From the NCBI GenBank assembly GCA_019115185.1, contig DXDZ01000007.1, forward strand, positions 1-35,204: a DNA stretch of 35,204 nt, given 5' to 3'. The stretch is from Candidatus Agathobaculum merdipullorum (GTDB lineage Bacteria > Bacillota > Clostridia > Oscillospirales > Butyricicoccaceae). The notes under the pieces were generated by a model. The model was not told where the DNA came from, searched no databases, and saw only the letters and a program-made list of their open reading frames with translations. Of this stretch, positions 1-35,204 are shown piece after piece. Positions within the stretch are counted from its first letter, which is position 1. Every line of letters begins with the position of its first letter. The position numbers and the translations under genes are program-made.

Positions 1-765
1 TCGGATACCAAGGTTACGCTGAGCTATGAAACCCATAAGCCGGTAACGGATTACTGGAGCAGTGCTCCGGCTGATATTCGTGCTATCACCGATCAGGAAG
101 CGTATAACTGTGCTGTTCAGACTTTGAAGGACAAAAATATTATTTGGGATGAAAATGTGATGGAAGATGGCATCAACCCATATTATAACTATGCAGTATA
201 TCATAATGAAGGAGACCCAAAACATGCTAAGGTATCTTCTGCTATTGGTAAAATGAATGGTTATGTGGGATTTGGTCTGGAACGGGTAAAGCGTTATGGT
301 GACGGTTCAAGTGATTGCATCTTTATTGCGGGTAAACGTCCCAACAGTGAAGATTATGATGCCGTGATTGATCCGATTTTGGCACGACTGAATGATGGTA
401 TGTCAGATTATGAAAAGGCTGAGATTATGGTGCAGGCTATTGTGGATCGATACGAATATCAAGCAGGAACAGAAGAATTTAGATGGGATGATCCAGCTGG
501 TTCAAAGGGTGATTGCGGTGCTTATATGCACACTGTAAATGATATTTTTAATGCAGCGGGTATTCCTGTTATCACTATGTTGGCACAAAATCATGCGTGG
601 AATTATGCCTATCTGGATGGAGAATGGTGGGTTGTGGATGCGTCTGGTGCAGATGTGGCTGGTGATTTGGCTTATGCAGGATTCGGTAAGAACGTCGAAA
701 GCTTTAAGGGCGGTCCTGATGACACCGCAAGAGTTGCTATGGCACTCGTAGAATCCGCTCAGTAA
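1..765 (+). CDS. Transglutaminase-like domain protein, 3' part (5' end outside window)
   Basis: The frame is open from base 1, so the true start lies upstream; about 254 residues are visible. The C-terminal half has a transglutaminase/papain-like triad: Cys in GDCGAY, His in NHAWNYAYLDGEWW and Asp in WVVDASG. The visible N-terminal part resembles the spacer or Ig-like regions of surface proteins, but its signal peptide or anchor would be outside the window. Such domains in Clostridia usually belong to secreted or wall-associated proteases or cross-linking enzymes; the substrate cannot be told here. The gene is AT-richer than the rest of the window and ends at a strong terminator, so it is not part of the sugar operon downstream. 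Confidence 0.8.
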   Translation, partial: SDTKVTLSYETHKPVTDYWSSAPADIRAITDQEAYNCAVQTLKDKNIIWDENVMEDGINPYYNYAVYHNEGDPKHAKVSSAIGKMNGYVGFGLERVKRYGDGSSDCIFIAGKRPNSEDYDAVIDPILARLNDGMSDYEKAEIMVQAIVDRYEYQAGTEEFRWDDPAGSKGDCGAYMHTVNDIFNAAGIPVITMLAQNHAWNYAYLDGEWWVVDASGADVAGDLAYAGFGKNVESFKGGPDDTARVAMALVESAQ

Positions 766-782
766 ACAAATATACAAACGCA

Positions 783-824
783 AAGCAGCCGCACTCTTTG
801 AGGAGTGCGGCTGCTTGTTTTTCT
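783..824 (+). terminator. Intrinsic terminator of the transglutaminase-like gene
   Basis: A perfect 14-bp stem (783-796 with 803-816) has a 6-nt loop and is followed by GTTTTTCT. It lies 17 bases after the stop codon. Confidence 0.9.
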
Positions 825-1100
825 ATATTCAGCAGATTTTATTACGAGAATAATGCGGTGTTACAGTTCAAAAATGAGCATATTTATGACAAATATTGTT
901 CATAATAGACAAAATTCGACATAAAAATTGTAAAGAAGATGGAAAATTCTCGTATGAGACAAATTTTCTATTTACGATAGAAAAATGACTATTCCGAAAA
1001 AAATTCTTATGGTAAGATTCACTTGTCGTTAAGGAAATGATTCTTAATCAATAGAAGAGCGACGAGGTAACGGAAAAGAAATGAAAAGGAGTGCTGTGAA
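825..1100 (+). promoter_or_regulatory. AT-rich control region of the sugar operon with phased GACAAA-type repeats
   Basis: This gene-free stretch precedes the solute-binding protein gene. GACAAAWWTT-like elements start at 888, 908 and 958, and a weaker GACATAAAAA starts at 918. All spacings are multiples of 10 bp, so the sites would lie on one face of the helix, as is common for AraC-family activators. An inverted repeat GAAAATT/AATTTTC spans 942-968. A possible -10 (TAAGAT, near 1013) has no good -35, which fits an activator-dependent promoter but is not proof. I see no cre-like site. The PocR-AraC gene at 12159-13010 is the natural candidate regulator; this link is inferred. Confidence 0.4.
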
Positions 1101-2402
1101 ATGAAAAAAAGGTTAATTAGCTGGACGCTTTTATCAGCAATGCTGGTAGCATTAGTCGGTTGCGGACAAAACGCAACGGAGCAGAATACAGACAATGCGG
1201 ACGCTTCTTCAAACGGCAGCGATGATGTGATTACTGTTGCAATGTGGGATTCTCCGCAGGAGCCTGGTTTTACCCAGATTCTTGAAAAATTCACCGAGGA
1301 AACCGGCATCGAAACTCGAATTGAGGTTACTCCGTGGGATCAGTACTGGACCATGCTGGAAGCTGCGGCAACTGGCGGCTCCATGCCGGATGTATTTATC
1401 ATGCATTCTAATGAGATCGCCAAGTATGCGGAAAACGATATGCTGCTCGATCTGTCCGATTATATCGCGCAGAGCGATAAGATCGACATGAGCAAGTATC
1501 CGCAGGATATCGTAAGCCTGTATCAGAATGAAGACGGCGCACAGTTGGGTATCCCGAAGGATATTGATACGGTAGCGCTCTGGTACAACAAGACCATGTT
1601 TGACGAAGCCGGTCTCGCATATCCGGATGATACCTGGACTTGGGAAGATGTTGCAGAAGCTGCGCAGAAGCTGACTAAGGATGACGGCAGTCAGTATGGC
1701 TTCGCAGTAAGCCCGGATAACGATCAGGGCGGCTACTACAACATCATTTACGATTACGGCGGATATGTTCTCTCTGACGACCAGCAGACCTCTGGTTTTG
1801 ATCAGCCGGGCACGATCGAAGGCCTGACCGTCCTGATGGATATGGAGAAGAACGGTTATATGCCTCCCTACACAACGCTGGTTGAGAACGGCGACTGCAC
1901 GCTGTTCATGTCCGGTCAGGTAGCGATGACGCTGCAAGGCTCCTGGAAGGTGAACGATCTGACCAACAACGACTACGTCAAGGAAAATTGCGACGTTGTG
2001 ATCAAGCCGATGGGTCCGAACAATGTTCGCACCACCATTTACAATGGCGTTGCATGGGCGGCACCGTCCAACTCGTCTGATCCGGAAACCGCATGGAAGG
2101 TCATTGAGTATCTTGGTTCGCAGGAAGCACAGCAGATGCAGTCCGATCTCGGCGTTATGATGTCGGCATGGGAAGGCACTTCCGATAACTGGATCAATGC
2201 GCATCCGGAATTCAATCTGCAGGCGTATCTGGATGTAATGGATGACACAATGGTGATCTTCCCGCACTCTCGCCGCACGGTGAACTGGGCTAATATGATC
2301 AAGGAAGAGATCGGCGCAGGCTTCACGGGTGAAATGACTCCGGAAGAGACTTGCCAGAACATCGCGGATCAGATGAATCAGATTTTGAAAGAAACCAACT
2401 AA
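1101..2402 (+). CDS. Sugar ABC transporter solute-binding lipoprotein (family 1)
   Basis: This 433-residue protein is a typical extracellular solute-binding protein of carbohydrate ABC importers. It opens with a lipoprotein signal peptide: Lys/Arg start, hydrophobic core and lipobox L-V-G-C with Cys21, followed by an acidic/Asn-rich linker. The body has the family-1 binding-protein fold features, for example TPWDQYW, LWYNKTMFDEAGL and GVAWAAPSNSSDPETAWKVIEYL. A strong AAAGGAG lies 10 bases before the ATG. It is the first gene of a co-directional run to 12162 and is followed by two permeases with no ATPase, so a shared MsmK/UgpC-type ATPase elsewhere is expected. The ligand is probably an oligosaccharide or glycoside, given the alpha-galactosidase downstream; this is inferred. 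Confidence 0.9.
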   Translation: MKKRLISWTLLSAMLVALVGCGQNATEQNTDNADASSNGSDDVITVAMWDSPQEPGFTQILEKFTEETGIETRIEVTPWDQYWTMLEAAATGGSMPDVFIMHSNEIAKYAENDMLLDLSDYIAQSDKIDMSKYPQDIVSLYQNEDGAQLGIPKDIDTVALWYNKTMFDEAGLAYPDDTWTWEDVAEAAQKLTKDDGSQYGFAVSPDNDQGGYYNIIYDYGGYVLSDDQQTSGFDQPGTIEGLTVLMDMEKNGYMPPYTTLVENGDCTLFMSGQVAMTLQGSWKVNDLTNNDYVKENCDVVIKPMGPNNVRTTIYNGVAWAAPSNSSDPETAWKVIEYLGSQEAQQMQSDLGVMMSAWEGTSDNWINAHPEFNLQAYLDVMDDTMVIFPHSRRTVNWANMIKEEIGAGFTGEMTPEETCQNIADQMNQILKETN

Positions 2403-2432
2403 AGAAACAATGCGATTCGCAGGAGGAATACC

Positions 2433-3347
2433 ATGGGCGGAAAAAATAAAACCGTAAGATATTCTGCGAAAAAGCGTAATGAAGCATGGTGGGGATACCT
2501 TATGGTGTTCCCCACCATACTGGGTTTAATCGTTTTGAATATCATCCCTATTTTTCAAACCATCTATCAGAGCTTTTTCAAAACGGGCGATTTCGGGAAA
2601 GGCAATATTTTTATCGGTCTGGAAAACTATATTGACTTGATTCACGATTCTTCCGTCTGGCAGGCCGTATGGAATACGATTCGGTATACGCTGGTGGAAG
2701 TGCCGATCTCGATTGTCATTGCGCTGCTGCTGGCGGTGCTTTTGAACAGAAAGATGAAGTGCCGGGTAGCATTCCGTACGATTTATTTTCTGCCGATGAT
2801 TGCAGCGCCGGCTGCCGTGGCAATGGTTTGGCGGTGGCTGTATAACAGCCAGTTCGGCCTGCTCAATCACATTTTAGGCATCTTTGGATTGGGACCGGTC
2901 AACTGGATATCTGATCCCAAAATTGCCATTTACTCGGTTGCGGTTGTCGGCATCTGGTCGGTAATCGGCTATAACATGGTGCTGTTTTTGGCGGGCTTGC
3001 AGGAGATCCCCAAGGACTATTATGAAGCGGCACGAATTGACGGCGCAAATGCGGTGCAGCAGTTTTTCAGTGTTACCATTCCGCTGCTTTCGCCAACCCT
3101 GTTTTTCGTATTGGTTACGCGCCTGATTGCGGCGCTGCAGGTGTTCGACGTCATTTACATGATGATGGATTTGAGCAATCCGGCATTGGAGGAAACGCAA
3201 TCGCTGGTATACCTGTTCTATAATTATTCCTTCATCGAAGGCAATAAGGGCTATGGCTCGACGATTGTTATTCTGCTGCTGATGATTATTATGGTCATCA
3301 CGCTTTTCCAAAACTATTTGGAGAAGAAATGGGTGCATTATAATTGA
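2433..3347 (+). CDS. Sugar ABC transporter permease (MalF/UgpA type)
   Basis: This 304-residue integral membrane protein has about six hydrophobic segments. The cytoplasmic EAA loop is clear (EAARIDGANAVQQFFSVTIP, about residue 197 on); it docks on the ATPase subunit. The Lys-rich N-terminus followed by a long first segment (WGYLMVFPTILGLIVLNIIP) is usual for the first of two permeases in carbohydrate uptake systems. An AGGAGG site precedes the ATG, and the gene starts 30 bases after the binding protein. It would form the membrane channel with the next gene product. Confidence 0.93.
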   Translation: MGGKNKTVRYSAKKRNEAWWGYLMVFPTILGLIVLNIIPIFQTIYQSFFKTGDFGKGNIFIGLENYIDLIHDSSVWQAVWNTIRYTLVEVPISIVIALLLAVLLNRKMKCRVAFRTIYFLPMIAAPAAVAMVWRWLYNSQFGLLNHILGIFGLGPVNWISDPKIAIYSVAVVGIWSVIGYNMVLFLAGLQEIPKDYYEAARIDGANAVQQFFSVTIPLLSPTLFFVLVTRLIAALQVFDVIYMMMDLSNPALEETQSLVYLFYNYSFIEGNKGYGSTIVILLLMIIMVITLFQNYLEKKWVHYN

Positions 3348-3393
3348 TTGAAAAGTGTGCTCCTATTGGTTGGACTTGGAGAAAGGAAATGTT

Positions 3394-4221
3394 ATGAGCA
3401 AAAGAAAAGCCACAAATGTATTGGTGATTGTTGTGCTTTCCATCGGTGCCATCGTGATGCTGGTTCCTTTCATCTGGATGGTTTTGACAGCATTCAAATC
3501 GGTCACCGAGGCAACGCAGGTCAATCCCTTTGTGATCTTCCCGTCGAAATGGCTGCTGGATGGCTTCAAAAGTGCCATTACCAAAATGGATATTCCGCAG
3601 CTCTATTGGAACACCGTTTGGATGATCGTCGGGCGCGTGGTTTTCGCTGTGCTGACGGCGACCATGGCAGGATATGCGTTTGCGCGGTTGGAATTCAAGG
3701 GCAAAAAGTTCCTGTTCTCGCTGGTTATTTTCCAGATGATGATTCCGACGCAGATCTTCATCATTCCGCAGTACCTGATGATCAACGCACTGGGCGCGCA
3801 GAATACCATTTTTGCGCTGATCTTCCCCGGTCTGGTCACGGCATTCGGTACGTTCCTGATGCGGCAGAACTTCATCAATCTGCCCAAGGAGCTGGAGGAA
3901 TCCGCGCGTCTGGATGGCTGCAATATCGGGCAGACATTCCTGTTTATCATGCTGCCGCTGGCAAAGTCCGGCATGGTGGCGCTGGGTATCTTTACCGCAC
4001 TGTTTGCGTTTAAGGATCTGATGTGGCCGCTGGTTGTCAACACCAATCAGGCAACAATGCCGCTGGCTTCGGCGCTGGCTAAGCTGCAAGGCACCTTCTC
4101 GTCCGATTATCCGGAACTGATGGCGGCATCTCTGCTGGCATGTATCCCGATGATCGTGATTTATTTGATCTTCCAGAAACAGTTTGTAGAAGGCATTGCT
4201 ACTTCCGGTGGCAAGCTCTGA
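3394..4221 (+). CDS. Sugar ABC transporter permease (MalG/UgpE type)
   Basis: This is the second permease, 275 residues, with about six membrane segments. Its EAA-type loop (EESARLDGCNIGQTFLFIML) sits where expected for the MalG class, and the protein ends in a short tail near FVEGIATSGG. The frame is open upstream to 3355, but I chose the ATG at 3394: GAGAAAGGA stands just before it, and the protein then begins with a normal basic leader (MSKRKA) and a hydrophobic segment. The gap after the first permease is 46 bases. No ATP-binding subunit is encoded in the operon. Confidence 0.92.
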   Translation: MSKRKATNVLVIVVLSIGAIVMLVPFIWMVLTAFKSVTEATQVNPFVIFPSKWLLDGFKSAITKMDIPQLYWNTVWMIVGRVVFAVLTATMAGYAFARLEFKGKKFLFSLVIFQMMIPTQIFIIPQYLMINALGAQNTIFALIFPGLVTAFGTFLMRQNFINLPKELEESARLDGCNIGQTFLFIMLPLAKSGMVALGIFTALFAFKDLMWPLVVNTNQATMPLASALAKLQGTFSSDYPELMAASLLACIPMIVIYLIFQKQFVEGIATSGGKL

Positions 4222-4231
4222 GGTGATATGT

Positions 4232-6348
4232 ATGAAGCAAATTGAGCTGTGCGAAAACGGTATATGCGCGGTTTGGCAAGTCTGTGATGATTTGCGCCTT
4301 CAGCTGCTGCATTTTTCGGCGCAAGCCTGCGCGGCAAAAGCAGAGCCGGAAGAGGGCGTTTATGCGCTGGAAGTGCATGTCACAGGCGAAAACTGTGAGC
4401 TGGAAAGAAACGGTATTCGCCATGCGATGACAAGCGCAGGCTGGCGGATGCAGTACATCCGCCATACAGATGAAAGAAATGAAGCAGGACGCCGCATCAC
4501 ATTTTACATGAAGGAGCCTGCAATCGGATTGCAGGCGCGGCAAATTTATCAGTTCTATGATGGCATTCAAACCGTGCGCGCATGGGCGGAACTGGAAAAT
4601 GTCGGAGCTGACGATCTGGGTATTGAGTATGTCTCCTCGTTTGCACTGACCGGCGTGGAACGCGGCGGGCTGTCCGCGCCCGAGGATAAGATGCGCGTTT
4701 GGATTCCGCACAACACATGGTGCCGCGAGGCACAGTGGAAATCGTATTCTTTCCCCGAGGTCGGCTTGACGAGCAGCCAGATTTACCAGCGGCAGCATTC
4801 CGCGACGGCGCTGTCAGTGGGAAATACCGGAACTTGGTCCACCAAGTCCTATCTGCCGATGGGCTATCTGGAAAATGTGGAAACGGGCTCCGCACTCCTG
4901 TGGCAGATCGAAAACAACGGCTCCTGGCATTGGGAGATTGGGGATCAGACCGGATACTACTATTTGCTGCTGTCCGGCCCTACGGAAAGTGACAGCCACT
5001 GGTGGAAAAAGCTCAAACCGGGCGAGCAATTTGTTTCGGTCCCGGCGGCAGTTTCCGTTATCAACGGCACTTTCTCGCAGGCTGTTGGGGAAATGACCAA
5101 GTACAGACGCAGGATTCGCCGCACGCATCCGGATAACGCCAAAGCAAGCGTCATTTTCAATGACTACATGAACTGCCTGTGGGCAGACCCGACCACGGAA
5201 AAAGAAAAACAGATGATTGACGCAGCGGCAGAGCTGGGCTGCGAATATTATGTGGTGGACGGCGGATGGTATTCTGCCGGATACTGGTGGGACAGCGTTG
5301 GTGAGTGGAAGGAAAGCAAAGAGCGCTTCCCCAACGGTCTGGTCGAAGTGATGGATTATATCCGCGGCAAAGGTATGATTCCCGGCCTGTGGTTGGAGCC
5401 CGAGGTCATGGGTATCCATTCTCCGATGGTGCAGCAGGTAAAGCCGGAATGGTTTTTTACAAGACATGGGAAAGCCGTGCAGGAGCGCTCGCGCTATCAG
5501 CTCGATTTCAGAAATCCGGAGGTCATCCGGTATATGGATGAAACCATTGACCGCCTGATCAAAGAGTACGGCGTAGGATATTCAAGATTGATTATAATAT
5601 CGAAGCGGGCATCGGCACAGAAACGGATGCCGACAGCTTTGGTGATGGTCTGCTGTCCCACAACCGTGCGTATCTGCGCTGGCTGGAATCCGTGATGGAG
5701 CGTTATCCGGATCTGGTGTTTGAGAATTGCTCGAGCGGCGGTTTGCGCCTGGATTATGCCATGCTGGCACGGTATCCGCTGCAATCGACCAGCGATCAGG
5801 AGGATTACATCTATACGGCCTCCATCGCGGCGAATGCACCGACAGCGGTGACACCGGAACAGGCCGGCGTATGGTCTTATCCGCTGGCGGACAGCACGAC
5901 GGAGCAAACCGCATTTAACATGGTCAATGCCATGCTGATGCGCATCCATCAGAGCGGCAGACCGGATATCATCGCGCCGGAATGCTTTGCGGTTATCAAG
6001 GAAGGTATTGACTGCTACAAGCAAATGCGCGGCGAGATACCCGCGTCCCTGCCGTTTTGGCCCCTCGGACTATCGGCATTGGGTGACGAGTGGCTCAGTC
6101 TGGGCATGGAAACCAAAACCCGTATTTTCATTGCCGTATGGAGATGCAACAGCAGCACAGGGACGATTTCACTGCCGGTTCCGCAGTGGAAAGGGAAAAA
6201 AGTCAAAGCAAGCTGCTTTTATCCGCAATCCTTGCCATCCAAATGCGAATGGAATCAGCAAGCGGGCAGCCTGAGCGCGGTGCTTCCAGCCTCGGTCTCT
6301 GCAAGAATTTTCGTGTTGGAACAGTTAGATGCGGAGGATGACGCATGA
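4232..6348 (+). pseudogene. Alpha-galactosidase, GH36, broken by one frameshift at about 5581
   Basis: Read through one missing T, this gene gives a full-size GH36 protein of about 705 residues. It starts at ATG 4232 after GAGGTGAT. The N-terminal beta-supersandwich runs to about residue 290; the barrel begins near FNDYMNCLWADP. The + frame reads correctly to GVGY at 5581, then goes out of frame and stops at 5695. Frame +1 from 5581 continues as FKIDYNIEAG, with the nucleophile Asp in KID, then ENCSSGGLRLD with the acid/base Asp, and on to 6348. Inserting one T in the TT at 5581-5582 (giving TATTTC) restores the gene. Everything downstream is well conserved, so this is either a very recent mutation or a sequencing error. 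It should release alpha-linked galactose or a related sugar from imported glycosides; no signal peptide is seen, so it would be cytoplasmic. Confidence 0.88.
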
Positions 6349-7349
6349 AATATGTGACCTTGAAAAACACCGACCTGCGTGTGAGCAACATCAGCATGGG
6401 TACGGGCTCGTTTGGCGATCGAATTGATCGAAAAGCCGCATTTGAAATACTGGATCGCTATTGCGAGCTGGGTGGAAATTTCATTGATACGGCGAATGCA
6501 TATTGCAAATGGATTCCGGGAGCGGGCAACTGCGCGGAAAAAATGCTGGGTGAGTGGCTCAAAACGGTTGATGATTCCAAAATCATTGTCGCAACCAAAG
6601 GCGGCCATTACGACTTCTCCGCGCCGCAGGTTTCCCGCATCAGCGAAGCCGAGATCCGCAAGGATCTGGAGGAAAGCCTGAAAACTCTGCAGCGGGACTG
6701 TATTGATCTGTATTGGCTGCATCGGGATGACCCGGCAGTGCCGACGCAGGAGATCCTCTCATGGATGGAAAAGCTGCGCGAGGAAGGCAAAATCCGTTAT
6801 TACGGAGCATCCAACTTCACGCTGGCGCGTTTGCAGGAGTTTGAAAAATGCGCAGCGGAAAACCATGTGCAAGGTTTCTGCGCGGTATCCAATCAATGGA
6901 GCCTTGCAAGAAAAAAAAGCGCGTATGGCGTCGGGGATGACAGCACAACGGTTGCAGCGAGCGAGGATGAATACAAATGGCATGTGCAGACAGGTATGCC
7001 GCTGATCCCTTATTCGTCCACCGCTTCCGGACTGTTCAGCCGGCTTTATCAGGCCGGTGTGGTTGCAAAAGACGGAAAAGTGGTTGAACCGACTGGGGAA
7101 ATCAATCTTCCGCAACCGTTATTGGATGAATTTCTCAACGAACGGAACCTTTTAATCTATGAAGAATTGTGCAAGCGGCACAAAGAACAGGGCGTTTCCA
7201 TCTTTGCGCTGTCGATTGCCTATCTGTTCAGTCAGCCGTTCCAAGTGATTGCGCTGTCTTCGGTGGATGTTCCGGAGCAGGTGGCCGGTTTGCTAAGCGC
7301 AAGCGAATTGACAATGGATGCGGCCTTTGTAGAAAAATTCGGTAAATAA
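6345..7349 (+). CDS. Aldo/keto reductase
   Basis: This 334-residue NAD(P)H-dependent aldo/keto reductase has the full catalytic tetrad: Asp48 and Tyr53 (FIDTANAY), Lys85 (VATKGG) and His126 (LYWLHRDDP). The C-terminal NADP-binding region includes IPYSSTASGLFSR and the late QVIALSSVDVPEQV segment. Its start overlaps the stop of the alpha-galactosidase in ATGA, so the two are translationally coupled. In this operon it could reduce the aldehyde made by the aldolase, or act on the sugar itself. Family members have many substrates, so the specific role is inferred from context only. Confidence 0.9.
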   Translation: MKYVTLKNTDLRVSNISMGTGSFGDRIDRKAAFEILDRYCELGGNFIDTANAYCKWIPGAGNCAEKMLGEWLKTVDDSKIIVATKGGHYDFSAPQVSRISEAEIRKDLEESLKTLQRDCIDLYWLHRDDPAVPTQEILSWMEKLREEGKIRYYGASNFTLARLQEFEKCAAENHVQGFCAVSNQWSLARKKSAYGVGDDSTTVAASEDEYKWHVQTGMPLIPYSSTASGLFSRLYQAGVVAKDGKVVEPTGEINLPQPLLDEFLNERNLLIYEELCKRHKEQGVSIFALSIAYLFSQPFQVIALSSVDVPEQVAGLLSASELTMDAAFVEKFGK

Positions 7350-7367
7350 AAAACGGAGATGAGTGAC

Positions 7368-8759
7368 ATGGTATTTGCACTATATTTCGCCAATAGAGGG
7401 TTCTTCCCGGAATCTTTGATTGCAAGCGCTCGGGTGGAAGTGGAAGAAGCCGTCAAAAAGGCGGGACACAGCTATATCGAAATGGATCCGGATGCGACGC
7501 GGTTCGGCGCGGTGGAAACCGTGGACGAAGGCCGCAAATATGCGGCATTCCTCGAAGCACATCGCGGGGAATATGACGGTGTCATCATGAGCCTGCCGAA
7601 CTTTGGAGATGAAAACGGCGCCATTCCGGCGGTGCAGGATGCAGGCGTGCCGATCTTCCTGCAGGCGTATCCGGATGAATTCGGCAAAATGGATTTTGCC
7701 AATCGCCGGGATGCTTTCTGCGGCAAGTTCAGCATTGAGGATATGTTTTATCAGTATAAGATTCCTTACACAATCTTTCCACCGCATGTTGTGCACCCGT
7801 CTTCGGATGCCTTCCAGAAAAACCTGAGAGACTTTGCTGCGGTATGCCGGATCGTGAAACGCATGAAGCGGTATACGATCGGCGGTATCGGTGCGCGCAC
7901 TACGCTGTTCAAGACCGTACGCTTTGATGAGCTGGCGCTGCAAAGATACGGGGTTACTTATGAATCCTATGATTTGAGCGAGCTGTTTTCCAGAATCCGC
8001 AATATGTCGGAGACGCGCGACGCGGTCAAGGATAAGATGGAAACCTTGAAAAAGTATTGCAACTGCTGCAAGGTGCCCGATGAAAAGATGCAGGTGCTGG
8101 CAAAAATGTCGGTCGCTATTGACGACATGATCGAAGCATACCACTTTGACAGCGTTTCGATTCGCTGCTGGAATGAAATGCATCAGGAGTTCGGCATCGC
8201 GCCCTGCGTACTGCTCAGCGAACTGAACGACCGCGGCATTGTTGCTTCTTGCGAGATGGATGTCGCCAACACCATCACGATGGAGATTCTGGCGCAGGCT
8301 TCTCAGAAGCCGGCAGCATGTCTGGATTGGAACAACAATTATGGCGATGACGAAAACAAGTGCATCCTCTTCCACTGCGGTTCCACAGCGCAGGGATTGA
8401 TGGAGGACAAGGGCGTTGTCGGCGTACATAAGATGTTCGCCAAGGGCAACGGTCCGGACTATGGCTGGGGCGTCAATGAAGGCCGCATCGCGGCGATGCC
8501 GATGACATACGCCAGCGCCAGAACGGAAAACGGTCTGATTTACACATATGTGGACGAGGGCAGAATGACGGGCGAGCCGATCGAAAAGGAGTATTTCGGC
8601 TGCGCAGGCGTTGCGGAAATCAGCGATCTGCAAAAGAAGATCATATACATGGGACGAAACGGCTTCCGGCATCATACCACGATCAGCGCAGGACATTATG
8701 CCGACGCGATTGAAGAAGCAATGAAAACCTATCTCGGTTATGAGGTAAAGCGTCTGTAA
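7368..8759 (+). CDS. L-fucose/L-arabinose isomerase-like protein (COG2407 type)
   Basis: About 463 residues, resembling the FucI/AraA-fold isomerases that interconvert aldoses and ketoses with a divalent metal. The likely metal ligands are present: Glu in CWNEMHQEFG, Asp in ASCEMDVANT, and a C-terminal His in the FRHHTTISAGHY segment. Two ATG codons compete: 7359 directly abuts GGAG, while 7368 has a proper spacing from it, so I chose 7368. It lies between the reductase and an epimerase-like gene and before an aldolase and FGGY kinase, which fits an aldose-to-ketose step. It is shorter than classical FucI (about 590 residues), and the sugar is not known. Confidence 0.82.
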   Translation: MVFALYFANRGFFPESLIASARVEVEEAVKKAGHSYIEMDPDATRFGAVETVDEGRKYAAFLEAHRGEYDGVIMSLPNFGDENGAIPAVQDAGVPIFLQAYPDEFGKMDFANRRDAFCGKFSIEDMFYQYKIPYTIFPPHVVHPSSDAFQKNLRDFAAVCRIVKRMKRYTIGGIGARTTLFKTVRFDELALQRYGVTYESYDLSELFSRIRNMSETRDAVKDKMETLKKYCNCCKVPDEKMQVLAKMSVAIDDMIEAYHFDSVSIRCWNEMHQEFGIAPCVLLSELNDRGIVASCEMDVANTITMEILAQASQKPAACLDWNNNYGDDENKCILFHCGSTAQGLMEDKGVVGVHKMFAKGNGPDYGWGVNEGRIAAMPMTYASARTENGLIYTYVDEGRMTGEPIEKEYFGCAGVAEISDLQKKIIYMGRNGFRHHTTISAGHYADAIEEAMKTYLGYEVKRL

Positions 8760-8790
8760 TCGGCAATATGCGCGGAAGTGAGTGAGCTGA

Positions 8791-9801
8791 TTGGATAAAG
8801 CTTATATAGGCCACACCAGTCAATTATACGGCGTGGAAGAGCACCGGCTGGTGGGGGGACGCGGAGACGGCATGCGCCTTTTTGGGGTGCGCAACGGCAA
8901 AGGGCTGGAGTTTACCCTGTCGGCAGACCGGTGTTCGGATATTTCCCGTCTGAGTTTTGACGGCGTGAACCTTGGATATTTTTCTCCGGTGGGATATGTT
9001 GCGCCGGCGTACTACGACGCGGTCGGAAACGGCTTCCTAAAATCATTTACAGCCGGATTCCTGACGACCTGTGGCCTTTATGCGGTCGGGACGCCATGTC
9101 AGGATGCGGGAGAATATACTTCTCTGCACGGTTCGGTAGGCAATACGCCTGCGGAGTCGATCGGCATTCGGCAGACGGAAGACGTGATTGAGATACAGGC
9201 CAAAATCGATCAGTCCGAAATGTTCGGTCGAAAGCTGGTTCTGTATCGAACGGTTACCTGCTCTTTGCAGGAAAACCGCATCACGATCCAAGATCGGATA
9301 GCCAACGAAGGAGATCGTATCAGTCCGTGTATGATCCTGTATCATTTCAATATGGGGTATCCGCTGCTCAGTGAAACCGCAGAGCTCAACATCCCTTCCA
9401 AGCAGGTTTCGGCCAGAACAGAAAAAGCGGCAAAGGCAATCGCCCATTGGCACGAGATCACAAAGCCGCAGCCGCAATTTGAGGAAGAATGCTTTTATCA
9501 TCAGTTTTCCAAGGAAGGGCAGGCTGGTATTTATAATGCCGCGATCGGAAAGGGCATTCGTATTTCGTTTGATACGGACAAGCTGCCTTACTTTGTGCAA
9601 TGGAAAATGATGGGCCAACGGGAGTATGTGATGGGACTGGAACCGGGAAACTGCCATCCGGATGGTCGGGATAAAATGCGGGAGTCTGGAACACTGGTGG
9701 AGCTGCAGCCGGGAGAGCAAGTTTCGTATTGCGTTCATTTGCAGTTTTTCCGCGATCAAACCGAGTGGCAGAGCAGCTTTATACCCAGCAATCAGGAGTG
9801 A
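8791..9801 (+). CDS. DUF4432 / aldose 1-epimerase-like protein
   Basis: This 336-residue protein resembles the DUF4432 branch of the galactose mutarotase superfamily, which is rich in beta-strands. Mutarotase-like segments include SLHGSVGNTPAE, ILYHFNMGYPLLSE and GLEPGNCHPDG. The best start is TTG 8791, because no in-frame ATG occurs until the conserved GDGMRLFGV segment and GGAAGTGAG lies upstream. Known superfamily members interconvert anomers of free sugars. Here it probably feeds the right anomer to the isomerase or aligns with glycosidase release; this is context inference. It is followed by the aldolase after a 5-base gap. Confidence 0.78.
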   Translation: MDKAYIGHTSQLYGVEEHRLVGGRGDGMRLFGVRNGKGLEFTLSADRCSDISRLSFDGVNLGYFSPVGYVAPAYYDAVGNGFLKSFTAGFLTTCGLYAVGTPCQDAGEYTSLHGSVGNTPAESIGIRQTEDVIEIQAKIDQSEMFGRKLVLYRTVTCSLQENRITIQDRIANEGDRISPCMILYHFNMGYPLLSETAELNIPSKQVSARTEKAAKAIAHWHEITKPQPQFEEECFYHQFSKEGQAGIYNAAIGKGIRISFDTDKLPYFVQWKMMGQREYVMGLEPGNCHPDGRDKMRESGTLVELQPGEQVSYCVHLQFFRDQTEWQSSFIPSNQE

Positions 9802-9806
9802 AAAAC

Positions 9807-10667
9807 ATGTTAGTGACATTAAAGGAAATTTTGAAGGATGCAGAGCAAAAGCAGGTCGCCATCGGTTCATTCAATACCCCGAATTTGGAAAGCATTATGG
9901 CGGTCATAGGCGCTGCGGAGGAATTGGATGTGCCGGTTATTCTGATGCATGCACAGGTGCATGAGGAAATCATGCCCCTGGATGTGATTGGGCCGGTGAT
10001 GCTGGAAAAAGCGGAGAAGGCGCGGGTTCCGGTATGCGTGCATCTGGACCACGGTGAGAGCATCGAGTATATCGCGCGCGCATTCCGTCTGGGCTTTACA
10101 TCGGCAATGTATGATGGTTCGCTGCTCCCGTTTGATGAAAATGTGGCCAATACTTGCAAGGTCGTGAAAATGGCAAAGGAATATCACGCTTCCGTAGAAG
10201 CGGAGATCGGCACGCTGGGCAAACGCGAAGGCGGCGGGCCGGACAGCGAGGATTCGGTGCAGATTTACACCGATCCAGAGGATGCACAACGGTTTGTGGA
10301 AGCAACCGGCATTGATGCACTGGCCTGTTCGTTTGGCACTGCGCATGGCCTGTACTTAAAGAAACCCCAGCTGGACATGAGCGTTTTGGATGGGGTACGG
10401 CAGAGAGTACCGCTTCCGCTGGTTATGCACGGCGGATCAGGCGTCAGCGAAGAGGACTATCGGGCCGTGATCGCAAGAGGCGTGTGCAAGATCAACTACT
10501 ACACCTATATGGCAAAGGCCGGCGGCCAAGCGGTCAGAGAAAAGATCCTGCAATCGGATGGACAGCCTGTTTTTTTCCATGACATCGTAAATTGGGGAAT
10601 CGATGGCATGAAACAGGATGTGAAGCACGCACTGCGAGTGTTCAATATGCAGGAAAAAGAGCGATAG
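9807..10667 (+). CDS. Class II ketose-(bis)phosphate aldolase (FbaA/GatY/KbaY family)
   Basis: This 286-residue zinc aldolase has the family's key residues: Asp81 and His82 in HLDHG (catalytic Asp and Zn ligand), Glu133 in VEAEIG, His180 in GTAHG and His208 in MHGGSG. The phosphate and metal loops (AMYDGSLLPF, MHGGSGV) are intact. The frame is open further upstream, but ATG 9807 has CAGGAG in front and lies just after the previous stop. It cleaves a ketose 1-phosphate or 1,6-bisphosphate to DHAP plus an aldehyde. Because an FGGY kinase, not a phosphofructokinase, follows, a ketose 1-phosphate substrate is possible, but fructose or tagatose bisphosphate cannot be excluded. Confidence 0.88.
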   Translation: MLVTLKEILKDAEQKQVAIGSFNTPNLESIMAVIGAAEELDVPVILMHAQVHEEIMPLDVIGPVMLEKAEKARVPVCVHLDHGESIEYIARAFRLGFTSAMYDGSLLPFDENVANTCKVVKMAKEYHASVEAEIGTLGKREGGGPDSEDSVQIYTDPEDAQRFVEATGIDALACSFGTAHGLYLKKPQLDMSVLDGVRQRVPLPLVMHGGSGVSEEDYRAVIARGVCKINYYTYMAKAGGQAVREKILQSDGQPVFFHDIVNWGIDGMKQDVKHALRVFNMQEKER

Positions 10668-10677
10668 GGGTGAGAAT

Positions 10678-12162
10678 ATGATAGCTGGCATTGACGTTGG
10701 AACCACAGGCTGCAAATGCACGGTTTGTGATGTAGATGGCACAATTCTTGCAGAATGCTACGACGAGTACTTTACGGACGTTCAGGGCTCGTATGGTTCG
10801 CTTCAACCGGAAGTGGTCTGGCATAGCGTCAAAAAAGTTCTTGCTTCTGCGGCTAAAGGCCTTCCATTGCAGGCAATTGGCATCACTTCCTTTGGGGAGG
10901 CGCCGGTGCTGCTGGATGAAGACGACCGGCCGGTGATGCCGTCGATTTTGTATACGGATACAAGAGGTCAGGCGGAATGCGAGGAGCTGGTCGAGAAGAT
11001 CGGAGCGAACCGCATCGCGCAGCTGACAGGCACTGCGCCGCACTCCATGTATTCCATCTGCAAGCTGATGTGGGTGTTTCGCAACCAGCCGGAACTGAGT
11101 AAGAAAGTGTCAAAGATATTCCTCTTTGCCGACTATATTGTATATATGCTCAGCGGAGTGGCACAAATGGATTATTCGCTGGCAGCGCGCACCATGGCGT
11201 TTGACGTTTACAAGCGGGATTGGTGCGACGAGATTTTGGAGCAGGCAGGCATTGAAAAAAGCAAATTCCCGCCCACAGTGCCTAGCGGCACCAAGGCGGG
11301 AGTGATTCGGAAGTCCGTAGCGGAGGAGTTGGGCCTGTCGCCGGAGGTCATGGTGGTGACGGGATGTCACGATCAGGTTGCGGCCAGCTTGGGTACGGGC
11401 ATCATGAAAGACGGCATGGCGGTGGATGGCACCGGAACGGTGGAATGCATTACGTCCATGTTCAGCAGAAAACCGGATACTGCGAAGCTGCAAAAAAGCA
11501 ACTATGCCGTTGTTCCCTATGTTCTGCCGGACAGCTATGTATGCTACGCTTTTTCGTTCACGGGCGGCGCGCTGCTCAAATGGTACCGGGATCAGTTCGG
11601 CCTGCTGGAAACCATTGTCGCTAAGCAGTGCGGCATGAATTTCTATGAACACATGAATCAAAAACTTGGCGATGTGCCGTCCGGTTTGCTCGTGCTGCCG
11701 TACTTTGCGGGCGCGGCGACACCGTATATGGATATTGATGCCAAGGGTGCGATTTTGGGATTGTCTCTGGACACAACCGCAGAGGAAATCTATCGCGCCT
11801 TGATGGAGGGCGTGACCTACGAAATGCTGCTGAATCTGGAGCGGCTGCAGGAGGCCGGCGTTTATATCAATGAACTGCGTGCAACCGGCGGCGGCGCCAC
11901 TTCGGAAGTATGGCTGCAAATGAAAGCAGACATTCTCAACTGCAAAATCATCACGCTAGGCAACGCACAATCAGGCACGCTGGGATGCATCATGCTGGCG
12001 GGCGTCGCCTGCGGTCTGTATGAGAATATACAGCAGGCGCAGAAGAAACTGGTCAAATTGGGCAAAGAATATTACCCGCGATCCGAACAGCATGAAATTT
12101 ATATGCATTATTACAATGTATATAAGAAGATTTACGCTGCAGCCAAAAGCATCGGTATTTAA
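10678..12162 (+). CDS. FGGY-family carbohydrate kinase (xylulokinase-like)
   Basis: This 494-residue protein has two actin-like domains. The N-terminal phosphate loop is AGIDVGTTGCK, the catalytic Asp is in TGCHDQVAASLGTG (about residue 229), and ATP-binding segments include AVDGTGTVE, LPYFAGAATPYMD and RATGGGATSEVWLQ. FGGY kinases phosphorylate ketoses and polyols such as xylulose, fuculose, rhamnulose, ribulose or glycerol; the exact substrate cannot be read here. GGGGTGAG precedes the ATG. It is the last gene of the operon and its stop overlaps the stop of the convergent regulator by 3 bases, with no terminator between. Confidence 0.9.
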   Translation: MIAGIDVGTTGCKCTVCDVDGTILAECYDEYFTDVQGSYGSLQPEVVWHSVKKVLASAAKGLPLQAIGITSFGEAPVLLDEDDRPVMPSILYTDTRGQAECEELVEKIGANRIAQLTGTAPHSMYSICKLMWVFRNQPELSKKVSKIFLFADYIVYMLSGVAQMDYSLAARTMAFDVYKRDWCDEILEQAGIEKSKFPPTVPSGTKAGVIRKSVAEELGLSPEVMVVTGCHDQVAASLGTGIMKDGMAVDGTGTVECITSMFSRKPDTAKLQKSNYAVVPYVLPDSYVCYAFSFTGGALLKWYRDQFGLLETIVAKQCGMNFYEHMNQKLGDVPSGLLVLPYFAGAATPYMDIDAKGAILGLSLDTTAEEIYRALMEGVTYEMLLNLERLQEAGVYINELRATGGGATSEVWLQMKADILNCKIITLGNAQSGTLGCIMLAGVACGLYENIQQAQKKLVKLGKEYYPRSEQHEIYMHYYNVYKKIYAAAKSIGI

Positions 12163-13010
12163 GATTCAGCGTTTGTGCTGCAGGATGCCCGGTATAAGCT
12201 GGGGGTCACGCCGGTGGCTTGCTTGAAATACTTGGTGAAGTAATTGTAATCATAAATACCGATACGGGTTGCAATTTCGCTGATATTCAAATCAGAATCA
12301 CGCAATAGCTTTTGAGCGGCCTGAATGCGCAGCTTTTTGATCTGCTTGCCGATGCTGCATCCGTAAAGCTGTTCGGAAATGCGGTACAGTCTGGAATGAC
12401 TGATATGGAAAGTCTGACAAATGGTATCGGCGGTCAGCACCTTATCCAGATTGCATGTGATGAATTGATTGATCCGAAAGGGAAGATCGTTGGAATCCTG
12501 CCGAATCAGTTCTGAAAGATGGATATAAGCAGTACAGGCTTCGATAATATTCGCAGAGGCCTGCAATGTTTCGAGCGAGACGTATGTTTTTTCAAAAAAA
12601 GCGCTATTCAAGGCCTGCATATCGCTGACATAGTCTTTGCAGCGTTCGTAGATAAACGGCCAAATGGTTTCTTTGTCCGGATAGTTGCAGATCTGACCAA
12701 ACATCAGATATGCGATGATCGTGTTGTTATAATAGATCGGCGAGACAACCTCGGATAAGCCGGCATGGCAGGTGTACAAATACAATTCGTTGGTGTGTTG
12801 GCAGACTTGGCAGGCAGCTGCATCACAGGCATAGCATTTTTGCAAAGCCTTTTCGTTCGAACGAATGTAGGAACAGAACTTGCAATGCTCGCTCGGATAC
12901 CCCAAGATCTCCTGGAAGGATCGATCAAAGATGACGATGCGCAGACCGGTCAAGTGATGAAAACTTTGCAGCAGCTTTTTCAGTTTTTCAATATCTAATA
13001 AATTGGCCAT
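12159..13010 (-). CDS. AraC-family regulator with N-terminal PocR sensory domain
   Basis: 283 residues. The N-terminal part (about 1-165) matches PocR-type sensory domains, with a Cys-rich stretch (Cys43, 46, 59, 62, 67, 70, 81) and the VSPIYYNNTIIAYLMFGQIC segment. The C-terminal 100 residues are an AraC helix-turn-helix pair (FHISHSRLYRISEQLYGCS; ISEIATRIGIYDYNYFTKYF). PocR of Salmonella senses 1,2-propanediol, but the domain is widespread and the ligand here is unknown. TCAGGAG lies before the ATG. It converges on the sugar operon, which it most likely activates; the phased repeats upstream of 1101 are candidate sites. Confidence 0.88.
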   Translation of the reverse strand: MANLLDIEKLKKLLQSFHHLTGLRIVIFDRSFQEILGYPSEHCKFCSYIRSNEKALQKCYACDAAACQVCQHTNELYLYTCHAGLSEVVSPIYYNNTIIAYLMFGQICNYPDKETIWPFIYERCKDYVSDMQALNSAFFEKTYVSLETLQASANIIEACTAYIHLSELIRQDSNDLPFRINQFITCNLDKVLTADTICQTFHISHSRLYRISEQLYGCSIGKQIKKLRIQAAQKLLRDSDLNISEIATRIGIYDYNYFTKYFKQATGVTPSLYRASCSTNAES

Positions 13011-13047
13011 AAATGATCTCCTGAGATAATGGGGAAAGATTTACACC

Positions 13048-13077
13048 ATTATATCACAAGAAAAATGCGAAAAGCAA
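13048..13077 (-). promoter_or_regulatory. Promoter of the PocR-AraC regulator gene
   Basis: On the minus strand, -35 TTGCTT (13072-13077) and -10 TATAAT (13048-13053) are separated by 18 bp, about 38 bases before the start codon. Confidence 0.55.
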
Positions 13078-13150
13078 TCAATATGCGTGCATAGCACCGC
13101 TGGTTAATAAAGGAAGAAGCGATTAGGACAACTGAATCTTCTTTTGCATT

Positions 13151-13192
13151 AACCTCCGGCATGGTGTTCTGATGGACACCGTGCCGGAGGTT
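13151..13192. other. Strong hairpin in the regulator/TraX intergenic region
   Basis: Arms 13151-13167 and 13176-13192 form a 17-bp stem (one G-U pair in RNA) with an 8-nt loop. It is followed on the + strand by only TTG and sits between two divergent promoters, so no gene obviously needs it as a terminator. The rest of 13011-13316 holds the two promoters and nothing else that I can see. Confidence 0.7.
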
Positions 13193-13232
13193 TTGCCATG
13201 TGGGGCGGCTGAGAAGCGGCATGCATACCGCG

Positions 13233-13261
13233 TTGTATTTGCCGCAGATTGGTGCTATACT
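13233..13261 (+). promoter_or_regulatory. Promoter of the TraX-family gene
   Basis: TTGTAT (13233-13238) and TATACT (13256-13261) have 17-bp spacing, about 55 bases before the ATG. Confidence 0.5.
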
Positions 13262-13316
13262 GATGCTGAACCGACTAAAGGATTGATAGGGAAAACAATA
13301 ACCGGAAGGGAACGGC

Positions 13317-14042
13317 ATGAATCAGAAACCGACAACGGGATTATCACAAAATCAGATCAAACTGATCGCTGCTGCCGCGATGGTGATAGACCATGTGGGC
13401 GTGGAGTTATTCCCGCAGCTCACGATCCTGCGGATCATCGGTCGGCTTGCGTTCCCGGTGTTTTCCTATTGCATTTGTGAAGGCAGCCGCCTCACACATC
13501 ATCCATGGAAGTATTTTTTCCGCCTGTTCGGGATGGGACTGCTGTGCGTAATAGGCTACTATGTGTATACCGGCATGTTCTATGGCAACATACTGATTAC
13601 CTTTTCGCTTTCGCTATGTGTACTGTATGCGTTTCAGCACTTGCAAACCTGTTGGTCGCAAGACAAAATTACGGCTCGATTTGCCGGTGTAGGTATCATG
13701 CTGGGCTGTATGGCCGGCATTTGGCTGATCTGCCGCTGGATCACCATTGATTATGGCTTTTTCGGTGTCATATTGCCGCTGTTTGCGGAGCTGTCTGCGT
13801 GCATCTGGCAAAGATATGCCGGTGCAGACGGCAAACAGGAGCCGGCGCGTGTGCTTGGTTTTTCGGTCGGATTGCTGGTGCTTTCGCTGCAAATGGGCGG
13901 TATCCAGATATACAGTCTACTGATTTTGCCCTTGCTGTTTGCCTATAACGGGACAAGAGGGGAGAGAAACCTCAAACAGTTCTTTTATTGGTTTTATCCG
14001 GTGCATTTACTGCTCATTGGATTGGTGAGCATGTGGATTTGA
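13317..14042 (+). CDS. TraX-family multi-pass membrane protein
   Basis: This 241-residue membrane protein has the TraX family opening: IKLIAAAAMVIDHVGVELFP followed by ILRIIGRLAFPVFSYCICEG, then about six more hydrophobic segments. TraX of the F plasmid acetylates pilin, but chromosomal relatives in Firmicutes are mostly of unknown function and are thought to be membrane acyltransferases. GGAAGGGAA precedes the ATG. It stands alone with its own promoter and a terminator, and no conjugation genes are nearby, so there is no reason to infer a role in conjugation. Confidence 0.82.
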   Translation: MNQKPTTGLSQNQIKLIAAAAMVIDHVGVELFPQLTILRIIGRLAFPVFSYCICEGSRLTHHPWKYFFRLFGMGLLCVIGYYVYTGMFYGNILITFSLSLCVLYAFQHLQTCWSQDKITARFAGVGIMLGCMAGIWLICRWITIDYGFFGVILPLFAELSACIWQRYAGADGKQEPARVLGFSVGLLVLSLQMGGIQIYSLLILPLLFAYNGTRGERNLKQFFYWFYPVHLLLIGLVSMWI

Positions 14043-14044
14043 AG

Positions 14045-14071
14045 GCCTCTGCGCATGCAGAGGCTCTTTTT
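14045..14071 (+). terminator. Intrinsic terminator after the TraX-family gene
   Basis: An 8-bp GC-rich stem (14045-14052 with 14057-14064) with a GCAT loop is followed by TCTTTTT, directly after the stop codon. Confidence 0.88.
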
Positions 14072-14092
14072 GAAGGAAATATCGGTTTGCAC

Positions 14093-14120
14093 TTGACTTT
14101 CTCGATATTCGAGATATAAT
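14093..14120 (+). promoter_or_regulatory. Promoter of the padR-DUF2812 pair
   Basis: TTGACT (14093-14098) and a perfect TATAAT (14115-14120) are spaced by 16 bp. The spacer contains one copy of the CTCGA-TAT-TCGAG palindrome. Confidence 0.8.
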
Positions 14121-14146
14121 GAAGGCACAGAAACTCGATATTCGAG
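14101..14146 (+). promoter_or_regulatory. Two copies of a 13-bp operator, probably for PadR autoregulation
   Basis: The interrupted palindrome CTCGA-TAT-TCGAG occurs at 14101-14113, between -35 and -10, and at 14134-14146, between the expected transcription start and the ribosome site. The centres are 33 bp apart, about three helical turns. This fits a dimeric repressor that blocks polymerase at two points. Confidence 0.7.
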
Positions 14147-14162
14147 ATTGGGGTGAGGAGCT

Positions 14163-14486
14163 ATGCCGCGAGCTAAATTTCAGACACTGACCGAGCAGAT
14201 GTTTTATGTGCTGCTGTGCCTGCGGGAAGAGTGCTACGGCATTAATATTTTCGATAAGGTGTCGGCCATGACGCAGGGGCGTGTCACGGTCGGCTCGGGC
14301 ACAATGTACAACCTGCTCGAGCAGTTTTTGGACGCAGAGATGATCCGCGAGGTAAATGTGGACGGTCGCCGCCGTAGCTATCTGCTGACCGACAAGGGGC
14401 GGGAGCGGCTCGACCGGGAGTATCAGCGGCTGCGCGCGCAGGCTGCGGATTACGAACGCATTTTCGGAAAGGAGGAGCCGCGATGA
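14163..14486 (+). CDS. PadR-family transcriptional regulator
   Basis: This 107-residue winged-helix protein has the PadR signature: FYVLLCLREECYGINIFDKV, then GRVTVGSGTMYNLLEQFLDA and the wing DGRRRSYLLTDKGRERLDRE. The short form, with a single C-terminal helix for dimerisation, is the usual partner of DUF2812 genes in Clostridia. GGGTGAGGAG precedes the ATG. It overlaps the next gene by four bases (ATGA). Promoter-overlapping palindromes suggest that it represses its own operon; the inducing signal is unknown. Confidence 0.92.
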   Translation: MPRAKFQTLTEQMFYVLLCLREECYGINIFDKVSAMTQGRVTVGSGTMYNLLEQFLDAEMIREVNVDGRRRSYLLTDKGRERLDREYQRLRAQAADYERIFGKEEPR

Positions 14487-15847
14487 GAAAAACCAAACGC
14501 AGAATGGAAACGCTGTCCTTTTATGATCGCACGGGCGTTGAGCGGCATCTGGAGCAGATGGCCGAAAAGGGCTGGATGATCGACCGTATATCCAACCTTG
14601 GCTGGGTGTACCGACGCATTGAGCCGCAAAAACTGCAATTTTCCGTCACCTATTATCCCAAAGCGTCCGACTTTGACCCGGGGCCGAGTGAGGACCAGCA
14701 GGTGTACCATGCTTTCAGCGCGCACGCGGGCTGGAAATATGTGTGCAGCTGGGCGCAGATGCAGATTTTCTGCACCAATCAGCCCGATCCTGTGCCGATC
14801 GAGACCGATCCGGAACTGGAACTCCAAACCATCCATGCCGCCATGGTCAAGGGCTTTCTGGTGCCGTATGGTATTTTGCTGGTGATCGCGTTGGTGTGGA
14901 GCGCAATGCTGGTACACGATGTGTTGTATGACCCGATCGGGCTGTTTTCCAGCACGACCAACCTGTTTCTGATGGTCGTGTGGCCACTGCTCGCGTTGCT
15001 GTTTATCGTCGAAATTGTCGCCTACCTGCGCTGGCGCAGCCGTGCCAAAAAGGCGGCTGCGTGCGGCGAATTTATTGATACGCCCAACACACGTCGGTTT
15101 CAGCGTATTGTGTATTGCGTGTGCATGCTGGCATTTGCAGTGGAAATGCTCTATAATGTGACCGCCGGTTCGTCGATGCTGCGCGTGACCAGTATTGCCA
15201 TGGTGCTGTATGTGTTTGTGCTGATGGTTGTAGTGCAGGGAGTAAAACAACTGCTCAAGCGCAAAAAGGTTTCGCGCAAGGTCAACCGAGCGGTTACGCT
15301 GACAGTGGATGTGGTGCTCGCGTTTGGCATGATGGCCGCCATCGTTTTTGGCACGCTACGCGCAACCCAAAACGGTTGGCTGGACAGGAACACCTCTGCC
15401 GATGAACCGCCGTTGATGCTCGAGGACCTGTGGGGGGATGCGCTGCCAGATGCCGATTACATTGTGTCTTGGATGGATGATGTATCTCCGCTGGTCGGTG
15501 TGTACAACGCATGTCAGTGGGCATCCCCAATCAACGGGGTGGAGATTCCGTCGCTCGACTACATGATCGTCGAGGTAAAACTGCCCGCGCTGTACGGCCT
15601 ATGCCGTGCGCAGCGGTTGGCCGCGCAGAACGACGACAGCGAGGTGGAAGCCTTGCAGCACACCTGCACACCGTGCGATGCCGCGCCGTGGGGCGCGAAG
15701 GAAGCGTGGCAGCTGGGCTGGCATGACACCGGGCAGAGCGACCGCTATCTGCTGTGCTATGCGGACCGCATCGTGGAAATTTATTTTAACTGGACACCGA
15801 CCGACGCGCAGAAAGCGATTGTCGGTGAAAAACTGGGCAATCTGTGA
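14483..15847 (+). CDS. DUF2812 domain membrane protein
   Basis: 454 residues. The N-terminal 100 or so residues are a DUF2812 domain (FYDRTGVERHLEQMAEKGWM, then VTYYPKASDFDPGPSEDQQ). Five hydrophobic segments follow: two between about residues 130 and 190, two between 210 and 255, and one near 275. A C-terminal region of about 150 residues ends at GEKLGNL. The function is unknown. The start overlaps the padR stop, and pairing of DUF2812 membrane proteins with PadR repressors is common in Bacillota, where it is thought to be envelope-stress related. That role is not shown here. Confidence 0.85.
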   Translation: MRKTKRRMETLSFYDRTGVERHLEQMAEKGWMIDRISNLGWVYRRIEPQKLQFSVTYYPKASDFDPGPSEDQQVYHAFSAHAGWKYVCSWAQMQIFCTNQPDPVPIETDPELELQTIHAAMVKGFLVPYGILLVIALVWSAMLVHDVLYDPIGLFSSTTNLFLMVVWPLLALLFIVEIVAYLRWRSRAKKAAACGEFIDTPNTRRFQRIVYCVCMLAFAVEMLYNVTAGSSMLRVTSIAMVLYVFVLMVVVQGVKQLLKRKKVSRKVNRAVTLTVDVVLAFGMMAAIVFGTLRATQNGWLDRNTSADEPPLMLEDLWGDALPDADYIVSWMDDVSPLVGVYNACQWASPINGVEIPSLDYMIVEVKLPALYGLCRAQRLAAQNDDSEVEALQHTCTPCDAAPWGAKEAWQLGWHDTGQSDRYLLCYADRIVEIYFNWTPTDAQKAIVGEKLGNL

Positions 15848-15849
15848 TA

Positions 15850-15905
15850 AAAAAGCATGAAAAAGTCCCTCTGTCGTGTTTTGCGGCAGAGGGACGATGC
15901 TTTTT
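15850..15905. terminator. Bidirectional terminator between DUF2812 and metQ
   Basis: The inner 12-bp stem (15865-15876 with 15884-15895) is flanked by AAAAAGCAT and ATGCTTTTT. On the minus strand the inner stem is followed at once by TTTTTC, and on the + strand the outer arm supplies the T run. It therefore serves both convergent genes. Confidence 0.88.
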
Positions 15906-15916
15906 AGAGTGAAATT

Positions 15917-16753
15917 TTAGAAGGTAGCAACAACAGCGCCCTTGTAGGTGTCGTCAATGAACTGCTTGACGGTGTCGCTCTGGAGCGCTTTCTTGAGCGC
16001 CTGAATCTTGTCGCTGTTTTCGTCGCCGCTGCGGCAGGCAACCACGTTGACATAGACCTTGGCGTACTCCGGATTCTCGGTGATGAGCGAATCCTCCTTG
16101 GCGTTCAGGTCAGCCTGCAGCGCGTAGTTGCCATTGATAACTGCGAGGTCAACGTCCTCGAGCGAGCGCGGCAGCTGCTCAGCAGCGATTTCCTGAATGT
16201 CGAGGTTCTTCGGGTTCTCGACGATGTCCAGCTTGGTTGCGTCCGAAGTCGGGTCGATGCCGTCCTTGAGCTTAATCAGGCCAGCGTCCTGCAGCAGAAG
16301 CAGCGCGCGGGTTTCGTTCGAGCCATCGTTCGGAACCGCAACGGTCGCGCCGTCTGCCAGCGCATCAAGGGAAGCGGTCTTGCCCGGATAGATGCCGAAC
16401 GGCTCATAGTGCATCTCGATGGCGGACACCAGATCCGCACCGTTTTCCTTGTTGAAGTTGTTCAGATAGGGGATGTGCTGGAAGTAGTTTGCGTCCAGAT
16501 CGCCGTCCACCAGTGCGGTGTTGGGCTGTACATAGTCGGTGAACTCGACGACGTTGAGCGTCCAGCCCTCTTCGGCCAGTACATCCTTGGCGGCGTTCAG
16601 AATTTCAGCGTGCGGTGTGGGCGATGCACCGACCGTGATGGTCTTGTCGTCGGATGCGTTGGCATCGCTCGTCTGTGCGTCGTTGCCGCCGCAGGCTGCC
16701 AGCGCGGACAGGCACAGTGCGCCTGCAAGCAGGGCTGCAATTTTCTTCTTCAT
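15917..16753 (-). CDS. metQ: Methionine ABC transporter substrate-binding lipoprotein (NlpA family)
   Basis: This 278-residue lipoprotein has signal peptide MKKKIAALLAGALCLSALAAC with lipobox LAAC and Cys21. NlpA/MetQ features follow: VGASPTPHAEILNAAKDVLA, DYVQPNTALVDGDLDANYFQ, and the Arg-containing ligand pocket near PNDGSNETRALLLLQDAG. It delivers methionine (possibly also other Met derivatives) to MetNI. AAAAGGAGAG precedes the ATG. It is the last gene of metN-metI-metQ and is followed by a bidirectional terminator. The leader upstream of metN would control all three. Confidence 0.93.
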   Translation of the reverse strand: MKKKIAALLAGALCLSALAACGGNDAQTSDANASDDKTITVGASPTPHAEILNAAKDVLAEEGWTLNVVEFTDYVQPNTALVDGDLDANYFQHIPYLNNFNKENGADLVSAIEMHYEPFGIYPGKTASLDALADGATVAVPNDGSNETRALLLLQDAGLIKLKDGIDPTSDATKLDIVENPKNLDIQEIAAEQLPRSLEDVDLAVINGNYALQADLNAKEDSLITENPEYAKVYVNVVACRSGDENSDKIQALKKALQSDTVKQFIDDTYKGAVVATF

Positions 16754-16812
16754 TGGAATCTCTCCTTTTCTACAGGTGTTTTATCAAATTTTTTGATAAC
16801 AAAGTAAGGGGA

Positions 16813-17466
16813 TTAACGGTTGCGCTTGTCCAGATGGCGCGCAAGCCACATGCCGCAGACCTGAAAGATCTGCACGACGATCACGATGATGATAACGGCC
16901 ACCAGCATGATTTCGAAGTTATAGCGGTTGTAGCCGTAGTTGACGGCCACAGTGCCCAGACCGCCGCCGCCGATGAAGCCCGCCATTGCGGAGTAGCCGA
17001 GGATGGTCACGATCGAGATCGCGCCGCCCACCATCAGCGAGGGCTTGGCTTCGGGCACGAGCACTTTCCAGACGATCTGCCAAGGTGTTGCGCCCATGGA
17101 CTGCGCCGCTTCGATCACGCCGAACGGCACTTCCTTGATCGAGGACTCGACCATGCGCGCGACATATGGCGCGGCTGCGACCGTCAGCGGCACAATCATC
17201 GCGGTCGTGCCGATCGCCTTGCCTGCGATCGCGCGTGTCATCGGGGTAATCATGACCGCGAGGATGAGGAACGGGATCGAGCGCAGGATGTTGACAATCA
17301 CGCCGAGCACCGCGTTCAGCACGGGCATCGGGCGGATGCCGCCTTTATCGGTCACGACCAGCAGCAGGCCGAGCGGCAGGCCGATCAGATAGGAAACCAC
17401 GGTCGAAACGATGACCATATATAAGGTTTCCCATAGGCTCTGGGCCCAAAGTTCAGGTGAAAGCAT
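16813..17466 (-). CDS. metI: Methionine ABC transporter permease
   Basis: This 217-residue membrane protein has about five segments and the MetI-type EAA loop (FGVIEAAQSMGATPWQIVWK). The opening (WETLYMVIVSTVVSYLIGLP) and ending are typical. It starts inside the last codons of metN (14-base overlap) with GAGGAGGG placed 8 bases before the ATG, so translation is coupled. It forms the channel of MetNIQ. Confidence 0.94.
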   Translation of the reverse strand: MLSPELWAQSLWETLYMVIVSTVVSYLIGLPLGLLLVVTDKGGIRPMPVLNAVLGVIVNILRSIPFLILAVMITPMTRAIAGKAIGTTAMIVPLTVAAAPYVARMVESSIKEVPFGVIEAAQSMGATPWQIVWKVLVPEAKPSLMVGGAISIVTILGYSAMAGFIGGGGLGTVAVNYGYNRYNFEIMLVAVIIIVIVVQIFQVCGMWLARHLDKRNR

Positions 17467-18478
17467 CGGCGTCGCCCTCCTCTACATGCACATTCTGGGT
17501 TTCGAGGTACGCCAGCGCGCGCTTGGCCGCGCGTTCGTCCTCGGGGAGTTGCAGAATCATCTGGCCGTAGGCACGACCGTCAATGTCCTTGGTGTCTGCA
17601 AACATGATGTTGACCGGCGCTTTGCACTCGAGCACCATGTTGGACACGACCGGCTCAAACGACGAGTTGCCGTCGAACACGATGCGGCAGTAGTGCTTGC
17701 CGGTGGCCAGCTTGTCGCGTTTGCCGTCTGGATAAATCAGCTGCTTTGCCATCGCGGACTGCGGACGGGTGAACACCTGATCGACCGAGCCGACCTCTGC
17801 AATATGGCTGGAATCAATGATCGCTACACGCTGACAGATTTCCTCAATGACCGCCATCTCATGCGTGATGACGATGATCGTGATGCCGAGCGTCTTGTTG
17901 ATTTCCTTTAACAGCGCGAGGATCGAGCGGGTTGTCGTCGGGTCGAGCGCGCTGGTCGCCTCGTCGCACAGCAGGATTTTCGGGTTGGTCGCCAGTGCGC
18001 GGGCGATAGCGACGCGCTGCTGCTGGCCGCCCGAAAGCTGGGACGGGTAGTTGTCCGCGCGGTCGCTCAGGCTGACGATTTCGAGCAGCTCATGTGCGCG
18101 CTTTTCTGCGTCTGCCTTTTTCATACCGGCAATCTCGAGCGGGAAGCAGATATTTTGCAGGGCGGTGCGCTGCTGGAGCAGGTTGAACTGCTGGAAGATC
18201 ATGCCCATCGAGCGGCGCGCCTCAAGCAGCGCCTTTTTGGACAGCGAACCGAGCTCCTGCCCGTCTACTGTGACCATGCCTTCGGTCGGCTTTTCCAGAA
18301 AGTTGATGCAGCGGACAAGCGTACTTTTGCCCGCACCCGACAGGCCGATGATGCCGAAGATTTCTCCACGGCGGATATCGAGATTTACGCCGTCCAGTGC
18401 GGTGACCGTACCGGCCCGACCGCGGAAGGTTTTATTCAGGTTTTGAATTCGTACAATGAAATCCTGTTCCAAGTCCAT
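17453..18478 (-). CDS. metN: Methionine ABC transporter ATP-binding protein
   Basis: The 341-residue ATPase has Walker A GLSGAGKSTL, signature LSGGQQQRVAIARAL and Walker B ILLCDEATSALDP, all within the first 200 residues. A C-terminal NIL domain (about 265-335) in MetN proteins binds methionine and inhibits transport when the cell is full. AAAAGGGGGA precedes the ATG. It is the first gene of the operon and lies directly after a terminator hairpin in its leader, so its transcription depends on read-through of that hairpin. Confidence 0.95.
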   Translation of the reverse strand: MDLEQDFIVRIQNLNKTFRGRAGTVTALDGVNLDIRRGEIFGIIGLSGAGKSTLVRCINFLEKPTEGMVTVDGQELGSLSKKALLEARRSMGMIFQQFNLLQQRTALQNICFPLEIAGMKKADAEKRAHELLEIVSLSDRADNYPSQLSGGQQQRVAIARALATNPKILLCDEATSALDPTTTRSILALLKEINKTLGITIIVITHEMAVIEEICQRVAIIDSSHIAEVGSVDQVFTRPQSAMAKQLIYPDGKRDKLATGKHYCRIVFDGNSSFEPVVSNMVLECKAPVNIMFADTKDIDGRAYGQMILQLPEDERAAKRALAYLETQNVHVEEGDADAFT

Positions 18479-18489
18479 TCCCCCTTTTC

Positions 18490-18524
18490 AAAATAAAAGC
18501 GGAAAGCAAGATATGCTTTCCGCT
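18490..18524 (-). terminator. Attenuator terminator in the metNIQ leader
   Basis: On the minus strand an 11-bp stem (18524-18514 with 18508-18498, loop 5 nt) is followed by TTTATTTT, only about a dozen bases before the metN start codon. An intrinsic terminator in front of the operon's first gene implies conditional read-through. Its 5' arm is also complementary to the leader-peptide coding region. Confidence 0.85.
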
Positions 18525-18615
18525 CGTTTTCCATCTGAACCGTGCCATGCCGCATGAAAAGCGGCCCGCTTACAGCTTGCAGCGTCAGCGCTGCATGGCA
18601 GAAAAACGAGCAAAA
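18518..18615 (-). promoter_or_regulatory. Candidate antiterminator of the metNIQ leader
   Basis: Minus-strand bases 18615-18601, within leader-peptide codons 13-18, pair continuously with 18532-18518: 15 pairs, three of them G-U, with GCTCGTTTT/AAAACGAGC as the core. The helix takes 7 of the 11 bases of the terminator's 5' arm (18524-18518), so the two structures exclude each other. An adjoining perfect 8-bp helix (18600-18593 with 18550-18543) would stack on it. A hairpin of 6 bp at 18594-18579 holds the peptide stop codon in its loop. Confidence 0.7.
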
Positions 18616-18653
18616 CCGCACATCATGCACATGTTCATACGAATAGACAGCAT
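18585..18653 (-). CDS. Met/Cys-rich leader peptide of metNIQ (22 residues)
   Basis: This short frame is too small for normal gene finding, but it has an ideal ribosome site (AAGGAGGA, 7 bases before the ATG) and lies about 50 bases after a good promoter. It begins MLSIRMNMCMMCGFARF and contains Met at positions 1, 6, 8, 10, 11 and 20 and Cys at 9 and 12. Six Met and two Cys in 22 residues, ahead of a methionine-uptake operon, is what a ribosome-mediated attenuator would need. Stalling at codons 8-12 would leave the antiterminator arm free; reaching the stop would cover it. I do not recognise a named family for this peptide. Confidence 0.75.
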   Translation of the reverse strand: MLSIRMNMCMMCGFARFSAMQR

Positions 18654-18706
18654 TGCGGCTTCCTCCTTTTCCTACGGTTTTAATAGAGTTTATTCTCTGT
18701 GGTATT

Positions 18707-18735
18707 AGTGTAGTCTATCGAGGGGGATTTGTCAA
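18707..18735 (-). promoter_or_regulatory. Promoter of the metNIQ leader and operon
   Basis: On the minus strand, a perfect TTGACA (18730-18735) and TACACT (18707-18712) have 17-bp spacing, giving a leader of about 220 nt before metN. Confidence 0.75.
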
Positions 18736-18775
18736 GCAATTTCTGCGCCGAATCTACAAAACCTGTATCGGGCAG

Positions 18776-19660
18776 TTATTGGGCGGATTTTTGGCCTTTT
18801 CCGCCGCCGTTTCCGTTACCAGCGCCATGACCTTGGCCTGCGCCTTGACCATAGCCTTGTCCGGTGCCATTCCCTTGACCGGTACCTAAGCCGTTCGCCT
18901 GACCGCCGCCCTGTCCGTTGCCTTGGCCCATACCGTTGCCTTGGCCTGCGCCATAGCCATGTCTGCCGGGCACAGACTGCAAATCGCCGTCCAGTGCAGC
19001 GATGCGGTCGCGGATCTCACGCATGGTCAGTCCCTGCACGTCTTCCGGGGTGACGCTGGGGTCGAGCGCCTGCAAAGCGAGAAACGCTTCATATTTGCCG
19101 AAAGACAGCCCGGCTTCATGCGCCTGCTCGATTTCTTCCGTGCTGGCCGCGCGGCAGTAGACATTGTTTGTGCCCGCGGTGCAGGTTTCGGTCTGCGCCA
19201 GAATGGCGTCCGCCTGCCCCTGATTGTCGCCCGCGACCGCAATGGACAGCACCTCATCCTGCGCGAGGTAATCCTCGACTTCAGGGTTTTGCAACAGACA
19301 GTCCAGCGCGTCGGCATAATTGAGAAAGCGCACGTCGAGCGACTCGGCCAGCGCGTCGCCGTCCTTGCCGATGCCGTCAACCGAGATCACCTTGTCAAAC
19401 CGGTTGACCGCCAGTTCGACCGACGGGTTGATGTCGATGCTGATGGCGCAGGTGGGGGAGAAGTAGGCCCAGTAGCCTGTGCCGCCGACCACCACCAGCG
19501 CAAGGCAGGCAAAAGCCGCTGCCATGCGCCGCGCCGCGCGCGGACGGGCTTTCGCTGCACCGTAATCGTGTGTCTGCCGCGCAAGAAACGCGCGGGTGGA
19601 CTGCCGGAGCGCGTCGTCTGCCGTGACTTTGTCCAGCGCGGTTTTCAGTTCGTCACGCAT
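18776..19660 (-). CDS. RsgI-like membrane anti-sigma factor with Gly/Gln-rich tail
   Basis: 294 residues. The cytoplasmic N-terminus (1-45) is followed by one membrane segment (about 46-68, AAAFACLALVVVGGTGYWAY). Next comes the extracellular motif of RsgI-type proteins (AISIDINPSVELAVNRFDKV, then DGIGKDGD). From about residue 225 the tail is low-complexity G-Q-G-N-G repeats. By family analogy the N-terminus would hold the sigma factor encoded just upstream, whose stop region it overlaps by 8 bases. What the tail senses is unknown; similar Gly-rich tails may contact the wall or metal ions. The assignment rests on the motif and on gene order. Confidence 0.8.
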   Translation of the reverse strand: MRDELKTALDKVTADDALRQSTRAFLARQTHDYGAAKARPRAARRMAAAFACLALVVVGGTGYWAYFSPTCAISIDINPSVELAVNRFDKVISVDGIGKDGDALAESLDVRFLNYADALDCLLQNPEVEDYLAQDEVLSIAVAGDNQGQADAILAQTETCTAGTNNVYCRAASTEEIEQAHEAGLSFGKYEAFLALQALDPSVTPEDVQGLTMREIRDRIAALDGDLQSVPGRHGYGAGQGNGMGQGNGQGGGQANGLGTGQGNGTGQGYGQGAGQGHGAGNGNGGGKGQKSAQ

Positions 19661-20135
19661 CGTCGTCCCCTCCCAGCGTTTCTCTCAGCGCCTGTTTGGC
19701 GCGGGTGAGCAGTGTATAAATGGTGTTGACGTTTTTCTTGAGGATTTGGCTGATCTGCGGAGCGGTGTAGCCCTCATAATAATGCAGGTAGACCACATCG
19801 CGGTACTTGGGCGGCAGTGCAAGCACGGCTTCCAGCACGGTGTGGTCCTGCTGTGTCAGTTCGGCAGGCTGGTCGAGCAGGGTATCGAGCGAAACCGTGC
19901 GGCTGCGGAAAAAGCTCTTGAGCAGATCGCGGCAGGCGTTGATCGTCACGCGGATAAACCACGCTTTTTCGTGCTCTTCGCTTTCAAAAACGGTGGTGCT
20001 GAGCACATATTTCAGGAATACGTTCTGAAAAATGTCCTCTGTGTCGGCATGGTTCTTCAAATGGATCATACAGATCCGCCGCACGGTGTCCGCATACCGC
20101 TCGATCGCTCGATTTGCCTCCTGTTCGCTCCGCAT
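19653..20135 (-). CDS. RNA polymerase sigma factor, ECF/sigma-70 family
   Basis: This 160-residue sigma factor has region 2 (ADTEDIFQNVFLKYVLS and KAWFIRVTINACRDLLKSFF) and region 4 (VLALPPKYRDVVYLHYYEGY, then APQISQILKKNVNTIYTLLT), with no regions 1 or 3, as in ECF sigmas. AAGAGG stands before the ATG. It overlaps the anti-sigma gene, so both are made together. It follows the secreted repeat protein by 31 bases, suggesting that the three genes form an autoregulated operon. Confidence 0.92.
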   Translation of the reverse strand: MRSEQEANRAIERYADTVRRICMIHLKNHADTEDIFQNVFLKYVLSTTVFESEEHEKAWFIRVTINACRDLLKSFFRSRTVSLDTLLDQPAELTQQDHTVLEAVLALPPKYRDVVYLHYYEGYTAPQISQILKKNVNTIYTLLTRAKQALRETLGGDDDA

Positions 20136-20166
20136 GGTACTAACCTCTTATTGTCCGTCTGTTTGC

Positions 20167-20538
20167 TTATCGGTTGCAGCCCCGTCCCTGGCCGCGGCCG
20201 CAGCCTGTGCCATAGTTGTCGCACACGCCGTCGCCATTGGCATCGACGAAATACTGACCGCGGCCCGTGCCGCAGTTGTCGCAAATGCCGTCGCCGTCAG
20301 CGTCTACAAAGTACTGACCGCGGCCACAGCCCGTGCCGTAGTTATCGCATACACCGTCGCCGTTGGCATCGACGAAGTACTGCCCGCGGCCCGTGCCGTA
20401 GTTGTCGCAGACCCCGTCGCCGTTAGCGTCCACGAAGTTGCGTCCGCGACCATTGCCGTTTCCTGCGGCGAATGCGCCTGTAACTGCCATCGAAAGAACC
20501 AGTGCTGCGCTGATCGTACCCATTACCATCTTTTTCAT
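20167..20538 (-). CDS. Small secreted protein with four calcium-loop-like repeats
   Basis: 123 residues. An export signal (MKKMVMGTISAALVLSMAVT, AxA site near residue 24) is followed by four near-identical units of about 20 residues built on G-R-G-Q-Y-F-V-D-A-N-G-D-G-V-C-D-N-Y-G-T. The D-x-N/D-x-D-G-x-x-D pattern matches the calcium loop of EF-hand, dockerin or thrombospondin type 3 repeats, and each unit has one Cys or more. The third unit differs slightly (DADGDGICDNC). AGGAGG precedes the ATG. The function is unknown; being first in an operon with a sigma and anti-sigma, it may be the effector or the sensed partner of that system. Confidence 0.8.
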   Translation of the reverse strand: MKKMVMGTISAALVLSMAVTGAFAAGNGNGRGRNFVDANGDGVCDNYGTGRGQYFVDANGDGVCDNYGTGCGRGQYFVDADGDGICDNCGTGRGQYFVDANGDGVCDNYGTGCGRGQGRGCNR

Positions 20539-20666
20539 ATCAATTCCTCCTATAAATTGTCGTCGGTGAATTTGGCTTGTCGTTTGTGCCTTTCACTACC
20601 AATACGACCGGCAAAGGAGAATCCATTCAAAATCCAAAAATTTTTTTTGAAAATTTTTTGGGGGGC
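20539..20666. other. Control region of the repeat-protein/sigma operon
   Basis: No gene is seen here. Upstream of the minus-strand start are TGAAAGG (near 20595) and CGACGA (near 20562), which could be -35/-10 elements for an ECF sigma, but the spacing and match are too loose to call a promoter. A run of T and G near 20641-20665 borders the fabD terminator. Confidence 0.3.
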
Positions 20667-20692
20667 AAAAGGGAGGCGCCGCCGCGCCTCCC
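20667..20692 (-). terminator. Intrinsic terminator after fabD
   Basis: An 8-bp GC-rich stem (20671-20678 with 20685-20692, 6-nt loop) is followed on the minus strand by TTTTG, 18 bases after the fabD stop. Confidence 0.75.
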
Positions 20693-20710
20693 TTTATTAG
20701 CTGTTCTGAT

Positions 20711-21628
20711 TTATTCGGCGGCTGCCTGCACGCCTGCCATGTCCTGCACAGACTTGCAGGTCAGTTCTTTGCTGATCTTACCCGCAAAGCCGGTCAGCGT
20801 CTTGCCCGGGCCGACCTCACACGCGGTGGTCAAGCCTGCTGCCATGCCGTTTTTCACCAGCTGCGTCCAGCGCACGGGGGAGATCATGTGTTGCTCGAGA
20901 TGCGCGGGCAGGTCGGAGCAGTCCAGCACTTGACCGTCCAGATTGGAGTAAATGTCCATCTTGGGGGCGGCAAAGGTGAAATCCGACACATAGGCGCGCA
21001 GCTCTGCCGCGGCCTTTGCCATTAGCGGTGTATGGAATGCGCCCGACACCGCGAGCGGCACCGCGCGGCGCGCGCCTGCTGCTTTGCAGTTCTCGACCGC
21101 TTCCGCGAGCGCGGCTTTTTCGCCCGCGATGACCAGTTGACCGGGGCAGTTATAGTTGACCGGGCGCACGATGCCGCTCGTCACCGCAGCGCATGCGGCT
21201 TCAATCTTTTCGTCGTCCAGACCGAGGATGGCCGCCATGCCGCCGTCGATCGAGTCCGCGGCCTGCTGCATCAGCTTACCGCGCATCGAGACGATCTTGA
21301 CGCCGTCCGCCAGCGTCACCACGCCCGCCGCCGCCAGCGCCGTGTACTCGCCCAGCGAGAAGCCCGCCGCCGCCTTAAAGGTCACGCCCGCCTCGGTGAG
21401 TGCGGCGAGCGCCGCCATCGAGTGCGTGAAAATTGCGATCTGGCTGTTTTCCGTGCGCGAAAGAGTCTCCTTGTCGCTGTCAAAACAGAGCTTTGCTACG
21501 TCCAGCCCTGCGCCGTCGCTTGCTTCCTCAAAAACCAGCTTGGCCGCCTGCGAATTTTCATACAAATCCTTGCCCATACCCGGGGCCTGTGCGCCCTGAC
21601 CGGGGAAAAATGCAAAACCGTATTCCAT
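20711..21628 (-). CDS. fabD: Malonyl-CoA:ACP transacylase
   Basis: This 305-residue enzyme loads malonyl groups on ACP for fatty acid synthesis. It shows FPGQGAQAPGMGKDLY at the start, the nucleophile elbow GFSLGEY with Ser91, and His199 in SGAFHTPL, the catalytic pair. The frame could begin at a TTG five codons earlier, but GGAGGA lies at the right distance from ATG 21628, so I chose that. It is the only fab gene here on the minus strand and is transcribed from a promoter that overlaps that of fabH. In many Clostridia fabD lies inside the fab cluster, so this split is a local rearrangement. Confidence 0.95.
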   Translation of the reverse strand: MEYGFAFFPGQGAQAPGMGKDLYENSQAAKLVFEEASDGAGLDVAKLCFDSDKETLSRTENSQIAIFTHSMAALAALTEAGVTFKAAAGFSLGEYTALAAAGVVTLADGVKIVSMRGKLMQQAADSIDGGMAAILGLDDEKIEAACAAVTSGIVRPVNYNCPGQLVIAGEKAALAEAVENCKAAGARRAVPLAVSGAFHTPLMAKAAAELRAYVSDFTFAAPKMDIYSNLDGQVLDCSDLPAHLEQHMISPVRWTQLVKNGMAAGLTTACEVGPGKTLTGFAGKISKELTCKSVQDMAGVQAAAE

Positions 21629-21669
21629 GTTCCGTTCCTCCAAAAATCGCTGTCAAACCTCGGAAAAGG

Positions 21670-21698
21670 TTGACATTTTCGTGTCCTTTTATTATAAT
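21670..21698 (+). promoter_or_regulatory. Promoter of the fabH-acpP operon
   Basis: This has consensus TTGACA (21670-21675) and TATAAT (21693-21698) with 17-bp spacing. The expected start is near 21705. Confidence 0.85.
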
Positions 21699-21719
21699 AG
21701 TCAAGGATTACTTTGTCAA
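21691..21719 (-). promoter_or_regulatory. Promoter of fabD, overlapping that of fabH
   Basis: On the minus strand, consensus TTGACA (21714-21719) and TATAAT (21691-21696) are spaced by 17 bp. The two -10 boxes share the palindrome ATTATAAT (21691-21698), so both promoters cannot be occupied at once. Confidence 0.85.
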
Positions 21720-21724
21720 TCAAA
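21712..21724. promoter_or_regulatory. FabT-like palindrome at the fabD/fabH promoters
   Basis: TTTG-TCAAT-CAAA agrees with the core reported for the FabT (MarR family) operator, TTTGATTATCAAA, at 10 of 13 positions. It covers the fabD -35 and lies just after the fabH start point. No fabT gene is in the window, so the identity of the regulator is open. Confidence 0.35.
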
Positions 21725-21735
21725 CTATTGTCGCT

Positions 21736-21782
21736 TTTCCACGCTTTGGGAGAGCGATTTGAACTTTTGGGGAGCGTGGAAA
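21736..21782 (+). promoter_or_regulatory. Hairpin covering the likely fabH start codon
   Basis: TTTCCACGCT (21736-21745) is perfectly complementary to AGCGTGGAAA (21773-21782). The second arm contains GTG 21776-21778, the best fabH start by protein length. The 27-nt loop holds GGGAGAG. This may limit or regulate translation of fabH. Confidence 0.5.
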
Positions 21783-22765
21783 TCATCAACAGCCAACTGA
21801 TCGGCACGGGTTCGTGCATTCCGGATTTTGTACTCACCAATGCGATGCTCGAAACCATGGTGGACACCAGCGACGAATGGATCGTCAAGCGCACAGGCGT
21901 GCGCGAACGCCGCATCGCAAAAAATACCCACACTTGGGAGCTCGCCCTCGGCGCGGCGCAGAACGCGCTGGCGGACGCCGGCATTTCGGCAGAAGAGCTG
22001 GACCTCATTCTGGTCAGCACCTGCACGCCGGACACCAACACCCCGAACACTGCAAGCGTTTTGCAGGACAAGCTGGGCGCGCGGCAGGTGGGCGCAGTTG
22101 ATATCAACAACGCTTGCGCGGGCTTTGTTTCCGCAACCGATATCGCGGACAGCTTCATCAAGGCGGGCAAAGCCAAGACCGTGCTGGTTGTCTCGGCGGA
22201 GACGCTGCATCGCATCACGGACTATACCGACCGCTCGACCTGCATCCTGTTCGGTGACGGCGCGGCGGCGGCGGTTTACCGCGCAACCGGAAATGAGAAT
22301 GTCGGCATCCAGTCCACCTTTATCGCGGCGGACGGCTCGGGTGCGGAGTATTTATACATGGAGGCGCTGCCGGTCGAGGATCCGTTCGCAGCCGAGCGTC
22401 CGGTTGACCCCAAGGCGCGTTTCCTCAAGATGCAGGGCGCGGCAGTCGTGCGCTTTACCGCGCATGCCGTACCGCTGGCGATTGACACGGCCTTGCAGCG
22501 CGCGGGCGTGTCGGCCGACGAGATCGACTGGGTTGTGCCGCATCAGGCCAACCTGCGCATTCTCGACGTGATCGCCAAGCGCTATCACCTGCCCAAAGAG
22601 AAAGTCTATGTCAATATGGACCGTTATGGCAACACTTCGTCCGCTTCTGTGCCGATCTGTCTGGACGAAATGCGGAAAAACGGTCTGTTGCAGGCAGGGC
22701 AGACTATTGTATGCACCGGGTTTGGCGGCGGCCTTACTTATGGTGCGTTTGTACTGAAACTGTAA
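21776..22765 (+). CDS. fabH: Beta-ketoacyl-ACP synthase III
   Basis: The enzyme condenses acetyl-CoA with malonyl-ACP to start fatty acid synthesis. The triad is visible: Cys114 (NNACAGF), His in VPHQANLRI and Asn in YGNTSSASV. From GTG 21776 the protein is 329 residues and begins MEIINSQLIGTGSCIPD, which aligns with the usual FabH start. The frame is open to 21713 (TTG codons at 21713 and 21767), but no start has a clean ribosome site; GGGGAG is too close to the GTG. The start is therefore uncertain. The gene is the first of the ten-gene fab/acc operon. Confidence 0.92.
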   Translation: MEIINSQLIGTGSCIPDFVLTNAMLETMVDTSDEWIVKRTGVRERRIAKNTHTWELALGAAQNALADAGISAEELDLILVSTCTPDTNTPNTASVLQDKLGARQVGAVDINNACAGFVSATDIADSFIKAGKAKTVLVVSAETLHRITDYTDRSTCILFGDGAAAAVYRATGNENVGIQSTFIAADGSGAEYLYMEALPVEDPFAAERPVDPKARFLKMQGAAVVRFTAHAVPLAIDTALQRAGVSADEIDWVVPHQANLRILDVIAKRYHLPKEKVYVNMDRYGNTSSASVPICLDEMRKNGLLQAGQTIVCTGFGGGLTYGAFVLKL

Positions 22766-22778
22766 AGGAGAGAGTTCA

Positions 22779-23726
22779 ATGAAAACCAAGATCACAGAAT
22801 TGCTCGGTATCGAGTATCCGGTCGTGCAGGGCGCGATGGCGTGGATTGCAGAGCATCATCTGGCGGCGGCCGTATCCAAGGCCGGCGGCCTGGGCATCAT
22901 CGCGGGCGGTGCAGCTCCGGTCGATTACATCCGCGACGAGATCCGCAAGGCGCGTGCGATCACGGATAAGCCGCTTGGTCTGAACATCATGCTGCTCTCC
23001 CCGAATGCGGACGACCTCGCGCAGCTGGCCATCGATGAAAAGATCGAGGTGCTGACCACGGGCGCGGGCAATCCGGGCAAATATATGGCAAACTGGAAGC
23101 AAGCGGGCATCAAGGTCATGCCGGTTGTCGCGTCGGTGGCGCTCGCCAAGCGCATGGAGCGCGCAGGCGCGGATGCCGTCATCGCGGAAGGCATGGAGGG
23201 CGGCGGCCACATCGGTGAGCTGACGACCATGCCGCTGGTTCCGCAGGTGGTCGATGCGCTGAGCATCCCGGTCGTTGCGGCCGGCGGCATCGCGGACGGC
23301 CGCGGCATGGCGGCGGCGTTCATGCTGGGCGCAGAAGGCGTACAGTGCGGCACGGTGTTCCTGGCGTCCGACGAGTGCTATATTTCGGAAAAGTATAAGG
23401 AACTGGTCCTCAAGGCGACCGATATCTCGACGGTTGTCACCGGCCGTCCGTCCGGTCATCCGGTGCGCTCGCTCAAGACTCCGATGGCGCGCAAGTGCTT
23501 GGAGCTTGAGAAGATTAACACCGAGCAGTCGCTCGAAGAGCTGGAAGCTGCGACCGCAGGCTCGCTGCGCAAGGCGGTGCAGGATGGCAACTACGAGGAA
23601 GGCACCTTTATGTCCGGTCAGATCGCGGGCATGCTCAAGGAGCTTCGTCCGTGCGCGGACATCATCCGCGGCATGACGAATCAGGCCGAGGAACTGATGA
23701 AGAACGCTTACAAGCGTTTTGAATAA
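22779..23726 (+). CDS. fabK: Enoyl-ACP reductase II (FMN-dependent)
   Basis: This 315-residue TIM-barrel flavoprotein belongs to the 2-nitropropane dioxygenase-like family. FabK features include YPVVQGAMAWIAEHHLAAAV, the FMN phosphate segments VVAAGGIADGRGMAAA and GAEGVQCGTVFLAS, and the catalytic His in EGGGHIGELTTM. It reduces trans-2-enoyl-ACP with NAD(P)H, the last step of each elongation cycle. It is of the FabK type, not FabI; FabK enzymes are not inhibited by triclosan. AAAGGAGAG precedes the ATG, 13 bases after fabH. Confidence 0.94.
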   Translation: MKTKITELLGIEYPVVQGAMAWIAEHHLAAAVSKAGGLGIIAGGAAPVDYIRDEIRKARAITDKPLGLNIMLLSPNADDLAQLAIDEKIEVLTTGAGNPGKYMANWKQAGIKVMPVVASVALAKRMERAGADAVIAEGMEGGGHIGELTTMPLVPQVVDALSIPVVAAGGIADGRGMAAAFMLGAEGVQCGTVFLASDECYISEKYKELVLKATDISTVVTGRPSGHPVRSLKTPMARKCLELEKINTEQSLEELEAATAGSLRKAVQDGNYEEGTFMSGQIAGMLKELRPCADIIRGMTNQAEELMKNAYKRFE

Positions 23727-23737
23727 GGAGAAAAACG

Positions 23738-24466
23738 ATGGGAATTGCAATCGTTACCGGCGGCTCGCGCGGCATCGGCGCGGCCATTTCGGAAAAGCTG
23801 GCCGCAGAGGGCCATGATGTTGTTATCAACTGCGCGTCCTCGGTCGAAAAGGCGGAGGCAGTCGCGGAAAAGTGCCGTGCGCACGGCGTGAAGGCCGTTG
23901 TCAAGCAGTGGGACGTTTCGGATTACGAAGCCTGCGGCAAGGCGCTCAAGGAAATCAAGGAAGAAATGGGCGTGCCCTATATTCTTGTCAACAATGCGGG
24001 CATCACGCGCGACGGCCTGATGGTTCGCATGAAGGAAGATCAGTTTGATGCGGTCATCCAGACCAACCTCAAAGGCGCGTTCAATATGCTCAGCCAGTGC
24101 GGCGCGATGATGATGCGCGCCAAGCAGGGCCGTATCATCAATATCGCTTCGGTTGCCGGCATTGCGGGCAACCCGGGCCAGATCAACTATTCCGCTGCCA
24201 AGGCGGGTTTGATCGGCATGACCAAGACCGCCAGCAAGGAGCTCGGCGCGCGCGGCATCACGGTCAACGCAGTTGCCCCCGGCTTCATCGACACGGATAT
24301 GACGCAGGTGCTGCCGGACGCCGTCAAGGAAGGCGCTGTCAAGCAGATTTCGCTCGGTCGCTTCGGCAAGCCGGAGGAGATCGCGGGCGTTGTCGCATTC
24401 TTGGCTTCGGATGCGGCAAGCTACGTTACCGGTCAGGTGATCGTGGCCGACGGCGGCATGATCTGA
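23738..24466 (+). CDS. fabG: 3-oxoacyl-ACP reductase
   Basis: The 242-residue short-chain dehydrogenase has cofactor motif TGGSRGIGAA, NNAG (VNNAGITRDG), and the Ser-Tyr-Lys residues in IINIASVAG and YSAAKAGLIG. The ending (ASYVTGQVIVADGGMI) is typical. It reduces 3-ketoacyl-ACP with NADPH. AAGGAG precedes ATG 23738, and the gene follows fabK by 11 bases. Confidence 0.95.
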   Translation: MGIAIVTGGSRGIGAAISEKLAAEGHDVVINCASSVEKAEAVAEKCRAHGVKAVVKQWDVSDYEACGKALKEIKEEMGVPYILVNNAGITRDGLMVRMKEDQFDAVIQTNLKGAFNMLSQCGAMMMRAKQGRIINIASVAGIAGNPGQINYSAAKAGLIGMTKTASKELGARGITVNAVAPGFIDTDMTQVLPDAVKEGAVKQISLGRFGKPEEIAGVVAFLASDAASYVTGQVIVADGGMI

Positions 24467-24525
24467 GCAAGGTTGCGCGGCAGACGTTGGCCGCAGGGAG
24501 TATGAGGGAAAAAGGAGATGCTTTG

Positions 24526-25755
24526 ATGGAACGAGTAGTCATCACCGGTATGGGCGCAATCACGCCGGTTGGCAATGACGTGGAGACGTTTTGGGCATCG
24601 CTCAAGGCCGGCAAGTGCGGCATTGGGCCGATCACCAAGTTTGATGTAACCGATTATAAGGTCAAGCTGGCCGCAGAGGTCAAGGATTTTGACGTAACCC
24701 AGTATGTGGACAAGCGCGAGGCGCGCCGCATGGACCTCAACTGCCACTTCGCACTGGCGGCGGCGCAGCAGGCGGTCGATCAGGCGGGCCTCAAGGAAGG
24801 CAACTTCGACCCCTACCGCACGGGCGTGATCTACGGCTCGGGCGTGGGCGGTCTGCACATTGCCGAGCAGGAGATCCCGAAGCTGAACGAAAAGGGCCCC
24901 GGTCGTGTGTCTCCGCTGTGCATCCCCGAGATGATCGCCAACATGGCGGCGGCTTATATCTCGATGCGCTTCGGTTTCAAGGGCGAGAATTTCTGCCCGG
25001 TATCCGCTTGCGCGACCGGCAACCACGCGATCGGTGAGGCGATGCGCACGATCCGCCACGGATATCAGGATGTGGTGATCTGCGGCGGCACCGAGAACGG
25101 CATCATCCCGATCTCGATGGCGGGCTTCCAGAATATGAAGGCGGTGCACACGGGCGACGATCCGACCTGTGCGTCCGTCCCATTTGATGCACGCCGCTCG
25201 GGCTTTGTCATGGGCGAAGGCGCGGGCTGCCTTGTGCTGGAGAGCCTGTCGCACGCGCAGGCGCGCGGCGCGACCATTCTGGCCGAGGTTGCGGGCTACG
25301 GCGCATCGGGCGATGCTTACCATATCACCAGCCCTTCGCCGGACGGCGACGCGGCGGCGCATGCCATCCTTGGCGCGATCACGGACGCGGGCCTGACCCC
25401 GGCGGACGTGGATTATATCAATGCGCACGGTACTTCGACCCCACTGAATGAAAAATATGAAACCATCGCCATCAAGAAGGCGTTCGGTGATGAGGCTTAT
25501 AAGGTCAAGGTTTCCTCGACTAAGTCGATGACCGGCCACCTGCTTGGCGGCGCGGCGGCAGTCGAGGCGATCGCCTGCGTTATGGCGATCCGCGACGGTG
25601 TGATTCCGCCGACCATCGGTTATCAGGAGCCCGATCCCGAGTGCGATCTGGACATCACGCCCAACAAGGCAGTCGAGATGCCGGTGAATGTGGCAATCTC
25701 CAACTCGCTGGGCTTTGGCGGGCACAATGCCTGCATCCTGATTAAGAAGGTGTAA
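24526..25755 (+). CDS. fabF: Beta-ketoacyl-ACP synthase II
   Basis: The 409-residue elongating condensing enzyme begins MERVVITGMGAITPVGNDVE. The triad is Cys in VSACATGNHAIGEA, His in NAHGTSTPLNEK and His in KSMTGHLLGGAAAVEA. ATG 24526 has AAAGGAG nine bases before it; the frame remains open much further upstream only because it runs through fabG in another frame. It extends acyl-ACP by two carbons with malonyl-ACP. It is followed by accB after 3 bases. Confidence 0.96.
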   Translation: MERVVITGMGAITPVGNDVETFWASLKAGKCGIGPITKFDVTDYKVKLAAEVKDFDVTQYVDKREARRMDLNCHFALAAAQQAVDQAGLKEGNFDPYRTGVIYGSGVGGLHIAEQEIPKLNEKGPGRVSPLCIPEMIANMAAAYISMRFGFKGENFCPVSACATGNHAIGEAMRTIRHGYQDVVICGGTENGIIPISMAGFQNMKAVHTGDDPTCASVPFDARRSGFVMGEGAGCLVLESLSHAQARGATILAEVAGYGASGDAYHITSPSPDGDAAAHAILGAITDAGLTPADVDYINAHGTSTPLNEKYETIAIKKAFGDEAYKVKVSSTKSMTGHLLGGAAAVEAIACVMAIRDGVIPPTIGYQEPDPECDLDITPNKAVEMPVNVAISNSLGFGGHNACILIKKV

Positions 25756-25758
25756 GTT

Positions 25759-26226
25759 ATGGATATCAAGGAACTCAAGGATGTCGCCGTCGAGCTGATG
25801 GACGCGCTGAAAAACCGCGGTCTGGGCGAGGTTGAGCTCGAAATGGATGACGTGAAGATCAAGATCAAGTCCGCGCCGCCGGCGCCGGTGGTTCCGGTTG
25901 CGGCCGCGCCGGTAGCCGCAGCACCGGCTGCTGCACCTGCTGCTGCGGGCGAAGCGGCACCCGCTGCCGAGGTAGCCGAGGAGCTGCCTGCCGGCACGCC
26001 GGTCAAGAGCCCGCTGGTGGGTACGTTCTATTCCTCTCCCGCGCCGGATGCGCCGCCGTTCGTGTTGGTTGGCCAGAAGGTCAAGGAGGGCGACACGCTG
26101 TTCATCATCGAGGCGATGAAGACCATGAACGAGATCAAGGCGCCGTGCGACGGCACGGTGGTGCGCATTCTGGCGCAGCCGGGCGACATGGTCGAGTATA
26201 ACCAGACGGTTGTTATCATTGAATGA
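25759..26226 (+). CDS. accB: Biotin carboxyl carrier protein of acetyl-CoA carboxylase
   Basis: 155 residues. An acidic N-terminal helix region (1-35) is followed by an Ala/Pro-rich linker (about 40-75) and the biotinyl domain with the biotin-accepting Lys121 in EAMKTMNE. It carries carboxybiotin between AccC and AccAD. AAGGTG at the fabF end serves as the ribosome site. The gene ends just before a strong hairpin that separates it from fabZ. Confidence 0.95.
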   Translation: MDIKELKDVAVELMDALKNRGLGEVELEMDDVKIKIKSAPPAPVVPVAAAPVAAAPAAAPAAAGEAAPAAEVAEELPAGTPVKSPLVGTFYSSPAPDAPPFVLVGQKVKEGDTLFIIEAMKTMNEIKAPCDGTVVRILAQPGDMVEYNQTVVIIE

Positions 26227-26227
26227 G

Positions 26228-26255
26228 GATAGGGGGCTTTTCAAAGCCCCCTATC
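26228..26255. other. Strong intra-operon hairpin between accB and fabZ
   Basis: Perfect 13-bp arms (26228-26240 with 26243-26255) span a 2-nt gap (in practice a slightly larger loop). No T run follows, so it is not a normal terminator. It may protect or process the mRNA, or partly stop transcription. Confidence 0.7.
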
Positions 26256-26319
26256 TTGAATAAAAAAGCATTAGATTGATAAAATCGCTTGCGCTGGATG
26301 AGAAAGAGGTATAAGATAT

Positions 26320-26745
26320 ATGCTGAATAAAGAACAGATCATGGAGATCCTGCCGCATCGTCCGCCCATGCTGCTGGTGGACGAAATCCTCGAAATGGAT
26401 GAGGAACATGCGGTCGGCACGCTGCACCTGACGGGCGATGAATTTTTCTTCCAGGGCCACTTCCCGGGCAATCCGATCATGCCTGCGGTGTTCCGTCTGG
26501 AAGCGCTGGCGCAGGTCGGCGGCGTTGCGCTGCTGTCCATTCCGGAGTTTCGCGGCAAGACCGCAGTGTATACCGGCATTGACAAGGCCAAGTTCCGCGC
26601 GATGGCAAAGCCGGGCGATACGCTGCGGCTGGAGGTCAAGTTCATCAAGCGCCGCGGCCCGATGGCGGTAGCCGAGGGCGTTGCCTGGGTGGGCGACCAG
26701 AAGGCTGCCGAGGCGGAGATCAAGTGCATGGTCATCATGGACTGA
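26320..26745 (+). CDS. fabZ: 3-hydroxyacyl-ACP dehydratase
   Basis: The 141-residue hot-dog fold enzyme has the catalytic His47 (FFQGHFPGNPIMPAV) and Glu61 (RLEALAQVGG). It removes water from 3-hydroxyacyl-ACP. AAAGAGG lies upstream of ATG 26320. It starts 93 bases after accB, the largest gap in the operon, which contains the hairpin at 26228. Confidence 0.95.
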   Translation: MLNKEQIMEILPHRPPMLLVDEILEMDEEHAVGTLHLTGDEFFFQGHFPGNPIMPAVFRLEALAQVGGVALLSIPEFRGKTAVYTGIDKAKFRAMAKPGDTLRLEVKFIKRRGPMAVAEGVAWVGDQKAAEAEIKCMVIMD

Positions 26746-26758
26746 GGCGGGGAAAGAC

Positions 26759-28105
26759 ATGTTTCAAAAGGTACTCATTGCGAACCGCGGTGAAATTGCG
26801 GTTCGCATCATTCAGGCATGCCGCGATCTGGGCGTGATTTCGGTCGCGGTGTACTCCGAGGCCGACCGCGAAGCGCTGCACGCGCAGATCGCGGACGAAG
26901 CGGTATGCATCGGCCCGGCCCGCGCGGCGGACAGCTATCTGAATATGGATAACATCATCTCGGCGGCGTTCGCGTCGGGGTGTCAGGCGATCCATCCGGG
27001 CTTCGGCTTCCTGTCCGAAAACCCGGACTTTGCCGAGCGCACCACGCAAGCCGGTCTGGCCTTCATCGGGCCGACCGCCGCGACCATCCGCCTGATGGGC
27101 GACAAGTCTGAGGCCAAGCGCAATGCGATCGCCGCGGGCGTGCCGGTCGCGCTGGGCACGGATGGCCCGTTGCGTGACTTTGACGAGGCACTGTCCGAAG
27201 CCGAGCGCATCGGTTATCCGGTGATGCTCAAGGCAGCTTCCGGCGGCGGCGGCAAGGGCATCCGTGTGGCGAAGGACGTGCGCGGCCTCAAGGACGCATA
27301 CGACAGCGCAGCGGCGGAAGCGGTCGCAAACTTTGGCGACGGCCGCCTGTACATGGAAAAATACATTGAAAATCCGCGCCATATTGAGGTGCAGATTCTG
27401 GGAGACAGCTTCGGTAACGTGGTGCATTTGTTCGAGCGCGAGTGCTCGGTGCAGCGCCGTCACCAGAAGCTGATAGAGGAAAGCCCGTCGGCTTTCGTCA
27501 CGCCCGAACTGCGTGCGAAAATGACCAAGGCGGCGGTCGATCTGGCAAAGCGCGTGGGCTATCGCAACGCAGGCACGATCGAATTTCTGGTCGATAGCGA
27601 CCGCAATTTCTATTTCTGCGAGATGAACACTCGCATTCAGGTCGAGCATCCGGTCACCGAGCAGGTGACGGGCGTCGATCTGGTGTGCGAGCAGATCCGC
27701 GTGGCGGCGGGTGAGCCGCTGTCCTTCACGCAGGACGATCTGGAACTGCGCGGCCACGCGATCGAGTGCCGCATCAATGCGGAGGACCCGTCGCGCGACT
27801 TCGCGCCCTGCCCGGGCACGCTGGTTTCCATGCATCTGCCGGGCGGACCGGGCGTGCGCATGGATACGGCGGCCTATCAGGGCTATAAAATTCCGCCGTT
27901 CTATGATTCTATGATCGGCAAGCTGATTGTCTACGGCGCGGACCGGCAGCAGGCGATTGCCCGCATGCGTCGCGCGCTGGCGGAAACGCTGTTTGAGGGC
28001 GTGGTCACCGGCACGGACTATCAGATGCATATTTTGCGCTCCAAGGCGTTTGAGGACGCGGAGTTTAATGTCAATTCGATTGCAAACGGAGATTTTGACC
28101 GATAA
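26759..28105 (+). CDS. accC: Acetyl-CoA carboxylase, biotin carboxylase subunit
   Basis: 448 residues. It starts MFQKVLIANRGEIAVRIIQA; the ATP-grasp glycine loop is KAASGGGGKGIRVAKD, followed by RHIEVQILGD and the signature FCEMNTRIQVEHPVTEQVTG. It carboxylates the biotin on AccB using ATP and bicarbonate. The frame is open upstream to 26681, but ATG 26759 has GGGGAAAG in front and matches the family start. It follows fabZ by 13 bases. Confidence 0.96.
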   Translation: MFQKVLIANRGEIAVRIIQACRDLGVISVAVYSEADREALHAQIADEAVCIGPARAADSYLNMDNIISAAFASGCQAIHPGFGFLSENPDFAERTTQAGLAFIGPTAATIRLMGDKSEAKRNAIAAGVPVALGTDGPLRDFDEALSEAERIGYPVMLKAASGGGGKGIRVAKDVRGLKDAYDSAAAEAVANFGDGRLYMEKYIENPRHIEVQILGDSFGNVVHLFERECSVQRRHQKLIEESPSAFVTPELRAKMTKAAVDLAKRVGYRNAGTIEFLVDSDRNFYFCEMNTRIQVEHPVTEQVTGVDLVCEQIRVAAGEPLSFTQDDLELRGHAIECRINAEDPSRDFAPCPGTLVSMHLPGGPGVRMDTAAYQGYKIPPFYDSMIGKLIVYGADRQQAIARMRRALAETLFEGVVTGTDYQMHILRSKAFEDAEFNVNSIANGDFDR

Positions 28106-28123
28106 AAGAGGGGAGGAAGCGCC

Positions 28124-28999
28124 ATGCTGCTCGATTTATTCCAGAAAACGCGGGAAACCTCGATGGAGATGAAGCCGCAGGAGGAAACGGGCGTTAAGGT
28201 GGTCAAGTGCAAAGGCTGCGGCGCAGAGCTGAAAGCCTATGCCTACGGTAAAAACCTGTATGTATGCCCGCATTGCGGCCGGTATGGACGGCTGCTCGCG
28301 CGCACGCGTATCCGTCAGATCGCGGATAAGGACAGCTTTGTGGAGCTGTATGCTGATCTCGCGCCTGCCGACCCGATTGATTTTCCGGGTTACGCCGAAA
28401 AGGCGGCGCAGCTGGCCGAAAAGGTGGGCATGCCGGACGCAGTCAAGACCGGCGTGTGCCGCATCGGTGGGGTGGAAACCTGCATCGGCGTGATGGACAG
28501 CCACTTCATGATGGCGTCGATGGGTTCGGTGGTGGGCGAAAAGCTGACCCGCCTGTTTGAATACGCAACCGAAAAGGGCCTGCCTGTGGTGTTGTTCACC
28601 TGTTCGGGCGGCGCGCGTATGCAGGAGGGCATGTTCTCCCTGCTGCAGATGGCTAAGGTGTCGGCTGCGGCGCGTCGGCACTCAGACGCAGGCCTGCTGT
28701 ATATCACCGTGCTGACCGACCCGACGACCGGCGGCGTGACCGCGTCGTTTGCTATGCTGGGCGACATCATCCTCGCCGAGCCGCGCACAACCATCGGTTT
28801 TGCGGGACGGCGCGTGATCGAAGGCACGATCGGCGAGACGCTGCCGGATGATTTTCAGTCGTCCGAGTTCTTGCTTTCGCACGGCTTTTGTGATAAAATA
28901 GTCCCGCGTAACAAGCTCAAGGGCACGCTGGAGACGCTTCTGAGGCTCCATCGGCAGCCCAAACCGAAGAAACGGCAGGTGTGGCATCATGGCGAATAA
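28124..28999 (+). CDS. accD: Acetyl-CoA carboxylase, carboxyltransferase beta subunit
   Basis: This 291-residue crotonase-fold protein has an N-terminal zinc ribbon of four Cys (CKGCG and CPHCG, about residues 27-49) and the core segments [20 protein letters not shown] and [18 protein letters not shown]. With AccA it transfers the carboxyl group from biotin to acetyl-CoA. GGGGAGGAAG precedes the ATG. Its end overlaps accA by 11 bases, so the two subunits are made together. Confidence 0.96.
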
Positions 29000-29807
29000 A
29001 CCTGCAAGTGAAAAAATGCGCATCATCCATGACCCCAAGCGTCCGCAGATAGAGGACTATATCAGTGAGCTGTTCACTGACTTTGTTGAGCTGCACGGCG
29101 ACCGGTATTTTGGCGAAGATCATGCGATCTGCGCGGGTGTTGCGATGTTTAACGGCATGCCGGTGACGATCATCGGCCACCGCAAGGGTAAGACGACCGA
29201 GGAGAAAATGGCCGCCAATTTCGGCATGGCCAATCCGGAAGGCTACCGCAAAGCGCTGCGTTTGGCGCATCAGGCCGAAAAGTTCCATCGTCCCGTGATC
29301 AATCTGGTCGATACGACCGGCGCATTCCCCGGCGTGGGTGCGGAGGAGCGCGGACAGGGCGAGGCGATTGCCCGCTGCCTGTATGAGTTTATCGAACTGC
29401 GCACGCCGGTCATTTCGATCGTGACGGGCGAAGGCGGCTCGGGCGGCGCGTTGGCGCTGGCCGTGGCGGACCGCGTTCTGATGCTGGAAAATGCGCTGTA
29501 TTCGGTCATTTCGCCGCGCGGCTGTGCGTCCATCCTGTGGAAGGACCCCTCGCGTGAGGCCGAGGCCGCAGACACCCTGCGTATCACCGCGCAGGATCTG
29601 TACAATTTCGGTATGATCGAGGGTATCGTACCCGAAGGACAGACCAATGCCCAGCTCATCCGCAATGTGGGACGCGCGCTGCGCGACCAGCTCGCAGAGC
29701 TGGCAGCAGAGCCGGATATGGATACGATGCTGCAAAAACGGTATGAAAAATTCCGCAAGATCGGAATTTTCAGACAAATAAATCAAGATGAAAATGAAGG
29801 AGTGTAA
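28989..29807 (+). CDS. accA: Acetyl-CoA carboxylase, carboxyltransferase alpha subunit
   Basis: This 272-residue protein has [20 protein letters not shown], the [20 protein letters not shown] segment and [20 protein letters not shown], all typical of AccA. It lacks the longer N-terminal helix region of the E. coli protein, as in many Firmicutes. It pairs with AccD in the carboxyltransferase. It begins inside the accD 3' end and is followed by acpP after 5 bases. Confidence 0.95.
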
Positions 29808-29812
29808 TTCCC

Positions 29813-30040
29813 ATGTTTGAAAAGGTATGCGAGATTCTGGCTGACAAGTTCGACGCCGACGCTTCCACCATGACCATGGATACCAAGGTAAAGGAAGACC
29901 TGAACGCGGACTCTCTGGACGTTGTTGAGCTGATGATGGACCTCGAAGAGAACTTCGGCGTGACCATCTCTGACGAAGAGGCGACCCAGATGAGCACCAT
30001 CGGTGACATTGTCAAGTACATCGAGGAGCACCAGAACTAA
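29813..30040 (+). CDS. acpP: Acyl carrier protein
   Basis: This 75-residue acidic four-helix protein has the phosphopantetheine-bearing Ser34 in LNADSLDVVELMMDLE. It carries all intermediates of the pathway. AAGGAGTG precedes the ATG. It is the last gene of the operon, which is unusual since acpP often lies next to fabH or fabD; a strong terminator follows. Confidence 0.97.
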   Translation: MFEKVCEILADKFDADASTMTMDTKVKEDLNADSLDVVELMMDLEENFGVTISDEEATQMSTIGDIVKYIEEHQN

Positions 30041-30058
30041 TTCGCTGCAAAGCAGAGT

Positions 30059-30100
30059 AAAGGCTTCGGAATCCATAGGGTTCCGAAGCCTTTTGTTTTA
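30059..30100 (+). terminator. Intrinsic terminator of the fab/acc operon
   Basis: A 16-bp stem (30059-30074 with 30078-30093, one G-U pair, loop ATA) is followed by TGTTTTA. Confidence 0.9.
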
Positions 30101-30135
30101 CTGGAAGACTGGATGGAAATTTTACCGGATTTTTG

Positions 30136-30164
30136 TTGCAAAGTGAGCTGCCGTCTGGTATCAT
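30136..30164 (+). promoter_or_regulatory. Promoter of the membrane protein gene
   Basis: TTGCAA (30136-30141) and TATCAT (30159-30164) have 17-bp spacing, 24 bases before the start codon. Confidence 0.55.
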
Positions 30165-30188
30165 GGACGCAATAAAGGAGGGATTGAG

Positions 30189-30749
30189 ATGGACGAGAAT
30201 TTTGAAGGAATCCATCGGCCGATTTATCACAATCTATGGATATATTGGCTGATGCAGTTGATTGCGCTGGTTTTATTGCCGTTTAATCACATCATTGCCT
30301 CGCTTATGGGCTTTGTAGCGGGGGTGGTACAGCTTTATGAGTTGTACACAATGCGTGAAGTGTCGGACGGCATGGGGCGTGCATGGCGTACGATGTTGCT
30401 CAGCCTTATACTGACCTTTGGCGGATTGCTCATGACGCTTTTGGCGCTTGGCTCCGTGCTGGGCGTTCTGCTGCTGTTTGTCACGCTGGCGGGCCTGATT
30501 GTCATGATTGTGGCGGATTACTATTTCTATTTCGCTTTGGATGAGTTAATTTTGCCCCGCGGCTATAACTACCCGCAGGGGCGCATCCGCTGGTGCTTCT
30601 GGCTGTCACTGATCGGTGGGATTGTTGCCACAATTGTGGGAGTGGTATCTCCATTTTTGGCGCTTGTAGTGAATATTGTTGTGGCGGCGGTCATCGTCTG
30701 GCTGCTGTGGCAGTATTTGCAGGCGGTCAAGGAAAAAGATGGCTACTAA
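30189..30749 (+). CDS. Uncharacterised multi-pass membrane protein
   Basis: This 186-residue hydrophobic protein has about five membrane segments (near residues 18-35, 38-52, 68-92, 95-117 and 136-175) and short charged loops. I do not recognise the family. AAAGGAGGG precedes the ATG. It has its own promoter and shares a two-way terminator with ridA, so it is a single-gene unit. The charged N-terminus MDENFEGIHRPIYHNLWIYW faces the cytoplasm if the positive-inside rule holds. Confidence 0.75.
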   Translation: MDENFEGIHRPIYHNLWIYWLMQLIALVLLPFNHIIASLMGFVAGVVQLYELYTMREVSDGMGRAWRTMLLSLILTFGGLLMTLLALGSVLGVLLLFVTLAGLIVMIVADYYFYFALDELILPRGYNYPQGRIRWCFWLSLIGGIVATIVGVVSPFLALVVNIVVAAVIVWLLWQYLQAVKEKDGY

Positions 30750-30753
30750 CGTA

Positions 30754-30790
30754 AAAAAGAGGACGGAATTTCCGTCCTCTTTTTATTTTG
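30754..30790. terminator. Bidirectional terminator between the membrane protein and ridA
   Basis: A 14-bp stem (30754-30767 with 30771-30784, loop ATT) is flanked by A and T runs that act as U-tails in both directions. Confidence 0.9.
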
Positions 30791-30802
30791 TTAATACAGA
30801 GA

Positions 30803-31189
30803 TTAGCCCTGTACCGCGATAACCTCAACCTCAACCTTTGCGCCCATCGGCAGCGCGGCAACCTGCACGCAGGAGCGCGCCGGTGCGTTTTCGGGGAAAT
30901 ACTTGCCATATACGCCGTTGAACGCAGCAAAGTCGTTCATATCCGCGAGGAAGCAGGTGGTCTTGATGACACGATCAAACGCTACGCCGCCTTCTGCGAG
31001 TACACAGTGCAGGTTCTGCATGACCTGCTCGGTCTGCTCCTCGATGGTGGTTGCCTCGATCTTGTCGGTCTTGGGGTTGATCGGGATCTGGCCGGAGGTG
31101 AAGATCATTTTATTTGCTACGATGGCCTGCGAATACGGGCCGACCGCAGCGGGTGCAAGATCGGTATGCAATACTTCTTTTACAGACAT
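30803..31189 (-). CDS. ridA: RidA-family enamine/imine deaminase
   Basis: The 128-residue protein matches the YjgF/RidA family, with GPYSQAIVANKMIFTSGQIP, the catalytic Arg/Cys-region IKTTCFLADMNDFAAFNGVY and the ending FPENAPARSCVQVAALPMGA. It hydrolyses reactive enamines and imines made by PLP enzymes. AAAGGAGC lies before the ATG. It follows typA by about 30 bases and may be co-transcribed. Confidence 0.94.
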   Translation of the reverse strand: MSVKEVLHTDLAPAAVGPYSQAIVANKMIFTSGQIPINPKTDKIEATTIEEQTEQVMQNLHCVLAEGGVAFDRVIKTTCFLADMNDFAAFNGVYGKYFPENAPARSCVQVAALPMGAKVEVEVIAVQG

Positions 31190-31219
31190 GGAAATGCTCC
31201 TTTATAATACAAAGATGAA

Positions 31220-33046
31220 TTATTTTTTGCCGCCCTTGACCTTTTTCAGGCGTTCGGTGTTGGACAGGATCTTCTTGCGGATACGCACGCTCTTGGGCGT
31301 GATCTCAAGCAGCTCATCGTCCGAAATGAACTCGAGCGCCGCTTCGATCGACATCTGGCGCGGCGGAATCAGGCGCAGTGCGTCGTCCGAACCGGAGGCA
31401 CGCATGTTGGTCAGCTGCTTTTTCTTGCAGACGTTGACCGCCATATCGTCGCCACGCGGGTTTTCGCCGATGACCATGCCCTCATACACCTGCGTGCCCG
31501 GACCGATGAACAGCGGGCCGCGCTCCTGCGCGTTGAACAGGCCGTAGCCGACGGCCTCGCCCGTCTCAAAGGCGATCAGCGAACCGGTGGTGCGCTTCTG
31601 GATGTCGCCCTTATACGGCTGGTAGCTGTGGAAGACCGAGGACAACACGCCCTCGCCCTTGGTGTCGGTCAAAAACTCGGTGCGGTAGCCGAACAGGCCA
31701 CGCGCCGGAATGAGGAACTCCAGACGCATGCGGTCTGCGCCCTTGGGGTTCATGGAAACCAGCTCGCCCTTGCGGCTGCCCATCTTCTCCATGATCGCGC
31801 CGACCGCGTCCTGCGGCACGTCTGCGATCATACGCTCGACCGGCTCGCACTTGACGCCGTCGATTTCCTTAAACAGCGCCTTGGGTGCGCCGACCTGGAA
31901 TTCATAGCCCTCGCGGCGCAGGTTCTCAATCAGGATGGACAGGTGCATCTCGCCGCGGCCGCACACGCGGAACGCATCGGTTGTGTCGGTTTCGTTGACG
32001 CGCAGGGATACGTCCTTCAAAAGCTCGCGGAACAGGCGCTCGCGCAGGTGGCGCGAGGTGACGAACTTGCCTTCCTTGCCGGCAAACGGCGAATCGTTGA
32101 CCGAGAAGGTCATTTCGACCGTCGGCTCGGAAATCTTGACGAACGGCAGCGGCTCGACATGCTCGGGGTCGCACAGCGTTTCACCGATGGTGACGTTTTC
32201 AATGCCCGAGAAGCAGACAATCTCGCCCGCCTTGGCCTCGTCCACCGGCTTGCGGTCAAGCTCTTCAATCGTGTAGAGCGTGACCACCTTGGCGTTGTAC
32301 GGCTGGGTTGCGCCGTGATAGTCACAGACCGTGACCTGCTGGCCAACCTTCATCGAGCCGCGCTCGATGCGGCCGATGCCGATGCGGCCAACGTACTCGT
32401 TATAGTCGATCGAGGAAACCAGCATCTGGGTCGGGCCCTCAGTATCCACCTGCGGGGCCGGGATATGCTCAAGGATTTGCTCGAACAGCGGGGTCAGGTC
32501 GGTGCCCGGGATGTTCGGCGACATGGATGCAGTACCCGCGCGGCCGGAGCAGTAAACGATCGGGCTGTCCAGCTGCTCGTCGGATGCGTCGAGGTTGAGC
32601 AGCAGCTCGAGCACCTCGTCACCGATCTCATTGAGGCGCGCATCCGGGCGGTCGATCTTGTTGATTGCAATGATGATTTTGTGACCAAATTCCAGCGCCT
32701 TCTGGAGGACGAAACGGGTCTGGGGCATCGGGCCTTCGGCTGCATCGACCAGCAGCACAACGCCGTCCACCATTTTGAGGATACGCTCGACCTCGCCGGA
32801 AAAGTCCGCGTGGCCCGGGGTATCAACGATGTTGATTTTGACTCCCTTATAATGTACCGAAGTGTTTTTTGCCAGAATGGTGATGCCGCGCTCGCGCTCG
32901 ATGTCGCCCGAGTCCATGACGCGCTCCTCCACCACCTGATTTTCACGGAATGCGCCTGCCTGCTTGAGCATCTGGTCAACCAGCGTGGTCTTGCCGTGGT
33001 CAACGTGTGCAATGATGGCGATGTTGCGCAAATCGTTACGAACCAT
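31220..33046 (-). CDS. typA: Ribosome-associated GTPase TypA/BipA
   Basis: This 608-residue translational GTPase has G1 [11 protein letters not shown]2/switch I with RGITIL, G3 DTPGHADF and G4 NKIDRPDA. Domains II, III and V of EF-G type and the TypA-specific C-terminal domain follow ([40 protein letters not shown]). It helps ribosome assembly and stress or cold adaptation. ATGGAGGAATAG precedes the ATG. A clear promoter lies 40 bases upstream. Confidence 0.97.
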
Positions 33047-33086
33047 ATCTATTCCTCCATCTGCGGATAATTTTCGTGCAGATATT

Positions 33087-33115
33087 ATTATACCCGCTTT
33101 CTGGTAGGTTTTCCA
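33087..33115 (-). promoter_or_regulatory. Promoter of typA
   Basis: On the minus strand, TGGAAA (33110-33115) and TATAAT (33087-33092) have 17-bp spacing. Confidence 0.6.
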
Positions 33116-33297
33116 CCTGTGTTATCATCAAAATTCGCGTCAAATATGCGCGTAAAACTGGCAATTTTGGCGCGTTTGCTGCATAATGGGAGATTTTGCA
33201 GATGCACAGCAGGAGGGAAGGGCGCGCCGCAGCGGCAAGGCGCGGCACAAGGCCGCAGATTACGGCGGGGCTTTGCATGCGGATTCGGTTTTTTCTA
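33116..33297. other. Non-coding stretch between typA and the rmlA-like gene
   Basis: I see no gene with a ribosome site and no terminator. One + strand frame runs from 33196 into the next gene, but its basic, low-quality N-terminus is not conserved-looking, and the next gene has its own promoter and start. Confidence 0.4.
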
Positions 33298-33326
33298 TGG
33301 AAACCCGGTGGGAAATATGCTATAAT
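33298..33326 (+). promoter_or_regulatory. Promoter of the rmlA-like gene
   Basis: TGGAAA (33298-33303) and TATAAT (33321-33326) have 17-bp spacing, the same -35 form as the typA promoter. Confidence 0.6.
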
Positions 33327-33363
33327 AAGCTCGCAATACAGAACAGAGATAGAGGAATACCAT

Positions 33364-34221
33364 ATGAAAGGAATTATTCTTGCTGCGGGAAAAGGCTCGC
33401 GCCTGTATCCGATGACGCGGCCGGTGTGCAAGCCGTTGCTGCCGGTATATGACAAGCCGATGATCTACTATCCGCTGGCGGTGTTGCTGCAGGCGGGGAT
33501 TCGGGATATTCTCATCATCATTCCCCCCGGAGAGGAAGGCCCGTTTTACCGGCTGCTCGGTTCGGGCGGACGCTTTGGCGTGCATATCACCTATGAGGTG
33601 CAGGAGGTGGCGCGCGGCATTGCGGACGCATTGCTGATCGGCGAGCAGTTCATCGGGGACGATGACGTCTGCCTGGTGCTGGGGGATAATATTTTTTATT
33701 CTCCGGATTTTGAAAGCTATTTGCAGCAGGCGCTGCGTCTGGGACAGGGTGCTTGTGTGTTCGGGTACTATGTGGACGACCCACGTGCATTCGGCGTGGT
33801 CGAGTTCGATGCGGAGGGCCGCGCGGTATCCATTGAGGAAAAGCCGCGGCAGCCAAAGTCCAATTACATCGTGCCCGGCCTGTATTTCTATGATAATTCA
33901 GTGATGGAAATTGCGCATAACCTCAAACCGTCCGCACGCGGCGAGCTGGAGATCACGGACGTGAATCTGGAATATCTGCGCCGTGGTGCGCTGCGCGTGG
34001 TCAAGCTGGACGAGGATTTCGTCTGGCTGGACGCCGGTACGGCGGATAATCTGCTCGATTCCGCGCAGGAGGTCAAGCGCGTGCAGGACCAGACCGGCCG
34101 GTACATCGCCTGTTTGGAAGAGATCGCATACCAGCGGGGCTATATTAGTTACCAGACATTGCAGCGGCATGCGTCCGATCTGGCAAAAACACTGTACGGA
34201 CAGTATTTGCAGTGTCTGTAA
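33364..34221 (+). CDS. rfbA: Glucose-1-phosphate thymidylyltransferase-like sugar nucleotidyltransferase
   Basis: This 285-residue enzyme has the nucleotidyltransferase opening ILAAGKGSRLYPMTRPVCKP, then YDKPMIYYPLAVLLQAGI, LVLGDNIFY and the acceptor region EEKPRQPKSNYIVPGLYFYD with FVWLDAGTADNLLDS. It would make dTDP-glucose from dTTP and glucose 1-phosphate. The first loop reads A-G-K-G-S-R, where G-G-x-G-T-R is usual. The frame is open from 33196, but ATG 33364 is preceded by AGAGGAA and matches the family start. No rmlB, C or D is near, so the product pathway is not shown. Confidence 0.88.
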   Translation: MKGIILAAGKGSRLYPMTRPVCKPLLPVYDKPMIYYPLAVLLQAGIRDILIIIPPGEEGPFYRLLGSGGRFGVHITYEVQEVARGIADALLIGEQFIGDDDVCLVLGDNIFYSPDFESYLQQALRLGQGACVFGYYVDDPRAFGVVEFDAEGRAVSIEEKPRQPKSNYIVPGLYFYDNSVMEIAHNLKPSARGELEITDVNLEYLRRGALRVVKLDEDFVWLDAGTADNLLDSAQEVKRVQDQTGRYIACLEEIAYQRGYISYQTLQRHASDLAKTLYGQYLQCL

Positions 34222-34236
34222 AGGAGCTTGATAACA

Positions 34237-34689
34237 ATGGCAGTTCATACCGAAACCAAAACCTATCATACCCGCGCGCATATGGGCATGATCGACGTAA
34301 CCGATGATTTCCGCGCGGCGGTGAAAAACGCTTGCCGTGAAACGGGCATGAAGTCGGGCATCATCACCGGCTTTACGACCGGCGGCGTGGCGGGCTTGAC
34401 CACTTTAGAGTTCGAGCCGGGCATGGTGCATCATGATCTCAAAGCGGCAATGGATGTGTTTTCTCCCTATACGGATGAAACCGGTCGCGTCATTCATTAT
34501 CACCATCACGACACATGGCATGACGACAATGGCTCGTCGCATATCAAGGCGGCGCTGCTTTCTCCGTTTATCGTCATCCCGTTTGTCGAAGGGGAAATCA
34601 CCATCGGCCCGTGGCAGAACCTGACGCTGGTCGAGTGCGATACTCGCGACCGCACGCGCGACATCGTTTTTCAGGTAATGGGTGAGTAA
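34237..34689 (+). CDS. YjbQ-family protein (thiamine-phosphate synthase-like)
   Basis: This 150-residue protein fits the YjbQ/UPF0047 family: VTDDFRAAVKNACRETGMKS, the His cluster HYHHHDTWHDDNGSSHIKAA, and IGPWQNLTLVECDTRDRTRD near the end. E. coli YjbQ has been reported to have weak thiamine-phosphate synthase activity; the true role is not settled. ATG 34237 has AAGGAG at good spacing; the TTG three codons earlier is too close. It lies 15 bases after the rmlA-like gene and is probably co-transcribed. Confidence 0.88.
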   Translation: MAVHTETKTYHTRAHMGMIDVTDDFRAAVKNACRETGMKSGIITGFTTGGVAGLTTLEFEPGMVHHDLKAAMDVFSPYTDETGRVIHYHHHDTWHDDNGSSHIKAALLSPFIVIPFVEGEITIGPWQNLTLVECDTRDRTRDIVFQVMGE

Positions 34690-34700
34690 TAGGATAGTGC

Positions 34701-34733
34701 AAAAACCGGCAGCGGAAAGCTGCCGGTTTTTTT
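34701..34733 (+). terminator. Intrinsic terminator after the YjbQ gene
   Basis: A 13-bp stem (34701-34713 with 34719-34731, loop GGAAA) ends in a run of seven T. Confidence 0.92.
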
Positions 34734-34751
34734 GTTTCCAAACAGATAGGG

Positions 34752-34784
34752 AAAGGCCGCAGGGTGCAGTACCCTGCGGCCTTT
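34752..34784. terminator. Terminator hairpin facing etfA
   Basis: A 14-bp stem (34752-34765 with 34771-34784) with a 5-nt loop has T-rich tails both ways. It most likely ends the minus-strand etf transcript. No gene is seen in 34785-34949. Confidence 0.75.
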
Positions 34785-34949
34785 TATGAGAGAAATCCAC
34801 ACTGAAATGGGAAGGAGAACAGCGCTCGATCTGCCGTGGCTTTGCAGCAGATCGCATACACCGCGGGATGCTCCGGCCCGTGGCGGAGAAATTGGAGAAT
34901 AGGAGGTACAATCAGCGCTGCCCGAGGAATCAGTGAGGAAAGAGAGAAC

Positions 34950-35204
34950 TTACTTGGAAGCCTGAACAGCCTTGATCGCGTCGATCATCATCGGAACAAC
35001 CTTGAACAGGTCGCCGCAGATGCCGTAGTCCGCTACGTCGAAGATCGGAGCGGAGTCAGACTTGTTGACCGCTACGATGCACTCGGAATCCTGCATGCCA
35101 GCCTTGTGCTGGATCGCACCGGAGATGCCCAGCGCAACATACAGCTTCGGATGTACAGTCTTGCCGGTCTGACCAACCTGATGGTCGGCAGTCAGCCAGC
35201 CGGA
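34950..35204 (-). CDS. etfA: Electron transfer flavoprotein alpha subunit, C-terminal part
   Basis: Only the last 84 codons are in the window; the 5' part lies beyond the right edge. The FAD-binding C-terminal domain is clear: [59 protein letters not shown] and [19 protein letters not shown] shuttles electrons from acyl-CoA dehydrogenase; in butyrate-forming Clostridia EtfAB works with butyryl-CoA dehydrogenase in electron bifurcation. Whether that applies here cannot be seen. Confidence 0.95.

Follow-up and report, generated by a model that had tools for sequence, protein, structure and literature searches.

How the methionine importer operon metNIQ of Candidatus Agathobaculum merdipullorum is controlled is the question raised by the DNA directly before metN. 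Methionine genes of Firmicutes are usually governed by S-box or T-box RNAs, which sense SAM or uncharged tRNA directly and contain no translated leader. In E. coli trp and its relatives, a leader peptide rich in the relevant codons is followed by mutually exclusive 1:2, 2:3 and 3:4 helices, with a terminator before the operon, and control of this style appears to be rarely reported in this bacterial group. The locus was studied in a window of 35,204 nucleotides, the whole stretch of DNA analysed (contig DXDZ01000007.1). Judging from the sequence and from folding models, the metNIQ leader would be a trp-type ribosome-mediated transcription attenuator, sensing methionine and perhaps cysteine starvation, to which a probability of roughly 85% is given.

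The metNIQ operon and its leader

Three genes on the minus strand form the operon. The ATPase gene metN (17453..18478), whose product carries a NIL domain, had ABC_MetN as best NCBIfam match, below the cut-off, together with Pfam ABC_tran and NIL. The permease gene metI (16813..17466) matched NCBIfam MetI above the cut-off and Pfam BPD_transp_1, and the gene of the substrate-binding lipoprotein, metQ (15917..16753), had MetQ and MetQ/NlpA as best NCBIfam matches, both below their cut-offs, with Pfam Lipoprotein_9. By sequence comparison metN probably starts with TTG at 18472 rather than with ATG at 18478: the equivalent of 18472, read by eye, is TTG in 21 and GTG in two of the 23 leaders described below, and the ATG at 18478 is not universal, being ACG in L090 and L093.

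Directly upstream of the metNIQ leader, the minus strand also encodes a protein with an RsgI-like anti-sigma domain (18776-19660) beside an ECF-type sigma factor (19653-20135). A 123-aa ORF on the same strand (20167-20538) is built of about four 60-bp repeats (20188-20438) and looks rich in Asp, Asn and Gly by eye; no NCBIfam match was obtained for it up to an E value of 0.001.

All elements of the leader lie on the minus strand between 18735 and 18490, directly before metNIQ. The promoter (18707..18735) consists of TTGACA (18735-18730), a 17-nt spacer and TACACT (18712-18707). Segment 1 (18655..18674) is the ribosome-binding-site region of the leader, including the site AAGGAGGA itself (18668-18661), and can pair with codons 12-18 in an RNAalifold consensus helix of 18 pairs. 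The leader ORF, MLSIRMNMCMMCGFARFSAMQR (18585..18653), has 22 codons and a TGA, with its ATG at 18653 and its stop ending at 18585; Met occupies codons 1, 6, 8, 10, 11 and 20, and Cys codons 9 and 12. Codon counts in the 23 leaders marked codons 6-12 (M N M C M M C, 18618..18638) as the putative sensor. Codons 13-18, UUUUGCUCGUUUUUC (18601..18615), are segment 2, the 5' arm of the predicted antiterminator, and pair with segment 3, GGAAAACGAGCGGAA (18518..18532), the 3' arm, which has 7 bases in common with the terminator. Between the two arms are a stop-codon hairpin (18578..18595) and a conserved central hairpin, GCCGC-UUUUCAU-GCGGC (18549..18565), found in the consensus fold and also complementary to codons 9-13. 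The intrinsic terminator with its T tail (18490..18524) is made of segments 3 and 4, with 11 bp between 18524 and 18498 and the tail TTTATTTT.

The promoter, the AAGGAGGA site, the 22-codon Met/Cys frame and the 11-bp terminator that a first-pass annotation had reported were all recovered at their positions, and so was the stretch of 15 bp over which codons 13-18 (18615-18601) are complementary to 18532-18518, sharing 7 bases with the 5' arm of the terminator, some of its pairs being G-U. The 211-nt leader folded with a z score of -5.55, and none of 200 shuffled sequences was as stable.

From this anatomy we infer that the leader is translated, that ribosomes stall in it and that it responds to amino acid supply, in the following way. 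When Met-tRNA, and perhaps Cys-tRNA, runs short, the ribosome on the leader would stall while its A site holds one of codons 6-10. With codons 13-18 left free to pair with the segment that holds the 5' half of the terminator, this half would be captured, and RNA polymerase would continue into metNIQ. With charged tRNAs, the ribosome would move over codons 13-18 and the terminator would form. If the leader is not translated, the ribosome-binding-site region could pair with codons 12-18, leaving the terminator free to form, which makes this helix another candidate for the off state.

Search for known regulatory RNAs

Nothing in the window reached the gathering score of an Rfam family, S-box (RF00162) and T-box (RF00230) included, and an S-box or T-box at the metNIQ leader was rejected on the lack of a covariance-model match at this score. 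SAM riboswitches do exist in these bacteria, all 25 genus genomes having a single match at another place. The single match of G001, the sole locus read, precedes metK (L121 1501-2868), which means that the genus has S-box control, but not at metNIQ. The five leader peptides tried against NCBIfam gave no match up to E = 1. Like the S-box and T-box RNAs, the leader would act by transcription attenuation of methionine genes in Firmicutes; the difference is that these RNAs have no translated leader and that neither matches here, though T-boxes precede metN in relatives.

Conservation of the leader within the genus

Leader DNA was found in 23 of the 87 genomes of the family, all of them within the genus, for which 25 genomes were available, and a MetN orthologue occurs in exactly those 23. 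The assembly of G019 is broken at this place, with the whole leader on one contig and metN with the last 88 bases of the leader on another. The alignment holds 23 sequences, 22 of them distinct, as L109 and L110 are identical. Almost no change is seen in the terminator and the central hairpin, nor upstream of them in codons 15-19, the ATGTGCATGATGTGCGG core and the ribosome-binding site; codons 2-7 and the loops are variable. TTGACA and the 17-nt spacing are present in 23/23, and the second hexamer is TACACT in 19, TAAACT in three and TATACT in one.

From the start codon to codon 19 the only gaps measure 3 nt, in one sequence, or 6 nt, in two, and thus keep the frame; outside this part there are gaps of 1, 2, 4 and other lengths. 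With the sensor positions numbered backwards from codon 15, Met stands at codon 6 in 16 leaders, at codon 8 in 22 and at codons 10 and 11 in 21 each, and Cys at codons 9 and 12 in 21 of the 23. The retention of Met at codon 6 in just 16/23 is a point against the proposed attenuator. Since the Cys codons of the core are as regular as the Met codons in 21/23 leaders, the signal may not be methionine alone, and a leader with both predicts, in a directly testable way, that both amino acids are sensed. The first 22 residues of L109 and L110 are free of Cys, and their core has only two Met after the start. By alignment column codon 5 is Arg in 22/23, spelled CGA, CGG or CGT, and the stop is codon 23 in 19/23.

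The peptide and its complementarity might have turned out to be unconserved among relatives, which would have spoken against the first-pass reading; the core, the antiterminator and the terminator were kept in the 23 leaders.

Pairing and covariation of the helices

Conservation of the two exclusive helices was of one kind: complementarity was kept, and two-sided covariation, which the first-pass annotation had proposed to look for, was absent in both the antiterminator and the terminator. In the antiterminator, which joins codons 13-18 to 18532-18518, 97.6% of cells were paired against 55-65% in slid controls; the shuffle control was not beaten, and no pair was changed on both sides in the 23 leaders, because the coding arm hardly varies. 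In its 9-bp core each departure replaces A by G opposite U; the one exception is an A.A mismatch shared by L109/L110. For the terminator 99.2% of cells were paired and nine of eleven pairs were invariant; its arms hardly vary, and no two-sided covariation was seen among the 23 leaders. The ribosome-binding-site region and codons 12-18 were paired in 96.5% of cells (slid controls 50-60%), with two-sided changes not beyond those of shuffles (64/500). The stop-codon hairpin had fewer cells paired (89.6%), but all of its seven pairs showed two-sided changes, in 22 cells, which was reached in 0/500 shuffles.

Codons 9-13 and the central hairpin (alignment A2 columns 50-62 with 125-139, about 18629-18616 with 18565-18553 of the window) were complementary in 96.8% of cells. 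Two of the pairs were doubly changed, as in 1/500 shuffles, and the covariation score was matched by 68/500. Going by these sequences, this pairing together with the antiterminator would make a pseudoknot.

The match between codons 9-13 and the central hairpin, with its two double changes, the invariant stretches and the conserved loop of that hairpin would also suit a metabolite-binding riboswitch or a tRNA-binding leader of a family outside Rfam, in which the ORF is incidental. We consider this quite unlikely, as the frame-preserving gaps and the Met/Cys core speak against an incidental ORF, no Rfam match was found at the leader, and the unlike RNAs of other genera (see below) have in common an ORF rich in Met and Cys, a hairpin resembling a terminator and the gene downstream.

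The lack of two-sided covariation in the antiterminator, the key helix, fits a further explanation, namely that a short ORF and a terminator came together by chance or as a by-product, with no regulation of metNIQ. This is judged highly improbable against the conservation in 23/23 metN-bearing genus genomes, the placement of the codons and the clustering of such ORFs before metN. The clustering was measured with a simple ORF and Shine-Dalgarno pattern in 81 sources, namely the window and 80 MetN loci (676 kb), where 34 of the 2191 Shine-Dalgarno-led ORFs of 12-40 codons had at least seven Met and Cys beyond the start; 30 of these 34 sit 175-529 nt upstream of metN, the window's ORF being at the leader itself. 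Because the pool was selected by MetN, it is the position of the hits that counts and not their raw rate, and by this concentration upstream of metN a chance ORF was rejected.

Ribosome footprint and folding models

The claim that a ribosome stalled at the Met cluster would leave the antiterminator free was modelled in two ways, and it held in one of them. In a footprint scan of the 23 leaders, RNA under and before the ribosome was removed, and the rest was folded before the 3' arm of the terminator exists. With codons 4-10 in the A site the mean probability of the antiterminator was 0.97-0.98, above 0.5 in 23/23; at codon 11 it was 0.69 (20/23 above 0.5), at codon 12 it was 0.16 (0/23), and from codon 14 on it was 0. 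The Met codons thus fall, within this model, inside the A-site range that frees the antiterminator. The occupied share of the terminator arm was 0.94 at codon 6, 0.93 at codon 8, 0.85 at codon 9, 0.57 at codon 10, 0.16 at codon 11, 0.42 at codon 12 and 0.35 at codon 13; as it falls at codons 10-11 and rises again at 12-13, this measure is not a clean switch. By these modelled values the most helpful stalls would be those at Met 6, Met 8 and Cys 9, with Met 10 contributing in part, and stalls at Met 11 and Cys 12 would help little.

In a cruder model, where RNA may pair across the ribosome and is again folded before the 3' arm of the terminator is made, the effect was unclean. The antiterminator probability was 0.34 with no ribosome and 0.35 with one at codon 8; with the ribosome at codon 10 it rose to 0.96, at codon 12 it fell to 0.015, and a ribosome at the stop gave 0.42. 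Of the ribosome-free RNAs, 9/23 favoured the antiterminator already. Equilibrium folds of the full-length leader kept the terminator in 23/23 sequences in each of five modelled states, so any switch must be kinetic, that is, co-transcriptional.

The first-pass annotation had further assumed that a ribosome at the stop codon masks the antiterminator arm. Since the modelled footprint begins near codon 18, such a ribosome would cover only the end of the arm, and masking of the whole arm from the stop codon was rejected on this modelled geometry.

For the proposed attenuator, the analysis shows the anatomy, the conservation and the complementarities and, within a model, the footprint geometry. A Shine-Dalgarno-led short ORF with Met codons, a terminator between this ORF and the operon, and a conserved antiterminator that excludes the terminator were all found, as belongs to a trp-type leader. 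The comparative evidence, that is, the conserved core, complementarity and terminator together with the modelled placement of the Met codons, argues for the trp-type reading that the first-pass annotation had suggested.

Relation to known attenuation systems

The leader resembles the trp-type attenuators in its leader peptide with relevant codons, its exclusive helices and its intrinsic terminator ahead of the operon. Unlike E. coli trp, it has Met and Cys codons, its segment 1 is the ribosome-binding-site region, its segment 2 lies inside the leader ORF, and it is found in Clostridia before a transporter.

Among the open-access matches listed, the sole direct precedent is metL of Streptomyces lividans TK24, described in the matched passages of PMC8079986 as a short Met/Cys ORF before metNIQ, with a peptide ending in CMCRRMCAF, and listed there as an attenuator. 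It is like the ORF of the window in being short, bearing Met and Cys and preceding metNIQ, a comparison made by the printed peptide only; it differs in that, as these passages present it, it is leaderless, belongs to another phylum, has no typical terminator and comes without comparative evidence.

Cysteine codons have been brought forward in other systems. The ORF uORFC-8-2 before cysS in Rhodobacterales was proposed as a Cys-codon attenuator (PMC8632094, passages matched), and the polycysteine ORFs of mycobacteria (Canestrari 2020, as cited in the matched part of PMC13236596) were described as translation attenuation. As in our leader, stalling of the ribosome at cysteine codons is proposed there to control the downstream gene, but these excerpts concern cysteine only, and other genes and phyla. 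For bacilli, His leader peptides were proposed before hisS paralogues in the matched text of PMC2965389; this is, as here, a proposed leader-peptide attenuation in Firmicutes, replacing a T-box, though for histidine and for aminoacyl-tRNA synthetase genes and their paralogues. According to the passages matched in PMC1262725, methionine operons of Actinobacteria have no conserved RNA structures upstream, and no aminoacyl-tRNA synthetase gene of Firmicutes is under classical attenuation. PMC6925170 was rejected as a clostridial precedent, the terms being used in an unrelated sense in its matched passages. None of the matches listed in the open-access literature dealt with Met/Cys leaders upstream of clostridial metN genes, the search leaving most subscription journals outside.

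Met/Cys-rich leaders before metN in other genomes

Short Met-rich frames upstream of metN, for which the first-pass annotation had proposed a search among relatives, were found in the genus and beyond it. Eighteen of the 80 MetN loci are Agathobaculum-type and carry the leader; all of them repeat, letter for letter, leaders already in the genus set of 23, so they add no evidence. Further leaders with unlike Met/Cys-rich ORFs were found in Intestinibacillus (L026) and in 20 Lachnospiraceae-type loci, the records of which are titled Lachnospiraceae, Herbinix, Mobilitalea, Clostridiales or Bacillota, with Anaerolineaceae for L066. T-boxes stand before metN in seven loci (L034, L040, L042, L044, L048, L061, L065) and SAM riboswitches in two (L038, L082). 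The rest of the 80 loci, some of which are cut short upstream, gave no sign of a leader, a T-box or a SAM riboswitch. The Rfam scan covered the window, 70 of the 80 loci (the ten omitted being Agathobaculum) and 20 of the 76 further upstream regions treated below.

Alignment A3 holds 19 of the 20 Lachnospiraceae-type leaders and L166; L050, one of 21 candidates, was missed by the pattern and is absent. In A3 a segment near GATAG pairs better with the terminator region of its own sequence than with that of other species (mean 15.0 vs 13.2; 2/2000 permutations). The start region pairs with a downstream GATGTTTTCAT at 22.2 vs 10.6 for shuffled letters, this pairing being weak in 5/20 (L029, L031, L037, L054, L080). 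Profile A1, built from 17 Lachnospiraceae-type peptides, was searched against 20 whole genomes of this or related type: 19 gave a match, each at the known metN leader, and there was one additional weak match (E 0.069). Against 391 genomes of the class it gave one weak match, and in the family of G476 it matched 3/299 genomes, namely G476 itself, G749 (strong) and G623 (weak), which indicates that the Lachnospiraceae-type leader is rare.

In a MetN tree of 75 of the 80 loci (L009, L056, L058, L074 and L075 omitted), the Agathobaculum and Lachnospiraceae-type groups formed separate well-supported clades; Intestinibacillus falls within the former, and L087, which has no detected leader, within the latter.

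A further 76 regions upstream of metN were drawn from the family and order. For 58 metN places, four that are truncated or lie at the end of a contig (G976, G1001, G902, G936) were omitted and seven were already covered. Scanned with the simple ORF and Shine-Dalgarno pattern, the 76 regions gave 16 ORFs with at least six Met and Cys, 14 of which were accepted, and eight T-box motifs, with no region having both; in the 56 regions outside the Rfam scan T-boxes were sought by motif only, and SAM riboswitches were not part of the scan. L210 and L211 were dropped by judgement as apparent false positives. The reverse strand, used as a null for the 76 regions, gave 2/178 ORFs. One accepted leader, L168, is the contig of L026 again, two, L205 and L232, are from other families of the order, and another two stand ahead of second metN copies in Agathobaculum genomes (G002, G011). 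All 14 have a terminator-like hairpin after the ORF, in a hairpin search made without a null. In only 5/14 was the complementarity of the leader to the terminator arm equalled by no more than 5/100 letter shuffles, the other nine being no better than shuffles. The peptides of the 23 genus, 20 Lachnospiraceae-type and 14 further leaders have on average 4.1, 6.3 and 7.4 Met after the start and 2.0, 4.2 and 2.9 Cys.

The Cys pairs and alternating Met-Cys motifs present in many of these leaders would also be expected of an arrest peptide or a metal- or thiol-sensing peptide, in which CMMC binds a ligand such as copper, in the tunnel or in the cytosol, and so causes the stall. This is held to be unlikely. 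L109 and L110 lack the core Cys yet retain the predicted RNA switch, and the three groups of leaders have Met/Cys content in common and no evident peptide consensus. The stall window that frees the antiterminator in the footprint model holds Met codons. The genes downstream are those of a methionine-type importer, which is not independent evidence where loci were chosen by MetN; the whole-genome profile search of the Lachnospiraceae type, by contrast, led to the same place before metN.

A system of the proposed kind, ribosome-mediated attenuation, is already known, and it is the combination of Met and Cys codons, Clostridia, an importer operon and several unlike leader families that is new to the sources searched. 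If the attenuator is real, this mechanism would be a working alternative to S-box and T-box RNAs for methionine control in Firmicutes, and a leader kept wherever the genus keeps the importer, with unlike leaders in other clostridial genera, would be a natural series on the swapping of RNA sensors. A broader proposal, put forward tentatively at somewhat less than even odds, is that these leaders make up a recurrent and largely undescribed class of sulfur-amino-acid attenuators in Clostridia, in which unlike leaders respond to the charging of both Met-tRNA and Cys-tRNA, originated or were rebuilt on several occasions before metN and swap with T-boxes; the version of the window adds the conserved pairing of codons 9-13 with the central hairpin, which could put the antiterminator in a pseudoknot.

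The second MetN copies of two Agathobaculum genomes (L186, L187) thus have their own, different Met-rich leaders. On the Agathobaculum contig of L009 a malK-I RNA match (RF03069, 4796-4973, minus strand) was observed about 3.7 kb downstream of metN.
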